64,000 nt of DNA, from contig NZ_FSRM01000002.1 of assembly GCF_900141745.1 (NCBI RefSeq), positions 2,666,001 through 2,730,000 on the forward strand, in the 5' to 3' direction. Below the pieces are notes generated by a model, which was given only the letters and a program-made list of their open reading frames with translations, made no database searches and was not told the origin of the DNA. Made by a program: the position numbers and the translations under genes. Every line of letters begins with the position of its first letter. The stretch's first letter is position 1. This stretch comes from Paraburkholderia phenazinium (lineage in GTDB: Bacteria > Pseudomonadota > Gammaproteobacteria > Burkholderiales > Burkholderiaceae). Shown in pieces: positions 1 through 64,000 of the stretch.

Positions 1-1018
1 CAGGCTTGAGTGTCTCATTGTCCGGCAGCGGATCCGAGGAAGCTGGGTGCGTGCGCCGGTAATTCGCCGACAGCACACCCCAGCGGCGCGCCCAGATAGC
101 CGTGAGAATCGGCGTGAGCAGCGAGGTCACCACCACCGAGGTGGCGACCAGTGCCGTGGCAGCCGGAGCGACCGCAGCATAGCGCGGTTCGATGCCGGCG
201 ATGATCTGCGGCACCGCGACCGCCGCGCCGGCGGTCGATGCCGCGCCGATGCCCGCCGTGCCGTTGCCGCGCGCGAGAAAGATATCGGCCAGCACGAGCG
301 TCGTGCCGGTCACCACGATGACACAGAGCCCGATCAGCACGCCGAGCAGGCCCGTGTCGAGGATGACACGGAAGTCGAGATTATTGCCGAGCGCGAACGC
401 AAAGAACGGCACCATCACCGCCACTGCCTGACCGAAGAACTGCCGCAGATCGCTATCCAGATTGCCGAGGGCAAAGCCGATCAGGAACGGCAGCAGCGCG
501 CCGAGCAGTGTGGCGTAAGGGAAACTCGCGAGTCCGGCGATACCGAGCGTCACCATGGTCATGAACGGGCCTGACTCGAGCGACATCAGGCAGAACGCGC
601 CGGCTTCTTCCGGCGTGCCGTACTGCTGCATGAGCGCCATATACAGGCCGCCGTTGCTCTCGTTCATCACGCAGATCACGGTGAGGACCGACAGACCCGT
701 GAGAAAGCCGGAGGTGATGCCGCCCGGCGGCAGGAAATGCGAGGCGATCACCCCTGCGACCGCCGCGGTCAGCACCTTGGTGACGACCAGCACACCGCTT
801 TTGCGCAGCACGACGGGCGTGGCCTTGAGACTGATGCTCGCGCCCATGCAAAAGAACCACACGGCGAGAATCGGCAGTGTGCCGGTAATCAGGGCATTGG
901 AGAACGAACCCAGAAATTTGCCGGCATGCGGGGCGAACGTATGCACGCACGCCCCGAGCAGCAGCGGGACCAGCATCAGCCCACCGGGAATACGGTCGAT
1001 CGCCTTTTTGATTTTCAT
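1..1018 (-). CDS. kdgT: 2-keto-3-deoxygluconate permease (3' end outside window)
   Basis: Inner-membrane proton symporter of the KdgT family that imports 2-keto-3-deoxygluconate, a pectin and uronate breakdown product. The frame opens at an ATG with a GGAGGAG ribosome site about 8 bases upstream and stays open to the window edge, giving 339 visible codons, slightly more than the usual length, so only a short tail is missing. The N-terminus begins [13 protein letters not shown], the family signature. Hydrophobic segments follow through almost the whole protein, with a polar C-terminal tail. No other uronate catabolic gene is visible, so a pathway partner would lie to the left. Two matching palindromes upstream may be its operators. 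Family assignment is confident; substrate is by homology. Confidence 0.88.
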
Positions 1019-1506
1019 GCCGGGTGCTCCTCCGCGGTCATCGTCTCGACCGAAATTTAGCACTCGGAGGTCGGCCCGCCCGCGAAATCGTGGTCCTTTG
1101 AAGTCATCGTTTACACCTAAGGTGGGGAAGATAGAAATGGCATGACGCCTGGCAGATTTTGCACACCCGAGGTGCATTCTGGCGTGTTGTCAATCGATAG
1201 ACGGTGACTTGGCTGTGCAGCCTTTTGCGCCCCGCCCGACGGGCGCAAGCCTTATGCGACGGCGCTGTGCGGCCCACTCACGAGCAAGCGCCGCACCCCT
1301 CGCGCAGACAAGGCACGTGATGTGCTATTACCGGATCACCCGGACGAGCCCGTATTTGCCGGAAGAATGCAACTCGTCGTGCGAAACCGAGTCGGAACTT
1401 GCGAGCGATGCATGCGATGTACGCCCGCGTCACCAAGGCCGCGGCAAAGCGCGCGATACAATGGCTGCCTTATCGGGCCTAACCTGCTTTATAGCAACAA
1501 CGCAAA
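1019..1506. other. Intergenic region between kdgT and a response regulator
   Basis: No convincing gene. It holds the kdgT leader, the paired palindromes described separately, and an 8-bp perfect stem (1225-1232 with 1241-1248, 8-base loop) lacking a T-run. A rightward open frame crossing 1209-1559 has Cys/Arg-rich composition and no homology I recognise, so I treat it as chance. No clear sigma-70 promoter for the gene at 1507 was found. Confidence 0.6.
1114..1174. promoter_or_regulatory. Pair of matching 11-bp palindromes upstream of kdgT
   Basis: CACCTAAGGTG at 1114-1124 and CACCCGAGGTG at 1164-1174 both fit CACC-N3-GGTG and have centres exactly 50 bp apart, about five helical turns. They lie roughly 95-155 bases upstream of the kdgT start. 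The spacing and identity suggest paired operator sites for a dimeric regulator. Which regulator binds is unknown, and no regulator gene is adjacent in the window. Confidence 0.45.
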
Positions 1507-1917
1507 ATGAACGGAGTGTTGAGACTCGATCAGGCAACGATCGTGCTCGTCGAGGATGACCTGCAAAGCAGGGAATCGTTGACGCACCTGCTTGAATCGG
1601 AGGGCGCGCATGTCGTCGCAGTGGCGGATGCGGAAGAGGGCGTCGAAGCGGCGCTGCGATTGTTACCCGATGCGGTGGTTTGCGATCTCGAACTGCCCTG
1701 TATGGATGGTTTCTATCTGATCCAGCGGCTTCGCGATCACGAGATTCGCGGCGATCATTCGCCGGCGGTTGCGGTGGCGCTGACCGGCCACACTGACGAT
1801 ACCTACCGCTTGCGCAGCATCGGTGAAGGCTTCCAGCATTTCATGACCAAACCGGCCCGGCCGGATGATCTGGTCGAATTGCTACACGATGCGATAGACG
1901 CCCGCGCGGCAGGCTGA
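1507..1917 (+). CDS. Single-domain response regulator receiver
   Basis: A stand-alone CheY-fold receiver of 136 aa with no output domain. The acidic pair (V-E-D-D, residues 16-19), phospho-acceptor Asp60 in C-D-L-E-L-P, the switch Thr in A-L-T-G, and the conserved Lys in M-T-K-P are all present, so it should be phosphorylatable. No kinase gene is adjacent; the nearest are several kilobases to the right, so the partner is unknown. It converges on the Zur-like gene with a 6-base gap. The ATG start lacks a good ribosome site; a GTG four codons in is an alternative. Confidence 0.8.
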   Translation: MNGVLRLDQATIVLVEDDLQSRESLTHLLESEGAHVVAVADAEEGVEAALRLLPDAVVCDLELPCMDGFYLIQRLRDHEIRGDHSPAVAVALTGHTDDTYRLRSIGEGFQHFMTKPARPDDLVELLHDAIDARAAG

Positions 1918-1923
1918 GCGCTT

Positions 1924-2547
1924 TCAGACGCCGCTGCCGCTTACTGCTGCCGCGGCGGCGCCGGCTTCGGCGGCCTGACAGTCGGAGCACAGACCTTTCA
2001 GTTCGATCTCCTCGCTGGCGAGGCGGTAGCCTGCGTCCTGAATCTGCAGCACCAGCGCCTGCCGCAGCTTCGGCTGATGGAGTTCGGTGACATTGCCGCA
2101 CTGCTGGCACACCACCAGAATGCCGTGCTGACATTGCGTCAGATCGTGGCAGACAGTGAACGCATTGATCGATTCGATTCTGTGTACGAGCCCCGCGGAG
2201 AGCAGGAAGTCGAGCGCCCGATACACCGTCGGCGGCGCGGAGCCCGGGTGAATCTGCCTCATGTCGTCGAGTAGCGAATACGCCTTGGTCGCACGGCCCG
2301 ACGTCAGCAGCAGTTCCAGCACCTTGCGCCGGATCGGCGTGAGTTTCTCGCCGCGTTCGCGGCAATATTCCTCTGCCAGCACCAGCGCCGCTTCGGGCGA
2401 AGCGGCCTGGAGATGCCCGTGGTCATGCTCGTCGCCGTGCGCGTGATGATCCGCATGAGGATGCGAATGATCGTGCGCACTCTTGTGTGCGGAGTCTTGG
2501 GCAGGGGCGGTTTTTTCGGCAACCGCGGCGGACTTGGCGTTCTTCAT
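1924..2547 (-). CDS. zur: Fur-family zinc uptake regulator (Zur-like)
   Basis: Metal-responsive DNA-binding repressor of the Fur superfamily, 207 aa. A low-complexity N-terminal arm of about 50 residues is rich in His and Asp (alternating H-x motifs, roughly residues 24-46) and could bind zinc. It is followed by the winged-helix domain (T-P-I-R-R-K-V-L-E-L-L-L and P-P-T-V-Y-R-A-L) and a dimer domain with two Cys-x2-Cys pairs (V-C-Q-Q-C and L-C-S-D-C), the structural zinc site. That layout favours Zur over Fur or PerR. The His arm makes it longer than typical Zur (about 150-170 aa). A TATAAT box ends only 6 bases before the ATG, with no Shine-Dalgarno sequence and no usable alternative start in the arm, suggesting a leaderless mRNA. 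Confidence 0.82.
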   Translation of the reverse strand: MKNAKSAAVAEKTAPAQDSAHKSAHDHSHPHADHHAHGDEHDHGHLQAASPEAALVLAEEYCRERGEKLTPIRRKVLELLLTSGRATKAYSLLDDMRQIHPGSAPPTVYRALDFLLSAGLVHRIESINAFTVCHDLTQCQHGILVVCQQCGNVTELHQPKLRQALVLQIQDAGYRLASEEIELKGLCSDCQAAEAGAAAAAVSGSGV

Positions 2548-2553
2548 AAAGCA

Positions 2554-2559
2554 ATTATA
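2554..2559 (-). promoter_or_regulatory. Candidate -10 element for zur
   Basis: A perfect TATAAT on the minus strand ends 6 bases before the zur ATG, so transcription would begin at or next to the start codon. No good -35 hexamer was found at 16-18 bases. The AT-rich box stands out against GC-rich surroundings and may also overlap a Zur autoregulatory site. Confidence 0.5.
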
Positions 2560-2637
2560 AGGTCCATCGCGGTTCGGCGTAGCAGGTGAGATACCCGTTC
2601 TTCGGGACAGGGAATCTCTGCAGAGTCACCGCTCAGC

Positions 2638-3300
2638 TTAGTCCAGCTTCGCCGCAAAGCCGCGTTGCACGCCGGGCCGCGCAAACAACGTGTCATACCA
2701 GCGCCGCACGTTCGGATAGGTGGCGAGGTCGACCTTATGACGTTCGTGCCGCCACGCCCAGCCTAGAATCGCGAAATCCGCCACGGAAAGCTCGCCGGCG
2801 ACGAACTCCACTTCGGCGAGCCGCCGGTCGAGCACGCCATACAGCCGGTTGGTTTCGTCCGAGAAGCGTTTGAGCCCATAGCGGCGGTCGTCTTCCGCTT
2901 CGAGCGCCGCGAAGTGGTGCACCTGGCCTGGCATCGGACCGAAGCCGCCCATCTGCCACATCAGCCATTCGAGCACCGGTATCCGCTCGCGCAGACCGGC
3001 GGGCAGGAACTTGCCGGTTTTCTCGCCCAGATAGAGCAGGATCGCGCCTGATTCGAACACGCTGACCGGGCCGCCGCCTGCGCCGTCCGCACCGCTCATG
3101 CCGCCCGCAGCGGCGGGGCCGTCGGGATCGACGATGGCCGGAATCTTGTTGTTCGGACTGATGCGCAGGAACTCGGGCCGGAACTGCTCCCCCTTGCCGA
3201 TGTTGACCGGTACGACGGTGTAAGGCAGTTCCATTTCTTCGAGGGCGACGCTGACCTTGCGGCCATTTGGCGTACCCCAGGCGTAGAGCGTGATTGTCAT
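2638..3300 (-). CDS. Glutathione S-transferase, YfcG/nu-class-like
   Basis: Thioredoxin-fold glutathione transferase or disulfide-bond oxidoreductase of 220 aa. The N-terminal domain carries the T-P-N-G-R-K-V-S motif typical of YfcG/YghU-type enzymes, the cis-Pro segment N-K-I-P-A-I, and F-E-S-G-A-I-L-L-Y-L for binding the gamma-glutamyl group. A helical C-terminal domain contains S-V-A-D-F-A. A Gly/Ala-rich insertion of about 15-20 residues (around 3066-3115) sits just before the F-E-S-G motif and is unusual; it looks like a flexible surface loop. A second GST starts just upstream on the same strand, so they may be co-transcribed. Substrate cannot be inferred. Confidence 0.85.
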   Translation of the reverse strand: MTITLYAWGTPNGRKVSVALEEMELPYTVVPVNIGKGEQFRPEFLRISPNNKIPAIVDPDGPAAAGGMSGADGAGGGPVSVFESGAILLYLGEKTGKFLPAGLRERIPVLEWLMWQMGGFGPMPGQVHHFAALEAEDDRRYGLKRFSDETNRLYGVLDRRLAEVEFVAGELSVADFAILGWAWRHERHKVDLATYPNVRRWYDTLFARPGVQRGFAAKLD

Positions 3301-3322
3301 ATCAGATGAAAGAGGATGCCGT

Positions 3323-3949
3323 TCAGGTCAGCGGAAAATCGACGTACTTCTTGAAGCCAGTGCGGGTGGCGAGACGCGAATACCAGCGTTCCAGATTCGG
3401 CAACGGCGGACGCTCGACACCGTCCAGTCCAAACCAGCGCTTTGCATACGAGCCGATCACGATATCGGCCAACGTGCATTTTTCGCCTTCGAGGAAGAAA
3501 CGGCCCTGCAGATGCGTGTCGACCAGCTTCCATAGTTGCGTGACGGCGGCAATGTCGGCGGCGAGTTTGGCCGCGTCGCGCTCGGCGGCGGGCGTACGCA
3601 CGATGGACCAGAACACCGGGCGTTCGGCCGGTTGCAGGGTGGAAAGCGACCAGTCCAGCCAGCGGTCGATACTCGCACGCTGTTTGGGCTCCGACGGATA
3701 GAGCGGGCTTGCCGGCGCGTACTCCATCACCAGATAGCGCAGGATCGAGTTCGATTCCCACAGCACGAAATCCCCATCGACCAGCGTCGGAACGCGGCCA
3801 GTGGGATTCATTGCCAGATACTCCGGCTCGGTGTTACGCCCGAAGTGCAGGCCCGCGTCGATGCGCTCGTACGGCAGCACGAGTTCGTCGCAACACCACA
3901 ACAATTTCTGGACGTTGACCGAGTTGGCGCGTCCCCAGATCGTAATCAT
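3323..3949 (-). CDS. Glutathione S-transferase
   Basis: Cytosolic GST of 208 aa starting M-I-T-I-W-G-R, with the N-terminal thioredoxin fold (N-P-T-G-R-V-P-T-L then W-E-S-N-S-I-L-R-Y-L) and an alpha-helical C-terminal domain with C-T-L-A-D-I. The ATG at 3949 has an AGAGGA ribosome site about 9 bases upstream. The open frame extends far upstream without support, overlapping the opposing helicase gene, so I used this start. The next GST begins 22 bases downstream, implying a two-gene operon. Substrate unknown. Confidence 0.85.
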   Translation of the reverse strand: MITIWGRANSVNVQKLLWCCDELVLPYERIDAGLHFGRNTEPEYLAMNPTGRVPTLVDGDFVLWESNSILRYLVMEYAPASPLYPSEPKQRASIDRWLDWSLSTLQPAERPVFWSIVRTPAAERDAAKLAADIAAVTQLWKLVDTHLQGRFFLEGEKCTLADIVIGSYAKRWFGLDGVERPPLPNLERWYSRLATRTGFKKYVDFPLT

Positions 3950-4082
3950 CCGGCAGATCCTCTTTTCATGGTTGGCAAGCCGCACCTGTGCGCGGCGTTC
4001 AACGGGTAACGATACACGATGCAGCCTGTAATTGCGCCTCCATTGGCCGAATGGCCGATGCCGGAAACGCATGCGCGTTGCG

Positions 4083-4088
4083 TACAAT
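4083..4088 (+). promoter_or_regulatory. Candidate -10 element for the NERD-helicase gene
   Basis: TACAAT (5/6 match to TATAAT) lies about 30 bases before the chosen ATG at 4118. The -35 region is weak. If this is the promoter, the upstream in-frame ATG at 4019 cannot be the start. Confidence 0.35.
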
Positions 4089-4117
4089 GCTTGCATCCGA
4101 ACATGACGAGGCACCGC

Positions 4118-5782
4118 ATGGCCCGCATTGTCCCCGACGACTGGAAGAACCTCGCTGCCACCGGCGCCGCCGCGCGCGAACGCGAGACGCTGGCATTGCT
4201 GGAAGAGGCGTTGCCCGACGCTTACACCGTCTACCACGGCGTGCACTGGACGCGGCTCAACCAGGGTTTTTCGGTGTTCGGCGAAGCCGACTTTGTGATT
4301 GTCGGGCCGTCCGGACGGCTGATGATCGTCGAGCAGAAAACCGGCTTCCTGCGCGAGACGCCCAAAGGGCTCGTCAAGGTCTACCTGCAGACCGAGCGGA
4401 ATGTGGCGATTGCGCTGGCACGGACTATCGAAAGCATGCATCGGCGTTTTACGGCGGCCTTCGGCGCGGGCACCTATTTCATCGAGGAACTGCTGTACTG
4501 TCCGGACCACATCGTCAAAGACACGGCGATTGCCGGAGTGAACCCGGCGCGCATCGTCGACGCTACGCGCAAGGAGCGCCTCGCTGCAATCATCCGCGAG
4601 GCGTTGCCGGCCGACGAACCGCGCCTTGCCTGCGCCACCAAGATCCATCACTTTCTCGCGGACGAACTGGCGCTCTCGCCCGATGCCAGTGCGCTGGTCG
4701 GTCAGGCGGGTACGCTCGTCACACGTCTGGCCGGTGGTCTGGCCACCTGGGCGCGACGGCTCGAATTCACGCCGTTCCGGCTGCGCGTCGCCGGTACGGC
4801 GGGCTCCGGCAAGACGCAACTGGCGGTGCAGGTAATGAAGGACGCGGTGGCGCGTGGACAACAGCCGTTGTACGTGTGCTTCAACCGGCCGCTCGCCGAC
4901 CACATTGCCCGCGTGGCGCCACCCGAGGCGAAGGTGGCGAACTATCACCAGTTGTGCGACTGGATTGCGCGCGACGCCGGACGCGCGCCCGACTTCCAGT
5001 CCGCCGATATCTTCGACCAGCTCGAAAGGCTTTTTGTCGACACGCCGATCGACGCACGCTGGCAGTTCGACGTCTTGATCGTCGACGAAGGCCAGGACTT
5101 CCAGCAGCCATGGGTCGCAGCACTCGAACGGCTGCTGCGTCCGGGCGCGGCATGGTGGTGGCTCGAAGACCCGTTGCAAAACCTCTACATGCGCGAGCCG
5201 GTCGAGCTGCCCGGCTGGACCACGCTGAAGGAAACCACCAACTACCGCAGCCCGCGCGACATTCTCGACTACCTGCGCGACGTCGTGGGCGCTGAAGTGC
5301 CGCTCGCGGCGGGGCTCGCCTCGGGCAATCCGTTCGACGGCTCGGATCTGTCGCTCTCCACTTACGACGAAGCGCACGCGGCCGAGGGCTGCATCGACGC
5401 CACCAAGCGCGCGATCACCCAGGCGCTCTCGCTAGGCTTTCGCAAGCAGGACATCGCCGTGCTGTCGTTCCGCGGACGCGAAGGTTCGGTGTTGACCTCG
5501 CTGGACCAGCTCGGACCGCATCGGCTGCGCAGCTTTACCGGCAAGTACGATCTGTTCGGTAACCCGGAGTACCGCGAAGGCGACGTGCTGCTGGAGTCGA
5601 TCTACCGCTTCAAGGGACAATCGGCGCCGTGCGTGATCCTGACCGAGGTCGATTTCGACACCTTCGATGAGCGCAGTGCCCGCAAGCTGTTCGTCGGCGC
5701 CACGCGCGCGACGATGAAGCTGATCGTGGTGGCCTCGCAGCGCGCGTCGCGTCATCTGCGGATGGCGGACGGCAAGGATTGA
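4118..5782 (+). CDS. NERD-domain nuclease / superfamily 1 helicase
   Basis: A predicted nuclease-helicase of 554 aa. The N-terminal third (about residues 25-140) is a NERD domain: a PD-(D/E)xK-type core with E-A-D-F-V-I-V followed by I-V-E-Q-K-T-G as the catalytic Asp and E-x-K. The remainder is a UvrD/PcrA-like helicase with Walker A (G-T-A-G-S-G-K-T), Walker B (V-L-I-V-D-E-G-Q-D-F), and late motifs (Y-R-F-K-G-Q-S-A-P and F-V-G-A-T-R-A). I used the ATG at 4118, which has a purine-rich site 7 bases upstream and lies below a TACAAT box; 33 extra N-terminal codons are possible. DNA repair or anti-phage defence are both plausible. It stands alone with no obvious defence partner. Confidence 0.82.
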   Translation: MARIVPDDWKNLAATGAAARERETLALLEEALPDAYTVYHGVHWTRLNQGFSVFGEADFVIVGPSGRLMIVEQKTGFLRETPKGLVKVYLQTERNVAIALARTIESMHRRFTAAFGAGTYFIEELLYCPDHIVKDTAIAGVNPARIVDATRKERLAAIIREALPADEPRLACATKIHHFLADELALSPDASALVGQAGTLVTRLAGGLATWARRLEFTPFRLRVAGTAGSGKTQLAVQVMKDAVARGQQPLYVCFNRPLADHIARVAPPEAKVANYHQLCDWIARDAGRAPDFQSADIFDQLERLFVDTPIDARWQFDVLIVDEGQDFQQPWVAALERLLRPGAAWWWLEDPLQNLYMREPVELPGWTTLKETTNYRSPRDILDYLRDVVGAEVPLAAGLASGNPFDGSDLSLSTYDEAHAAEGCIDATKRAITQALSLGFRKQDIAVLSFRGREGSVLTSLDQLGPHRLRSFTGKYDLFGNPEYREGDVLLESIYRFKGQSAPCVILTEVDFDTFDERSARKLFVGATRATMKLIVVASQRASRHLRMADGKD

Positions 5783-5842
5783 GGAACAGCAAGCAGAGCA
5801 GGTCACGACAGAACAAGAAAACAGACGAAAAAGGCCGTTGAA

Positions 5843-6352
5843 ATGCACTACCAGAAAAATGGCGCGCGCTGGATCGCGTGCCTCGCCATGGCGTTAGCCG
5901 CGGGCTTCGCCCAGGCCGCCGCGCTCTCGCTCGACGTGACGGGCGCCGCCACTGCAGCGAACGACCCGGCACACCCGGCGCAGCAGGTGTACCACCTGAC
6001 CGAAGAACAGCTTCTCGCGCTGCCCGCGCATTCGATCACCACGTCGACCTCGTGGACGCCCCGCGCGACCTTCACAGGACCGTTGCTCGCGGATATCCTG
6101 AAGCTGGTCGGCACTCACGGCAGCCAGATCGAAGTCCATACGCTCGACGACTACATCGAAACCATACCGGTTTCGGACTGCGCTCGTTACGGCGTGATCG
6201 TGGCGTATAGCATGAACGGTAAGCGTCTGAAGGTCAGCGACTTCGGACCGCTGTTTCTCATCTATCCGCGCGACGCCTTTCCAACCGAACTGTCGGGTGC
6301 CGACGCGGACTCAAAATTCGTATGGCAAATCAAGGGCTTGATCGTCAAGTGA
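5843..6352 (+). CDS. Periplasmic sulfite-oxidase-fold (molybdopterin-binding-like) protein
   Basis: Exported protein of 169 aa with a clear Sec signal peptide (positive start, hydrophobic core, A-Q-A-A cleavage near residue 27). The mature part resembles the oxidoreductase molybdopterin-binding domain (L-x-A-L-P, S-W-T-P, F-x-G-P-L-L-A-D-I-L, and the terminal F-V-W-Q-I-K-G-L). The Cys that ligates molybdenum in active sulfite-oxidase-fold enzymes is not seen at the expected place, where the sequence reads T-S-T-S-W-T-P. It may therefore bind a ligand or pterin without redox chemistry. Its stop overlaps the start of a hybrid sensor kinase, so a role as accessory sensor is a reasonable inference. 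Confidence 0.72.
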   Translation: MHYQKNGARWIACLAMALAAGFAQAAALSLDVTGAATAANDPAHPAQQVYHLTEEQLLALPAHSITTSTSWTPRATFTGPLLADILKLVGTHGSQIEVHTLDDYIETIPVSDCARYGVIVAYSMNGKRLKVSDFGPLFLIYPRDAFPTELSGADADSKFVWQIKGLIVK

Positions 6353-8151
6353 CACCGCATCGGCCGCGCCGCTGGCTGCTGGTGGCAGTCTGGGTCACTG
6401 CGCTCGCGGCGCCGGTGGGGGCGATCGGCTACCTGATGTACGCCAATCTGCTCAACCCGCGTTCCACGGAATTGCTGGCCGGCACATACGATGGTTTCTA
6501 TTGGGACGCCGCACAGCTGCAAATTGCCTACGCGCGCCTCGAAAACCAGCTGCTGCTCTACCGCAACGGCACCGATGCCGATTACCCGCGACTGCAACTG
6601 CGCTACGAAGTGCTGCAGTCGAAGCTGCACGTAATGGCCGGCTCGACGCGCATGCTGATCGATCAGGTCGCTTTGCTGCAGCGCCAGGAGGGCGAAATCC
6701 AGACGCTCGAGCACACGCTCGACCAGCTCGAGCCCGACATCGCAGCGCTGCCGCAGGATTCCCGCCGAGCTGACCGGATAGTTGCCACGCTGCGAGCGCA
6801 TTGGCAGGAGGTCAACGATCTGGCCTTGACGCGCCGCTTCGCCGACGTAGCCGACCGCGAAGCGCTGACCCGCGACTTCATCGACAAGCGGCGCATGTTG
6901 TTCGCGGCCGGGATCATGCTGGTGCTGCTATCGGCCGCGGCCACCCTGCTGCTCGTGGTGAACGGCCGGCGCCGCAGCCGCCTGATCCGCCAGCAACGCG
7001 CGGCGCTCGAAGCCGAGCATCAGGCAACCCGCGCGGCCCGTGAGGCGAGTCTCGCGAAAGACGCTTTTCTCGGCATGATCAGCCACGAACTGCGCACGCC
7101 GCTGCACGCGATCGTGTCGTCGATCGAACTGCTTGGCTTTAACTTCCAGTCCGAAGCGGACCGCAAGGTGATCCAGCGGCTGGAAAGCGCGGCGCGCCAC
7201 CTTGAGGCGCAGATGCGCGACCTCACGGACTACGCGCGCCTCGGCGCCGGCAAGCTCGAATTGCGTTACGAGCAGTTCGAGCCGCGCGAGCTGCTGGCTT
7301 CGATCGTCGACGAACATTCGCCGTCTGCGCTCGCACGCGGGCTGACGCTCGCGAGCGAGGCGAGCGGTCTGACCGGGCCGGTCGATTCCGACCCGCACCG
7401 GATCCGCCAGATTGTCAGCAACCTGGTGACCAACGCGATTCGCTATACCGAGAAGGGCTCGGTGCGGGTGCGCCTGGTCCAGCGGCTGGCTGTGCTCACT
7501 ATCGAAGTAAGCGACACGGGGCCAGGTGTGCCGCCCAAGCAACTGCCTCTGATGTTCAAGGAATTTACCCAGCTCGACGGTTCACGCACGCGCCGCTTCG
7601 AAGGGGCGGGTATGGGCCTCGCCATCGTGCAGGGGCTGCTGAAGCTGTTCGGCGGCAGCGTCGCTGTGGAGAGCGAAGTAGGCAAGGGCACGACCTTCAC
7701 GGTCACGATTCCGGTGGGCCCGGTCGAGCCTGCCGCGCAGCCCGACGCGAAGGCGGCCAGCGCCCAGGAAGGCGAGCGCTCGCAAGTGCTGATCGTCGAC
7801 GACAACGGCCTGATTCGCGAGTCGCTGCTGGAAATGATCGCGCATATGGGCTACGACGCGACGGCCGTCGCGAATGCCAAAGATGCGCTCGCCTGGCTCG
7901 ACGTGCGCCGCTGCGATGTGATGTTGCTCGATCTGCATATGCCGGATCAGGACGGCTACGCGTTCTTCGCCGAATTCACGGCGCGCGGTGGACCGTCGGC
8001 AGGCGCACCGGTGATCGCGATCAGCGCGTATGCACCCGAAGCGCCGCCAACCGACACGGCGCCGTTTTTCGAGTATCTGGTGAAGCCGGTGCACTACGAA
8101 CAGTTGCGCTCGGCGCTGCAACGCGCGCTGGCGGCGCGTAGTGTGGTCTGA
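6349..8151 (+). CDS. Membrane hybrid sensor histidine kinase / response regulator
   Basis: Hybrid two-component kinase of about 600 aa. One transmembrane segment near residues 8-30 precedes a roughly 150-residue periplasmic, largely helical region; a second membrane segment lies at about 190-210. HisKA follows, with the phospho-His in I-S-H-E-L-R-T-P (His246 from this start), then an HATPase domain (N-L-V-T-N-A, D-T-G-P-G-V, G-x-G-M-G-L) and a C-terminal receiver with Asp528 in L-L-D-L-H-M-P. I favour the GTG at 6349 because it gives a 4-base GTGA overlap with the upstream stop and a short basic start before the membrane segment; an in-frame ATG at 6322 is the alternative. It probably signals to the convergent BetR/receiver protein. 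Confidence 0.87.
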   Translation: MTPHRPRRWLLVAVWVTALAAPVGAIGYLMYANLLNPRSTELLAGTYDGFYWDAAQLQIAYARLENQLLLYRNGTDADYPRLQLRYEVLQSKLHVMAGSTRMLIDQVALLQRQEGEIQTLEHTLDQLEPDIAALPQDSRRADRIVATLRAHWQEVNDLALTRRFADVADREALTRDFIDKRRMLFAAGIMLVLLSAAATLLLVVNGRRRSRLIRQQRAALEAEHQATRAAREASLAKDAFLGMISHELRTPLHAIVSSIELLGFNFQSEADRKVIQRLESAARHLEAQMRDLTDYARLGAGKLELRYEQFEPRELLASIVDEHSPSALARGLTLASEASGLTGPVDSDPHRIRQIVSNLVTNAIRYTEKGSVRVRLVQRLAVLTIEVSDTGPGVPPKQLPLMFKEFTQLDGSRTRRFEGAGMGLAIVQGLLKLFGGSVAVESEVGKGTTFTVTIPVGPVEPAAQPDAKAASAQEGERSQVLIVDDNGLIRESLLEMIAHMGYDATAVANAKDALAWLDVRRCDVMLLDLHMPDQDGYAFFAEFTARGGPSAGAPVIAISAYAPEAPPTDTAPFFEYLVKPVHYEQLRSALQRALAARSVV

Positions 8152-8203
8152 GGGTAGTCTGAGGGCCGAGCGTACATGGTGGCTTGCGCCACCGCGTGCC
8201 CGG

Positions 8204-8225
8204 CCATTCATTCATCCATTCATTC
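8204..8225. repeat. Short direct repeat between convergent genes
   Basis: CCATTCATTC occurs twice, at 8204-8213 and 8216-8225, forming an ATTC-type microsatellite-like stretch in the 94-base gap between two convergent genes. It probably reflects replication slippage. No hairpin with a T-run was seen there. Confidence 0.55.
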
Positions 8226-8245
8226 GCCCACGCTTGCCGCCGCTC

Positions 8246-9100
8246 TCAGGCCCGGTTCAAACGCTTCGAAAGATCGGCCACCAGAATCGCCATCCGCGCC
8301 GGCTTCTCATAGCACGCCACGTTGTAATTGCGAATGATCTCGCTGATCTCGGACTCGCTGGCCTTGCCGGTCAGCAGTTCGCCGGTCAGCACGAACACGG
8401 GCGCGTCCGGGTTCTCTGAAGCGCGCACAGCGCGAATCGCTGCGGCGGAAGTCTGATTGCCGAATAGCCAGTCGATCACGACACCGTCGAACACCTGCGT
8501 CTGCAACTGCTCGACGAACGCGGCCAATCCGTAGATCGCGACAGCGGCGAAGCCGCTGCGATCGAGATAGTCGCGCAAGTTGTCGGCAGAGGACTGGTCG
8601 TCGTCGACCACGGCGATCAGCGGTTTGTCGGCTTCCGCGCGGCGCGGATAGATCTCGATCTTGTGGACTTCATAGGCGCTTTGATACAGCGCGCCGTCAT
8701 GACGCGTGACGCGCCATTGTCCCAGTTTCGAATACGCAATGAACTCGGGCCGGCTGCCGGGTTCGATCGCGGCGCCCACCCAGGCCGTGCAGGCGAGTTC
8801 GATGCCGCCGATGGAGAACACCGCCTCCTGGGCGACCGCGCCGACCATGCCCGGGTCGAGCGTTTGCGCGCCGAACAGTTGCGCAGCCGGCTCGCCGAAT
8901 ACCTCGGCGACTTTCTTGATCTGCGATAGGGTCCAGGGGCTATTGCCGCGTAACTTGCGATGCCCTTGTGAAAAACTCAGGTCGAGAATGCGGCACAGTT
9001 CCGTGGTCTGTTGCCGCTTTCCAATGCCGTGACGGCTCATCAACTCGCGCACGCGTTCCGCGACTGCGATGGAGTCAGGTGAGGTTGCTTCGTTGGCCAT
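8246..9100 (-). CDS. BetR-type helix-turn-helix protein with C-terminal receiver
   Basis: DNA-binding response regulator of 284 aa with inverted architecture: an N-terminal helix-turn-helix region (about residues 10-80, with S-R-H-G-I-G-K-R-Q-Q and L-S-F-S-Q-G-H-R-K-L-R-G) that I recognise as BetR-like, a middle segment of about 70 residues, and a C-terminal receiver from about residue 160 (I-A-V-V-D-D-D, acceptor Asp in V-V-I-D-W-L). Having the receiver after the HTH is uncommon. It converges on the hybrid sensor kinase 94 bases away, which is its likely partner. An AT-rich stretch with TATAAA lies about 20 bases above the ATG. Target genes are not evident. Confidence 0.78.
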   Translation of the reverse strand: MANEATSPDSIAVAERVRELMSRHGIGKRQQTTELCRILDLSFSQGHRKLRGNSPWTLSQIKKVAEVFGEPAAQLFGAQTLDPGMVGAVAQEAVFSIGGIELACTAWVGAAIEPGSRPEFIAYSKLGQWRVTRHDGALYQSAYEVHKIEIYPRRAEADKPLIAVVDDDQSSADNLRDYLDRSGFAAVAIYGLAAFVEQLQTQVFDGVVIDWLFGNQTSAAAIRAVRASENPDAPVFVLTGELLTGKASESEISEIIRNYNVACYEKPARMAILVADLSKRLNRA

Positions 9101-9509
9101 GCTGCGTGGAAGTCCGTCTTTATAAATAGTATCGGGTGAAGGACGCGTGAGGCTTGACGGCGATGGGTTGCATCACCTTCTTTGCGAGCCGACCGGCCAC
9201 GCATGGGAGAGCAAATGTACAGCAAAAAAACGCGGCGTTGCTGCTTTTGTGCAGCAGCCACGAAACTGCCTGAGTTTGTCTCCGGGATTTCTCAGTCAAG
9301 GACAGGCCGGCCCATTCAGGACGGCGTCTGCCCGATGCGTCTTGCGTATTTTAGCGAGGAAACCCCGTGCCACATGTAATGAAATGTGATCCGATTGTGG
9401 CGTGCGTCGATGATCGCCGTGTGAATGGGCGTATGAATCGATGTATAGGTCGCCGCACGAATTTGCGCGGCTTCGTCCGACGATATTCTGCGTTCAATAA
9501 TCCGCAATA
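9101..9509. other. Intergenic region
   Basis: No gene supported. It holds the AT-rich leader of the leftward BetR-type gene near 9115-9130, a TGCTGC/GCAGCA hairpin with a 6-base loop (9239-9256), and an inverted repeat CACAT-N8-ATGTG (9371-9388) about 120 bases before the peptidase-like gene. The last could be an operator, but nothing links it to a regulator. Confidence 0.55.
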
Positions 9510-10226
9510 ATGAGGTCCATTGATTCATTCTGTGACTACCGTCCTATCCATCCCGACGCTATCTCAACGCCATTCATGAAAGACAACAAAACCCTGCGCC
9601 ATACCGGCGTGCCGTACTACTCGCAATGGGGCAGCCCCGAATGGGTGCGCCCGATCGTCGAAGAAGACGCCGATCCCTGCGACGACCCTGCATGGCAACG
9701 CAGTGGCTTCACCGAGCGCGAGCATTACCGTTTCTGGGCGCAACGTCTGTGCGGCCTGACGTGTCTCGAGTCCGCCCTGGACTTCTGGGATATCGGGCAT
9801 GCGCCGCGTGCCGCGCTGCTTGACGAGGCATTGCGCCACGAGGTGTACCGGATGCGCGAAGACGGTGGTGTCGATGGCCTGATTTACCGGCCGTTCGCCA
9901 GTTGGGCCGAGCAGGCCTTTGGTTTGCAAGTCGAGGTATTGCCCGAAGCTACGCTCGAGGAGATCGCGGCGCGCATCGATACCGGGACGATGGCGATCAT
10001 TTCGGTGAGCCCGGAGATCCGTCGCCCGCATGAGCCGAATGCGCAGCGCGGCGGTCATCTGATCCTGCTGCATGGACGCGACCCCGACGGCGTCTGGTTT
10101 CACAATCCATCCGGTATCGCGCCGTATCAGAGCGATGTGTATATGCCGTTCGGAACGGTTGCTCGCTTTTACGCGGGGCGCGGTTTGACGCTTACGCGTC
10201 CCGCCAACCACCAGGTAGCCAGCTAA
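9510..10226 (+). CDS. C39-like papain-fold peptidase family protein
   Basis: Probable cysteine-peptidase-fold protein of 238 aa. The nucleophile candidate is in R-L-C-G-L-T-C-L-E-S, and the catalytic His candidate is in G-G-H-L-I-L-L-H-G, followed by H-N-P-S-G, matching the C39/NlpC-like Cys-His order. No signal peptide or membrane segment is seen, so it is probably cytosolic. There is no ABC transporter or peptide precursor beside it, so a bacteriocin-processing role is not supported. The first ATG lacks a clear ribosome site; M23 (9576) is an alternative, and the conserved part begins only after it. Confidence 0.7.
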   Translation: MRSIDSFCDYRPIHPDAISTPFMKDNKTLRHTGVPYYSQWGSPEWVRPIVEEDADPCDDPAWQRSGFTEREHYRFWAQRLCGLTCLESALDFWDIGHAPRAALLDEALRHEVYRMREDGGVDGLIYRPFASWAEQAFGLQVEVLPEATLEEIAARIDTGTMAIISVSPEIRRPHEPNAQRGGHLILLHGRDPDGVWFHNPSGIAPYQSDVYMPFGTVARFYAGRGLTLTRPANHQVAS

Positions 10227-10325
10227 CGGGCCCGTGGTCCGGTCACGGTCGCCGCGTCGTTACTCAGTTTCCGGGTCCGTTTTCTGCTGAAGAAACAGGC
10301 GGGTGGCAGGCTGCCGCGCAGCTGA

Positions 10326-10535
10326 TCAGCGCTGCGGGGTGGAGTGGGGACGCTGGACGAGATGCTCCTGCAGACCTTCTTCGTGGCCGGCCGCCAGCAT
10401 CACCTGATACAGGCTGTGCCGTTCGGAAGAACGCCACATGAGGCGAGCGACGCGGCTTAGGGTCGCCCGCAGCGACGGCGCCGGCCCGCGAGTGGTAGCA
10501 GGAACGGCGCGGGACGAAATGGATCGGCTGGACAT
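10326..10535 (-). CDS. Small basic hypothetical protein
   Basis: A 69-residue Arg/Ser-rich protein with a plausible internal amphipathic segment (L-S-R-V-A-R-L-M-W-R-S-S-E-R). I do not recognise a family, though the composition loosely recalls short DUF1127-type proteins. The ATG at 10535 follows an ACAGG-type ribosome site; a TTG five codons upstream is also in frame. It is isolated between a rightward peptidase-like gene and a rightward exported protein. It may be real or a chance frame. Confidence 0.4.
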   Translation of the reverse strand: MSSRSISSRAVPATTRGPAPSLRATLSRVARLMWRSSERHSLYQVMLAAGHEEGLQEHLVQRPHSTPQR

Positions 10536-10701
10536 CGCGGCACCTGTCAAGGGATGAAGTAAGGGTTAATACCTAAGTGTTTCCCATTGTAGGTGCGTCA
10601 AAAAGGATAGTGTGCGGTGCAGCAAAATTCTTTCCTTTCCGTTCGTACCGTCCTGGGCGAGCCTGTATCGGGCTTGGGCTGACTTGATAACCGGAGCGGA
10701 T

Positions 10702-10974
10702 ATGAATCGATACAGAGCCTTGCTTGCAGCCAGCCTGACCGCGCTGGTAGCTGTCAGCGGAGCGCATGCAGCTTCGCAGGATGAACAGGAAAAGGCCTGC
10801 CGTGGCGATGCGATGCATTTTTGCAGTGCGGAAATTCCTAACAAGCAGAAGATCACCGCCTGCATGAAGCAGCACGTCAGCGAACTGAGTCCTCCCTGCC
10901 GGGCAATGTTCAAGGAAGGAGATCATTCCTCCGGCAACTCGGGGAATTCCGGCGGCGCTTCCTCGGCGCAATAG
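10702..10974 (+). CDS. Small exported cysteine-rich-repeat protein
   Basis: A 90-residue secreted protein. A signal peptide ends at A-H-A-A near residue 24. The mature part has four Cys in the order C-x8-C-x11-C-x12-C, resembling the cysteine-rich (GLG1-type) repeat of small proteobacterial periplasmic proteins, followed by a Ser/Gly/Asn-rich tail. The ATG at 10702 has GGAGCGGA upstream, which decides against a longer frame. The Cys pairs probably form two disulfides. Function unknown. Confidence 0.72.
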   Translation: MNRYRALLAASLTALVAVSGAHAASQDEQEKACRGDAMHFCSAEIPNKQKITACMKQHVSELSPPCRAMFKEGDHSSGNSGNSGGASSAQ

Positions 10975-11008
10975 TCGTTCGAACGGTCGAGCGAGCGCGC
11001 AGTGAAGC

Positions 11009-11746
11009 TCACTTTGGGGCGATATCGCGGCGCACGCGCATGATGTGCTGCTCGACGTAGAACGCCGCAGCGTCCGCGTCGCCGCCGACGATCGCCTCGT
11101 AGATCATCCGGTGTTCGGATACGTACAGGCGTATCCGGCCGGCGTCGTAGATGCCGTCGTCCTTGAGCCGCTTCCAGAGCGGCTGATCCATCGTTTTCGC
11201 CACTTCCTCGGCGATTTTCACCAGCAGCGCATCGCCGGCCATCATCGCCAGTTGCCGGTGAAACAGGCGGTCGCTGTTATTCCACAACACACGCTGCGCC
11301 GGATCGGTGATGTCAGCAATCGAATCCATCTGCGCAAGATAGTGCTCGGCCAACTCGTCGCGCTGGGCGCGCGCCGCGGCGCGCCGGGCGATCGCCGGTT
11401 CGAGGATCAGACGCACATCGAGCGTCGAGGTTGGGCTGGCATCCGGATCGGCCAGCGACGCGGCGTCTGGCGGCACCGCCGCGAGACGCTGCAACGCATC
11501 GGCGCAGACATAGGTGCCCGAGTTGCGGCGCGTGACCACGAGCGCTTCGTTTTGCAACGCGCCGATCGCCTCGCGCACGGCCGGGCGTCCCACGCCAAAA
11601 CGCGCTGCCAGTTCCCGCTCCGACGGCAGGCGTGACTCGACGGCGAACTGCCCGCTGCGGATCTCCGCGCGGATGCGCTCGGAGACCTGCTCGTAGATCT
11701 GCTTTGGGCGGAACGTGCTATCCATAGCGAGGGCGGAGTTGACCAT
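11009..11746 (-). CDS. GntR/FadR-family transcriptional regulator of hydroxyproline catabolism
   Basis: One-domain-plus-sensor repressor of 245 aa. An N-terminal winged helix (I-Y-E-Q-V-S-E-R-I-R, L-P-S-E-R-E-L-A-A-R-F-G-V-G-R-P-A-V-R-E-A) is followed by an all-helical FCD ligand domain containing a D-x3-H pattern (D-R-L-F-H-R-Q-L) and later His residues typical of metal-binding FCD domains. The open frame extends to a TTG at 11833; I chose the ATG at 11746, with CAGG upstream. It diverges from the trans-3-hydroxyproline dehydratase gene, so local regulation by a proline derivative is the natural inference. TGGT/ACCA half-sites occur between the two genes. Confidence 0.85.
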   Translation of the reverse strand: MVNSALAMDSTFRPKQIYEQVSERIRAEIRSGQFAVESRLPSERELAARFGVGRPAVREAIGALQNEALVVTRRNSGTYVCADALQRLAAVPPDAASLADPDASPTSTLDVRLILEPAIARRAAARAQRDELAEHYLAQMDSIADITDPAQRVLWNNSDRLFHRQLAMMAGDALLVKIAEEVAKTMDQPLWKRLKDDGIYDAGRIRLYVSEHRMIYEAIVGGDADAAAFYVEQHIMRVRRDIAPK

Positions 11747-11858
11747 GAGCGCCTGTCTGTTCGCGGGTTCGTCGTGGATCGGCGGGAGCGAGGAAGTTTC
11801 AAACGTTACGTTCGCCCGTGATCCCGATTCCAACCAGTTTAGCGCAATGATTTTGAAA

Positions 11859-11884
11859 TTGGTTGATGGAAAACCAAAGCTGGT
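11859..11884. promoter_or_regulatory. Candidate GntR operator between regulator and hydroxyproline operon
   Basis: TTGGTT-N7-AACCAA (11859-11877) overlaps ACCA-N4-TGGT (11873-11884), so three TGGT-type half-sites lie in 26 bp. FadR-type GntR regulators commonly recognise TGGT/ACCA arms. A TATAAG box follows at 11901-11906, in position to be the -10 of the rightward operon, so binding here would block or steer RNA polymerase. The assignment is inferred from arrangement. Confidence 0.5.
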
Positions 11885-11986
11885 CTACATTTTGATCCAG
11901 TATAAGACTGACGGAGACAACGGGATGGTTCACAGCGAGGCATTTTCGGCCTTTGGGTCGCACGCGCGAGAGGGTTGCCAGGCGTC

Positions 11987-12994
11987 ATGAAACTGAATCG
12001 CGTTATCAGCACGGTCGAAGTGCATACGGGCGGCGAACCGTTTCGGATCGTCACCAGCGGACTACCCAGATTTCCCGGCAAGACGATTGTCGAGCGGCGC
12101 ACCTGGCTCAAGGAACATCACGATCACCTGCGCCGCGCGCTAATGCTCGAGCCGCGCGGCCATGCCGACATGTACGGCGGCTATCTGACCGAACCGGTCA
12201 GCGAGGGCGCCGACTTTGGCATCATCTTCGTGCACAACGAGGGCTATAGCGACCATTGCGGTCATGGCGTGATCGCGTTGGCAACGGCGGCGGTGGCGCT
12301 CGGCTGGGTCGAGCGTACTGAACCCGAAACGCGCGTGGGTATCGACGCGCCGTGCGGCTTCATCGAGGCCTTCGTCAAATGGGACGGCGACCACGCCGGC
12401 AGCGTGCGCTTCGTCAATGTGCCTTCGTTTATCTGGCAGCGCGATGTGACGGTGAATACGCCGGGCTTTGGCGCCGTGACGGGCGATATCGTCTTCGGCG
12501 GCGCGTTCTATTTCTACACGTCCGGCAAACCGTTCGATCTGAACGTGCGCGAAGCGGACGTGGACCGCCTGATCCAGTTCGGCGCCGAAGTAAAGCGCGC
12601 GGCCAACGAGGCGTTCAAGGTCGTCCATCCGCACATCCCCGAAATCAACCATATTTACGGCACGATTATCGACAACGCGCCCCGTCACACAGGCTCGACG
12701 CAGGCCAATTGCTGCGTCTTCGCCGACCGCGAGGTGGACCGCTCGCCGACCGGTTCGGGCACCGCGGGACGCGTGGCGCAACTGTATCTGCGTGGCGAAC
12801 TGGGGCGCGACGAAACGCTCGTCAATGAATCGTTGATCGGCACGATTTTTCGGGGCCGGGTGTTGTCCGAAACGAAACTCGAGCGCTTCGATGCCGTGAT
12901 TCCGGAAATCGAGGGCGACGCGCATATCTGCGGCTTCGCTAACTGGATCGTCGACGAACGCGATCCGCTGACGTATGGCTTTCTCGTGCGCTAA
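11987..12994 (+). CDS. trans-3-hydroxy-L-proline dehydratase (proline racemase family)
   Basis: Cytosolic enzyme of 335 aa in the proline racemase superfamily. The first catalytic residue, Cys91 in S-D-H-C-G-H-G, is present, but the second position is Thr255 in D-R-S-P-T-G-S-G instead of the second Cys of racemases and 4-hydroxyproline epimerases. A Cys/Thr pair is the known signature of trans-3-hydroxy-L-proline dehydratase (EC 4.2.1.77), which yields delta1-pyrroline-2-carboxylate. The downstream gene encodes the matching reductase, giving L-proline, which supports the call. The ATG at 11987 is used; a TTG four codons upstream is also possible. It probably forms an operon under the divergent GntR regulator. 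Confidence 0.85.
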   Translation: MKLNRVISTVEVHTGGEPFRIVTSGLPRFPGKTIVERRTWLKEHHDHLRRALMLEPRGHADMYGGYLTEPVSEGADFGIIFVHNEGYSDHCGHGVIALATAAVALGWVERTEPETRVGIDAPCGFIEAFVKWDGDHAGSVRFVNVPSFIWQRDVTVNTPGFGAVTGDIVFGGAFYFYTSGKPFDLNVREADVDRLIQFGAEVKRAANEAFKVVHPHIPEINHIYGTIIDNAPRHTGSTQANCCVFADREVDRSPTGSGTAGRVAQLYLRGELGRDETLVNESLIGTIFRGRVLSETKLERFDAVIPEIEGDAHICGFANWIVDERDPLTYGFLVR

Positions 12995-13024
12995 ACCGCG
13001 CACGCCGATGGAGAAACCGCTGAC

Positions 13025-13981
13025 ATGACGCACCCGGCTACACCGATTTTCGACGCTGCCGCCACTGCGCGGCTCACGCCCTACGCCGAACTCGTGGAGG
13101 CGCTGAAAACGGCGTCCGTCGATTACGCGCAACAACGCATCGCGAGCCCGGAGCGGCTCGTCGTGCCGCTCAACGAGGGCGGGATAATGCTGTCGATGCC
13201 CGCCACGGCGCCGGACCTCGGCATCCACAAGCTCGTCAACGTGTGTCCGGCCAATGGCCCGCGCGGCTTGCCGACGATTCACGGCAAGGTGATGGCCTTC
13301 GACGCGGACACTGGCGAGACACTCTTTATCCTCGACGGGCCGACCGTAACGGGCCGGCGCACCGCGGCGATGTCGATGCTCGGCGTGCAGACCTTCAATG
13401 GTGGCGCATCAAGTGCCTCCGGCCGCCCGGCACCGCAAGAATTTCTGCTGATCGGCACCGGCACGCAGTCCGCCAACCACGTGGAGGCGATCGGCGAACT
13501 GTTTCCCGATGCGCGCATATGGGTGAAGGGCAGTGCACCGGCGAAGGCGCAGGCGTTTTGCGACGCGCAGCGCGGCAAGGCGCGCGATCTGCAGCCACTG
13601 GCAGGTCCCGACGTACCCGCGTCCGTTGATGTCGTGATTGCCCTCACGACCAGCCGGCAAGCGGTCTACGACGAAGCGCCGCGCGCCGAACGCCTGGTGA
13701 TCGGCGTGGGCGCGTTCACCCCCACGATGCTCGAGATCGGTTCACGCACCGTGCACGGCAGCGCGCTGTTCGTCGACGACCTGGCCGGCGCTCGCCACGA
13801 AGCGGGCGACTTCATTCAGGCAGGAGTGGACTGGGCAAAGGTGACGGGTATCGCCGCGCTGATGGACGGCAGCACGCCGCGGCCGACGGGCAGCACGCCC
13901 GTGCTATTCAAGAGCGTCGGCTGTGCGGCATGGGACCTGGGCGCCTGCCGGGTGGCGCGCGCAGCGTTGCAGCGCAACTGA
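13025..13981 (+). CDS. delta1-pyrroline-2-carboxylate reductase (ornithine cyclodeaminase family)
   Basis: NAD(P)H-dependent reductase of 318 aa from the ornithine cyclodeaminase/mu-crystallin superfamily. The Rossmann signature I-G-T-G-T-Q-S-A lies near residues 143-150, and the substrate-binding half precedes it. Family members next to trans-3-hydroxyproline dehydratase reduce delta1-pyrroline-2-carboxylate (or delta1-piperideine-2-carboxylate) to L-proline or L-pipecolate. The gene starts 30 bases after the dehydratase stop, with GGAGAAA upstream, so the two are co-transcribed. Ornithine cyclodeaminase activity is the alternative but fits the context less well. Confidence 0.82.
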   Translation: MTHPATPIFDAAATARLTPYAELVEALKTASVDYAQQRIASPERLVVPLNEGGIMLSMPATAPDLGIHKLVNVCPANGPRGLPTIHGKVMAFDADTGETLFILDGPTVTGRRTAAMSMLGVQTFNGGASSASGRPAPQEFLLIGTGTQSANHVEAIGELFPDARIWVKGSAPAKAQAFCDAQRGKARDLQPLAGPDVPASVDVVIALTTSRQAVYDEAPRAERLVIGVGAFTPTMLEIGSRTVHGSALFVDDLAGARHEAGDFIQAGVDWAKVTGIAALMDGSTPRPTGSTPVLFKSVGCAAWDLGACRVARAALQRN

Positions 13982-14158
13982 ATCTGCGAGAAAAGTCACG
14001 GCGAAGTCAAAAGCGAAGTTGCATCTTTTCTACACTGTCATCGCCGCGTCGCGTGCAAACAATCCAAAAACGTTGCACCATAGGCGTTTGCCAGAAAATG
14101 CCGGGTCACCGGCATTTTGCCCTTCGTTCGACGCCCTTCATGACGGTGACATCGCGCT

Positions 14159-15640
14159 ATGATTACCCAACACGCTTCTGCCACCCCTGACTTGCCGCTC
14201 GACATGATCATCTTCGGCGGTACGGGTGACCTGTCGTTTCGCAAGCTCCTCCCCGCGCTTTACATGGCGCATCTGCACTGCAATCTGCCGCCGGAAACGC
14301 GCATTCTCACGATTGGCCGAAAGCCGTGGTCGCGCGAGGAATACATCAACGAATTCATGGAATTGAAGGCCAAGCCCTTCATCGAAAAGAAAGCTTTCGA
14401 TGCGGCCGCGTGGGACAAATTCCTGGCGTTGTTCGAGTATGTGCGCATGGACGTCGATTCGGTCGAGGACTATCAGCGGCTGAAAGATGCATCGCGCCCC
14501 GGCGTGCGACGGGTGTTCTATCTCGCGACTTCGCCGGATCTGTTCACGAACATTTGCGACAACCTCTCGGCCGCGGGTCTCGTCGACGAGTACTCGCGCG
14601 TGGTGCTGGAAAAGCCGCTCGGTCACGATCTCGCGTCGGCGCAGGAAATCAACACTGCGGTCGGCCAGCATTTCAACGAAGCGCAGATCTACCGGATCGA
14701 CCATTACCTCGGTAAGGAAACCGTGCAGAACCTGATGGTGCTGCGCTTCGGCAATGCGATTTTCGGCCCGCTCTGGCAGGCGCCGTATATCAAGAGCGTG
14801 CAGATCACGGTGGCGGAAACCGTCGGCGTAGGTAGCCGCGCGGGCTTCTACGACAAGACCGGCGCCTTGCGCGACATGGTGCAGAACCACTTGTTGCAAC
14901 TGCTGTGTATCGTCGCGATGGAGCCGCCCGTGTCGCTCGATCCGGATGCCGTGCGCGACGAAAAGCTCAAGGTGCTGCGCTCGCTGCGTCCGATGACGCC
15001 GGACGATATCGCACGCGACACCGTGCGCGGACAGTACACTGCAGGTGCCGTGGACGGCGAGGCGGTCAAGGGCTACCTCGAAGAAGACAACGTGCCGGCA
15101 ACGAGCCGTGCAGAAACCTTCGTTGCGTTGCGCGCCCAGATCAACAACTGGCGCTGGGCCAACGTGCCGTTTTATCTGCGTACCGGCAAGCGCATGCAGA
15201 AGAAGGTATCGGAGATCGTGATCGAGTTCTCCGAACTGCCGTTCTCGATCATTCCGAGCGGTCCGCATCACTACGGCAATCGTCTCGTGATCCAGTTGCA
15301 GCCGGAAGAATCGATTCAGTTGCAGATGCTCGCGAAAGAGCCGGGCAGCGGCATGCACATGCTGCCGGTGAATCTGAATCTCGATCTGCAGGAGGCTTTC
15401 ACCGAGCGTCGTGCGGAAGCTTATGAGCGACTGCTGATCGACGTGATTCGCGGACGCCTCACCCACTTCATGCGTCGCGACGAACTGGAAGCGGCATGGG
15501 CGTGGGCGGAGCCGATTCTGGACGGCTGGAAGAGTTCGGGCGAGCGGCCGCGCGGTTATTCCGCCGGCACGTTTGGTCCGGCTGCCGCCACGGCCTTGAT
15601 GGCGCGCGACAATGCCGTGTGGGCGGAAGAGTCGCAGTAA
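14159..15640 (+). CDS. zwf: Glucose-6-phosphate 1-dehydrogenase
   Basis: NADP-dependent first enzyme of the oxidative pentose-phosphate and Entner-Doudoroff routes, 493 aa, the normal length. The coenzyme site reads I-I-F-G-G-T-G-D-L-S-F-R-K-L near residue 18 (G-A-S-G-D-L-A in most homologues), and the substrate and active-site motif R-I-D-H-Y-L-G-K-E-T-V-Q-N is intact near residue 180. The usual partners pgl, glk or hexR are not beside it, so it stands alone. The ribosome site is weak. It converges on the LuxR-type regulator, with a stem-loop between them. Confidence 0.95.
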   Translation: MITQHASATPDLPLDMIIFGGTGDLSFRKLLPALYMAHLHCNLPPETRILTIGRKPWSREEYINEFMELKAKPFIEKKAFDAAAWDKFLALFEYVRMDVDSVEDYQRLKDASRPGVRRVFYLATSPDLFTNICDNLSAAGLVDEYSRVVLEKPLGHDLASAQEINTAVGQHFNEAQIYRIDHYLGKETVQNLMVLRFGNAIFGPLWQAPYIKSVQITVAETVGVGSRAGFYDKTGALRDMVQNHLLQLLCIVAMEPPVSLDPDAVRDEKLKVLRSLRPMTPDDIARDTVRGQYTAGAVDGEAVKGYLEEDNVPATSRAETFVALRAQINNWRWANVPFYLRTGKRMQKKVSEIVIEFSELPFSIIPSGPHHYGNRLVIQLQPEESIQLQMLAKEPGSGMHMLPVNLNLDLQEAFTERRAEAYERLLIDVIRGRLTHFMRRDELEAAWAWAEPILDGWKSSGERPRGYSAGTFGPAAATALMARDNAVWAEESQ

Positions 15641-15647
15641 GCGGTTT

Positions 15648-15690
15648 AATCGTGCATAGGGACGGCGCAGGTCGCTGTCCCATTACGATT
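15648..15690. terminator. Stem-loop between convergent zwf and response regulator
   Basis: Interrupted inverted repeat: AATCGT (15648) pairs with ACGATT (15685-15690), and GGGAC (15659-15663) pairs with GTCCC (15677-15681). It fills the 58-base gap between two convergent stops. There is no T-run, so it may slow RNA polymerase or protect 3' ends rather than act as a classic intrinsic terminator. Confidence 0.4.
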
Positions 15691-15698
15691 GATTGCGC

Positions 15699-16722
15699 TT
15701 AATACCGCGTGCTCGCCTTCGCGGCGATCGCCGCAGCCGCTGCACGCGTCTCCACATGCAGCTTGCCGAATACATGTTCCAGGTGCTTGTTGACGGTGCG
15801 CGGCGCCATCCCCAGGATGTCGCCGATATCGCGGTTGGTCTTGCCGCGCGACAGCCATAGCAGCACTTCCGCTTCACGAGTCGTCAGGCTGAATTGGGCC
15901 GCGAGCGCGGTGGTGTGTGCTGCATCGTCGAATTCCTCGAGCAGGATGACCCAGTCGCCGCGCGTGGCCCGGCCCAACACCCTTACGACGCGGCGCACGC
16001 CGCCCGCGGCCGTTTCGAACGCCGCTTGCAGATCGCAACCGGCCTCGATCCAGCGCGTCAGCCATTGGGCCAGCACGGACGGCAGACGCGGGCCGGACTC
16101 GGCCAGCGGATCCGGCAACTCTGCTGAACGGGCTGTCATAGCGTCCGCGCCGTCTGTCACTTCCGAGATATCCGCACCGCTCGACGCATACTGAGCAAGC
16201 CGTTGCCGGGCAAGGTCGCTTTGCCATTTGATCTCGCCTCTCGCAGCGGCGATCAGCGCGGCACGCATGCCGATCTCGAGCACCATGTCGGCCTGCCGTT
16301 GCAGGCGCGAACGCTGGACGTGGGCGGCGATTCGCGCGCTGACCTCGCTTGGCTTCACCGGCTTCGTCACATAGTCGATTCCTCCCACCCGGAAGCCCTG
16401 CACGACATGCTCGCTGTCCGTCAGCGCGGTCATAAAGATGACCGGCAGGTGGCGGTTGCGCGGATCGGCCTTGATGTGCAGACAGGTCTCGAAGCCATCC
16501 ATGCCTGGCATCAGCGCGTCGAGCAGCACGGCGTCAGGCGTGATGCGTGCGAGGCGTTGCAGCGCGGATTGTCCGTCGAGCGCCACCAGTACGGCGTAGC
16601 CTGCCGCCTGCAGCGTGTCCGACAGCAGGGCAAGGTTATCCGGCGTGTCGTCGACGATCAGCACGACCGGTTTGCCATCGGGCAGCTCGGGTTGCGTTTC
16701 GGGTGGCAGAAGCAGGGATTCG

Positions 16723-16730
<8 letters not shown>
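15699..16730 (-). CDS. LuxR/FixJ-type response regulator of the urea/amide locus
   Basis: DNA-binding response regulator of 343 aa. An N-terminal receiver (V-L-I-V-D-D-T, acceptor Asp in L-L-D-A-L-M-P-G-M-D-G, Lys in T-K-P) is joined by an unusually long linker (about residues 150-270) to a C-terminal LuxR-type HTH (L-T-T-R-E-A-E-V-L-L-W-L-S-R-G-K-T-N-R-D-I). The start codon overlaps the stop of the upstream NCS1-kinase by 8 bases, so the two are translationally coupled and surely partners. A 16-bp palindrome in the divergent promoter region is a candidate binding site. The likely role is control of urtABCDE-fmdAB. Confidence 0.87.
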
Positions 16731-20184
<3,454 letters not shown>

Positions 20185-20436
20185 CGGGGCCTTTCGTGGA
20201 GCGGTTCGGAGCGCTGGCCGTGCGTCCACGCAAATAGCATTCCATTCCCGGCCCCTACGCCGGCAGCGACCCGTAGTCGCCGCGATTATAGAGAGCGCAT
20301 TTTCGGCGCGCCCTACGTCAACTGACGTATTTGGATCCGCAAATTGGCTACCTACCTTTCGTTGCGTCGACCCCGCCAGCCCGGTTACCAGGTTTTCCAG
20401 AGCGGGTCGCCCGACCATGACGACAAGGAGAATTCG
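20185..20436. other. Divergent promoter region of the kinase-regulator pair and the urt operon
   Basis: No gene. Besides the palindrome at 20314-20329, a TTGGAT at 20331-20336 could be a poor -35 for the urt operon with a weak -10 near 20353. I looked for a sigma-54 site (GG-N10-GC spacing), often expected for nitrogen scavenging, and found none. Confidence 0.5.
20314..20329. promoter_or_regulatory. 16-bp palindrome between the NCS1-kinase gene and urtA
   Basis: TACGTCA-AC-TGACGTA, two perfect 7-base arms around a 2-base spacer, lies about 108 bases upstream of urtA and 130 bases upstream of the divergent kinase gene. TAC...GTA ends are common in sites of LuxR/FixJ-type response regulators. 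The co-located regulator at 15699 is the natural candidate, and one site could serve both directions. Confidence 0.55.
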
Positions 20437-21702
20437 ATGTCACACGACGATCAGAACGAGCAAGGCCAGCCTTCGGCGCTCCGGCGCAAACTCCTGATGG
20501 GTCTCGCTGCCGCGCCCGCGCTGGCCATGTCCGGCATCGCGCGGGCCCAGCAGTTTCCGACCGCGAAGGTTAATACCACGCACCTCGCCGTGACCGATAC
20601 TGAAGTGACGGTCGGCCAGTTGCACTCGGCGACCGGCACGATGGCAATCTCCGAAACCGGTTCGATCCAGGCCGAACGGCTCGCGATCGAGCAGATCAAC
20701 GCGGCCGGCGGCATTCTCGGCCGCCAGATCAAGATCATTCAGGAGGACGGCGCTTCCGACTGGCCGACCTTCGCCGAAAAGTCGAAGAAGCTGCTCGAAA
20801 ACGATCACGTGGCGGCTGTGTTCGGCTGCTGGACCTCGGCGTCGCGCAAGGCGGTGTTGCCGATCTTCGAGCGCGACAACGGCCTGCTGTATTACCCGAC
20901 CTTCTACGAAGGCCTGGAACAGTCGCACAACGTGTTCTATACCGGCCAGGAAGCGACCCAGCAGATTCTGTGGGGACTGAACTGGGCGAACCAGACGAAG
21001 AAGGCGAAGAGCTACTTCCTGATCGGTTCGGACTACATCTGGCCGCGCACGTCGAACAAGATCGCGCGCAAGCATATCGAGCAGCATCTGACCGATTGCA
21101 AGGTGGTGGGCGAAGAGTATTACCCGCTCGGCACTACCAATTTCAACTCGCTCATCAACAAGATCAAGATCGCCAGGCCCGATTGCATCTACGCAATCAT
21201 CGTCGGCGGTTCGAATGTGGCCTTCTACAAGCAACTGAAGGCGGCCGGCATCACGGCTGACAAGCAGTTCCTGCTGACCATCTCGGTGACCGAGGATGAA
21301 GTGCTCGGCATCGGCGGCGAGAACGTGGCGGGCTTCTACTCGGCCATGAAGTATTTCGAATCGCTCGACAACGACAACAACAAGAAATTCGTCGCCGCGT
21401 TCAAGGCGAAATATGGACCGAAGTCGGTGATCGGGGACGTCACGCAGGCCGCGTATCTCGGGCCATGGTTATGGAAAGCGGCGGTGGAGAAGGCCGGCAG
21501 CTTCGACGTCGACAAGGTCGTCGCCGCGTCGCCGGGTATCGAGCTGAAGACCGCGCCGGAAGGCTACGTGAAGATCCACGCGAATCACCACTTGTGGAGC
21601 CGCACGCGCATCGGCGAGGCGCAGGCCGACGGCCAGTTCAAGGTGGTGGCCGAGTCGCCGACGCTGATCGAGCCGAATCCGTTCCCGAAGGGTTACCAGT
21701 AA
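20437..21702 (+). CDS. urtA: Urea/short-chain amide ABC transporter substrate-binding protein
   Basis: Periplasmic binding protein of 421 aa for the branched-chain-amino-acid-type ABC importer of urea and short amides. The N-terminus has a twin-arginine-like leader (L-R-R-K-L-L-M-G-L then A-R-A-Q-Q at about residues 24-44). The mature part matches UrtA (V-G-Q-L-H-S-A-T-G-T-M-A-I-S-E, V-F-G-C-W-T-S-A-S-R-K, and the C-terminal H-H-L-W-S-R). The ATG at 20437 has AAGGAG 6 bases upstream, which decides the start against a longer frame. It is first in urtABCDE-fmdA-fmdB. FmdD of Methylophilus is the equivalent amide binder, so formamide or acetamide are possible ligands besides urea. Confidence 0.93.
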   Translation: MSHDDQNEQGQPSALRRKLLMGLAAAPALAMSGIARAQQFPTAKVNTTHLAVTDTEVTVGQLHSATGTMAISETGSIQAERLAIEQINAAGGILGRQIKIIQEDGASDWPTFAEKSKKLLENDHVAAVFGCWTSASRKAVLPIFERDNGLLYYPTFYEGLEQSHNVFYTGQEATQQILWGLNWANQTKKAKSYFLIGSDYIWPRTSNKIARKHIEQHLTDCKVVGEEYYPLGTTNFNSLINKIKIARPDCIYAIIVGGSNVAFYKQLKAAGITADKQFLLTISVTEDEVLGIGGENVAGFYSAMKYFESLDNDNNKKFVAAFKAKYGPKSVIGDVTQAAYLGPWLWKAAVEKAGSFDVDKVVAASPGIELKTAPEGYVKIHANHHLWSRTRIGEAQADGQFKVVAESPTLIEPNPFPKGYQ

Positions 21703-21770
21703 GCAACAAGCGGCGCTCAGGCAGCAGGCGCGCCATGCCGGCGCGCGCCGATCATTTCGAGGAGAGACGC

Positions 21771-22688
21771 ATGTCGGCTTCGGACATTCTTAACATCACC
21801 TTGATGCAGGGCTTTGCGGGTTTGAGCCTGTTCAGCGTGCTGCTGTTGATGGGGCTCGGGCTGGCGGTGATTTTCGGCCAGATGGGTGTCATCAACATGG
21901 CCCACGGCGAGTTCATGACGATCGGTGCGTACACGATCTACATGTTCTCGCAGCTGGCTGACAACTACTGGCACGGGTTCGCGCCAATCTACTTTCCGCT
22001 TGCGATCTGCGCGGCTTTCGCGCTTGCCTTTGCGGCCGGCTGGGTGGCGGAGTGGGCGTTGATCCGCCATCTGTACCGCCGTCCGCTCGACACGCTGCTC
22101 GCGACCTGGGGTTTGAGCCTCGGGATGCAGCAGGTGTTCCGCTCGGTGTTCGGCCCGAAGGAGGTGAGCCCGACACTGCCGGACTGGCTGATGGGCTCCT
22201 GGTCGCCGAAGCAAGGTCTCGATATCCCGATCAACGGTTTGTTCGTGATGAGTCTCGCGGTGGTGATGACCGGCGGCGTGCTGCTGGCGCTGTATCGCTC
22301 GCGCTGGGGGTTGCGGGTACGCGCCACCGTCGCAAACCGTCAGATGGCGAACGCGGCCGGCATCGATACGCGCAGGACCGACCGGCTGACCTTCGCGATC
22401 GGTTGCGGCATGGCGGGTGTGGCCGGCGCCGCGTTCACCGCGATCGGCTCGACGGGACCGACCAGCGGCTCGCTTTATATCGTCGATTCGTTCCTGGTCG
22501 TGACGTTCGGCGGCGCGGCCAGTCTGCTAGGCACGGTTGCCTCAGCGTTTGGCATTGCTCAGATGCAGTCGATCAGCGAGTTCTTCATGACCGGCTCGTC
22601 GGCCCGCGTGGTGACGCTGTTGACCATTGTCATCGTGCTGATGTTGCGCCCGCAGGGTCTCTTCGCTTCAAAGGTGCGCCGTGTCTGA
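21771..22688 (+). CDS. urtB: Urea/amide ABC transporter permease (LivH-type)
   Basis: Integral inner-membrane permease of 305 aa, LivH family, forming the channel with UrtC. The sequence has the expected run of hydrophobic segments, with G-V-I-N-M-A-H-G-E-F-M near residue 45 and F-G-G-A-A-S-L-L-G-T near 245, the cytoplasmic ATPase-contact region. The ATG at 21771 is preceded by GAGGAGA. Length matches bacterial UrtB lacking the extra N-terminal domain present in some homologues. It sits 68 bases after urtA. Confidence 0.92.
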   Translation: MSASDILNITLMQGFAGLSLFSVLLLMGLGLAVIFGQMGVINMAHGEFMTIGAYTIYMFSQLADNYWHGFAPIYFPLAICAAFALAFAAGWVAEWALIRHLYRRPLDTLLATWGLSLGMQQVFRSVFGPKEVSPTLPDWLMGSWSPKQGLDIPINGLFVMSLAVVMTGGVLLALYRSRWGLRVRATVANRQMANAAGIDTRRTDRLTFAIGCGMAGVAGAAFTAIGSTGPTSGSLYIVDSFLVVTFGGAASLLGTVASAFGIAQMQSISEFFMTGSSARVVTLLTIVIVLMLRPQGLFASKVRRV

Positions 22689-22790
22689 CGAGCGAAGCAA
22701 GACACTCGTGGGTGGGCGGCCGCGCATTGTGCCGCAGCGTGTTTCGCGCACACCGCAAAGACGTCCTTTCAATCGATTCAGCCCGGAGAA

Positions 22791-23969
22791 ATGCGTATGG
22801 ACCCGCTGAACCCTTCCGCCGCCGCCTCTGCCACGCCGCCCGCTAGCGCTGGCGAGGCCACTCGCAGCGGCCTGCGGCCCACACTGCTGCGCTGGTTCAC
22901 GACCGATGGCTACGGCAGCATCATCGTGCTGGCACTGCTGATTCTCGTGGTGTTTCCGCTCGCGCTCGATGCGTTCCGTCTCAACCTGATGGGCAAGTAT
23001 CTGACCTACGCGTTCGTCGCCGTCGGCCTCGTGATGGCGTGGGGCTACGGCGGCGTGCTGAGCCTGGGGCAGGGGGTGTTCTTCGGCCTCGGCGGTTACT
23101 GCATGGCGATGTTCCTGAAGCTCGAAGCATCGGACCCGATCAGCACGAAGATCCAGTCGACGCCAGGCATTCCTGACTTCATGGACTGGAACCAGATCAC
23201 GGCGCTGCCGGTCTGGTGGAGGCCGTTTCATTCGCTGCCGTTCGCGCTTGCCGCGGTGGTGGTCGTGCCCTGCGCGCTGGCGTTCGTCGTCAGCTTCGCA
23301 ATGTTCAAGCGGCGCGTGGGCGGCGTCTACTTCGCCATCATCACGCAGGCGGTGGCGCTGATTCTCTCGGTGCTCATCATCGGCCAGCAAGGCTACACCG
23401 GCGGCGTGAACGGCATCACCGACCTGCGCACGCTGCTTGGCTGGGACATTCGCGGCGACGGCGCCAAGCTGATCCTGTACTTCCTGAATGCTGTCCTGTT
23501 GCTTGTGGCGATTCTTTGCTGCCGGCTGATCCAGCGCAGCAAGCTCGGCACCTTGCTGCTCGCCATGCGCGACAAGGAAGACCGGGTGCGTTTCTCGGGC
23601 TATGACGTCGCCATGTTCAAGGTCTTCGCGTTCTGTGTCGCGGCGGTGCTGGCGGCCATCGGCGGCGCGATGTTCACGTTGCAGGTCGGCTTCATGTCGC
23701 CGTCGTTCGTGGGAATCGTGCCGTCCATCGAGATGGTGATCTACGCGGCGGTGGGCGGACGCATGTCGCTGGTGGGCGCGGTCTATGGCGCGGTGCTCGT
23801 CAATCTCGGCAAGACCTGGTTCTCCGAAAGTTTTCCGAACCTGTGGCTGTTCCTGATGGCCGCGCTCTTTATCGGCGTCGTGATGGCGTTTCCGAACGGC
23901 CTCGCCGGTCTCTACGACAGCCATGTGAAGCCCTGGCTGCTGCGCCGCGCCTTGCGGAGGACGATATGA
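22791..23969 (+). CDS. urtC: Urea/amide ABC transporter permease (LivM-type)
   Basis: Second membrane permease, 392 aa, LivM family. After a 30-residue Ala/Pro-rich cytosolic lead the membrane segments begin (I-I-V-L-A-L-L-I-L-V-V-F-P). It has G-V-L-S-L-G-Q-G-V-F-F-G-L-G-G-Y and V-G-G-R-M-S-L-V-G-A, both typical of UrtC. GGAG lies just above; a second ATG two codons in is equally possible. Its stop overlaps the urtD start by 4 bases (ATGA), so translation is coupled. Confidence 0.92.
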   Translation: MRMDPLNPSAAASATPPASAGEATRSGLRPTLLRWFTTDGYGSIIVLALLILVVFPLALDAFRLNLMGKYLTYAFVAVGLVMAWGYGGVLSLGQGVFFGLGGYCMAMFLKLEASDPISTKIQSTPGIPDFMDWNQITALPVWWRPFHSLPFALAAVVVVPCALAFVVSFAMFKRRVGGVYFAIITQAVALILSVLIIGQQGYTGGVNGITDLRTLLGWDIRGDGAKLILYFLNAVLLLVAILCCRLIQRSKLGTLLLAMRDKEDRVRFSGYDVAMFKVFAFCVAAVLAAIGGAMFTLQVGFMSPSFVGIVPSIEMVIYAAVGGRMSLVGAVYGAVLVNLGKTWFSESFPNLWLFLMAALFIGVVMAFPNGLAGLYDSHVKPWLLRRALRRTI

Positions 23970-24709
23970 GCAATACCGATTTCGTGCTGGCGGTCGAGGG
24001 GTTGAGCGTGTCGTTCGACGGCTTCAAGGCGATCGATTCGCTGAACCTCTATGTCGACCGTGGCGAGTTGCGCGTGGTGATCGGCCCGAACGGCGCAGGC
24101 AAGACGACACTGCTCGATCTGATCTGCGGCAAGACACGGGCTAGCGAAGGCAGCATCAAGTTTCGCAACGAGGAGATGACGCGGCTGCCGGAATTTCGGC
24201 GCGTACGCAAAGGGATTGGCCGCAAGTTCCAGACGCCGTCGATCTACGAGAACCTCACTGTGTTCCAGAACCTCGAAGTGTCGTTTCCGCGTGGGCGGGG
24301 TGTGTTCGGCGCGCTCGCGTTTCGCCGCACCAGCGATGTGCTCGACCGCGTACGCGACGTGGCCGCCGAGATTGGTCTTGCCGCCCAGCTCGATCTCGAG
24401 GCCGGCCTGCTGTCGCACGGGCAGAAACAGTGGCTCGAAATCGGCATGTTGCTGATGCAGGAGCCGGAACTGCTGATGCTCGACGAACCGATTGCCGGCA
24501 TGAGCTTGCGCGAGCGCGAGGTGACTGCTGAGCTGTTGAAGCGGATCTGCCAGAACCGCTCGATGATCGTGATCGAACACGACATGGCGTTCGTCGAGCA
24601 GATCGCGCACAAGGTCACCGTGATGCACCAGGGGAAGATCCTCGCGGAAGGGGCGATGGAGCAGGTGCAGGCCGATCCGCGGGTGATCGATGTTTATCTC
24701 GGGCACTAG
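23966..24709 (+). CDS. urtD: Urea/amide ABC transporter ATPase (LivG-type)
   Basis: Cytosolic ABC ATPase of 247 aa. Walker A is G-P-N-G-A-G-K-T-T near residue 40, the LivG-type F-Q-T-P-S-I-Y-E-N-L-T-V Q-loop is present, and Walker B is L-L-M-L-D-E-P. The signature motif is S-H-G-Q-K-Q-W-L-E-I, the degenerate form normal for UrtD. The start overlaps the urtC stop (ATGA); the longer upstream frame reads through urtC and is not used. Confidence 0.93.
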   Translation: MSNTDFVLAVEGLSVSFDGFKAIDSLNLYVDRGELRVVIGPNGAGKTTLLDLICGKTRASEGSIKFRNEEMTRLPEFRRVRKGIGRKFQTPSIYENLTVFQNLEVSFPRGRGVFGALAFRRTSDVLDRVRDVAAEIGLAAQLDLEAGLLSHGQKQWLEIGMLLMQEPELLMLDEPIAGMSLREREVTAELLKRICQNRSMIVIEHDMAFVEQIAHKVTVMHQGKILAEGAMEQVQADPRVIDVYLGH

Positions 24710-24780
24710 GTTGATCACGGAATCAGGCATCGAACCCGCCATTGAATTCAGCTGTGAGACCAGCGAATGAGGAGCCCAGC

Positions 24781-25470
24781 ATGTTGAATGTCGACGACGT
24801 ATTTGTCAGTTACGGCCAGAGCGAAGCGCTGCATGGAATCAGTTTCCAGGCGGCTAAAAACGAAACCGTGGCGATCATGGGACGCAACGGCATGGGCAAG
24901 ACCACGCTGTTCAAGTCGCTGATCGGCATCTTGCCGCTCAAAGGCGGTGCAGTGCGCGTGGATGGCGCAGATGTGTCGCACGACGAAAGTTTCCGGCGCG
25001 TCGCCAAGGGTATCGCGTACGTGCCGCAAGGGCGGCAGATTTTCGCCACGCTCACGGTGGAGGAAAACATCCAGACGGGCCTGGAAAACGCCCGCGACAG
25101 GCGCATCCCCGAAGAGATCTACGCGCTGTTTCCAGTGCTGTACGACATGCGCGCGCGCAAGGGCGGCAACCTGTCCGGCGGCCAGCAGCAACAGTTGGCT
25201 ATCGCCCGTGCACTGGTTACACAACCCAAGGTGCTGCTGCTCGATGAGCCGACCGAAGGGATCCAGCCGTCGATCATCAAGGACATCGCCAAAGCGTTGA
25301 ACGAGATTCGCAAGCTGCGCGATATCACGATCGTGGTGTCGGAGCAGGTGTTGAGTTTCGCGCTCGATGTCGCCGACCGGTTGTTCGTCATCGAAGGCGG
25401 GCGTCTGGTGCACGAGAGCCCGCGCAGCGCCGCCGACACCGCGAAGATTCGCGAGTACCTGTCGGTGTAA
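24781..25470 (+). CDS. urtE: Urea/amide ABC transporter ATPase (LivF-type)
   Basis: Second ATPase, 229 aa, LivF family, pairing with UrtD. Walker A reads G-R-N-G-M-G-K-T-T, the form characteristic of UrtE, with Q-loop Y-V-P-Q-G-R-Q-I-F, signature L-S-G-G-Q-Q-Q-Q, Walker B L-L-L-D-E-P-T-E-G-I-Q-P and the H-loop replaced by V-S-E-Q, as is usual in UrtE. The ATG at 24781 has GAGGAG upstream; an in-frame TTG at 24742 is less likely. Confidence 0.92.
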   Translation: MLNVDDVFVSYGQSEALHGISFQAAKNETVAIMGRNGMGKTTLFKSLIGILPLKGGAVRVDGADVSHDESFRRVAKGIAYVPQGRQIFATLTVEENIQTGLENARDRRIPEEIYALFPVLYDMRARKGGNLSGGQQQQLAIARALVTQPKVLLLDEPTEGIQPSIIKDIAKALNEIRKLRDITIVVSEQVLSFALDVADRLFVIEGGRLVHESPRSAADTAKIREYLSV

Positions 25471-25506
25471 ACCGGCTGTCCGTCATTTCCAAAAGGAGGA
25501 TTTGCA

Positions 25507-26742
25507 ATGGCTGAAACGCTAATCAAGGTCGACCTGAACCAGTCGGCCTACGAGAACGAGAACATCCACAACCGCTGGCATCCGGACATTCCGATGGCCT
25601 GCTGGGTCAACCCGGGCGATGACTTTATCCTCGAGACCTACGACTGGACCGGCGGCTTCGTCAAGAACAACGACAGCGCCGACGACGTGCGCGACATCGA
25701 CCTGTCGATCGTGCACTTTCTGAGCGGCCCGGTGGGCGTGAAGGGCGCTGAGCCAGGCGATCTGCTGGTCGTGGATCTGCTGGATATCGGTGCGAAGCAG
25801 GAGAGCCAGTGGGGTTTCAACGGCTTTTTTTCGAAGAAAAATGGCGGTGGCTTCCTGACCGATCACTTTCCGCTCGCGCAGAAATCGATCTGGGATTTTC
25901 ATGGCCTGTACACCAGTTCCAGGCACATCCCGGGCGTGAACTTCGCCGGTCTGATCCATCCGGGGCTGATCGGCTGCCTGCCTGATCCGGCGATGCTCGC
26001 GACGTGGAACGAGCGCGAAGCGGCTTTGATCGCCACTGATCCCGAGCGCGTGCCCGGCCTTGCCAATCCGCCGTTCGCCTCGACCGCGCATATGGGGCGG
26101 CTTGCCGGCGACGCGCATGCCAAGGCCGCGGCCGAAGGCGCCCGCACGGTGCCGCCACGCGAGCATGGCGGCAACTGCGACATCAAGGACCTGTCGCGCG
26201 GCTCCAAGGTGTACTTCCCGGTGTATGTGGATGGCGCCGGCCTCTCGGTGGGCGACCTGCACTTCAGTCAGGGCGACGGAGAAATCACCTTCTGCGGCGC
26301 TATCGAAATGGCCGGCTGGGTGCATATGAAGGTCGGGCTGATCAAGGGCGGCATGGCCAAATACGGCATCAAGAACCCGATTTTCAAGCCGAGCCCGATT
26401 ACTCCGAACTACAACGACTACCTGATCTTCGAAGGCATTTCGGTAGACGAGCAGGGCAAGCAGCATTATCTCGATGTGCATATCGCCTACCGCCAGGCGT
26501 GCCTGAACGCGATCGAATACCTGACGAAGTTCGGCTACTCGCGAGCGCAGGCCTATTCGATTCTGGGGACGGCGCCGGTACAGGGGCACATCAGTGGGGT
26601 GGTTGATGTGCCTAACGCCTGCGCGACGTTATGGTTGCCGACCCAGATCTTCGACTTCGACATCCGGCCCACGGCGGCGGGTCCGATCCAGCATATTGCT
26701 GCGGGTGGGGTGGACTTGCCTTTGTCGCCGGATCTCGTTTGA
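25507..26742 (+). CDS. fmdA: Formamidase
   Basis: Cytosolic amidase of the FmdA/AmdA family, 411 aa, hydrolysing formamide to formate and ammonia (EC 3.5.1.49). Recognised by N-R-W-H-P-D-I-P near the start, the long middle segment with H-I-P-G-V-N-F-A-G-L-I-H-P-G, the H-G-G-N-C-D region near residue 220 and the C-terminal V-V-D-V-P-N-A. A near-perfect AAAAGGAGG precedes the ATG. It lies 36 bases after urtE, so import and hydrolysis of short amides are co-expressed. Acetamidase activity cannot be excluded by sequence. Confidence 0.93.
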   Translation: MAETLIKVDLNQSAYENENIHNRWHPDIPMACWVNPGDDFILETYDWTGGFVKNNDSADDVRDIDLSIVHFLSGPVGVKGAEPGDLLVVDLLDIGAKQESQWGFNGFFSKKNGGGFLTDHFPLAQKSIWDFHGLYTSSRHIPGVNFAGLIHPGLIGCLPDPAMLATWNEREAALIATDPERVPGLANPPFASTAHMGRLAGDAHAKAAAEGARTVPPREHGGNCDIKDLSRGSKVYFPVYVDGAGLSVGDLHFSQGDGEITFCGAIEMAGWVHMKVGLIKGGMAKYGIKNPIFKPSPITPNYNDYLIFEGISVDEQGKQHYLDVHIAYRQACLNAIEYLTKFGYSRAQAYSILGTAPVQGHISGVVDVPNACATLWLPTQIFDFDIRPTAAGPIQHIAAGGVDLPLSPDLV

Positions 26743-26824
26743 CGCGTAGCGGCCGCAGTGTGCCCGCCAGGTGGTGGGCACCTTGCGGGCAGCACTGATT
26801 CACGGAACCTGAGAGGACAACATC

Positions 26825-27154
26825 ATGCCGACTTACGACTACCGTTGCGACCATTGCGGCGCTTTTGCGGCGATTCGCCGGGTTGCGGAGCGCGATACGG
26901 CCTGCGCGTGCCCCACTTGCGGCGGCGAGGCGCAGCGCACGCTCAGTCTGCCGGTTTTGTCGCTGATGCAGGCGACCACGCGCACGGCGCACGCGGTCAA
27001 CGAGCGCGCGGCACATGCGCCGCAACGTTCAGGCGAGTACAAGCATCGCCATGGGCCGGGCTGCGGATGTGGGGCGAAGGCTGCCTCGGGGTCGACGACA
27101 GGCAGCGGGCTCAAGGCGAACCCAGTTGGCCGGCCGTGGATGATCAGCCATTGA
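26825..27154 (+). CDS. fmdB: FmdB-type zinc-ribbon regulatory protein
   Basis: Small 109-residue protein with an N-terminal FmdB zinc ribbon: Y-D-Y-R-C-D-H-C-G and C-P-T-C-G-G give two Cys-x2-Cys knuckles in the first 45 residues. A basic linker and a C-G-C-G segment follow, perhaps a second metal site. Methylophilus fmdB is implicated in formamidase expression, so it is probably an accessory of FmdA. It is last in the urt-fmd operon and faces the T6SS gene tssL. Confidence 0.88.
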   Translation: MPTYDYRCDHCGAFAAIRRVAERDTACACPTCGGEAQRTLSLPVLSLMQATTRTAHAVNERAAHAPQRSGEYKHRHGPGCGCGAKAASGSTTGSGLKANPVGRPWMISH

Positions 27155-27165
27155 CGACGGTGACG

Positions 27166-27229
27166 GTAACGGTGGCTTCCGCCGACGGTGATGAGCCGTA
27201 AGCGGCGGCGCCGATCAACCCACCGTTAC
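27166..27229. terminator. Long-loop inverted repeat between fmdB and tssL
   Basis: GTAACGGTGG (27166-27175) pairs perfectly with CCACCGTTAC (27220-27229) across a 44-base GC-rich loop, just after the fmdB stop and touching the end of convergent tssL. There is no T-run. It may mark the boundary between the amide locus and the T6SS locus, but a terminator role is uncertain. Confidence 0.3.
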
Positions 27230-28005
27230 GGCAACGAAATCGTCAGATTGGCCGACTGCGGCCCGAGCTTGATGATCTGCGAGTACGGCGCGAGCGTATG
27301 CAGTGTCGAGTCGCGCAGATAGTTGTTCAGCCCGAGATAGGCCAGCAGTCCCACCAGCGCAAACACCGCGCCGATGCTCCACAGCGGCACTTCGCGCTTG
27401 AGCCGGTGCGCGACCTGATCCGGCAGCGGCCAGTGCGGCGCGAACGGCGCGCGCTTGCCCTTCAGATGCGCGATCTCATCACCGATCCGCGCGGTCAGAT
27501 ACGCGAGCTTCTCCGGTCCTTCAAGCAGATACTTGCCCTGAAAGCCGAGCAGCAGGCACATATGAAACACTTCCAGCGACTGCAGGCGCGCTGCGCCATG
27601 GGCACGACATTCTTCGAGGTAATGGAAGAACTTCTCGCCTGCCAGTTGCTCGCCGAACAGCACGAGCTGCAACGGCCGCCGCTCCCATTCCGTGCGGATC
27701 TTGAACGACGACGACAGTACCGATTCGTCGACCGCCGCACAGAAAGCAAACTTCGACGCATACACATCGTCCGCCGAGGCGTTCAGCTTTTTCGCACCGC
27801 GCTCGAAATCCGCCAGAAAGTGCTGGATGCGCTGGCTGAACTCGTTGGCGTCGCCAGGTTCACGACCGTTCTTCAACAGGAACAGCATGAAGAAGCCGTC
27901 GTACAGCAGATCGAGCAGCGAGCGGACCTGGTAGGTGGGCTCGACGGTGGGGGCGGGCGTGACAGACGGCGTGCTGTCGCCAAACAGGGAGGGCGCGTAG
28001 CTCAT
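27226..28005 (-). CDS. tssL: T6SS membrane complex protein TssL (DotU family)
   Basis: Inner-membrane component of the TssJLM trans-envelope complex, 259 aa. It has a large cytosolic DotU domain (L-L-D-L-L-Y-D-G-F-F-M, A-A-V-D-E-S-V-L, L-L-L-G-F-Q-G-K-Y) and a single C-terminal membrane helix at about residues 207-227, with only about 30 residues in the periplasm. It lacks a peptidoglycan-binding extension, a function probably supplied by the separate OmpA-like protein at 47341. The start overlaps the tssK stop by 4 bases. Confidence 0.94.
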   Translation of the reverse strand: MSYAPSLFGDSTPSVTPAPTVEPTYQVRSLLDLLYDGFFMLFLLKNGREPGDANEFSQRIQHFLADFERGAKKLNASADDVYASKFAFCAAVDESVLSSSFKIRTEWERRPLQLVLFGEQLAGEKFFHYLEECRAHGAARLQSLEVFHMCLLLGFQGKYLLEGPEKLAYLTARIGDEIAHLKGKRAPFAPHWPLPDQVAHRLKREVPLWSIGAVFALVGLLAYLGLNNYLRDSTLHTLAPYSQIIKLGPQSANLTISLP

Positions 28006-29348
28006 GATGTGACGGCGATCAGTTCGAGGTTAAGGTCGTTGATTCCTGACGGCGTGTAGATCATCGCCGACTGGGCCTGCAGCATGCGGTCATAGAGCGC
28101 GCCGCGCGGTTCGAACGAGAAGTAGCAGGCGCCGGGCCGCACCGGAATGGCGGGCGGCACCTGCGGCGTGTAGACGAGGCGCACGCCGGGCATGGCCGAG
28201 AGCACCAGCTTGTCGACGTCGTCCGGTGCGCCGACCTTGAAACGGGCCGGCACTGCTTCGACCAGTTCGACGGTGGGCATGTTCGCCGAGACGGCAATAT
28301 AGAACATCGTCTTTTCGTCGATCTTGCCCGAGTCGAGCCGGCCCACGTGGAACGACGGCCGCACTTCGTCGAGCGCGATCGCGAAGTAGCGCGTGGAAAT
28401 CACCGTCTCCAGCAGATCGCGCAGCATCGTATCGAGGCGTGCAAAGCCGGGGCCCGGATCGTCGTGGCGATAGGCGGGCAGATCGGCGAGCGCATAGCCC
28501 TTCGAGAACGTCATCAACTGGCCGGCAAGGCGCAGCAGTTCCTGGAACAGCCGTTCCGGATGCAGCGCGGCGTGCTGGTACAGATGGGCAAGCGATGCAA
28601 ACGCCGCGTTGGCCGTATGCAGCAGCCAGAACGACGCAATATCGCCAGAGCGGAATTCGATGATGTTCTTGGTCGGCTCACGATGGAAGCCATACAGCGC
28701 ATTCACCTTGGCCTGCAGCGCGTCGATCAGCTGGCGCAGGCGTTGATGCAGGATCGGCGAGGCCTCGATGGCGAGCGAGGGCGGCACGAAGCTGTCGTCG
28801 AACTCGAAGCCGGAGGTGGCGGTGCGGCGAACGCGCGCGAGCGGCACCGAAAGCAGCTGATCGCGCGGCTCACTATGAGCGATCAGCTTGACGCTGGTTT
28901 TCAGGAACGTGATGTCGGCTTCGGCAGCGTCCGTGAAGTGATCGGCGACCGACGACTGCTCGCTGACATAGCGCGAGACAAATCCCGTGTTGCGATCGGG
29001 CGAGTAGTTCGCGCCGGTTTCACGCAGCGGATGCAGCGCCAGATAGAACGTAAACTCGTTGATGCCGTCGGGCAGCGTGTCGAGCGCGATGGGCGGCGGC
29101 AGATCGTCGGCCTGCGGTGCGGAGTACAACGCGCCGTCTGGAAACACGAGCGACAGTTCGCTCACGCGCAGCACATTGCTGCCGAGTGCGTCGCGGTCGA
29201 ACTTCACCGAGCGCACGCCCCAGTTGTAAGGCTGGATGGCCTGAAGCGATTCGAACAGGCGCGCCTCATGATAGGCGTCCTGACGCTGAAAATGCTGAGG
29301 CCTCAGAAACAGGCCTTCCCCCCAGAGCACCTTTGCGGAATAACTCAT
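28002..29348 (-). CDS. tssK: T6SS baseplate protein TssK
   Basis: Cytosolic baseplate subunit of 448 aa that links the baseplate wedge (TssEFG) to the membrane complex. The N-terminus V-L-W-G-E-G-L-F-L-R-P-Q-H-F-Q is the family hallmark. The downstream domain includes F-W-L-L-H-T-A-N and the C-terminal P-G-A-C-Y-F-S-F. Length is normal. It starts 109 bases after tssJ on the same strand across an AT-rich spacer, and its stop overlaps the tssL start. Confidence 0.95.
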   Translation of the reverse strand: MSYSAKVLWGEGLFLRPQHFQRQDAYHEARLFESLQAIQPYNWGVRSVKFDRDALGSNVLRVSELSLVFPDGALYSAPQADDLPPPIALDTLPDGINEFTFYLALHPLRETGANYSPDRNTGFVSRYVSEQSSVADHFTDAAEADITFLKTSVKLIAHSEPRDQLLSVPLARVRRTATSGFEFDDSFVPPSLAIEASPILHQRLRQLIDALQAKVNALYGFHREPTKNIIEFRSGDIASFWLLHTANAAFASLAHLYQHAALHPERLFQELLRLAGQLMTFSKGYALADLPAYRHDDPGPGFARLDTMLRDLLETVISTRYFAIALDEVRPSFHVGRLDSGKIDEKTMFYIAVSANMPTVELVEAVPARFKVGAPDDVDKLVLSAMPGVRLVYTPQVPPAIPVRPGACYFSFEPRGALYDRMLQAQSAMIYTPSGINDLNLELIAVTS

Positions 29349-29457
29349 CTCAAACCTGTTATATGCGTCAAGCGGGTTGCATGCCCGATGATAATTGTAT
29401 CCGGCCCTGCAATTGTTAAATCGTCAAATACGGTTAAATTGCCATTCAAATGCATTT

Positions 29458-30075
29458 TTAGCCACAACTCACCGAAGACAGCATATTCAGCGATTGAACC
29501 GGGAATCCCTGTTCAGGTGGGATCACAGTGCCGTTGGTCACGGTCATTGCACAGTTATGCAGACCGATCATAATGCCAGACTTCTCGGACTTTGCCGGAT
29601 CGAAGGCGAATTTCCAACGCTGTATTGCCGGGTCGCGGAATAGCGCGACGATACCGAATGCCTGCGCTTCGCGCGAGACTTTCTCGGTTACGGTGTAGTG
29701 CTGCCCCGGAATCAGGGTGACTTCTCTCACACTCAGCAAATCGCCGCCCAGCGTGCTTTTTTCCTTGTCGGGATCGGTGAACGCATTGAATGGCGCCTGC
29801 TGGAACGAGGTGGGATCTTTCAGTACATAGAGGCGCACCACCAGCGCCAACGGCTTCTGGTCGTTGGCGGCGTTCAGATTCTGCGCGGCGTACAGCGTCA
29901 GGCCGAGGTCGCGCGGCGGCTTCTGGGCGTCCGGTACATCGGGCTTGCCGAGGCCGGTCATCTGCAGGGCGGCGGAAGCGGCCGACCCGAGCATCGGCAC
30001 GGCGGCCGCACAACCCGCAAGAAGTATCGCGCTCATCGCCAGTAACGATGCATAACGAATAAAACGCAAATTCAT
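29458..30075 (-). CDS. tssJ: T6SS outer-membrane lipoprotein TssJ
   Basis: Outer-membrane lipoprotein anchoring the membrane complex through TssM, 205 aa. The lipobox is L-L-A-G-C with lipidated Cys22. The mature part fits the TssJ beta-sandwich (L-V-V-R-L-Y-V-L-K-D, F-Q-Q-A-P-F, L-I-P-G-Q-H-Y, F-G-I-V-A-L-F-R-D). No clear Shine-Dalgarno precedes the ATG; a 7-bp hairpin lies just above it. It is first in the leftward tssJ-tssK-tssL operon and diverges from the TPR lipoprotein gene. Confidence 0.92.
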   Translation of the reverse strand: MNLRFIRYASLLAMSAILLAGCAAAVPMLGSAASAALQMTGLGKPDVPDAQKPPRDLGLTLYAAQNLNAANDQKPLALVVRLYVLKDPTSFQQAPFNAFTDPDKEKSTLGGDLLSVREVTLIPGQHYTVTEKVSREAQAFGIVALFRDPAIQRWKFAFDPAKSEKSGIMIGLHNCAMTVTNGTVIPPEQGFPVQSLNMLSSVSCG

Positions 30076-30427
30076 TTACACCGATCGGTTCTGTGCCGAT
30101 CGCCCCCGGTCGAATCGCTACTCAGCTAAACCAATCGGGGGAGTGCGCCTGTTCTATGCGTAATGCATTGAATGGCGCTACTACCCCGTCCGAATGGGCG
30201 GAAAAACTTTCCGTCCTCGAGAATAACGGGCTTTACGCCCGGAAACTATTTCTTATCCGGTCCTTATGTGATGCTTATGTGATGCGCTCTCGGTTTTTTC
30301 GTGCAATGCTTTGTCACACGAAAGTTGAATTATCAAAAATTGACCTGTACTATACCCGCGCACTTGAAGCAAAGCAAAACTCCAGTTTCTCGTTGAATTA
30401 AAAAACTCGCACGCCGGTGAAAAAGCG
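30076..30427. other. Divergent T6SS promoter region
   Basis: This 352-base AT-richer region separates the leftward tssJKL operon from the rightward tssB-type operon. For the rightward side, TTGAAT (30325-30330), a 17-base spacer and TACTAT (30348-30353) make a possible sigma-70 promoter. A CGGGC/GCCCG hairpin lies at 30227-30241. A 102-codon rightward frame at 30093-30401 has no recognisable features and is rejected. No sigma-54 signature was found. Confidence 0.5.
30082..30102. promoter_or_regulatory. Hairpin directly upstream of tssJ
   Basis: CGATCGG (30082-30088) and CCGATCG (30096-30102) form a perfect 7-bp stem with a 7-base loop ending 6 bases before the tssJ ATG. In tssJ mRNA it would occupy the place where a ribosome site is expected, so it could limit translation or be a DNA operator. 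Confidence 0.4.
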
Positions 30428-31114
30428 ATGAAAGAGCGTCTCTTTGTAAAACTATCAGGGGTGGTGTTGGCATGTGGCGTGATCGCCGGATGTGCAAGCC
30501 AGAGCAACAACGTCGCGACCACGCCGGAGGCTTTCAACAAGTCGCTGGCAGACGCCGATACCGTCGCCAAGTCAGGCGACCAGGACAAGGCCATGGCGCT
30601 TTACCAGCAATTGGCCAAATCCGATCCGACGCGCGAAGAACCGTGGTCGCGCATGGCGCAGATCCAGTTCACACAGGGACATTACGGTCAGGCCATCGTC
30701 GACGCACAGGAAGCCTTGCAGCGCGACCAGACCGACCGTCAGGCGAAGAGCGTGCTGGCTGTGGCAGGCCTGCGCGTCGCCACGCAATCGCTGGGCGAGT
30801 TGCGCCAGGATGCGTCGCTCGCAGGCGATGCCAAGACCGATGCCCAGGCGCTCGCCAAGGAACTGCGCGACACGCTGGGCGAAGCCACGTTGTTCCCGCC
30901 GGACGACAGCGACAAGCCGGTGGTCAAGAAGAAGTACGTGAGGCGCGTCGCCAAAAAGCCGGAGGCCGCCAGCGGCGGCGCGGCCACCACGGCGGCGGCG
31001 CCGGCTGCACCGGCCACGCCGGCGCTGTCTGCTGCGGCGCCTGCAGCACCGGCTGCGCCCGCGAGAGCGGCACAAAGCGGTGGCGCGTCCGACCCGTTCA
31101 GCGCGCTTCGCTAA
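30428..31114 (+). CDS. T6SS-associated TPR lipoprotein
   Basis: Predicted lipoprotein of 228 aa that begins the rightward T6SS operon, as in other Burkholderia T6SS loci. The lipobox is V-I-A-G-C with Cys22. Two to three TPR-like helical repeats follow (A-L-Y-Q-Q-L-A-K-S-D-P, A-I-V-D-A-Q-E-A-L-Q-R-D), then a Lys-rich segment and an Ala/Pro-rich tail that could span the periplasm. The function is not established; TPR folds suggest protein-protein contacts with the membrane complex. tssB follows after 36 bases. Confidence 0.82.
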   Translation: MKERLFVKLSGVVLACGVIAGCASQSNNVATTPEAFNKSLADADTVAKSGDQDKAMALYQQLAKSDPTREEPWSRMAQIQFTQGHYGQAIVDAQEALQRDQTDRQAKSVLAVAGLRVATQSLGELRQDASLAGDAKTDAQALAKELRDTLGEATLFPPDDSDKPVVKKKYVRRVAKKPEAASGGAATTAAAPAAPATPALSAAAPAAPAAPARAAQSGGASDPFSALR

Positions 31115-31150
31115 TTCACCCGCAAGACCACCTGCTTCAGGGAGCCGACG

Positions 31151-31696
31151 ATGGCGAAGAAAGAAAGTATTCAAAAGCGCTTGCAAAAAGTCCGGCCGCC
31201 GCGCGTTCAATTGACTTATGAGGTTGAGCGTGGCGATGCAATCGAGATCAAGGAGCTGCCCTTCGTCGTCGGCGTGGTTGCCGATCTGGCGGGGCAATCC
31301 GAAGTCGAGCAACCCAAGTTGCGCGATCGCAAGTTCGTCAATATCGACCGCGACAATTTTGACGATGTGATGAAAGGCATCGAGCCGCGTGCGGCATTTC
31401 AGGTGGAAAACCGCCTTAGCGAGGCCGGCGGACGCTTTGCGGTGGACCTGCGGTTCCGTTCGATGGCCGACTTCAGCCCGGACGAAGTGGTCTCGCAGAT
31501 CGAGCCGCTGCGCCGTCTGCTCGACGCACGTTCGAAGCTGGCCGACCTGCGCAACAAGCTCGCGGGCAACGACAAGCTCGAAGACCTGCTGAGCGAGGTG
31601 CTGTCGAACACGCAGCAACTGCAGGCCCTCGCAAAAAGCCAGGGCGAAGCAGAAGAGCACGGCGATGCGCCGGGTAAAGACCAGCAGGGCGAATAA
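31151..31696 (+). CDS. tssB: T6SS contractile sheath small subunit TssB
   Basis: Sheath protein of 181 aa (VipA/ImpB family) that assembles with TssC around the Hcp tube. The N-terminus has K-E-S-I-Q-K-R-L-Q-K-V-R-P-P-R-V, followed by E-L-P-F-V-V-G-V and the F-D-D-V-M-K region. An acidic tail follows the helical TssC-binding part. AGGGAG precedes the ATG. tssC begins 15 bases downstream, as expected for equimolar sheath subunits. Confidence 0.96.
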   Translation: MAKKESIQKRLQKVRPPRVQLTYEVERGDAIEIKELPFVVGVVADLAGQSEVEQPKLRDRKFVNIDRDNFDDVMKGIEPRAAFQVENRLSEAGGRFAVDLRFRSMADFSPDEVVSQIEPLRRLLDARSKLADLRNKLAGNDKLEDLLSEVLSNTQQLQALAKSQGEAEEHGDAPGKDQQGE

Positions 31697-31710
31697 GTAC
31701 GGGGTGTGAG

Positions 31711-33201
31711 ATGAACCAGCAAACGGCAGCAGCCCAACTCGCCAGCGCGCGCGACGGCGCTGAGACCTCGCTGCTCGACCAGATCGTCGAGAAGAGCAAG
31801 GTGGCGAAGTCCGATTCGGAACACGCGCGTGCGAAAGACCTGATCGGCGAACTCGTGCACCAGGTGCTCGACGGCACGGTGATCGTGTCGGACAACCTCT
31901 CGGCCACCATCGACGCCCGCGTGGCGGAGCTCGACCGGCTGATCTCCGCGCAACTGAGCGCGGTGATGCATGCACCCGAGTTTCAGCGCCTCGAAGGCAC
32001 GTGGCGCGGTCTCGACTATCTGTGCAAGGAAAGCAACACCGGCTCGACGGTCAAGATCAAGGCGCTGCATGCTCCCAAGCGCGATCTGGTGCGCGACTTC
32101 AAGAATGCGATTGAATTCGACCAGAGCGCGCTTTTCAAGAAGGTCTACGAAGAAGAGTTCGGCACCTTCGGCGGCGCGCCGTTCGGCACGATCATCGGTG
32201 ACTTCGAAGTGACGCGTCAGCCGGAAGACGTGTACTTCATCGAGCAGATGGCGCACGTCGCCGCGGCCGCGCACGCACCGTTTATCGCATCGGCCTCGCC
32301 GGAACTGCTGGGTCTCGAATCGTTTGCCGACCTCGGCAAGCCGCGCGATCTCGGCAAGGTGTTCGACACGGTCGAATATGCCAAGTGGAAGTCGTTCCGC
32401 GATTCGGAAGACTCACGTTATGTCGGTCTGACGCTGCCGCGCTTTCTGGGCCGCCTGCCGTTCAATCCGAAAGATGGCGCGACCGCTGAAGGCTTCAACT
32501 TCGTCGAAGACGTGGACGGCACCGATCACAGCAAGTATCTGTGGTGTAACGCGGCGTGGGCTTTCGCTGCACGCCTGACGGCCGCATTCGACGACTTCGG
32601 CTGGTGCGCAGCGATTCGCGGCGTGGAAGGCGGCGGTCTGGTCGAAGACCTGCCCACCCATACCTTCAAGACCGACGACGGTGAAGTGGCACTGAAGTGC
32701 CCGACCGAAATCGCGATTACCGACCGTCGCGAAAAGGAACTGAGCGATCTGGGCTTCATTCCGCTCGTGCACTGCAAGAACTCGGATTACGCCGCGTTCT
32801 TTGCTGCCCAGTCGGTGCAGAAAGCCAAGAAGTACAGCACCGATAGCGCCAACGCGAACGCCGTGCTGTCCGCGCAGCTGCAGTACATCTTCTCGGTATC
32901 GCGCGTGGCGCACTACCTGAAGGCGATGATGCGCGACAAGATCGGCAGTTTCGCCTCGGCACAGAACGTCGAAGTATTCCTGAACCGTTGGATCTCGCAG
33001 TACGTCTTGCTCGACGACAACGCGACTCAGGAGCAGAAAGCGCAGTTTCCGCTGCGTGAGGCATCCATACAGGTCTCGGAGATTCCTGGCAAACCCGGTT
33101 CGTATCGTTCGGTCGCGTTCCTGCGCCCGCACTTCCAGCTGGATGAGCTTTCGATCTCTTTGCGGCTTGTGGCTGACCTGCCGAAGCCGGCAAATTCATA
33201 A
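31711..33201 (+). CDS. tssC: T6SS contractile sheath large subunit TssC
   Basis: Large sheath subunit of 496 aa (VipB/ImpC family), the ClpV substrate during sheath recycling. Family blocks are intact: F-Q-R-L-E-G-T-W-R-G-L, F-G-T-I-I-G-D-F-E, L-T-L-P-R-F-L-G-R-L-P, F-A-A-R-L-T-A-A-F-D-D-F-G-W and the C-terminal L-R-P-H-F-Q-L-D-E-L. Length is standard. It is followed by hcp after 73 bases. Confidence 0.97.
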   Translation: MNQQTAAAQLASARDGAETSLLDQIVEKSKVAKSDSEHARAKDLIGELVHQVLDGTVIVSDNLSATIDARVAELDRLISAQLSAVMHAPEFQRLEGTWRGLDYLCKESNTGSTVKIKALHAPKRDLVRDFKNAIEFDQSALFKKVYEEEFGTFGGAPFGTIIGDFEVTRQPEDVYFIEQMAHVAAAAHAPFIASASPELLGLESFADLGKPRDLGKVFDTVEYAKWKSFRDSEDSRYVGLTLPRFLGRLPFNPKDGATAEGFNFVEDVDGTDHSKYLWCNAAWAFAARLTAAFDDFGWCAAIRGVEGGGLVEDLPTHTFKTDDGEVALKCPTEIAITDRREKELSDLGFIPLVHCKNSDYAAFFAAQSVQKAKKYSTDSANANAVLSAQLQYIFSVSRVAHYLKAMMRDKIGSFASAQNVEVFLNRWISQYVLLDDNATQEQKAQFPLREASIQVSEIPGKPGSYRSVAFLRPHFQLDELSISLRLVADLPKPANS

Positions 33202-33273
33202 ATGAAGTCAACATGCCCGGGCTGGCCGCCCGGGTTGACTGTAAAAACCACCTCTTTGGGGAATCGATGAGTT

Positions 33274-33813
33274 ATGAAGGACATCTATTTAAAATTCGGC
33301 AATCCTGCGATCAAGGGCGAATCTGCCGATAAGGACCATCAGGGCTGGATCGAGATCGACTCCTGGAGTCACTCCATCACGCAACCGCGTTCGGCAACGG
33401 CCTCTACCGCTGGCGGCCATACGGCCGAGCGCTGCGAGCACGGCGATATGGTCTTCACGAAAGATATCGACGTGGTCAGCCCGCTGATCTATCAACACGC
33501 ATCGGGCGGTACGACGTTCGACGAAGTGACGGTCGACTTCATGCGTTCGGATGGCGAAGGCAACCGGATCAAGTATCTGGAAGTCAAGCTCAAGTACGTG
33601 ATCATCTCGAGCGTGGCGCCGGCTGTCGGTTCGCCGACCGCGACGACGGGTACGAGCGACGCACCGGGCGTGTCGTTGCCGAACGAGCAGTTCACCCTGA
33701 AATACGCTGCGGTGCAGTGGAAGTACACCCAGCAGAAGATCGGCGGCAACCAGGGCGGCAACGCGCAAGGCGCGTGGAGCCTGACGAAGAACGACAAGAC
33801 GTACGCAGTCTGA
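33274..33813 (+). CDS. hcp: T6SS inner tube protein Hcp (TssD)
   Basis: Secreted tube subunit of 179 aa forming hexameric rings. The start M-K-D-I-Y-L-K-F and the I-D-S-W-S-H-S-I segment are characteristic. It is slightly longer than the usual 160-170 aa because of a Thr/Ser/Gly-rich loop around residues 115-130 (S-P-T-A-T-T-G-T-S-D). This loop may face outward or affect cargo. It lies between sheath and baseplate genes as in Burkholderia T6SS loci. Confidence 0.95.
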   Translation: MKDIYLKFGNPAIKGESADKDHQGWIEIDSWSHSITQPRSATASTAGGHTAERCEHGDMVFTKDIDVVSPLIYQHASGGTTFDEVTVDFMRSDGEGNRIKYLEVKLKYVIISSVAPAVGSPTATTGTSDAPGVSLPNEQFTLKYAAVQWKYTQQKIGGNQGGNAQGAWSLTKNDKTYAV

Positions 33814-33883
33814 TGGGCGGTGCGGCGTCCGTACTTGACCTGCGGGCGCCACACTGCGTTTTGCACCGCTTCTTCGGCAGCTG

Positions 33884-34363
33884 ATGAAACGATTCGAACC
33901 GAGTTTCCTCGACAAGCTGTTCGACGACGAACCGCATTTGCCGGCTTCCCCGGCGATGCGGCAATTGTCGCTGGACGAGCTGAAGGCGACTGTCGCACGT
34001 GACGTCGAGGCCATCCTGAACACCCGGATCGCCTTGACCGAACACGAGCTGGCGGCGCTGCCCGAGTGTCAGAAATCGGTCTTGACGTACGGTCTGAACG
34101 ACTTCGCGGGCCTGAGTCTCGCGAGTCACTACGACCGGACGTTCATCTGCAAATCGATTCAGCAGGCCATTGCGCGGCACGAGCCGCGACTGAAGCAGGT
34201 GGCAGTCACGCTAGAACTGAACGAACAATCGACCAACGCGCTGTATTTTGCCATTCAGGCGTTACTGGTCGTACATCCGGCAGAAGAACCGGTGAGTTTT
34301 GATGCGATGCTGCAGCCTTCGACGTTGCAGTATTCCGTATCGCGCGCACGCGCGAAGCTTTAA
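33884..34363 (+). CDS. tssE: T6SS baseplate protein TssE (gp25-like)
   Basis: Baseplate wedge protein of 159 aa, homologous to phage T4 gp25 lysozyme-like proteins but without muramidase activity in T6SS. It contains S-L-D-E-L-K-A-T-V-A-R-D-V-E-A-I-L-N-T-R, the conserved Y-G-L-N-D-F block and the C-terminal V-S-F-D-A-M. The ribosome site is weak. It lies 70 bases after hcp and shortly before tssF. Confidence 0.93.
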   Translation: MKRFEPSFLDKLFDDEPHLPASPAMRQLSLDELKATVARDVEAILNTRIALTEHELAALPECQKSVLTYGLNDFAGLSLASHYDRTFICKSIQQAIARHEPRLKQVAVTLELNEQSTNALYFAIQALLVVHPAEEPVSFDAMLQPSTLQYSVSRARAKL

Positions 34364-34428
34364 TACCGCATGCTGGCTGCCGTTACGCGCAACGGCAGCG
34401 CGGGTGTATCAGGTCCGGGGACAGGTTG

Positions 34429-36267
34429 ATGGAAGAATTGCTGCCATATTACGAGCGCGAACTGGCATTCCTGCGGCGCTACTCGAACGATTTCGCAGAT
34501 CGTTACCCGAAGATCGCCGCGCGCCTCGCGATGTCCGGCGAGCACTGCGAAGACCCACACGTCGAGCGGATGATCGAATCGTTCGCGCTGCTGGGCGCCC
34601 GCATCAACAAGAAGCTCGACGACGACTACCCCGAATTCACCGAAGCACTGCTCGAAGTGCTTTATCCGCACTATCTGCGGCCGTTTCCCTCGTGTTCGAT
34701 AGCCCAGTTGGGCACCTCCGCTGCACTCAGCAATCTGACCGAACCGGTCACGATCGAGCGGGGCACCGAACTCAAATCGCGCACGATCCGCGGCGTACAG
34801 TGCCGCTTTCGCACCGCTTACGATGTGACGCTGGCGCCGATCCGCATCTCGGAGGCGAAGTACACGTCCATCGCGATGGCGCCGAGCGCGACTGTGTTGC
34901 CGGCCAACGCGTCGGCGATCGTCTCGATCACGCTAGAGTCGACCGCGCCGCAGCTGGATCTCGGTGCGCTGAAGCTGTCCACGCTGCGCGCGCATCTGCA
35001 TGGTGAGCAATCGTTTATCGCGGGTCTGACCGACTGCCTGTTCGTCAATGCAATGGCCACATATGTCGAGGCTGACCGCCGCGGCGTGTGGACCGCGATG
35101 CGCACCTCGCCGCTCGCACAAGCCGGCTTCGACGAAGAAGATGCGCTGATCGACTACCCCGCCAAGTCGCATCCGGCGTACCGGTTGCTGACCGAGTACT
35201 TTGCGTTTCCCGACAAATTCAATTTCGTCGATTTCGATCTGGCGGCAATGACGCGCGCGAGCGGCCGCTGCAGCCGTCTGACGCTGCACGTCGTGCTGAA
35301 AGATGTGCGCAGCGACTCGCATGTCGCGCGGCTGCTCGAGACGCTCTCGACGCAGCACTTCCGCCTGTTCTGCACGCCGGTCGTCAACCTGTTCAAGCAG
35401 CACGGCGAACCGATCCGTCTGACTCATCAGTCGATCTCGTATCCGGTGATCGCCGAAGCGCGCCGGGCGTTTGCCTACGAGGTGTATTCAATCGATTCGG
35501 TGAAGCTGGTCCGGCAGCAGGCGAACCAGGAATCGGTGATCGAATTCCGGCCGTTCTACTCGCTGCATCACGGCGAGCGGCAACGCGCCGGGCATTACTG
35601 GTTCGCGCGCCGCAACGACTGGGTGGCGGAGAAAAGCCCGGGCTACGAAACCGAGATCTCGATCGTCGATATCGATTTCGAACCGGCCGAGGCGCAAACC
35701 GATACGCTGAGTATCGAGCTGACCTGCACCAATCGCGATCTGCCGGCCGGACTGGCGATGGGCATCGAAGGTGGCGACCTGTTTCTCGAGGGCGGTTCGT
35801 TGACCGGCAACATTTCGATGCTGCGCCGTCCCACGCCGAGCGTGCGCTTCGAGCGTGGCCGTGCCGCGCACTGGCGGCTGATCTCGCACCTGGCGCTCAA
35901 TCACGTCTCGCTGGCGAGCAATGGCCTCTCTGCGCTCAAGGAAATGCTGGTGCTGTACGACATGCGGCGCACGGCGGTGTCGGCGCGGCATATCGACGGA
36001 CTGGTCGGCATCGAGCAGCGCGCGGCCGTGCAATGGCTGCCGGGCAAGCCGTTCGCTACCTTCGTGCGCGGCATGGAAATTCGCCTGACCATCGACGAGG
36101 ACCATTTTGTGGGCACGAGCCTCGCGTCGTTCGTGCGTGTGATCGACACGTTTTTTGGGCTGTACGTGCATCTGAACAGCTTTGTGCAACTGGTCGTCGT
36201 GTCGAAGCGCACTGGCGAGGAGATTCTGCGATGCAAACCCCGCAGCGGCGAATCGATCCTGGCGTAA
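34429..36267 (+). CDS. tssF: T6SS baseplate protein TssF
   Basis: Largest baseplate wedge subunit, 612 aa. The start M-E-E-L-L-P-Y-Y-E-R-E-L is the family hallmark, followed by F-A-D-R-Y-P-K-I-A-A-R-L and L-L-E-V-L-Y-P-H-Y-L-R-P. A TTG one codon upstream extends the frame, but the ATG at 34429, with GGGGACAGG above, is the better start. The 3' end overlaps tssG by 37 bases, indicating coupled translation of the TssF2-TssG complex. Confidence 0.96.
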   Translation: MEELLPYYERELAFLRRYSNDFADRYPKIAARLAMSGEHCEDPHVERMIESFALLGARINKKLDDDYPEFTEALLEVLYPHYLRPFPSCSIAQLGTSAALSNLTEPVTIERGTELKSRTIRGVQCRFRTAYDVTLAPIRISEAKYTSIAMAPSATVLPANASAIVSITLESTAPQLDLGALKLSTLRAHLHGEQSFIAGLTDCLFVNAMATYVEADRRGVWTAMRTSPLAQAGFDEEDALIDYPAKSHPAYRLLTEYFAFPDKFNFVDFDLAAMTRASGRCSRLTLHVVLKDVRSDSHVARLLETLSTQHFRLFCTPVVNLFKQHGEPIRLTHQSISYPVIAEARRAFAYEVYSIDSVKLVRQQANQESVIEFRPFYSLHHGERQRAGHYWFARRNDWVAEKSPGYETEISIVDIDFEPAEAQTDTLSIELTCTNRDLPAGLAMGIEGGDLFLEGGSLTGNISMLRRPTPSVRFERGRAAHWRLISHLALNHVSLASNGLSALKEMLVLYDMRRTAVSARHIDGLVGIEQRAAVQWLPGKPFATFVRGMEIRLTIDEDHFVGTSLASFVRVIDTFFGLYVHLNSFVQLVVVSKRTGEEILRCKPRSGESILA

Positions 36268-37316
36268 TCGAGCAACTGCTCGACGAACCGCATCGCTTCC
36301 AGTTTTTTCAGGCAGTGCGGATTCTCGAGAAGTGGTTTGCCAGGGAGAACTCAACACGGCCCGGCGAGATCGTGGCGCAGCGTCTGGCGTTTCGCAATAC
36401 GCTTTCGCTGGGCTTTCCGCCGAGCGAGATTCACAGCGCGCAGTCCTATGACGATGAAGGCACGGCGCTGAAGGACAAGCCGCAGCGTACCGCCGCCGTC
36501 GAAGACGGCAAGCTTGGCCGAGTCGATATCACGCCGGCGTTTTTCGGGCTGCTTGGCGGGCAGGGGGCATTGCCGCTGCACTATACCGAGCAGATCATTG
36601 CGCGCGAGCAACTCAGGCGCGACCGTGCGGCGCGCGAGTTCTTCGATGTCTTTTCGAATCGGGCCACCGCGCTGTTCTACTCGGCATGGAAGAAATACCG
36701 GCTGCCGTTTCATTACGAACTGGACCGCGACGAGCGCTATCTGCCGTTGCTGCTGGCGCTTGCCGGTGTCGCCGATGCAGAGAGCCGCGGCACCCTGCAG
36801 GAGGGCGACGGTGCGCTGTTCGACGAGGCGATTGCAGGCTATGCGCTTGCGGCGCGGCATCGGCCGGTGTCGGCGGCGTACTTGCAGCGGACGTTGTCCG
36901 AATACTTTCAGGTACCGGTGCGCGTCGATCAGTTTGTCGGCAAATGGTACGACGTGCCGCCGGATCAATTGACGGTGCTGGGCAGCGTCAACGCGACGCT
37001 CGGCGCTACCGCGCTGGCAGGCGAACGGGTCTGGCAGCGCGACATGCGTGCGCGGTTGGTGATCGGCCCGCTCGCAAAAAAAGACTATGAAGCCTTCCTG
37101 CCGGGCGCCGAACGCGCCATCGCACTGGAACGGATGCTGACGCTGCTGGCCGGCGTGACGCTTGAATACGAGGTCTCGCTGGTGTTGCGGCGCGCCGAGG
37201 TCGGCTCGATTCAGCTGGGCCACGGTGGACGGCTCGGCTGGGACGCGTTTCTCTGCACACACGACGCCGACCGCGACCGCTCCGACGCCCGCTATGAATT
37301 GCACGTCATCCACTGA
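36231..37316 (+). CDS. tssG: T6SS baseplate protein TssG
   Basis: Baseplate subunit of 361 aa that pairs with TssF. It begins M-Q-T-P-Q-R-R with L-L-D-E-P-H-R-F-Q-F-F-Q-A-V-R-I-L-E, then the L-G-F-P-P-S-E-I block and the I-T-P-A-F-F-G-L-L-G-G-Q-G-A-L-P-L-H-Y-T core. The ATG inside the end of tssF is preceded by GAGGAGA. The much longer upstream frame is an out-of-frame reading of tssF. Confidence 0.95.
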   Translation: MQTPQRRIDPGVIEQLLDEPHRFQFFQAVRILEKWFARENSTRPGEIVAQRLAFRNTLSLGFPPSEIHSAQSYDDEGTALKDKPQRTAAVEDGKLGRVDITPAFFGLLGGQGALPLHYTEQIIAREQLRRDRAAREFFDVFSNRATALFYSAWKKYRLPFHYELDRDERYLPLLLALAGVADAESRGTLQEGDGALFDEAIAGYALAARHRPVSAAYLQRTLSEYFQVPVRVDQFVGKWYDVPPDQLTVLGSVNATLGATALAGERVWQRDMRARLVIGPLAKKDYEAFLPGAERAIALERMLTLLAGVTLEYEVSLVLRRAEVGSIQLGHGGRLGWDAFLCTHDADRDRSDARYELHVIH

Positions 37317-37361
37317 ACATCGCAACGCGCCACGCTATCAACAGAACCTGGACCGCACGAC

Positions 37362-40040
37362 ATGAGCACGCCCCTCAAGACGCTGATCGCGAAACTGAAT
37401 CCGACCTGCCGCCAGGCCACTGAGCGGGCGGCGAGCAATTGCCTGTCGCGCGGTCACTACGAGGTGGACCTCGAGCATCTGTTTCTGGCCTTGCTCGACG
37501 AGCCGGCGAGCGATGCGACGCTGGTGCTGCGCGCAAGCCGTATCGACGCGCATGCGTTGCGCGCCGATCTCGAACGCGAGTTGCAGCGCCTGAAGACGGG
37601 CAACGCGCGCACGCCGGTGTTTTCCGTGCATCTGATCGCGCTGTTCGAGCAGGCGTGGCTGCTGGCCTCGCTTGATGCGCAGATCGGCCGGATCCGCTCC
37701 GGGCATCTGCTGCTCGCGCTGCTGAGCGCACCGGATCTCGCGCAGTTTGCGCAGCGTATGTCGCCGTTGTTCCGCGACGTGCGCGTGACCGATCTCAAGC
37801 ATAAGTTCGATGAACTGACGGTCGGCTCGTGCGAGGCAGAGCGCAATCCTGCGGCGTCCGACGATGCCGATGGCGATGACCGCGATGCCAGCCTGCAACC
37901 GGCACGAAGCGGTGGCCCTTCAAAGACGCCCGCGCTCGACACTTATACGACCAACCTGACGCAACGCGCCCGCGATGGCCATATCGATCCGGTGATCGGC
38001 CGTGAAGCCGAAATTCGCCAGACGATCGACATTCTGATGCGCCGCCGCCAGAACAATCCGATCATGACGGGTGAAGCGGGGGTTGGCAAAACCGCCGTGG
38101 TGGAAGGCCTCGCATTGCGTATTGCCGCTGACGACGTGCCCGCGCCGCTGAAAGGCGTCGCGCTGCACGTGCTGGACATGGGGCTGCTGCAGGCCGGCGC
38201 GAGCGTCAAAGGTGAATTCGAAAATCGCCTGAAAAACGTGATCGACGAGGTCAAGAAAAGCGCGCATCCGATCATCCTCTTTATCGACGAAGCGCATACG
38301 ATCATCGGCGCGGGCGGTCAGGCCGGACAGAACGATGCGGCGAACCTGCTGAAGCCGGCGCTCGCACGCGGCGAACTGCGCACGATTGCGGCCACCACGT
38401 GGAGCGAGTACAAAAAGTACTTCGAGAAAGATGCGGCATTGGCAAGGCGCTTCCAGGTCGTGAAGATCGAGGAGCCGAACGAGACACTTGCGGCGTCCAT
38501 GCTGCGCGGCATGGCGGGTTTGATGGAAAAGCACTTCAACGTGCGCGTGCTCGACGATGCGATTACCGAAGCGGTGCGCCTGTCGCATCGCTATATCAGC
38601 GGCCGTCAGTTGCCGGACAAGGCGATCAGTGTGCTCGATACGGCCTGCGCGAAAGTCGCCCTGGCGCATAGCTCGACACCTGCAACGATCGACGACACGA
38701 AAAAGCGGATCGAGAGAATCGATGCGGAAGTGAACGCGCTCGAACGGGAAGTCGCGAGCGGCGCGGTGCACGACGAGCGTCTTTTGGAACTGCGCAGCCT
38801 GCGGGAAGCGGACGTAACCGCGCTGGCCGCCGGTGAAGCGCGCTACGACAAGGAGCGCGCGCTGGTGTCGGAGATCGGCGAACTGCGGGCGCAAATCGAT
38901 GCAACACGCGGCGGTAGCGCCGACGCGGAGCAGGCCGGGAAAGCCGCGAGTGCGCGTGAGACGCTCGCAGCGCGCGTGAGTGAGCTGCACGCGCTGCAAG
39001 CTGGCCAGCCGATGGTACCGCTGCAGGTCGACGGCCACGTTGTTGCGGAGATCGTCGCGTCGTGGACCGGCATTCCGTTGGGACGCATGGTCAAGGACGA
39101 GATTCAAACCGTGCTGAACCTGCAACCGCTGCTGGGCGCTCGCGTGATCGGCCAGGACCACGCGCTGGAAGCGATCGCCCAGCGCGTGCGGACCGCCAGC
39201 GCGAACCTCGAAGATCCGAACAAGCCGCGCGGCGTGTTCATGTTCGTCGGCCCATCGGGTGTCGGCAAGACGGAAACGGCGCTGGCGCTGGCCGACATCC
39301 TGTATGGCGGCGAACGCAAGATGGTCACGATCAACATGAGCGAGTATCAGGAGGCGCATAGCGTCTCTGGTCTCAAAGGCTCGCCGCCGGGTTACGTCGG
39401 GTATGGCGAAGGCGGTGTGCTAACCGAAGCGGTGCGTCGCAATCCCTATTCGGTGGTGCTTCTCGACGAAGTGGAAAAGGCCCACCCGGACGTGCTCGAA
39501 ATGTTCTTCCAGGTGTTCGACAAAGGCACGATGGATGACGCGGAAGGCCGCGAGATCGACTTCCGCAATACTCTCATCATTCTCACCTCGAACGTCGGTT
39601 CGCAGGCGGTGATGCAGGCGTGTCTGAACAAGAGCGCGGAAGAACTGCCGGGCGCCGATGAACTCGCCGAGACGTTGCGCCCGCAACTGTACAAAGCGTT
39701 CAAGCCGGCTTTTCTCGGCCGCATGAAAGTGGTGCCGTACTATCCGATCTCCGATGACGTGCTCGTGGAGATCATCGAACTGAAGCTCGAGCGGATTCGC
39801 CGGCGCATCGAAGCGAATCACAAGGCGACCTTCGAGTGGGACGAGTCGCTGGTGGATGCCGTATTGGCGCGCTGTACCGAAGTCGATTCCGGCGCGCGCA
39901 ATGTGGACCACATCCTGAACGGCACGTTGTTGCCCGAAGTGGCGCAGCAGGTGCTCGAGCGGATCGCGGACGGCACGTCGCTTGAGCGCATTGCGGTGCG
40001 GGCGAGCGAGGCCGGTGAATTCGAATATACGGTTGCCTGA
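37362..40040 (+). CDS. tssH: T6SS sheath-recycling AAA+ ATPase ClpV (TssH)
   Basis: ClpB-class hexameric ATPase of 892 aa that disassembles contracted TssBC sheath. An N-terminal ClpN domain (about residues 1-150) is followed by a Ser/Asp-rich linker, the first AAA module (Walker A G-E-A-G-V-G-K-T from residue 237, Walker B I-L-F-I-D-E-A), a short middle coiled coil (about 445-530) and the second AAA module (G-P-S-G-V-G-K-T from residue 630, V-L-L-D-E-V-E-K-A-H). The shortened middle domain distinguishes it from ClpB. The ribosome site is weak. Confidence 0.96.
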   Translation: MSTPLKTLIAKLNPTCRQATERAASNCLSRGHYEVDLEHLFLALLDEPASDATLVLRASRIDAHALRADLERELQRLKTGNARTPVFSVHLIALFEQAWLLASLDAQIGRIRSGHLLLALLSAPDLAQFAQRMSPLFRDVRVTDLKHKFDELTVGSCEAERNPAASDDADGDDRDASLQPARSGGPSKTPALDTYTTNLTQRARDGHIDPVIGREAEIRQTIDILMRRRQNNPIMTGEAGVGKTAVVEGLALRIAADDVPAPLKGVALHVLDMGLLQAGASVKGEFENRLKNVIDEVKKSAHPIILFIDEAHTIIGAGGQAGQNDAANLLKPALARGELRTIAATTWSEYKKYFEKDAALARRFQVVKIEEPNETLAASMLRGMAGLMEKHFNVRVLDDAITEAVRLSHRYISGRQLPDKAISVLDTACAKVALAHSSTPATIDDTKKRIERIDAEVNALEREVASGAVHDERLLELRSLREADVTALAAGEARYDKERALVSEIGELRAQIDATRGGSADAEQAGKAASARETLAARVSELHALQAGQPMVPLQVDGHVVAEIVASWTGIPLGRMVKDEIQTVLNLQPLLGARVIGQDHALEAIAQRVRTASANLEDPNKPRGVFMFVGPSGVGKTETALALADILYGGERKMVTINMSEYQEAHSVSGLKGSPPGYVGYGEGGVLTEAVRRNPYSVVLLDEVEKAHPDVLEMFFQVFDKGTMDDAEGREIDFRNTLIILTSNVGSQAVMQACLNKSAEELPGADELAETLRPQLYKAFKPAFLGRMKVVPYYPISDDVLVEIIELKLERIRRRIEANHKATFEWDESLVDAVLARCTEVDSGARNVDHILNGTLLPEVAQQVLERIADGTSLERIAVRASEAGEFEYTVA

Positions 40041-40125
40041 AGCCTGCGCGCGCGTGTCGGTGTTGTCGCACTGGTCTTCCTGTTTTAACGCCTGAACCTA
40101 GGCACTTACGTTACGGCTTTCTGTC

Positions 40126-41241
40126 ATGCTCATGCCCGCTAACATCACCACGCTGCTGGAACCGGTCAGCGAAACTTCGCCCTGCGGTGACGACCTGTTG
40201 TTCTCAGCCGATTTCGACGCGATCCAGAACGCGCGCCGCTTCGACGACCCCTCGCTCGATCAGGGCGAGTGGGTGACGGAGATCAAGGAAGCGAACTGGC
40301 CGTTTGTCGTCGAGCGCAGCACGAGCCTGCTGAAGACGCAGACCAAAGATTTACGGCTGGCGGTGTGGCTCACCGAGGGCCTGGCGCTCGAGGAAGGCAT
40401 CACCGGCCTGACCGACGGCTACCGGCTGATTACGGGGTTGTCCGAGCGTTATTGGGATCACCTGCATCCGCTGCCCGAAGGGGACGATACCGAATACCGC
40501 CTCGGCAACGTGGCGTGGCTGGTGGGCCGCACGGCTGAGCTACTGCGCGCGATGCCGCTGACCGCGGCACCGGCGGATCTCTACAGCACGGTTGATTGGG
40601 AGGTGGCGACCCACGTCGCTCAGGCGGTCAAGCGCGATCCGGATCACGCTGACGATATCGCCCGGGGCAAACCGTCCGTCGAGCAGATCGAGGCATCGAA
40701 GCGGGCCACGCCGGTGCCGTTCTACGCCGGGCTGCTGGCCGATCTGGCGGCCTTTGAAGCGGCCATGCTGGCGCTCGAGCAGGAGCTGGACCGCCGCGCA
40801 GGCGATTCCGCGCCGAGCTTTCGTCAGGCGAAAGACGCGTATGAAGGGGTGTACCGGCTCGCCGAGCGCTTTGCGCGTGAAGTGGGTGTGACGGCCGAGA
40901 GCGCGGCCAAAGCGCAGAAACCGGAGACCGTCGAGCGTGCCGAGCCCAGTTTCAAGACCGCAACGCAACGGGAGGAACCCGTGTTGACGACCGTATCGAC
41001 GAACTCGCAAGCGAGCATCGCTGGGATTCAGAATCGCGCGCAGGCCGTCGCGCAGTTGCGGGCGGTGGCGCGGTTTTTCCGGAGCACCGAGCCGCATAGC
41101 CCGGCTGCGTATCTGGCGGACAAGGCGGCGGAGTGGGCGGAGATGCCGTTGCATCAATGGCTGTCCACGGTGGTCAAGGACGACGGGTCGCTGGCGCATA
41201 TCCGTGAACTGCTGGGCGTGAAGCCCGAAGAAGGCAAGTGA
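40126..41241 (+). CDS. tssA: T6SS assembly protein TssA
   Basis: Cytosolic cap or assembly protein of 371 aa that coordinates baseplate docking and sheath polymerisation. It carries an N-terminal ImpA domain (S-P-C-G-D-D-L-L-F-S-A-D-F, V-W-L-T-E-G-L-A-L, Y-W-D-H-L-H-P-L-P) and a variable C-terminal region ending H-Q-W-L-S-T-V. It is the last core gene of the rightward T6SS operon. A second ATG two codons in (40132) is an equal candidate for the start. Beyond it a 6-bp interrupted stem lies at 41251-41286. Confidence 0.94.
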   Translation: MLMPANITTLLEPVSETSPCGDDLLFSADFDAIQNARRFDDPSLDQGEWVTEIKEANWPFVVERSTSLLKTQTKDLRLAVWLTEGLALEEGITGLTDGYRLITGLSERYWDHLHPLPEGDDTEYRLGNVAWLVGRTAELLRAMPLTAAPADLYSTVDWEVATHVAQAVKRDPDHADDIARGKPSVEQIEASKRATPVPFYAGLLADLAAFEAAMLALEQELDRRAGDSAPSFRQAKDAYEGVYRLAERFAREVGVTAESAAKAQKPETVERAEPSFKTATQREEPVLTTVSTNSQASIAGIQNRAQAVAQLRAVARFFRSTEPHSPAAYLADKAAEWAEMPLHQWLSTVVKDDGSLAHIRELLGVKPEEGK

Positions 41242-41406
41242 GTTTTCCGGCGGGCTGCCTGTGAAAGGCGGTGAAAGGGTAGCCCGTCGCATCCTCCAGA
41301 TCCCCAACCTAAAGAAATCGCCTCGGCTTGCCGATATATGAGCTAGCCGGGGGAGCGTCGCTTTCCTGATGCCTTACGGCGTAGAAAGAAACTGGAAAGA
41401 GGCGCG

Positions 41407-41913
41407 ATGACATCTGCAACTGCTGCATCGAAGGGCCGGGCGTGGCCTGAGCGCATTTTTGTGCGGTTCAAGGTGGCCGTGCTGCTCGGAGTCCTGACTG
41501 GATGCAGCGATGGCATTTCACAGTCGGACGTGCAATTCGTCGTAGCCGGGATGCCGGCCCAGTTCCAGTCGCTGCGCATGTACCACACCGTGCCTGACGA
41601 CGCAGCACCTCTCGGCAGCTCGGCTGCTCACGCTGCTGTGCGGCTGCTGCAGGGTTGCGAAGCGATTCTCCGTTTGCCCGGTGGCGAAAAGCGCGAGGCG
41701 GTCACTCTCGGCAGCGACACCGCGGCCTCCTTCGATCTCGACGCCGTCCGCACCGCCGACGGATGGAGCGTGACCTCCGATGGTCTTTCCCCGCCAAGCG
41801 ACAACCCCGTCGCATTTCGGACCCAGTTCACGAACTGCGTGAGTGCGATCCAGGACAAGTATCGGGCTGAACCGGATAAGGCGCCATTTTCGGCGTCGAT
41901 GGTATTCAAGTAG
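41407..41913 (+). CDS. Hypothetical lipoprotein between tssA and the chemotaxis-like module
   Basis: A 168-residue protein of unrecognised family. A hydrophobic stretch ends in V-L-T-G-C, a plausible lipobox with Cys33 from the ATG at 41407 (AAAGAGG upstream); a GTG at 41461 would give a shorter, more typical lipoprotein leader with Cys15. Two more Cys (G-C-E-A-I and T-N-C-V-S) may form a disulfide. Placement between T6SS and signalling genes hints at an envelope role or a ligand-binding partner of the downstream membrane kinase; this is speculation. Confidence 0.65.
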   Translation: MTSATAASKGRAWPERIFVRFKVAVLLGVLTGCSDGISQSDVQFVVAGMPAQFQSLRMYHTVPDDAAPLGSSAAHAAVRLLQGCEAILRLPGGEKREAVTLGSDTAASFDLDAVRTADGWSVTSDGLSPPSDNPVAFRTQFTNCVSAIQDKYRAEPDKAPFSASMVFK

Positions 41914-41960
41914 TCGAGCACCGCAGATGGTTTTAAGTAGTTAAGTAGTGCAGATGATGT
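41905..41960. repeat. Imperfect short repeats at the lipoprotein 3' end
   Basis: AAGTAGT-type units recur three times around 41908-41949 and GCAGATG occurs twice, suggesting slippage at and beyond the stop codon. About 60 bases downstream is the perfect palindrome GCTTCGCGAAGC (42015-42026), which may belong to the leader of the kinase operon. Confidence 0.45.
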
Positions 41961-42114
41961 TTCTTAGGGGTGCAGGCGACGGCTTTGAGCTTTACCTCTT
42001 CGCCAGGCCCTAAAGCTTCGCGAAGCGAAGCCGATATCGTGGCAATGGACAACGAAAATTCCGGCAGAGAACCGTCCATAGGCGTATCACATCACCACTA
42101 CGGGAGGAGAGCGT

Positions 42115-44550
42115 GTGCTGTTTCGCATGATGCGAGGTTGCGCGCGTAATGCTATGTTCAAACGCTTAACGATACAGAATGGGCTCACGCTCACGATCGC
42201 GGGCTATACGCTCGCGTTGATCGCCACGATGCTGGTCGCCGTGCTCGGTCTCAAGCAGAGCAACGATGCGCTTAAGCAGACATATGCGACCGATACGGTA
42301 GCGATCACCCATCTGAAGACGAGTTCCGAGCTGATGCTGCAGGTGCAGCTGGCGCTCGGCAACTACGAGACACTGTTTTCGATGGGTCGCGCAAGCGACG
42401 ACCTGCTGGTAAAGGCGCGCGCCGTGCTCAAGGCGAGCGACGACAACTGGGCGGCGTACCTTGCAAAGCCGCGTAACGCTGAAGAGTCGCGCGCCGCCGA
42501 TGCGGTGCAGGCAGCCCGCGCGGCCCTCATCAAGCAGGCACTTGAGCCCGAGTTCCAGCAACTCTCGCAAAACGACTATTACAAATTCCACACGACCCGC
42601 GGCGAGGCCGACCCGCTCAACGCCCGCTACGCGCAGGCGATGAACGCGCTCGAAGCGTTGCAGGTGGATCACCAGCAGGCGCGCTTCGAACAGGCGCAGG
42701 CGCAGTTTCATCGCCTGATGGTCGGTGCGGCGCTGATCGCACTCGCTGCGCTCGGCATTGGCCTGCTTGCCCGCGCCGTGCTGGCCTCAGTAATTGGACG
42801 CCCGCTCACCCGCATGCAATCGATGATGAGCGAGATCGCATCGAATCAGGACTTCACCCGCCGCGTTCCGGTGGGACGGATGGACGAGATCGGGCGCTCG
42901 ATCGTCGCGTTCAACGAGATGATCGAGAAGATCCAGCAAAGCTCCGCGCTGCTCAAGCAGAAAACCGCGGACATCCAGGCGATGCTGCAGAACATTCAGC
43001 AGGGGATGTTGACCGTCGTCGGCGGCGCGCTGGTGCACGCCGAATACTCGGCCTACCTTGAGGCGATCTTCGAGACGAAGGACATCGCCGGGCGTCCGGT
43101 CATGGATCTGGTGTTCGACAACACTGATCTGAACTCCGATGTGCGCTCGCAGGTCGACGCCACGATTCAGGCCTGCATCGGCGAGGACGCGATCAACTTC
43201 ACCTTCAACCAGCACCTGCTTGTGAACGAGGTCGCGAAGACGATGGCCGACGGCCGCGTGAAGACGCTCGACCTGAGCTGGTCGGCGATCACCGACGAGA
43301 ACGACACCGTCATGCGTCTCATGCTGTGCGTGCGCGACGTGACCGAGCTGCGCCAGCTTGCCGCCGAGACGGGCGAGCAGAAGCGCCGGCTCGAGATGAT
43401 TGGCGAGATTCTCGCGGTCAACGAGGAGAAGTTCCATAACTTCGTCGACAGCGCGACGGGCTTCGTCAACGAAAACGAGCGGATCATCCGCCAGCACACG
43501 CAGGCCGACAGCGAGGCGCTCGCCGAACTGTTCCGCAACGTGCACACGATCAAGGGCAACGCCCGAACCTACAGCCTGCAGCACCTGACGAGCATCGTGC
43601 ACGAAACCGAGCGGCGCTACGACGCGCTGCGCCGCAACGATGTCAGCGAAGAGTGGAATCAGGAAGTGCTGATCGCGGACCTCGAGCGCGTGAAGGAAGC
43701 GATCGAGCGTTACAGGACGATCAACGATGTGAGCCTGGGCCGCAAGGACGGTGGACGTCGCGGCAGCGCCGAGCACTATCTGATGGTGGACCAGGGGCAT
43801 ATCCAGGAGAGCCTGCGCATTCTGGAGGCCGCCGACCCGGTCGACGTTCGCAGCCTGCAGACGATGCGCGATTCGGTGCACCGCAGCTTGCGCATCCTCG
43901 GCACCGAAACGATCGAGGACACGCTCTCGGGCGTGCTCGAATCGCTGCCGTCGCTTGCACGTGAACTCGGCAAGGAGCCGCCCATCGTACGTATCGACGA
44001 CGATGGCTACCGCGTGAACAGGCAGGTGAGCAGCACGCTGAAGAACGTCTTCATGCACCTGATGCGCAACTCGGTCGATCACGGCATCGAGACTGCAGCC
44101 GCCCGCGCCGAGCAGGGCAAACCTGCGGCCGGCACGATCGTCATCGAAGCCGGCGTCGCCCGGGGCGCGCTGCAGATCACCATGAGCGACGACGGCCGCG
44201 GCCTCGCGCTCGGGCGGATTCGGGGCATCGCGAGCGCACGCGGCTGGCTCGACGACGACGCGCAACTGAGCGACGAGCTGGTCGCCGATTTCATCTTTCA
44301 TCCGGGCTTCTCGACCGCTGAACGGATCACGGAAGTGTCCGGGCGCGGTGTCGGCATGGACGCAGTACGGGATTTCCTGAAGCGCGAGAACGGCAGCATC
44401 GAGCTGCGCTTCACGGACGACCGGCGCGGCGCCGACTATCGCCTGTTCGAGATCGTGGTCTGCCTGCCCGAGCGCTGCGCCGTGCACGGCGCAGGTGCGA
44501 CGGACAGGAAAGAAGAGAAGCCGTTGCAGATCGACGCGTTGTCCGCTTGA
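42115..44550 (+). CDS. Membrane CheA-like histidine kinase with Hpt domain, no CheW domain
   Basis: An 811-residue kinase combining a chemoreceptor-like front with a CheA-like back. Membrane helices at about 24-46 and 205-232 flank a helical periplasmic domain resembling four-helix-bundle sensors. HAMP (about 233-285) and a PAS-like region (about 295-410) follow. The Hpt domain has phospho-His477 in N-V-H-T-I-K-G-N-A-R. The ATPase has CheA-type boxes: L-M-R-N-S-V-D-H-G-I-E, D-D-G-R-G-L and G-R-G-V-G-M-D-A-V. The protein ends soon after, so the CheW-binding P5 domain is missing. GTG start with GGAGGAG upstream. First of a five-gene module. Confidence 0.88.
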   Translation: MLFRMMRGCARNAMFKRLTIQNGLTLTIAGYTLALIATMLVAVLGLKQSNDALKQTYATDTVAITHLKTSSELMLQVQLALGNYETLFSMGRASDDLLVKARAVLKASDDNWAAYLAKPRNAEESRAADAVQAARAALIKQALEPEFQQLSQNDYYKFHTTRGEADPLNARYAQAMNALEALQVDHQQARFEQAQAQFHRLMVGAALIALAALGIGLLARAVLASVIGRPLTRMQSMMSEIASNQDFTRRVPVGRMDEIGRSIVAFNEMIEKIQQSSALLKQKTADIQAMLQNIQQGMLTVVGGALVHAEYSAYLEAIFETKDIAGRPVMDLVFDNTDLNSDVRSQVDATIQACIGEDAINFTFNQHLLVNEVAKTMADGRVKTLDLSWSAITDENDTVMRLMLCVRDVTELRQLAAETGEQKRRLEMIGEILAVNEEKFHNFVDSATGFVNENERIIRQHTQADSEALAELFRNVHTIKGNARTYSLQHLTSIVHETERRYDALRRNDVSEEWNQEVLIADLERVKEAIERYRTINDVSLGRKDGGRRGSAEHYLMVDQGHIQESLRILEAADPVDVRSLQTMRDSVHRSLRILGTETIEDTLSGVLESLPSLARELGKEPPIVRIDDDGYRVNRQVSSTLKNVFMHLMRNSVDHGIETAAARAEQGKPAAGTIVIEAGVARGALQITMSDDGRGLALGRIRGIASARGWLDDDAQLSDELVADFIFHPGFSTAERITEVSGRGVGMDAVRDFLKRENGSIELRFTDDRRGADYRLFEIVVCLPERCAVHGAGATDRKEEKPLQIDALSA

Positions 44551-44568
44551 ACGACTTGGAGAAGGGCA

Positions 44569-45309
44569 GTGGTCGAACGATATGGAATCCTGATTGCCGG
44601 ATTGGCGCTCGGCCTGCTGGCTGCGCTCGCGGTAGCGGTCGCATGGCGCGAGCGGCGCCGCGGTGCGCAGGCGCTCGCGCAACTGCGCGCTGAAGCCGAG
44701 GCGCACCACACGGCCGCACTCGCGCAAGCCGACGCTCGGCATCAGGAGCGGGCCGAACAGGAAAAGCGTGAGTACGAGTCGCTGGTTGCGGGGCTGCGCG
44801 ATGACCTCGCCCAGCGGTCGGCGAGCGAGGACGATGCACGCGCGGCGCGCGCCGCCGTGCTCCAGTTCAAGGAGGAATGGGGGCGGCAGGCCGCATCTAT
44901 CGCAGGCGAAGCGATTCGGCTCAGGGAACTCGCCGTGACGTTCGAGCGCTGGCACGAGCAGATGATCTCGCTGATGGAGCAGAACCAGGAGATGCACAGC
45001 AAGAATCAGGAGCTGTCGTCGATCGTCGCGCACGTGCTGATCGTCTCGCTGAACGCGTCGATCGAGGCGGCGCGTGCAGGCGCTGCCGGACGCGGCTTCT
45101 CGGTCGTCGCGAGCGAGGTGCGCACGCTCGCGTCGCGCTCGCAGGATCTGTCGAAGAGCTATCGGGACAGCCTGCATCGCAACGACCTGATCACGACCGC
45201 GACGTTCCAGGACATTCAGGCAGGCGGCAAGATGATCGTCGCGTCCCTCGGCAGCGTCGCGGCGCTCGCGAACCAGCTTCAGACCCAGCTCGAGCAGGCG
45301 GCGACGTGA
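44569..45309 (+). CDS. Short MCP-like signalling protein
   Basis: A 246-residue protein with one N-terminal membrane helix (about 6-26), a coiled coil rich in Ala, Glu and Arg, and a remnant chemoreceptor signalling hairpin: S-L-N-A-S-I-E-A-A-R-A-G-A-A-G-R-G-F-S-V. No periplasmic or HAMP domain is present, so it resembles only the cytosolic tip of an MCP anchored to the membrane. GTG start 19 bases after the kinase stop. It may scaffold the kinase or serve as its input partner without CheW. Adaptation sites were not evident. Confidence 0.8.
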   Translation: MVERYGILIAGLALGLLAALAVAVAWRERRRGAQALAQLRAEAEAHHTAALAQADARHQERAEQEKREYESLVAGLRDDLAQRSASEDDARAARAAVLQFKEEWGRQAASIAGEAIRLRELAVTFERWHEQMISLMEQNQEMHSKNQELSSIVAHVLIVSLNASIEAARAGAAGRGFSVVASEVRTLASRSQDLSKSYRDSLHRNDLITTATFQDIQAGGKMIVASLGSVAALANQLQTQLEQAAT

Positions 45310-45845
45310 TTACCGAGCAAGCGAAAGACAGCATCGAGCGGATCTTCCGCCAGGCCGCGCGTCTGCGCCTGATGGTCGGCGCAGGCGACGCGTGCGACAT
45401 CGTGCACGGGACGCCGCATGACGGCGCGGTGGACGGCGAGCTCATCGTGCTGACGATTTCATCGATTTCTTTCAGGCTCCTGCTGGTCCTGCATTTCGAC
45501 AACGACGACGCGACGCGCGACTACTACCTCGGCAGTGGCGAGGCGACGCTCGAGGAAAGGCTGCTCGAAATCTGCAACCTGTGCTGTGGCGCAATGAACC
45601 AGCAGCTCGTCGGCTATTTTCCGGATCTCGGGATGTCGACGCCGTACGTGCTGAGCGGTCACTGCGTGTCGTATCTGGATCAGTTGAAGCCTGATTTCCT
45701 GGTGTCGTATCGCGTGACGGTCAACGGCGCCGTGCAACTCGGCGCGACGGTGTGCGTGTGCGCCGACGCGCCGCTCGACTTCGTCGCGACCGTCGCCGAG
45801 GTCACGGAACTTGCCGAGAGCGTCGGCGAGCTCGAACTTTTTTGA
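45306..45845 (+). CDS. CheX-like protein
   Basis: A 179-residue soluble protein whose GTG start overlaps the MCP-like stop (GTGA). The region around residues 75-130 fits the CheX/CheC phosphatase fold: E88-x2-N91, a Gly a few residues on, and P113 in M-S-T-P. The E-x2-N pair is the catalytic signature of CheC/CheX/FliY phosphatases that dephosphorylate CheY. A single repeat of the motif is CheX-like. If active, it would reset the CheY at 46855. Overall similarity is weak, so the assignment is by motif. Confidence 0.62.
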   Translation: MITEQAKDSIERIFRQAARLRLMVGAGDACDIVHGTPHDGAVDGELIVLTISSISFRLLLVLHFDNDDATRDYYLGSGEATLEERLLEICNLCCGAMNQQLVGYFPDLGMSTPYVLSGHCVSYLDQLKPDFLVSYRVTVNGAVQLGATVCVCADAPLDFVATVAEVTELAESVGELELF

Positions 45846-45862
45846 TGTGTGAGGAAGGCAGC

Positions 45863-46819
45863 ATGGACATGAACAAGCCGGTCAGCAAGGTACTCGTGCT
45901 CGACGACTGCCCGGCGCATACGGAAGCGATCAAGCGCTTCTGCGACGAGAACAACCTGGTTGGTTTGACGGTAAGGACGCATCGCCTGTCGGCGGTGCTG
46001 CGCTCGAACATCGATCTTGGCGCGATCCTGCTCGCGGAGAACTACGGTGGATCGCCCGCTGAGTGCGCGGCAATCGCGACGCGCATCGATGCGCTGCGCC
46101 CGGAATTGCCGATCATCCTGCGCCGCGACGAGCACGCGACGCTCGACGATCTGCCGCACGCGTTGCGCGAAGTCGTGTGCGCCGCGTACGTCGCGAGCGA
46201 TATGGCGCCGCTGCGCCTCGCGATCGACGAGTACCTGTTCGTTCTGGATTATCCGAACGCGCTCGTGCGCGGCATTACCGAGATCACCGAGTTCAAACTG
46301 GCGAACCTGTTCCGCGATCTGACGGTGACATGGGACACCCCGTGCCTCGTGCGCGACCAGATCATCTACGGCGAGGTGTTCAGCCTGATCGCGCTTGAGA
46401 GCGACTGGTGCCGCGGCTACATGATGGTCCAGACCGACGAGCAGCCACTGCTCGAACTGCTCGGCCGCAAACAGACGAGCGATAGCGTTCCGGATTTTCG
46501 CGATCTCAACAGCGTGCTGGGGGAGCTGACGAACCTGATCTGGGGCGCGTTCAAGGACCGTTATCTCGGCAACGCGCAGGCCGCGCGCAGCCAGGTCCAG
46601 GTGCCGCTCATCATCAATCACAAACAGCGCTACATCTCGTTCGGCACGACCAACCCGCAACTGTGCTTCAAGTACCACGTGGTTGACGAGGCGTCGGGCC
46701 GCTCTGTCGTGTTCGATCAGCGTTTCATTTTCAACCTGAGCTGGTCGCCGGAAGATTTCGAGGAGGGCGCCGACGATGTCGACGCGCTCGTTGCGGCTGG
46801 CGAGCTGGATCTGTTTTGA
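45863..46819 (+). CDS. Degenerate receiver fused to CheX-like domain
   Basis: A 318-residue two-domain protein. The N-terminal half is receiver-like (V-L-V-L-D-D), but the acceptor position is Glu59 (L-A-E-N-Y) and the conserved Lys-Pro is missing, so it is a pseudo-receiver that cannot take phosphate and may mimic the active state. The C-terminal half has a second CheX-type motif, E221-x2-N224, followed by P248. GAGGAAG precedes the ATG. It ends in a Glu/Leu-rich tail like that of the preceding protein (E-L-x-L-F in both), suggesting a common docking peptide. Confidence 0.68.
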   Translation: MDMNKPVSKVLVLDDCPAHTEAIKRFCDENNLVGLTVRTHRLSAVLRSNIDLGAILLAENYGGSPAECAAIATRIDALRPELPIILRRDEHATLDDLPHALREVVCAAYVASDMAPLRLAIDEYLFVLDYPNALVRGITEITEFKLANLFRDLTVTWDTPCLVRDQIIYGEVFSLIALESDWCRGYMMVQTDEQPLLELLGRKQTSDSVPDFRDLNSVLGELTNLIWGAFKDRYLGNAQAARSQVQVPLIINHKQRYISFGTTNPQLCFKYHVVDEASGRSVVFDQRFIFNLSWSPEDFEEGADDVDALVAAGELDLF

Positions 46820-46854
46820 CAAATTGTCTGTCAACGATTTAAGAGGGAAACATC

Positions 46855-47220
46855 ATGGCAAAAATTCTGGTGGTGGACGATTCGAGCACCGTGCGCGACG
46901 AAGTGGCGGGCTTCCTGAGAAAGAATGGCCTCGACGTGGACACGGCTGTCGACGGTAAGGACGGCCTCGCGAAGCTGCGCACGAGCCCGGGAACCCGGCT
47001 CGTGATCAGCGACGTGAACATGCCGAACATGGACGGCCTGACGATGGTCGAGAAGATCCGCGGCGAACTCGCGAATCAGACCGTCAACGTGATCATGCTG
47101 ACGACGGAAAGCAGCCCGGCGATGAAGGAGCGTGGCAAGGCAGCGGGCGTGAAGGGTTGGATCGTCAAGCCGTTCAAGGGCGAAGTGGTTCTCGAGACGT
47201 TCCGTAAGCTCGCGGGCTGA
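46855..47220 (+). CDS. CheY-like response regulator
   Basis: Single-domain receiver of 121 aa closing the five-gene module. All key residues are present: V-V-D-D (Asp8-9), acceptor Asp53 in I-S-D-V-N-M-P-N-M-D-G, Thr in L-T-T-E, and Lys in V-K-P-F-K. It should accept phosphate from the CheA-like kinase and lose it to the CheX-like proteins. There is no flagellar gene in the window, so its target is probably not the flagellar switch; a T6SS component is a candidate by location only. Confidence 0.88.
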   Translation: MAKILVVDDSSTVRDEVAGFLRKNGLDVDTAVDGKDGLAKLRTSPGTRLVISDVNMPNMDGLTMVEKIRGELANQTVNVIMLTTESSPAMKERGKAAGVKGWIVKPFKGEVVLETFRKLAG

Positions 47221-47258
47221 GCGGTCTGTCGAGTTTCTTTATCGCCAGTGCGTCAGGC

Positions 47259-47277
47259 GCCCGCTCATGGAGCGGGC
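47259..47277. terminator. Stem-loop after the chemotaxis-like module
   Basis: GCCCGCTC-ATG-GAGCGGGC, a perfect 8-bp GC-rich stem with a 3-base loop, lies 38 bases after the CheY stop and before the convergent OmpA-like gene. No T-run follows. It is a plausible end-of-operon structure. Confidence 0.45.
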
Positions 47278-47340
47278 TGAAATACTACGACTGTCTGGAC
47301 GAGGCGGGGTCAGTGGGGGATAGCGGGGCGTGCCGCGGCA

Positions 47341-48351
47341 TTACGCACCGCCGCCGCCCAACCCTGCCCGGAACTCGATGCGCCGGTTTCTCGCCCGTCC
47401 ATCGTTCGTATCATTGGAAGCAATCGGCTGATCCGGTCCAACGCCGGTGGTGGACAACTGCTGCGGCGCGATTCCCTTCGACACGAGATACCCCTTGACC
47501 GCGTCTGCGCGTGCCTGGCTCAAGGCGATATTCGACGTCCGGTTCCCCGCGTTATCCGTGTGCCCAATGATATCCACGGTGTTATTGGTCATCTTCGCCA
47601 GCACCGCGGCCATCTGATCGAGAATGGCCTTGCCTTGCGGCGTGAGCGTCGCGCTGCCGGTTTCGAACTCGATGGTCCGGTTAGCCAGCGTCTGGTCGAG
47701 CAGCCCTTGCTGCGAAGCGCTCACGCGCAGGCCGTTCTTGATGGTGTAAGTCGGGTTCAGCGAATTCGCCATATCGCTCGCCAATTGCTGACGTTGCGAT
47801 TCGTTGCTCACTTCGCCCTTCACATCCACCTGCGTGCCGTCGATCTTCAACTGGCCCTTGCTGATCTGCTTCAACTGCGGCCCGATCAGCTTTTGCACAT
47901 TGGCGGTCCAGTTGGGCGGCGTAGCGACATCGCCCACTTCGATCTGATCGACCACGTTGGCCGCGCCGTAGGTGTCGCGCAGGCGCTGCAACACGGCCGC
48001 CTTGGTGGCTTCGTCCGGCACCTTGCCACCCACCACCACCTGACCCGGCGTGGCGTTGGCAGGCGCGGGCATCTGACGGACCGCACCGGTACCTGCACCC
48101 GTGCTCGTCCCGCCCGCGCCAGGTGCCGCGCCGCCGGCCGAGGACTGCGCCGGCAGGACTGTCGTACGGATCTGGGTGCCGCTGTTATCGACCGGTGTCA
48201 CGCTCGCCGGCCCCGAGCTATCGGCAAAGGCCCCTGCGCTGCTGAACATTCCGCCGAGCAGCGCTGCCAGTACAGCAGCAACGGGAACCGCGCGCGCGTG
48301 GCTCAAGAAGCGCGCCGGCGACATCGTCAAACGATCGGTTTTGGCAGGCAT
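47341..48351 (-). CDS. T6SS-associated OmpA-family protein with BON-like domain
   Basis: Exported 336-residue protein. A long signal region with a hydrophobic core ends near A-F-A-D (about residue 44). A Gly/Ala-rich linker follows, then a BON-like module repeated twice (V-V-V-G-G-K-V-P-D-E and D-V-K-G-E-V-S-N-E), and a C-terminal OmpA domain (I-E-F-E-T-G-S-A-T-L-T, I-I-G-H-T-D-N, S-Q-A-R-A-D-A-V, R-N-R-R-I-E-F) that binds peptidoglycan. TssL here lacks such a domain, so this protein probably anchors the complex to the wall. GGGGAG precedes the ATG. It follows tagF by 4 bases on the same strand. Confidence 0.87.
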   Translation of the reverse strand: MPAKTDRLTMSPARFLSHARAVPVAAVLAALLGGMFSSAGAFADSSGPASVTPVDNSGTQIRTTVLPAQSSAGGAAPGAGGTSTGAGTGAVRQMPAPANATPGQVVVGGKVPDEATKAAVLQRLRDTYGAANVVDQIEVGDVATPPNWTANVQKLIGPQLKQISKGQLKIDGTQVDVKGEVSNESQRQQLASDMANSLNPTYTIKNGLRVSASQQGLLDQTLANRTIEFETGSATLTPQGKAILDQMAAVLAKMTNNTVDIIGHTDNAGNRTSNIALSQARADAVKGYLVSKGIAPQQLSTTGVGPDQPIASNDTNDGRARNRRIEFRAGLGGGGA

Positions 48352-48355
48352 CGTC

Positions 48356-49348
48356 TTACTCCCCGGCGAAGGCTTCACGGAACGTGTCGATGCTGACGCG
48401 CAGCGACAGTTGCGGTTGGTCGAGGTAACTGACGAGCTTGCTGATCCCATGGTCGTTTTGTGCGTGATCGTCGATCCACTCGGGGTCGTCGATATCGATG
48501 TTATGTGCGGCGTAAGCCTGCGGGTCGACCACGCTATGCAGCGTCTTCGCCGAGGCGCCGTTAAAGCCGATCACGAGCCGCTCGCGCTGCGCCAGCGTGC
48601 CGATGAAAATCGCGAGTTCGAAATCGGCGCGCGAGACAAACGGCGCGATCAGTTCGAGCCAGAACGCGGCCACGAGGCTGCGATAGAACGGATCGTTCGG
48701 CAGCGGCAGCGTCAGCCCGCGTTCGAGATGCGACGAGCCGCTGTTCATCACCGGCCGCAGCAGCGAGCCGAGCGCCAGCATCGCGCCGCGCAGCCGCACC
48801 GGATGGCCGCTTGCCAGCAACATCTGTTCGAGGCCGGCGAGGGTCTGGTGCTCGACGAAATCGTTGAAGGTGCCGTCGTGCGGATTGTCCGGGCCACCGC
48901 CCACCTCGATCGGCACCTGCGTCTCGCCCAGCGCCTGCAATGCGCCGGCAGGCTCGCTCGGGCTCAATAGCGGCCGCATCTGCGCTGCCACCCGCGACCA
49001 CAGCCGCGCAAACGCGAGCGGGCTGCGGGCCAGGAACGTCAGCGGCTTTTCGACTTCGAGCGCGGTTGCGGCAAGAAACGGAAAGCGACGCGACGACTGG
49101 TCGTGGCTCGCCATCATGTGTCCGGCAATCGCCAGCTTGCTGCGCGAGCCGAGGAAGGCGAAGTGCAACGGCTTGGCGCCTTCGTAGACGATCTTCCAGC
49201 GCGGATCGTCGGTGAGCAGCTCCATCGCTTCGGCGATCCAGCGGTCCAGCGTTTGCAGCAATTGCGGGTTATGCGCGCTCTTGACAAAGTCGCCGCGCGA
49301 CGGAATCTTGCCGAAGTAGGCGATTTGCGCCTGTACGGTTTGCGTCAT
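48356..49348 (-). CDS. tagF: T6SS accessory protein TagF
   Basis: A 330-residue protein with the N-terminal TagF domain (A-Y-F-G-K-I-P-S-R-G-D-F-V-K, F-L-G-S-R-S-K-L-A-I-A-G, S-R-R-F-P-F). TagF proteins act as post-translational T6SS repressors in several species, in some cases through Fha. No fha, ppkA or pppA gene is in this window. The start overlaps the tssM stop by 4 bases (ATGA), which excludes the longer upstream frame. Confidence 0.9.
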   Translation of the reverse strand: MTQTVQAQIAYFGKIPSRGDFVKSAHNPQLLQTLDRWIAEAMELLTDDPRWKIVYEGAKPLHFAFLGSRSKLAIAGHMMASHDQSSRRFPFLAATALEVEKPLTFLARSPLAFARLWSRVAAQMRPLLSPSEPAGALQALGETQVPIEVGGGPDNPHDGTFNDFVEHQTLAGLEQMLLASGHPVRLRGAMLALGSLLRPVMNSGSSHLERGLTLPLPNDPFYRSLVAAFWLELIAPFVSRADFELAIFIGTLAQRERLVIGFNGASAKTLHSVVDPQAYAAHNIDIDDPEWIDDHAQNDHGISKLVSYLDQPQLSLRVSIDTFREAFAGE

Positions 49349-52300
49349 TGCGCACCCCCTGTATTCGAGTTCGCAGTCACAGCGGCATTCGGGTTCGCTT
49401 GCAGCGCGGCGGAACCGTTCGCCGAGGCCGGCGCGGGCGAACTGCCGCCTCCTGCCGGGCCGGCGGCTCCGGACGCGCCGGTCTGCGTGGCGTTGACCGA
49501 ATTCGCCGCCGCGCTCACATCCGCCACCGAGGACGGCAGATGCAGGCCGCGCAGGCTTTGCTGCTGTGGCGCGTCGCCACTGCCGCTCGACGGCTGCGAG
49601 GTGCTGATGATGCGCATGCTCACCGCCACGGTCACGTTGCCCTGCGTCCACGACAGATCGAACGTGCCGTCCGGCTGGCGTTTGCGCTGCGCCGAGTTGA
49701 TCAGCTTCTCCAGACCGTAGCGTCCCGGCTCGTTGACGAACTGGATCGTGCGGCCGTCGAAGGTGGTCGCGGACAGCGTCGCCCCCGGCGAGCCGGACGG
49801 ATTCGGCCAGACAAAGTTGGTCCACTGGGGCGGCGTGTTGCGGTAGCGCAGCTGCTGGCCATCGATCGCCAACGTGTACTCCGTCGTGCCGGTGCTTGGC
49901 TGCGGCAGGATCTGGAACACGGTCTGCGGTCCGGCCGCACCACTGCCTTGAGCCGCGCCGCTGGCAGCGCCGCCGGAGAGCGGGGCGACCCAGCGCGCGA
50001 AGCCGCTCGTGAAGTCAGGCGTCAGCGCGAGACCCATGTCGCCCCATGTGCGGGCCGTGAGCGTGTCGCCGCGGCGCACTGCGAGCGGCCCAAGCGTCGT
50101 GCCGACAAACTTCGCGACCGAGCCATCGGGACCGAACACCTGGGCGATTTCATCCGCGCCGGCTTCCACCTTGGCGTCGCCAGCGAACGGATACTTGTTC
50201 GCGAGCGAGCTCTGGAACGGCTGATACACCTGCGCATTCCACACCTTGTTCACTTCGACGCTAGCCGGCTGGATCACCACCGCGAACGCCTGCATCAGCG
50301 GACGCACCAGCAGCGGACGCAGCGACCTGCGTTGCGAATCGGTCAGGCCCGTCAGCATCTGCTCGTCGACATACTTCAGCGAATCGGCCAGCTCGGAGCC
50401 GTTGCCGTCGAGCGTCTGCTGCATCAACTGACGCGCACCCGGTCCCGGATCGCCCTGGTTCTTGATCACGTTAAAGCGGGTGCGAACCTTGGACAGCGTG
50501 TCCATATAGCCCTGCAGCATCGATCCGTTGTCCTGCTTGACCACGATCCGGCCGAGTGCCGAGAACTCCTGGCCAATCGGCCCCATCGGCAATTCAACCG
50601 GGTTGCCGTTGATGTCGATGTTCGCGTTGATCTGGCCCACCGGCGACGACGTCCCACGGTTGAACAGCTGCTTGAACCAGCTCGTGACGCCGGTCTGCGC
50701 GCCCTTCACGCCAGCGCTGAAGAGCGACGGGTTGTCCCACGAAGTCTGGTCGTAAGCGGTGTCGAGCACCTTGCGGATCGGCGAGTCCTGCGGGTCGCCC
50801 AGGCGGTTCATTGCCTCCACGGCCTGGTTGAAGGTGCCGAAGTTCTGCACCGCGATGCCCTGCATGAACTTCTCCCAGTGCATCGCGTACTCGGTCTTGT
50901 ACATCGCCACCAGCGCTTTCTGGATCTGCTCCGGACTGCCTTCGAGCGTCAGGTCGTCATGCGCCGAGGTATTGAGCACCCAGTCCTTCGCCTGCAGTTC
51001 CTTGGTCGCGGCGTCACGGATCGCCGGCTGCACGTACTGGAACCATGCATCCCGCGTGAACGTACCGGGGATTGCATAGCTGCCGGCAATCAGGCTGGTG
51101 TTGTTGTCGCCCACAATGCGGGCGATCGTCATCGGCGCGAAGCGGGTCGAGGCGCGCGCCTTGATCTCTTCGTACACGCGCTGGCGGGCCGGCATGCCGC
51201 GCACCACACGGCGCAGGTTCTCGCGCGTCTGGTCGACGAGCGAAAGATTCTGGTCGATCATCGGCCAGTCGTCGTCCGAGACGCGCGACAGGTAGAAGGT
51301 AATCATGCGTTCGGCGCTGCGAATCATCTCGTCGCGCGGCATGTTGCCCCGGTTGGTTTCGAGCCAGCCACGCCAGAAGCGCGCCACCTGATCGGTCAGG
51401 TGGGCCGTTTCGACGTGGCGCTTGTCGCCGAGCATCAGGTAGGTCTTGAGCGCGTTGTAGGCGTCTTCCACGTTGGTGGGGGAGGCGTCGCTATACAGGC
51501 CGCCCTGGCTCGTCGCCACCATGGCGGAGGCGTGCGACGACACGGGCACCGCACCGGAGTCCGGCGTGCGCGTCATCGGCGAGAGCTGCTCCGGATGCGT
51601 GTTGACGTCTTTCAGGAAGCCTTCGAGATTCTGCGCCACCGGGTTCAGCATGATCTGCCGCACGCCGTTGTAGTACTCCGTCAACAGATGCTGCTCGAGA
51701 CGGTCGCCCTGGTAGAGACCGAGCGAAACTTCCAGCGGCCGGTCGCGACGGAACTGTTCGAGCTGGTCGATGCGGTCCTCGAGAATATCCATGGCCTCGA
51801 GGCGCGATTGCAGGTCGTTGCGGTTCTGCTGCAGACGCACCACGTTGTCGAGGTCGGCCTGTACGTTCGAGGCGAGCTGCTGGTTGTTGACCGTCGACCA
51901 TGTCCAGCCTCCCAGCGCCAGCGCGAGCACGGCAACGAAGGCGAAGAACGTCCCATAACGCATACGCGTCTTGGCGGGGCTGGCAAACTGCTTGACCGTT
52001 TGCCGGTCGGCAAAAATGACCTTGGAGAACAGGTCGCGCAGGAAAAAGCCGTTCTTCGAAAACGCGCTGCTCGGTTTGGGGATGCTGCCTGAATCGAGCC
52101 CGAAGCGGGTGGCAATGCGCTGTGCCGCGGCGCTGTTGGTTTCGCCTTCCTGCAGCGCGCTCGTGAAGTAGAAGCCGCGGAAAATCGGCTTGTACTGGAA
52201 CGGATTGGTTTCGAACAGCGTGGCAAGGAACGAGCGCAACGCGGGCTTGATCGTGGAGAATTCGAGCGGAAAGCTCAGTTGCCCCGGCGAGAGCTTGTTG

Positions 52301-53280
52301 CCGCGGCTGATCGACATCTGCGCGACGCTGATCTCTTTCAGGCCGTCGTACAGCTCCTCGAAGCGCTCGTCGAACTGGGCCACGACATCGCGCTTCTCGT
52401 CCGGCTCGTAGGGCAGCGTTGCGCCCCACACACGGTCGTACTCCTGGCGCTCGCTGCCGCTGAAGAATTCGGTGAAGCCCGTGATCAGGTCGGTCTTCGT
52501 AAACATCACGTACACCGGCGCGAACACCTCGAGCTTCTCGGTCAGTTCCTGCACGCGCTGGCGCAGATTTTTTGCCAGGTTGATGGCGAATTCCGGCCGG
52601 CTGCTGGTCAGCTCGGCAATGCTTGCCGTCACGATGATGCCGTTGATCGGCGCCTTCGGACGATGGCGCTTGAGCAGGCTCAGAAAGCCCAGCCATTCCG
52701 TGCGGTCTTCCTCATGCACCGAATAGCGGCCTGCCGTGTCGAGCAGAATGCCTTCAGTGGTGAAGAACCAGTCGCAGTTCCGTGTGCCGCCAATCCCGTG
52801 GATGACGGCGTTGTTCTTGTCGGCGAACGGGAACTGCAGGCCCGAGTTCAGCACGGCGCTGCTTTTGCCGGCCGCCGGATTGCCGATCACGATGTACCAC
52901 GGCAATTCGTACAGCGCCGCGCCGCCCGAGACCTGACCGATCTTCGAGGTCTTGATGGTTTTCACGGCATCCACGAGGCGCGTGCGCAGCGCGTCGAGTT
53001 CCGCCTGACGGGCGGGCGTCGCCGCCGGACCGCCCTCGGTCTGCTTCTCCGCCTGCTGCTCGAGCATGTCGCCGAGCTTGCGGTTGGCGCGCCGCGCCGC
53101 GAGCCGGCGCCACAGCCACACCACGAACAGCAGCGCCAGCACGGCGCCCAGCGCGACGGCCGGCCACAACGGATCGATCTGGAAGGTGTCGGCGGCGATG
53201 AACAGCACGGCAGCGAGCGCGAGCAACCCGATGATCGAGAGCGTGCGAGAGTGGGTCAGCACTTTGAAGATGCGTTGCAT
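49345..53280 (-). CDS. tssM: T6SS membrane complex protein TssM (IcmF family)
   Basis: Inner-membrane protein of 1311 aa bridging TssL and TssJ. Two membrane helices near the N-terminus (about 14-32 and 39-57) are followed by a cytosolic NTPase-like domain with intact Walker A G-N-P-A-A-G-K-S at 133-140, then a third membrane helix near 450 and a large periplasmic region. An Ala/Gly/Ser-rich low-complexity tail of about 60 residues closes the protein and is longer than usual. It is co-transcribed with tagF and the OmpA-like gene downstream. Confidence 0.96.
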   Translation of the reverse strand: MQRIFKVLTHSRTLSIIGLLALAAVLFIAADTFQIDPLWPAVALGAVLALLFVVWLWRRLAARRANRKLGDMLEQQAEKQTEGGPAATPARQAELDALRTRLVDAVKTIKTSKIGQVSGGAALYELPWYIVIGNPAAGKSSAVLNSGLQFPFADKNNAVIHGIGGTRNCDWFFTTEGILLDTAGRYSVHEEDRTEWLGFLSLLKRHRPKAPINGIIVTASIAELTSSRPEFAINLAKNLRQRVQELTEKLEVFAPVYVMFTKTDLITGFTEFFSGSERQEYDRVWGATLPYEPDEKRDVVAQFDERFEELYDGLKEISVAQMSISRGNKLSPGQLSFPLEFSTIKPALRSFLATLFETNPFQYKPIFRGFYFTSALQEGETNSAAAQRIATRFGLDSGSIPKPSSAFSKNGFFLRDLFSKVIFADRQTVKQFASPAKTRMRYGTFFAFVAVLALALGGWTWSTVNNQQLASNVQADLDNVVRLQQNRNDLQSRLEAMDILEDRIDQLEQFRRDRPLEVSLGLYQGDRLEQHLLTEYYNGVRQIMLNPVAQNLEGFLKDVNTHPEQLSPMTRTPDSGAVPVSSHASAMVATSQGGLYSDASPTNVEDAYNALKTYLMLGDKRHVETAHLTDQVARFWRGWLETNRGNMPRDEMIRSAERMITFYLSRVSDDDWPMIDQNLSLVDQTRENLRRVVRGMPARQRVYEEIKARASTRFAPMTIARIVGDNNTSLIAGSYAIPGTFTRDAWFQYVQPAIRDAATKELQAKDWVLNTSAHDDLTLEGSPEQIQKALVAMYKTEYAMHWEKFMQGIAVQNFGTFNQAVEAMNRLGDPQDSPIRKVLDTAYDQTSWDNPSLFSAGVKGAQTGVTSWFKQLFNRGTSSPVGQINANIDINGNPVELPMGPIGQEFSALGRIVVKQDNGSMLQGYMDTLSKVRTRFNVIKNQGDPGPGARQLMQQTLDGNGSELADSLKYVDEQMLTGLTDSQRRSLRPLLVRPLMQAFAVVIQPASVEVNKVWNAQVYQPFQSSLANKYPFAGDAKVEAGADEIAQVFGPDGSVAKFVGTTLGPLAVRRGDTLTARTWGDMGLALTPDFTSGFARWVAPLSGGAASGAAQGSGAAGPQTVFQILPQPSTGTTEYTLAIDGQQLRYRNTPPQWTNFVWPNPSGSPGATLSATTFDGRTIQFVNEPGRYGLEKLINSAQRKRQPDGTFDLSWTQGNVTVAVSMRIISTSQPSSGSGDAPQQQSLRGLHLPSSVADVSAAANSVNATQTGASGAAGPAGGGSSPAPASANGSAALQANPNAAVTANSNTGGAQ

Positions 53281-53510
53281 AGGCCGGTCAGGTCTGGATG
53301 TTATGGGTAGCGTGCGGTAGGACGATCAGCGGAGCGCATGGGCGGGCGTCGGCTAGTGTGGTGGTGATGCGTGCTGCATGAAGGGCGGTGCGGCGCGGGT
53401 TTGCGACGTGCCTGACGCGGTAATCACCGTGCCACGTGGATCGGTCTTTTCGCCGAGAAGAATAAATGAACGCCCCATGCCCAACCCCATTATTTGCCGC
53501 TTGATGCCAC
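53281..53510. other. Spacer between tagX and tssM
   Basis: A 230-base gap within the leftward T6SS block. No gene or strong hairpin seen. Its size is unusual for this otherwise tightly packed operon, so tssM may have its own promoter here. Confidence 0.4.
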
Positions 53511-54353
53511 TTAATGCCGCCCGAGTACGAAGCCGGGTTTGTGATATTCGACGTGCCCCAGATCCATCAATTTCCACCGGCCTCCCCATACCAGACCGCA
53601 TTGTTCCGCGGTCTGTCCGTATAACTGATAGCCTCGCATGGCCCAGGGATCTTTTTCTGAAATGACAAGCTTGCCGTCACGTAAAAATGCATTGTCCGCG
53701 GCTAGCCCGTATTGGTGATAGCTCTGAAATGCGGCAGCATTGGTAACGTTTCCTCCCATTTGCGCCAGACGGTTTTGCCGCTCCGGGCTGCGATAGCCTT
53801 CCAGTAAAGCCATTTCATAACCGTATTGCTCGTGCATGATTTTGTAGACGAGCAATAAACGGGTTCTAAAGTCGGCATCGAGCAAATTCCAGTCGCGACT
53901 GGCATCCTGTAGCGCTGGGCGAACCTGCTCCACTTCCTGTGTTGCAAAAACCTCTGGCGGCAATGCTGGTGGCGGGACGAGCTGCTCGCCGTTAAGGAGC
54001 GCGGCAATTTTCTCGTCGGGAACGCGTACGGTGTCGTCATACTGAAATAATTGACGACCGCGCAGTGCGATCGCGACCAATGGCGGCGTCGCAAGAATAC
54101 CTGCGGTCGTTAAAATCAGCAAGCGTCGCTTCACCAGTAAATTTTGCATATCGATTGCTGTCGATTGCGAAAATTTTGCCGAGCGAGTTAATTGGCCGCG
54201 TGCACGCGCAGCGCTATAAGATGCATTGCGCATAAATCGGCCTTGTAAATCACGCACAATGTTAAATATTGAAGATCGCACTGATGGCAATAGCAGCATG
54301 GCTGCGATCAGCACCGCGATGGCGAAATAAGCGACGAGAACGACGGCAATCAA
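53511..54353 (-). CDS. tagX: TagX-like M15 peptidoglycan peptidase
   Basis: A 280-residue membrane-anchored peptidase. Two hydrophobic segments (about 1-23 and 78-97) precede a D-alanyl-D-alanine carboxypeptidase/L,D-endopeptidase domain of family M15. Zinc ligand candidates are His213 and Asp220 (H-Q-Y-G-L-A-A-D), with a late D-L-G-H-V-E-Y-H segment (267-271) supplying the remaining His and Glu. In Acinetobacter, TagX makes holes in peptidoglycan for T6SS assembly. A TTG start with GGGGA upstream is needed to keep the first membrane helix. The gene is visibly more AT-rich than its neighbours (Leu TTA, Asn AAT codons), suggesting separate acquisition. Confidence 0.85.
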   Translation of the reverse strand: MIAVVLVAYFAIAVLIAAMLLLPSVRSSIFNIVRDLQGRFMRNASYSAARARGQLTRSAKFSQSTAIDMQNLLVKRRLLILTTAGILATPPLVAIALRGRQLFQYDDTVRVPDEKIAALLNGEQLVPPPALPPEVFATQEVEQVRPALQDASRDWNLLDADFRTRLLLVYKIMHEQYGYEMALLEGYRSPERQNRLAQMGGNVTNAAAFQSYHQYGLAADNAFLRDGKLVISEKDPWAMRGYQLYGQTAEQCGLVWGGRWKLMDLGHVEYHKPGFVLGRH

Positions 54354-54379
54354 TGGAATCCCCGGAAATTTGGAAACAA

Positions 54380-54408
54380 TTGTATTTTGTAATGCTTGCT
54401 CTTAGAAT
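54380..54408 (+). promoter_or_regulatory. Sigma-70-like promoter for the gene at 54480
   Basis: TTGTAT (54380-54385), a 17-base spacer and TAGAAT (54403-54408) form a good promoter in an AT-rich patch. Transcription should begin near 54415, about 65 bases before the start codon. Confidence 0.55.
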
Positions 54409-54415
54409 CAGGCCT

Positions 54416-54429
54416 GCTCGAAGTCGAGC
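54416..54429. promoter_or_regulatory. 14-bp palindrome at the transcription start of the gene at 54480
   Basis: GCTCGA-AG-TCGAGC, two perfect 6-base arms, sits directly downstream of the predicted -10 box, where a bound repressor would block initiation. The binding protein is unknown; it could also fold as an RNA hairpin. Confidence 0.45.
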
Positions 54430-54479
54430 CGAAACGGTATTATCACGGCGAAATAAACCAGGATTCAATGAGACAGTGA

Positions 54480-55451
54480 ATGAGTGCGCCGGACAGCTCG
54501 AATTCCAAAGCCCCGCCTAGCCTGCTTGCCGACACGGCAAAAGGCTCGCAAGCCAATGGTTCGCGGATTCTCGCGAACCTCGAAGGCCGCGTCGAACCGC
54601 CCACAGACAAGCCTCGCCGTTCCAAAGCGCCTGCCGTGCTGGTGGCGTTGCTGGTGATCGCCGCGGGCGGCTGGGGCGCGTGGCACGTGCAGCAGCGTGG
54701 CCATGGCGAACATCCACAGGTAGCCGCATCGCCAGCGCCTGCGGCTACCCAGACGGCTGCGGCGCCCGCCGGCGCCAGCATCGCCAGCATGGCCAGTGGC
54801 GCGCAGGTGAGCGCGAAAGCTGTGCCTGCGGAGGCGGCCTCTGCCTCGCAAGCGGCGACCATCGTCGCCGATGACAGCGATAACAAGGATTCCAAACTTT
54901 CTGCGGATGCGGCAGCTTCGGCCGCCAGCGGCGTGGACGACAGCAACCGTCTGTCACGGGCGCTTGCGAATGGCGCGGAAGCGAGCGGAACATCGGCTCC
55001 GCTCGCGGAAGCCGCCAGGGGCGCGAAGCCGGCTGCGACAGCGGCAAATCACGCGGCGCCGCATCACGAACGCGAAACGGTCGCAGCGCACGCAAAGCAC
55101 GAACACGACGTGGCGAGCAATCATCACGCGAGTGCGGTTGCGGTGGCGCAGGAGAAAAAAGACAAGCAGCATCCCGCCCATAACACCACGGTAGCGAAGG
55201 ACGATCCGGATGCCGATCTGCTGGCGGCGCTCGTTGCGCGCACCAAGCCGGCGGCCACGAAACCCGGCGTGAATGGTGCGACGACCAAGGTCAGCGCATC
55301 GACCGGCGACCCGCAGCTTGCGGAGCGTGTGAAGGAGTGCGGCACACGCGGCTTCTTCGAAGACCAGTTGTGCCGCTGGCGCGTCTGCGACGGCCACTGG
55401 GGCAAGGATCCTGCCTGCCCAGGAGCGGCGCCGGCGAAGCCGCAGCAGTAG
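54480..55451 (+). CDS. T6SS-edge membrane protein with Cys-rich C-terminus
   Basis: A 323-residue protein of no family I can name. A polar cytosolic lead (about 1-50) is followed by one membrane helix (about 51-68), a long Ala/Ser-rich periplasmic stretch with His-rich patches (about 185-235) and a compact C-terminal domain with four Cys (E-C-G-T-R-G-F-F, L-C-R-W-R-V-C-D-G-H-W-G, P-A-C-P). Similar short Cys-rich tails occur on other betaproteobacterial envelope proteins, from memory. It diverges from tagX and closes the T6SS locus, so an accessory envelope role is likely. The tail may form disulfides or bind metal. Confidence 0.75.
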   Translation: MSAPDSSNSKAPPSLLADTAKGSQANGSRILANLEGRVEPPTDKPRRSKAPAVLVALLVIAAGGWGAWHVQQRGHGEHPQVAASPAPAATQTAAAPAGASIASMASGAQVSAKAVPAEAASASQAATIVADDSDNKDSKLSADAAASAASGVDDSNRLSRALANGAEASGTSAPLAEAARGAKPAATAANHAAPHHERETVAAHAKHEHDVASNHHASAVAVAQEKKDKQHPAHNTTVAKDDPDADLLAALVARTKPAATKPGVNGATTKVSASTGDPQLAERVKECGTRGFFEDQLCRWRVCDGHWGKDPACPGAAPAKPQQ

Positions 55452-55493
55452 AACCTCGCAGCGAGACTTCGCTGTAAAACCTGATACATAGAA

Positions 55494-55535
55494 CATGGCC
55501 CCAAGGCTCGACGAGAGCCTTGGGGCCATGTGCAT
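55494..55535 (+). terminator. Strong intrinsic terminator ending the T6SS locus
   Basis: A perfect 16-bp stem (55494-55509 with 55515-55530) and a 5-base loop is followed by TGCATTTTT. It lies 42 bases after the stop of the gene at 54480 and before the convergent LysR gene. This is the clearest intrinsic terminator in the window and marks the right edge of the T6SS locus. Confidence 0.9.
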
Positions 55536-55558
55536 TTTTCAGGGATGCACCCAGGTCC

Positions 55559-56512
55559 TCAAGCCGGATGCAATCCGCGCAACAGCTGCCGTACCCGCGA
55601 CATGTCCTGATCGACGTGCTCAGCCTGCTCGAAGAGCACGGCCAGCCAGTCGACAAAGGCCCGTACACGCGGTGAGACGCGCCGGCTCTTCACATAAGCC
55701 ACTGACACCGACATCGGCACCGGCTTCCATTGCGGCAGGACCTCGCGCAAGCGCCCTGAATCGAGGTATGGCTGCGCCGCGATGCGGGCCGGCTGGATCA
55801 GCCCGAGCCCTTGCAGGCCACAGGCCAGATAGGCCTGTTCGTCGTTGACCTTGACGAAGCCATCCACCTTCACGTTCAGCGCGCTATCGCCAACCTCGAA
55901 GTCGAAGTTCACTGCGCGGCCGTTATGACCCATGCAGTTGACGGCGACGTGATGCGCGAGATCGTCGAGATCGGCGGGTACGCCGTAGCGCTCGAGGTAG
56001 TCGGGGCTCGCGCAGGTCACGTGTTCGAGCGTGCCCAGGCGTCGCGCCACCAACCCGGAATCGGGCAACTCGCCGAGCTGGATGCTGCAATCCACCGCTT
56101 CGCCAACCAGATCGACCGTGCGATTGCTGACGCCAATCGCGAGATCGATGTTCGGATAGCGCTCGTGAAAATCGTCGAGTGCGGGCAAGACCAGCGCAGT
56201 GGCCAGCGCGCCTGGCATTTCGACACGCAGACGGCCGCTCAGCTGATCGGTCGAATGACGCAGGCTCGCTTCCATTTCGTCGATGTCGGCGAGGATCTGC
56301 ATGCAACGTTCGTAGTACGCAGCACCTTCGGGGGTCAGGCTGAGCCGCCGCGTAGTGCGCACCAGCAGTGCGGTGCCGAGCAGCGCTTCGAGATTCTGAA
56401 CCAGCGTTGTTGCCGTGGCGCGCGGCATATCCAGCGATTCCGCGGCACGCGTGAAACTATTGGTATCGACGATACGGATAAAAGTGCGCATCGCCTGAAT
56501 ACGGTCAATCAC
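55559..56512 (-). CDS. LysR-family transcriptional regulator
   Basis: DNA-binding regulator of 317 aa. The N-terminal HTH (D-R-I-Q-A-M-R-T-F, S-F-T-R-A-A-E-S-L-D-M-P-R-A-T-A-T) matches the DsdA/CrgA-like subgroup common in Burkholderiales, followed by the periplasmic-binding-fold effector domain (G-R-L-R-V-E-M-P-G). The GTG at 56512 with AGGAG 8 bases upstream gives the standard length; the longer frame adds a Cys-rich segment without homology. It may regulate itself or the alcohol dehydrogenase gene upstream of it on the same strand. Effector unknown. Confidence 0.9.
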   Translation of the reverse strand: MIDRIQAMRTFIRIVDTNSFTRAAESLDMPRATATTLVQNLEALLGTALLVRTTRRLSLTPEGAAYYERCMQILADIDEMEASLRHSTDQLSGRLRVEMPGALATALVLPALDDFHERYPNIDLAIGVSNRTVDLVGEAVDCSIQLGELPDSGLVARRLGTLEHVTCASPDYLERYGVPADLDDLAHHVAVNCMGHNGRAVNFDFEVGDSALNVKVDGFVKVNDEQAYLACGLQGLGLIQPARIAAQPYLDSGRLREVLPQWKPVPMSVSVAYVKSRRVSPRVRAFVDWLAVLFEQAEHVDQDMSRVRQLLRGLHPA

Positions 56513-56752
56513 GGGCAATCTCCTGTTCAAACAGTAAACAAACAGCAAACACGCGGGACAATCCGGACTAAGGACGTACAGCCAACGTACCTCGTCCGTG
56601 GGGGAGGCGCGTCGGCAGACAATGCGAGGCGGGAGCAGGGCAGGCCGCCGCGAGTGGCGCGGCCTGTGCGTCACGCGCGACGGGTGTTGAACCCGCCTGC
56701 GTGACGACCTGTGGAACTACCGGGGTAAAACGTGAAACAAGCCGACCGGCAG

Positions 56753-57805
56753 TTACTTCCGGAGCGAATCGAGATCGATCACAAAGCGATACTTCACATC
56801 GCTCTTCAACATCCGCTCATACGCATCGTTAATCTGTTGCATCGGAATCACTTCGATGTCCGATGTAATGCCGTGCTCTCCGCAGAAATCGAGCATTTCC
56901 TGGGTTTCAGCAATCCCGCCAATCAGCGAACCCGCCAGACGCCGGCGCTTCATGATCAGGTTGAACACCTGCGGCGACGGGTGATCGTGTTCCGGCGCGC
57001 CGACCAGAGCCATCGTGCCGTCGCGGCGCAGCAGATTCAGGAACGGGTTCAGGTCATGCTGGGCTGCCACGGTGTTGACGATGAGATCGAAGCTGTTCAC
57101 ATGCGCTTCCATCTCTTCCGGATTTTTCGAAATCACGACTTCGTCTGCACCAAGACGTTTCGCGTCTTCGACCTTCGACTGCGAGGTCGTGAACAGCACC
57201 ACGTGGGCACCCATCGCATGCGCGAGCTTGACGCCCATGTGGCCGAGTCCGCCGAGGCCGACAATGCCGACCTTCTTGCCGGGACCCGCACCCCATGTGC
57301 GCAGCGGCGAGTAGAGGGTGATACCTGCGCACAACAGCGGCGCCGTGCCGGCCGGGTCGAGATTTTTCGGCACGCTCAGCACGAAGTCTTCGTCCACGAC
57401 CAGTTGGGTTGAATAGCCGCCCAGCGTGATGTCGCCGGTGATGCGGTCCGCACCGTTGTACGTACCGACCCAGCCGTTTTCGCAATACTGTTCGAGTCCT
57501 TCCTCGCAACTCGGGCAGGTACGGCACGAGTCGACGAGGCAGCCTACGCCGACGAGGTCACCGACCTTGTGGCGCGTGACGCCGGCACCGACGGCGGTCA
57601 CCCGGCCGACGATCTCGTGACCCGGCACGACCGGATAAATCGAGTTCTTCCACTCGTTGCGGGCCTGATGCAGATCCGAATGGCACACGCCGCAAAACAG
57701 GACTTCCATCTGCACGTCATGCTCGCGCAATTCCCGGCGCTGAAATTCGAATGGGGCGAGCTTCGATTGCGCGTCGCTCGCAGCATAGGCGTAAGTCGTG
57801 GTCAT
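56753..57805 (-). CDS. Zinc-dependent alcohol dehydrogenase (YahK/CAD-like)
   Basis: Medium-chain NADP-dependent alcohol/aldehyde dehydrogenase of 350 aa. The catalytic zinc site (G-V-C-H-S-D and G-H-E-I-V-G), the structural zinc Cys cluster (C-R-T-C-P-S-C-E-E-G-L-E-Q-Y-C) and the Rossmann motif G-L-G-G-L-G-H-M-G-V are intact. The closest family is cinnamyl-alcohol-dehydrogenase-like YahK, which reduces many aldehydes. The ATG at 57805 has AGGAG upstream. It diverges from an AraC regulator of the YqhC type, an arrangement typical of aldehyde-stress response. Confidence 0.92.
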   Translation of the reverse strand: MTTTYAYAASDAQSKLAPFEFQRRELREHDVQMEVLFCGVCHSDLHQARNEWKNSIYPVVPGHEIVGRVTAVGAGVTRHKVGDLVGVGCLVDSCRTCPSCEEGLEQYCENGWVGTYNGADRITGDITLGGYSTQLVVDEDFVLSVPKNLDPAGTAPLLCAGITLYSPLRTWGAGPGKKVGIVGLGGLGHMGVKLAHAMGAHVVLFTTSQSKVEDAKRLGADEVVISKNPEEMEAHVNSFDLIVNTVAAQHDLNPFLNLLRRDGTMALVGAPEHDHPSPQVFNLIMKRRRLAGSLIGGIAETQEMLDFCGEHGITSDIEVIPMQQINDAYERMLKSDVKYRFVIDLDSLRK

Positions 57806-58136
57806 GAGTGCTCCTGCAAATGGATGGGGTTGCACAAGGCGCCGGCGGTAGCGACACGCGGTCGCTGAAGCGGCTGAACCTCGAATTGAACCGGATCACG
57901 TTGGCTTTCCACAGGGGCCAGCGGGTTGCCGCAGGTCGTCGCGGCTGGCTGGTTATCTGCGAGGGCAGCGTGGGCAAACGGGTGATCCGGCAGGGTTCCC
58001 ATCGTAGGCGGCGGGAAGCACCTGGGGAATACCTGAATATCTCGAAGGTTTGCCTAATTCTCTGGAGCGCGAGCGCTATAGGCCGTTTGATGCTAAATTT
58101 CAAGCCTTATTCTCTGCTGAATCAATAGGCACTGTC
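57806..58136. other. Divergent region between alcohol dehydrogenase and araC-type gene
   Basis: No gene. An inverted repeat AGCGC-GA-GCGCT (58066-58077) lies 60 bases above the AraC start, in an AT-richer patch likely to hold its promoter. The dehydrogenase side is GC-rich without an obvious -10. The AraC protein is the expected regulator of both directions. Confidence 0.45.
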
Positions 58137-59105
58137 ATGCAAACGACTCAAACGCCCCGCGTAGCCATTAGTCCGGCCCAGCAGCGCATGGTCGAGCTCT
58201 TCGATGTTCTGGCGCCGTCTGTCGGCTTCACGCCTTCATGCCTGGACGGCGTGAAGTTCATGCGCGCGAACCGGCCGATGCCGCGCATGCCGGTACTCTA
58301 CGAGCCGAGCATCGTGATCGTCTGCCAGGGGCGCAAACGCGGCTATCTGGGTGAGAAGACGTATTTATACGACGCGCAGCAATATCTGGTGCTGTCCGTG
58401 CCGCTGCCGTTCGAGTGCGAGACGGAGGCGAGTCCGGAGGAGCCGTTCCTCGGCATCTCGGTGCGGGTGGACCTGACGGTGGTCGCGGAGTTGCTGATGG
58501 CCTTGAACGAAACCCACGGCACGGCGCACACCGAACCGCGCGGCATCTATTCGACACCTCTGGATCCGGTCATGAGCAATGCGGTGCAGCGTCTGCTCGA
58601 AGCGCTCGCTTCACCGCTCGACGCGCGAATTCTGGCGCCTGCCATCATGCGCGAGATTTGCTACCGCGTGCTGACTGGCGAGCAGGGCGACGCAATCCGC
58701 GCGGCGCTCACGCATCAGCATCACTTCGGGCGCATCGCCAAGGCGTTGCGGCGCATTCATGCGGATTATCAGGGCGAACTCGACGTCGATACGCTGGCGC
58801 GTGAAGCAGGCATGAGCCTCGCGGTATTTCACGCGCAGTTCAAGGGCGTGACGGCGACCTCGCCGATGCAGTATGTCAAGACCACGCGGCTGCATCACGC
58901 ACGCCTCCTGATGGTGCAGGACGGTTTGAACGCGGGCGCGGCGGCGGCGCGGGTCGGCTATGAAAGCGCGTCGCAGTTCAGCCGCGAGTTCAAGCGTCTG
59001 TTCGGCCTGAGTCCGGTGGATGAAGTGAAACGCATGCGCGGAGTGATGGAATCGCCGCCGCCACGCGTGATGCCGACGCCGGAGAGGTATGTGACGGCCG
59101 TGTGA
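58137..59105 (+). CDS. AraC-family regulator (YqhC-like)
   Basis: Transcriptional activator of 322 aa with an AraC-type N-terminal ligand domain (Y-E-P-S-I-V-I-V-C-Q-G-R-K, L-S-V-P-L-P) and a C-terminal double HTH (L-A-R-E-A-G-M-S-L-A-V-F-H and G-Y-E-S-A-S-Q-F-S-R-E-F-K-R). This combination is found in YqhC, the aldehyde-responsive activator of yqhD and dkgA in E. coli. The ATG at 58137 is chosen; a longer frame adds 29 codons lying in the promoter region. Divergence from a dehydrogenase gene supports an aldehyde-responsive role. Confidence 0.88.
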   Translation: MQTTQTPRVAISPAQQRMVELFDVLAPSVGFTPSCLDGVKFMRANRPMPRMPVLYEPSIVIVCQGRKRGYLGEKTYLYDAQQYLVLSVPLPFECETEASPEEPFLGISVRVDLTVVAELLMALNETHGTAHTEPRGIYSTPLDPVMSNAVQRLLEALASPLDARILAPAIMREICYRVLTGEQGDAIRAALTHQHHFGRIAKALRRIHADYQGELDVDTLAREAGMSLAVFHAQFKGVTATSPMQYVKTTRLHHARLLMVQDGLNAGAAAARVGYESASQFSREFKRLFGLSPVDEVKRMRGVMESPPPRVMPTPERYVTAV

Positions 59106-59125
59106 GCGCGGCGGGGCGACGCGCT

Positions 59126-59518
59126 TTATTCCGGTTCGTGGCGGCACACACAAAGCTTGTTGCCGTCCGGATCGCGAAAGTAGGCGCCGTAATAGTGCTC
59201 GTGATACTGCGGTCGCAAGCCGGGCGGCCCTTCGCACGAACCGCCGTGGGCGAGGGCAATGGCATGCGCGCGGTCGACACTGGTACGCGCCGGCGCCAGT
59301 AGCGCGAGCATCTGACCATTGCCGGGGCTGGCCGGATTGCCGTCGTAGGGACGGCTGATCACGAATAGCGGCCGGGGCTGGTCTGCCCGCATCCAGCCGG
59401 CCCAGCCGCGTTGTTCGTCGCGGAATTTGAGCTTGAGGCCCAGCGAGTCCAGCAACGGGGCGTAGAAACCAAAGGCGCGTTCGAAGTCGGTAATGCCGAC
59501 GAATACGTGAGACAACAT
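59126..59518 (-). CDS. VOC-family (glyoxalase-fold) protein
   Basis: A 130-residue single-module protein of the vicinal oxygen chelate superfamily: H-V-F-V-G-I-T-D-F-E-R-A at the start, G-G at the turn, and Y-F-R-D-P-D-G-N-K-L at the end. The His and Glu metal-ligand candidates of the fold are present. Substrate cannot be deduced; such proteins include dioxygenases, isomerases and resistance proteins. GAGGAG precedes the ATG. It is convergent with the AraC gene. Confidence 0.85.
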   Translation of the reverse strand: MLSHVFVGITDFERAFGFYAPLLDSLGLKLKFRDEQRGWAGWMRADQPRPLFVISRPYDGNPASPGNGQMLALLAPARTSVDRAHAIALAHGGSCEGPPGLRPQYHEHYYGAYFRDPDGNKLCVCRHEPE

Positions 59519-59587
59519 CCCGTTCGCTCCTCTCGTGTAGACATGTGATTGGCCTGCGTGACGTGGTACGCCACGGCAGGTATTGAA

Positions 59588-59773
59588 TCACGCTTTCCAC
59601 TCTTGCGGTGTGCTGGACGAATACAGCGTGAACGGATGATGGCTCGTTTCGACGACGTGCATGCGGTGTTCGAGATCGACAAAATCGGCTGATGACGCCA
59701 GATACGTGTCGCGTTGTTGCTCTTGGGTGTGGACAAACAACGCGCTGAGTCGCTTTGCAAGGTTGGCGAACAT
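59588..59773 (-). CDS. DUF3563-family small protein
   Basis: A 61-residue protein whose pattern (L-x-K-R-L-S-A-L-F, Y-L-A-S-S-A-D-F-V-D-L-E-H-R-M) matches DUF3563, a short family common in Burkholderia and relatives and of unknown function. GGAG lies above the ATG. It is followed 69 bases later by the VOC gene on the same strand, so the two may share a transcript. Confidence 0.78.
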   Translation of the reverse strand: MFANLAKRLSALFVHTQEQQRDTYLASSADFVDLEHRMHVVETSHHPFTLYSSSTPQEWKA

Positions 59774-60047
59774 GATGGGCTCCAGTCTTTAACGTGAGTG
59801 CGACGTTTCGGATTCCGATCCAGTTCGTCGCCGAGGTTGCGGCGCGCGGTCCGGATTCGTCTGGAATCACAGCACCGCTTGTCGATAGACCCGATCGTAG
59901 ACGCGAAGAATGAGCCGAAAATGAGCGGCAGCAGGGCTCAAATGGGAGGCCGAGGGTGCGACGCGTGTCGCAGGCAGGTTCGTAATTCGTGGCTCAGTTT
60001 GTCTCGCCACAATGCCGTCACACGAATCCACTGCCGACGGAGTCATC

Positions 60048-61058
60048 ATGAATGTTCCGGATTACCAACCGATCACGTCCTCGCAACGCGTCCAGAGCGA
60101 AGCCAATCCTCGCCGCGCCGAGAGCTGGCAGGCCGCCTGGGTGCGCCGCGCGATTCCCCTCGTAATGGCGTTGCGTTTCGGCTCCAGCCGACGCCCCGCG
60201 CCTGACGTCCATGCCCTCCGACAGCGTGCGCATCGATACTCGTGGCCAACCCGTTTCGCGGCGAGGCTGCTTTACCCGAGGACGCGCCGGCATCCCGACT
60301 TTCATCTGGAGGGCGAGTGGATCAGACCGGAGACGGCCGCCGCGGCTCATACAGAGACTGTCGTGCTGTTTCTGCATGGCGGTGCGTATTATTTCGGCTC
60401 GCCTGCGACGCATCGAGCCGTCACCCGCGAGCTGGCGCATGCATCTGGCTCAGCCGTATTTGCGCTGGACTACAGTCTCGCGCCTGAACATCCATTTCCT
60501 GCTGCGCTGGAAGATACCCTGCATGCGTACCGCACGCTGCTTGCACGCGGGATTTCACCGGGTTCGATCGTGTTTGCCGGCGATTCGGCCGGAGGCGGGC
60601 TAGCGTTGGCTGCGCTGGTAGCGTTGCGCGATGCGGGTGAACCGTTGCCCGCTGGTGCAGTACTGCTGTCGCCGTGGGCCGATCTGACGACGATCTGGCG
60701 TGCGAAGCACAACGTGTTGTCGATGAATCGCACCGCCATGGAAATGGCCGCAAAGATGTATCTGCAGAACGCAAGACTGTTCGAGACCCTGGCGTCGCCC
60801 GCGCGCGCAAAACTGCATGGGTTGCCGCCGGTCCACATTCAGACCAGCGATTCCGAGGGTTTGAACGCGGACGCACACGAACTCGCCGCCAAACTGCAAC
60901 GCGAAGGGACGTGGGTGGAGTTCGCAGAATGGCATGCGATGCCGCACGCGTGGCATTGCTTTTCGCCGTTCGTGCCCGAAGCGCGAACCGCTCTGGCACA
61001 GGCAGCCGTGTTTATGCGCGGCTGTTGGGTAAAATCCGTCCACGATACGAGCACCTAA
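60048..61058 (+). CDS. HSL-family alpha/beta hydrolase (esterase)
   Basis: Esterase or lipase of 336 aa in the hormone-sensitive-lipase group. The oxyanion motif is F-L-H-G-G-A-Y, the nucleophile Ser is in G-D-S-A-G-G, an Asp candidate is near the T-S-D-S-E-G-L segment, and the catalytic His is in the M-P-H-A-W-H region. No signal peptide, so probably cytosolic. The ATG at 60048 has GGAG 7 bases upstream; one at 60012 is less likely. The natural substrate is probably a short acyl ester. Confidence 0.87.
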   Translation: MNVPDYQPITSSQRVQSEANPRRAESWQAAWVRRAIPLVMALRFGSSRRPAPDVHALRQRAHRYSWPTRFAARLLYPRTRRHPDFHLEGEWIRPETAAAAHTETVVLFLHGGAYYFGSPATHRAVTRELAHASGSAVFALDYSLAPEHPFPAALEDTLHAYRTLLARGISPGSIVFAGDSAGGGLALAALVALRDAGEPLPAGAVLLSPWADLTTIWRAKHNVLSMNRTAMEMAAKMYLQNARLFETLASPARAKLHGLPPVHIQTSDSEGLNADAHELAAKLQREGTWVEFAEWHAMPHAWHCFSPFVPEARTALAQAAVFMRGCWVKSVHDTST

Positions 61059-61079
61059 CCTGCCCACCGGACGCCCACC

Positions 61080-61742
61080 ATGCTTCATGAACTGACCCGA
61101 ACCATCCTGGTGATCGTCGCCGCGCTCTTTCCCATCATCAATCCGCCGGCGGCGGCGTTCATCATCCTGAGCATGGTGCCGCATGCGTCGCCGGCGCAGC
61201 GCGCGGAACTGGCGCGACGCATCGCGATTAACAGCTTCGTGATCCTGCTGGCATCGCTATCGATCGGGGCCTACCTGTTGTCGTTTCTCGGGATTTCCAT
61301 TGCGGTGTTGCGCGTCGCTGGTGGGCTCATCATTGCAATGGCCGGCTGGAATCTGTTGCAGTCGTCCGGGGACGAGCCTGAAGAGGCACAACCGGATCCG
61401 ATGACCGGAAGCGACCCGACACTACGTGTAAAGGCTTTTTATCCGCTGACTTTGCCCGTGACCGTCGGTCCCGGTTCGATTTCCGTTGCGATTGCTCTGG
61501 GTACCGGCTCGCCGCGAGAGGGCTTGCAGCCAGTCCATTTCATTGGGGTGGGTGTCGCTTTGGGACTGCTTTGCGTCAGCATTTACCTGTGCGTGCGCTT
61601 TGCCGGCAACGTCGAGCGGCTGCTGGGTCCGTCGGGTACGCAGGTCGCGATGCGACTGTTTGCCTTCGCGATTTTTTGTATCGGTGTGCAGATCTTGTGG
61701 CTCGGGTTATCAGACCTGATCAACTCGTTGCATCTGCATTGA
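61080..61742 (+). CDS. MarC-family integral membrane protein
   Basis: Inner-membrane protein of 220 aa with six hydrophobic segments. It carries the family blocks F-P-I-I-N-P-P-A-A-A-F, R-V-A-G-G-L-I-I-A-M-A-G-W and Y-P-L-T-L-P-V-T-V-G-P-G-S-I-S. A polar Glu/Asp/Pro-rich loop separates the halves. The family's function is still unclear despite the old multiple-antibiotic-resistance name. It starts 22 bases after the hydrolase stop, so co-transcription is likely. A short antisense gene overlaps its last codons. Confidence 0.9.
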   Translation: MLHELTRTILVIVAALFPIINPPAAAFIILSMVPHASPAQRAELARRIAINSFVILLASLSIGAYLLSFLGISIAVLRVAGGLIIAMAGWNLLQSSGDEPEEAQPDPMTGSDPTLRVKAFYPLTLPVTVGPGSISVAIALGTGSPREGLQPVHFIGVGVALGLLCVSIYLCVRFAGNVERLLGPSGTQVAMRLFAFAIFCIGVQILWLGLSDLINSLHLH

Positions 61743-61883
61743 TCGGCCGGTTGCGCGGCGTTGGATAAAACGCCGGAGGCCCACTTTGGCGACTTCGACC
61801 AGAATCAGGAAAATCGAGCCGGTCGCCGCAGCGCCGGCCACGGCCAGTGAGATGTCGAACAGCCATTCGAACAGCGCAACCAT
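61710..61883 (-). CDS. Small membrane protein
   Basis: A 57-residue protein with one membrane helix (about residues 10-32, A-V-A-G-A-A-A-T-G-S-I-F-L-I-L) and a basic C-terminal tail. No family recognised. The ATG at 61883 has AGAGGAC 6 bases upstream, which favours it over a longer frame. It overlaps the 3' end of marC antisense by 33 bases and lies 64 bases downstream of another small leftward gene, so the two may be an operon. It could be a small regulator of a membrane partner. Confidence 0.5.
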   Translation of the reverse strand: MVALFEWLFDISLAVAGAAATGSIFLILVEVAKVGLRRFIQRRATGRSMQMQRVDQV

Positions 61884-61947
61884 GATGTCCTCTGCAGGTG
61901 TAAGTGGATCGGATTCGCTAGCCTGATTGATCAACGAGGCGGCCATC

Positions 61948-62121
61948 TCAAACGCCACTGGCCATGGCGAGCATCAGATAGGGCAACAATTCGTCGTACG
62001 TGGCGGGTTGTTCGGTGGCCGTTGTGTCGTTTTCGGGCGCGCGGACCGGTTTAACAGGCTGAACCGCGGCTTCGGCATAAGTGGCGCTCGCGGTGGCAGG
62101 GTGGTTGAAAAGCGGAAACAT
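61948..62121 (-). CDS. Small hypothetical protein
   Basis: A 57-residue protein starting M-F-P-L-F-N, with an Ala/Thr/Pro-rich middle and a hydrophobic end (L-P-Y-L-M-L-A-M-A-S-G-V). No family recognised. GAGAGG lies 9 bases before the ATG at 62121; another ATG three codons upstream directly abuts that site and is less likely. It diverges from the sensor kinase gene at 62308, so it may be a target of that two-component system. Confidence 0.45.
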   Translation of the reverse strand: MFPLFNHPATASATYAEAAVQPVKPVRAPENDTTATEQPATYDELLPYLMLAMASGV

Positions 62122-62307
62122 GATGAACATCCTCTCGGTCGGATCAGGCGAATCGTTGATTCGGATGACCTATCTTCGTGGATGAAAATGAGGCGAAAAT
62201 GAGCGTGATACCCGAGCTTGTGCCGTCTGGCGCGAGATCTCCCCGGTACGCACTTAAATGCGCCGGTGACGGTAATGAACGGGCTGGCTTGCCGCTGGCG
62301 AAGTCAA

Positions 62308-63717
62308 ATGAAATCTTCTCTGAGAAATAACCTTGCCATCGCACTCGGCCTGCTGGTCAGCGCCGCGGCGATCGCGCAAGGCATCAGTTCCTATCAGTTG
62401 TGCCGCTCGGGGATGAGTGCGCTCCTCGATCTTCGGCTCGAGCAGGTCGCCGTGCGCATGCGCAATGGACTGGCGGACTCGATTCCGGCGACACCCGCGC
62501 GTGGCTCGCAACCCAGCCGCGATATCGTGATCACGATCCGCAAGCCGGGTGCCGAGGTACCGCTGCGTTCGACCGATCCATCGTTGCAGCTGCCGCAGGA
62601 CGCCGCCGCAGGTTTGAGTTCGGATGACGTCAACGGCGAGCGCTGGCGAATCTACACGTTGCGCGACACCGGAAGCCTGATCCAGGTTGCGCAACGCTCA
62701 TCCGTGCGCGAAGAGCTGGAACGCGAAGCGGCGCTGACGACCTTGTGGCCGACGCTCGTGCTGCTGCCGCTGGTGCTCGGCGCGGTGCTGCTGATCGTGC
62801 GAGTGTCGTTCCGCAAGATGAACCAGCTCGGCAACGAGGTTCAGGAGATCGACGCGTCGCGCCTGAGGCCGTTGCCATCGGCGGGCGTGCCGAGCGAGCT
62901 GCAGCCCTTCGTCGATTCGATCAACCGGATGATCGGGCGTCTCGCTCAATCGATCGAAGCGGAACGGAAGTTCATCGCGGATGCCGCACATGAACTGCGC
63001 ACCCCGCTCACCGCGTTGCAGTTGCAGGCCGATAACCTGCAGCCGCATATCGTCCCCGGCAATCAGGAGCGCTTCAGCGAATTGCGAAGCGGGATCGGCA
63101 GAAGCAGTGCGTTGATCGCACAACTATTGCGGCTCGCGCGGGCGGATGCACCTTTGTCCGGCAGCACGATCGAGCCGACCGATGTTTCGGAGATCGTGGT
63201 CCAGGCGGTCTCCGATGTGTTGCCGATCGCCGCGGCGCGCGGGATAGATATTGGCGCAGAAGAGATGGTGCAGGACAGGGTCGCGGCGTCCGGTGCAGAT
63301 GTCGCCATCGCCGTCAAAAATCTGGTGAGCAATGCGATCCGTTACACGCCGGATGGCGGCACGATAGATCTGCGGATGCGCACGGAAGGCACTATGCTGT
63401 GGGTCGAAGTAACGGATACAGGACCGGGCATCGCGCCGGAGTTGTTGCCGCGTGTGTTCGACCGCTTCTTTCGGGCCAATCTGGATATCGAAGGCACCGG
63501 TCTCGGGCTGTCGATCGTCAGGTCGATCACCCAGAAATACGGCGGCGATGCACAGATTCGCAACCGCAGCGACGGCCGCTCGGGGATCGTCGCTGCGGTC
63601 AGTTTTCCGCTGGCAGAGATGTGCACGGGAGCCTCCGGCCACGGTGCTGGAACAACGACGGGCAAGCTGGCTCAAGCAACGGGGGCGACCCGCTACCTGC
63701 ATGGGAGAGACGTATGA
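62308..63717 (+). CDS. Sensor histidine kinase (QseC/PmrB-like)
   Basis: Inner-membrane kinase of 469 aa. Membrane helices at about 8-28 and 150-172 bracket a periplasmic sensor of about 120 residues. A HAMP-like linker leads to HisKA with phospho-His228 in A-A-H-E-L-R-T-P-L-T and to HATPase (N-L-V-S-N-A-I-R-Y, D-T-G-P-G-I, G-x-G-L-G-L-S-I-V). A Gly/Thr-rich tail follows. The ATG at 62308 is chosen from the membrane topology; its ribosome site is weak. The stop overlaps the regulator start by 4 bases (ATGA), an unusual kinase-first order. Confidence 0.9.
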   Translation: MKSSLRNNLAIALGLLVSAAAIAQGISSYQLCRSGMSALLDLRLEQVAVRMRNGLADSIPATPARGSQPSRDIVITIRKPGAEVPLRSTDPSLQLPQDAAAGLSSDDVNGERWRIYTLRDTGSLIQVAQRSSVREELEREAALTTLWPTLVLLPLVLGAVLLIVRVSFRKMNQLGNEVQEIDASRLRPLPSAGVPSELQPFVDSINRMIGRLAQSIEAERKFIADAAHELRTPLTALQLQADNLQPHIVPGNQERFSELRSGIGRSSALIAQLLRLARADAPLSGSTIEPTDVSEIVVQAVSDVLPIAAARGIDIGAEEMVQDRVAASGADVAIAVKNLVSNAIRYTPDGGTIDLRMRTEGTMLWVEVTDTGPGIAPELLPRVFDRFFRANLDIEGTGLGLSIVRSITQKYGGDAQIRNRSDGRSGIVAAVSFPLAEMCTGASGHGAGTTTGKLAQATGATRYLHGRDV

Positions 63718-64000
63718 GAGTCCTTCTGGTTGAAGACGATCTGCAGATCGGGCAAAGCCTGATGCGCGCACTCAAGGACGCGGACTATAGCGTCGACTGG
63801 GTGCGCGACGGCATCGCCGGGCGCGCGGCAATGGACGCGGCCGAATATACCGTCGTACTGCTCGATCTGGGTTTGCCCGGGCTGTCGGGAATCGAACTGC
63901 TGCGCTCGGCGCGAGCCGGCGGCAATCCCGTGCCGGTCCTGATTCTGACCGCACGCGACGATCTCGACTCGCGAATCGAAGGCCTGGATATTGGTGCGGA
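63714..64000 (+). CDS. OmpR-family response regulator (3' end outside window)
   Basis: The visible 95 codons are a receiver domain: V-L-L-V-E-D-D at the start, acceptor Asp in V-V-L-L-D-L-G-L-P-G-L-S-G, Thr in L-T-A-R-D-D, and the beginning of G-L-D-I-G-A. This is the QseB/PmrA/TctD-type signature, so a winged-helix output domain should follow beyond the edge. GGGAGAG precedes the ATG, which overlaps the kinase stop. Confidence 0.9.
   Translation, partial: MRVLLVEDDLQIGQSLMRALKDADYSVDWVRDGIAGRAAMDAAEYTVVLLDLGLPGLSGIELLRSARAGGNPVPVLILTARDDLDSRIEGLDIGA

Follow-up and report, generated by a model that had tools for sequence, protein, structure and literature searches.

A CheW-less chemotaxis-like gene cassette in a type VI secretion locus of Paraburkholderia phenazinium, probably not a part of the secretion system

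The window, i.e., the whole stretch of 64,000 nucleotides that was analysed, contains a cluster of type VI secretion system (T6SS) genes and, within it, five plus-strand open reading frames at 42115-47220, here called KIN, MCP, X1, X2 and Y (Table 1). An earlier note on this DNA had described them as a five-gene, chemotaxis-like phosphorelay between tssA and the ompA/tagF/tssM genes, and both the cassette and its position were borne out, with TssA on the left and OmpA, TagF and TssM on the right. The five ORFs are not a chance arrangement, because the same ordered genes recur across the loci of relatives. Among the junctions, which had been given as GTGA overlaps or short gaps, only that of MCP and X1 is a GTGA overlap and the remaining ones are gaps of 18, 17 and 35 bases; MCP and X1 overlap or touch in 140 of 163 loci.

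Table 1. The cassette and its surroundings (positions in the window)
Feature	Position	Strand	Remarks
ClpV-like ATPase (T6SS), left neighbour	37362..40040	+	named from sequence and neighbours
TssA (ImpA_N, PF06812), left neighbour	40126..41241	+	domain match
Small lipoprotein-like ORF, last gene left of the block	41407..41913	+	present in the four nearest empty loci too
Apparent insertion, a block that relatives lack at the related T6SS locus	41915..47344	+	blastn
Sigma-28-like promoter, TAAA-N15-GCCGATAT	42011..42037	+	perfect consensus match
KIN, membrane CheA-like kinase	42115..44550	+	811 aa; TarH, HAMP, Hpt, HATPase_c; Hpt His477
MCP, membrane-anchored signalling tip, no sensor domain	44569..45309	+	246 aa; MCPsignal
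X1, CheX-fold protein (predicted)	45306..45845	+	179 aa; Glu88/Asn91 invariant
X2, pseudo-receiver fused to CheX domain	45863..46819	+	318 aa from this ATG; Glu221/Asn224 invariant
Y, single-domain CheY-type response regulator	46855..47220	+	121 aa; Response_reg; Asp53, Trp102, Lys105
Weak similarity to the end of the Fic-like gene occupying the site in relatives	47283..47306	+	possible remnant
OmpA-domain protein (PF00691), right neighbour	47341..48336	-	start uncertain
TagF (PF09867)	48356..49300	-	start uncertain
TssM/IcmF	49345..53280	-	IcmF domains

As had been proposed, KIN is a membrane protein with Hpt (8e-8) and ATPase (3e-9) domains and without a CheW domain, and MCP is a membrane-tethered tip. 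NCBIfam CheA models are the top matches to KIN, yet they stay below the cut-off. His477 and the ATP-site motifs of KIN are conserved. The tip of MCP and the following helix are nearly invariant; by eye, the tip departs from the usual motif, and the stretch behind it, which hardly varies, is unusual. The domain scan of the five cassette proteins found no CheW domain at E<=10, and neither CheR nor CheB. The absence of CheW, CheR, CheB and flagellar genes beside the cassette, claimed before, agrees with our reading of the ORF lists and of the neighbouring genes.

The two CheX-like proteins and the CheY were likewise confirmed. X2 matched Pfam CheX significantly (3.5e-12) and its profile matched CheC/CheX chains in the PDB at about 1e-6; its N-terminal part matches receiver folds and, in an alignment by eye, has no Asp at the phosphorylation site, in agreement with a fusion of a pseudo-receiver and a CheX-like domain. 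For X1, the Pfam CheX match was not significant (0.039) and the sequence profile had no match among PDB chains; its predicted structure (pLDDT 86.7) has the CheX structure 3hm4 as the top PDB match (E 4.5e-7), and a CheX fold is predicted for it on this model. Both proteins carry an invariant CheX-type Glu/Asn pair (alignments A1, 31 rows, and A2, 41 rows), which we take to be the CheX catalytic motif. They thus resemble the CheX/CheC/FliM family (CheX of Thermotoga, Borrelia and Vibrio, CheC-like SO_3915 of Shewanella) in predicted fold and in this pair, and differ from it in that X1 falls under the Pfam threshold and X2 bears the fused pseudo-receiver. The solved structures nearest to Y are those of chemotaxis CheY.

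Chemosensory systems comprise flagellar and alternative-function classes. With CheA-CheW-MCP systems the cassette shares an Hpt-type kinase with a CheA-like ATPase, an MCP tip, a CheY and putative CheX-type phosphatases; it differs in that the kinase has no CheW domain, CheW, CheR and CheB are missing, and the sensor sits on the kinase instead of the MCP, which is reduced to a tethered tip. The residues of a phosphorelay, i.e., His477 of KIN, Asp53 and Lys105 of Y and the Glu/Asn pairs of X1 and X2, are conserved. On these residues the phosphorelay part of the earlier proposal is plausible; the part in which it acts on the T6SS fails by the note's own refuting condition, since the module mostly lies apart from T6SS genes.

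Comparison by blastn with the nearest T6SS loci that lack the cassette (L205-L208) revealed that homology stops at 41911-41914 and restarts at 47345-47357. A stretch of 24 bases near the right end is 87.5% identical to L205 and L208 (E 0.025), which is suggestive only of a remnant of the Fic-like gene. X1 was found in 133 of 144 genus genomes, and 47 of the 144 have cassettes without X2. The five-gene order is kept in 85/85 same-genus loci and in 78 of 80 named loci, the exceptions being L078, which lies at a contig end, and L060, which is without KIN, MCP and Y. Only one of the 85 same-genus loci with X2 is embedded in a T6SS cluster, that of the close relative G115; among the X2-less genus loci, none of the 27 examined (of 47) is, and among the named loci one of 80 (L002), from the same MAG as G115. 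Apart from L002, T6SS genes were seen up to 10 kb from the cassette in these 80 loci at L018 (about 2 kb off), L030 (an Hcp, distant), L039 (a short piece of TssC, and a VgrG named from the ORF list) and L078 (a ClpV-like ATPase alone). All T6SS queries were taken from this window, and therefore very different T6SS types could escape detection. The same five-gene order was looked for in 15 hand-picked related T6SS loci and was absent from all of them, even as 13 of their genomes are X1-positive and 10 X2-positive. Four genomes with X2 and five full-length cassette genes (G022, G038, G040 and G119) have no TssC match, G119 having one ImpA_N match. No conserved neighbour was found in the 80 named loci, the commonest family outside the cassette occurring in 27 of them at variable distance, and no conserved flagellar neighbour was seen.

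T6SS-linked regulators include a Ser/Thr kinase-phosphatase pathway, which the cassette resembles in lying within a T6SS cluster here and from which it differs in its chemistry and in having no conserved T6SS linkage. That the embedded copy turns an envelope event into CheY-phosphate and so tunes the assembly or expression of the T6SS, at least since its relocation in this lineage, could be argued from its full length in both the window and G115 and from a promoter kept in both. We consider it very improbable: related T6SS loci are empty, embedding is rare, full-length cassettes persist in genomes without TssC, and the embedded copy comes with its own promoter-like site. A T6SS partnership was rejected on the first three of these grounds, and the location seems to reflect a single chance arrival.

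Among the 144 genus genomes, G000 and G115 alone have X1 twice. The second, resident cassette of this genome (L245) is without X2, has a different KIN periplasmic domain and lies near a PHO4-family transporter (3e-80). In the tree it clusters with P. phenazinium and near relatives, and the window copy clusters with L002 and Trinickia terrae (support 100/99). The T6SS-embedded copy, since it groups with Trinickia, therefore looks like a foreign second copy, which suggests horizontal arrival.

The promoters of the two copies differ. In distinct upstream regions of relatives, 56 of 131 carry before the cassette a promoter with tandem GTCA half-sites at an 11-base period followed by GATAAT (GTCAY promoter), which we take to resemble a PhoB (Pho) box; by strict pattern it is missing in 75 of the 131, and these counts ignore the relatedness of the genomes. 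Elsewhere in the same loci it occurs 0 times (5.1 Mb, both strands counted). The resident copy has it; at the window copy it was not found, so that the likeness to the Pho regulon (PhoR-PhoB) holds for many relatives and not for the window. In 4 genomes the pattern matched twice per genome, the non-cassette match preceding a LacI-type regulator and a similar ABC operon in 4/4; in the two genomes searched, that operon was closest to phosphonate transporters with matches below NCBIfam cut-offs, and phosphate transporter matches were below cut-offs as well. Such a PhoB-box-like promoter in many relatives makes it probable that they express the cassette when phosphate is limiting, and phosphate regulation may be frequent. 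The window copy has instead the sigma-28-like site, a match to the usual sigma-28 consensus. Perfect matches number 7 in the 8.3 Mb genome versus 2 for a reversed control, and sigma-28-like sites of this genome stand before non-motility genes too. The site is preserved in L002 with the spacer alone changed, and sigma-28-like sites lie near both copies in this genome, the resident one oriented away. In relatives, a scan of regions upstream of KIN (leaving out 14 loci, plus L060 and L078, which have no KIN) gave no forward box that stood out from random windows, and sigma-28 control as a general rule was rejected for this reason. A reverse-strand form oriented away from the cassette occurs in 51/131 upstream regions, with no conserved gene seen behind it. 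Words frequent in the upstream regions came from the beginning of the kinase coding sequence. On this sequence evidence, PhoB and sigma-28 are putative regulators of the cassette.

We regard it as fairly probable that the cassette is an autonomous, CheW-less chemotaxis-like phosphorelay, not a part of the T6SS, which probably acts on motility and is perhaps often phosphate-regulated. FliM is present in 12/12 X2-positive genomes of the order versus 238/349 overall (about 0.01 by chance in a hand calculation that ignores kinship). G130, the sole genome with cassette genes and no FliM, has a broken cassette; it is small, fragmented and possibly decaying, so the damage need not stem from flagellar loss, and sequencing errors may account for some of the breaks. 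Ten of the 11 X1-negative genus genomes have FliM nonetheless. An output other than flagella, with phospho-Y acting on, e.g., biofilm, envelope or phosphate uptake in a phosphate-stress regulator that leaves motility aside, would suit the PhoB-box-like promoter, the phosphate transporter near the resident copy, the want of a conserved flagellar neighbour and the lack of CheR and CheB; the co-occurrence with FliM, the broken cassette of G130, the closeness of Y to chemotaxis CheY and the sigma-28-like sites by both copies (the resident one facing away) make us think it unlikely. Rather unlikely, too, is an accessory role, partly overlapping with the autonomous phosphorelay, in which the MCP tip docks in CheA/CheW arrays and X1 and X2 drain shared CheY-phosphate: strong conservation of a tip beside a kinase without CheW domain, preserved CheX-type active sites and the frequency of X2-less cassettes would fit it, against which the cassette retains its own kinase and CheY, and the tip and the stretch behind it are unusual.

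For the autonomous phosphorelay, the KIN periplasmic domain and the tethered MCP tip would control autophosphorylation of His477, from which the phosphoryl group would pass to Asp53 of Y; X1, plus X2 if present, would dephosphorylate Y through the CheX Glu/Asn site. Phospho-Y would then act on motility, with the flagellar motor as the most likely target. In many relatives the cassette would be expressed under phosphate limitation through the PhoB-box-like promoter; in this lineage a Trinickia-related second copy, which differs in its sensor domain and bears a sigma-28-like promoter, would have landed between tssA and ompA. The fullest version is tentative and, taken as a whole, doubtful: a CheW-independent unit with a sensor-bearing KIN under a tethered MCP tip, PhoB-induced at low phosphate in much of Burkholderia sensu lato, whose own CheY and one or two CheX-type brakes alter flagellar behaviour.

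No description of the cassette was found in a literature search mostly outside subscription journals, nor in the accessible parts of PMC5789663 and PMC8222739. In the literature searched, a signalling cassette that is near-universal in a large genus thus apparently has no described function. It poses the question of what an MCP tip does without CheW or a CheW domain, and it is a caution against inferring function from a single T6SS neighbourhood. If the promoter reading is true, the cassette would link phosphate starvation to swimming.

The five forward-strand genes of the cassette, namely a CheA-like kinase (KIN), an MCP tip (MCP), two CheX-type proteins (X1 and X2) and a CheY (Y), lie where the earlier note had placed them. 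Its description of a kinase having Hpt and ATPase domains without CheW agrees with Pfam, which assigned a TarH sensor, HAMP, Hpt and HATPase to KIN and gave no hit to CheW at any E up to 10. Pfam also identified the second protein as an MCP tip, a CheX domain in X2 (the fourth) and a receiver in Y (the fifth); X1, the third, matched CheX at E 0.039 only. The nearest structures to the AlphaFold model of X1 (pLDDT 86.7) were CheX (3hm4, E 4.5e-7), and its sequence profile had no match among PDB chains. The X2 model (pLDDT 78, pTM 0.57) resembles receiver domains, with a weaker similarity to CheC-like chains, and the X2 profile matched CheC/CheX chains at about 1e-6. Conserved key residues are His477 in KIN, Asp53 and Lys105 in Y, Glu88/Asn91 in X1 and Glu221/Asn224 in X2; judged from sequence, a phosphorelay from kinase to CheY would be plausible. 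X1 and X2 share a C-terminal GEL(E/D)LF tail, almost invariant among relatives and of low confidence in the models, which is perhaps a docking motif.

The cassette is a unit of its own. A profile search with X2 in named species genomes gave 272 encoding stretches; among the best 80 of these, 78 carry the five genes in order, and the commonest gene family outside the cassette occurs in 27 of 80, at variable distance. Within the genus, X2 is present in 86 of 144 genomes and X1 in 133, with 47 having X1 without X2 (by-hand comparison of the two lists). All 85 genus X2 loci besides the window's, viewed with up to 10 kb of flank per side, some ended by contig ends, carry the cassette.

The earlier note proposed that the phosphorelay acts on the T6SS, which these loci do not support: T6SS genes lie near the cassette in one of the 85, that of the close relative G115 (L002 among the named loci). 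In the 27 of 47 X2-less loci covered, including a broken cassette in genome G130, neither X2 nor T6SS genes were found. Among the 80 named loci, only L002 has the cassette inside a T6SS operon; in three others (L018, L030, L039) T6SS genes or pieces of them lie no more than 10 kb away, which is judged compatible with chance because T6SS clusters are frequent (TssC in 138 of 144 genus genomes). In L018 (Burkholderia catarinensis) T6SS genes of another kind lie about 2 kb from the cassette, apparently independently of the window case. The cassette is full length in four genomes in which TssC had no match; one of these genomes (G119) has a single ImpA_N match. The search for the five-gene order in other T6SS loci, suggested in the same note, covered 15 relatives chosen among the matches listed for their strong match to TssA and, in those with a listed value, for a TssC-TssA spacing like that of the window cluster; none has cassette genes in the related T6SS stretch. 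It is very probable that the cassette is independent of the T6SS.

The cassette probably entered the T6SS locus as an insertion. In 14 of the 15 chosen relatives tssA adjoins ompA, and in L212 the ompA-tagF-tssM block has the opposite orientation; X2 occurs elsewhere in 10 of these genomes and X1 in 13. Homology to the four nearest loci (L205-L208) stops and restarts on either side of the cassette, and in the T6SS clusters of these four its place between a lipoprotein-like ORF and ompA is filled by a putative Fic-like gene, named from an HPFVDGNGR-type motif. A weak 24-base similarity in the window may be a remnant of this gene.

Coordinates of features (window positions unless a locus is named)
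Feature	Position	Strand	Remark
Homology to four nearest loci stops	41911-41914		
Candidate sigma-28-like promoter TAAA-N15-GCCGATAT	42011-42037	forward	perfect match, window copy
GEL(E/D)LF tail of X1	45825-45842		
GEL(E/D)LF tail of X2	46799-46816		
Similarity to Fic-like gene	47283-47306		24 bases
Homology to four nearest loci restarts	47345-47357		
Resident cassette	L245:6782-10898 (G000:C2:3788781-3792897)		same replicon as window copy

The source genome has a second, resident cassette (KIN, MCP, X1 and Y) lacking X2, and G115 has the same pair, its resident copy likewise without X2. From 165 loci 151 kinases were extracted, and 38 of 42 listed rows entered the kinase tree (no kinase ORF was extracted from L005, L008, L030 and L063). 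The tree places the resident copy beside P. phenazinium and near relatives (support 100/100); the partners of the window copy are L002 and Trinickia terrae (100/99). Protein identities give the same picture. The kinase sensor is TarH in the window copy versus 4HB_MCP in the resident one.

Ahead of the kinase, 56 of 131 distinct upstream regions, from related and hence not independent genomes, contain GTCAY-N6-GTCAY-N9..12-(G/A)ATAAT, which resembles a PhoB box; elsewhere in the same loci it is absent (0 in 5.1 Mb, both strands counted), and 13 of the 27 X2-less loci have it. A slightly stricter pattern gave two sites in each of four whole genomes, one at the cassette and one ahead of a LacI-type regulator and ABC operon, alike in all four; in the two genomes searched, the operon's best NCBIfam matches were 2-aminoethylphosphonate transporters, under cut-offs. 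A PHO4-family phosphate transporter lies close to the resident copy. The resident-type cassette is fairly likely to be under PhoB control; upstream of the window copy the GTCAY promoter was not found.

The candidate sigma-28-like promoter of the window copy has seven sites genome-wide versus two for a control. By sequence-based names, the other six precede an MCP gene, a GGDEF-type protein and, in four cases, genes that are not motility-like; a variant form has three sites, one ahead of a CheY-like and CheC-like pair, one ahead of an MreB-like gene and one beside the resident cassette. Upstream of KIN, 51 of 131 distinct regions (again related genomes, not independent) contain TTAACGGC-N11-AAACTTTA, the reverse complement of a sigma-28-like promoter, which points away from the cassette (in L020, about 115 bases ahead of the kinase frame). 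It occurs nowhere else in the same loci, was not found upstream of the window copy, and no conserved gene was seen behind it; possible readings are a small divergent transcript and a binding site.

Among 349 genomes of the order, FliM is present in all 12 that are X2-positive versus 238 overall, and in 142 of 144 genus genomes. Of the two without it, G129 also lacks X1, and G130 (4.3 Mb) has a cassette (L273) with a frame-broken, shortened kinase, a frame-broken Y and no MCP match. Against a motility output, however, FliM is present in 10 of 11 X1-negative genus genomes. The closest solved chains to Y are chemotaxis CheY proteins, and a Trp occupies the position of Tyr106 of E. coli CheY. The comparisons lean towards motility as the probable output of the cassette.
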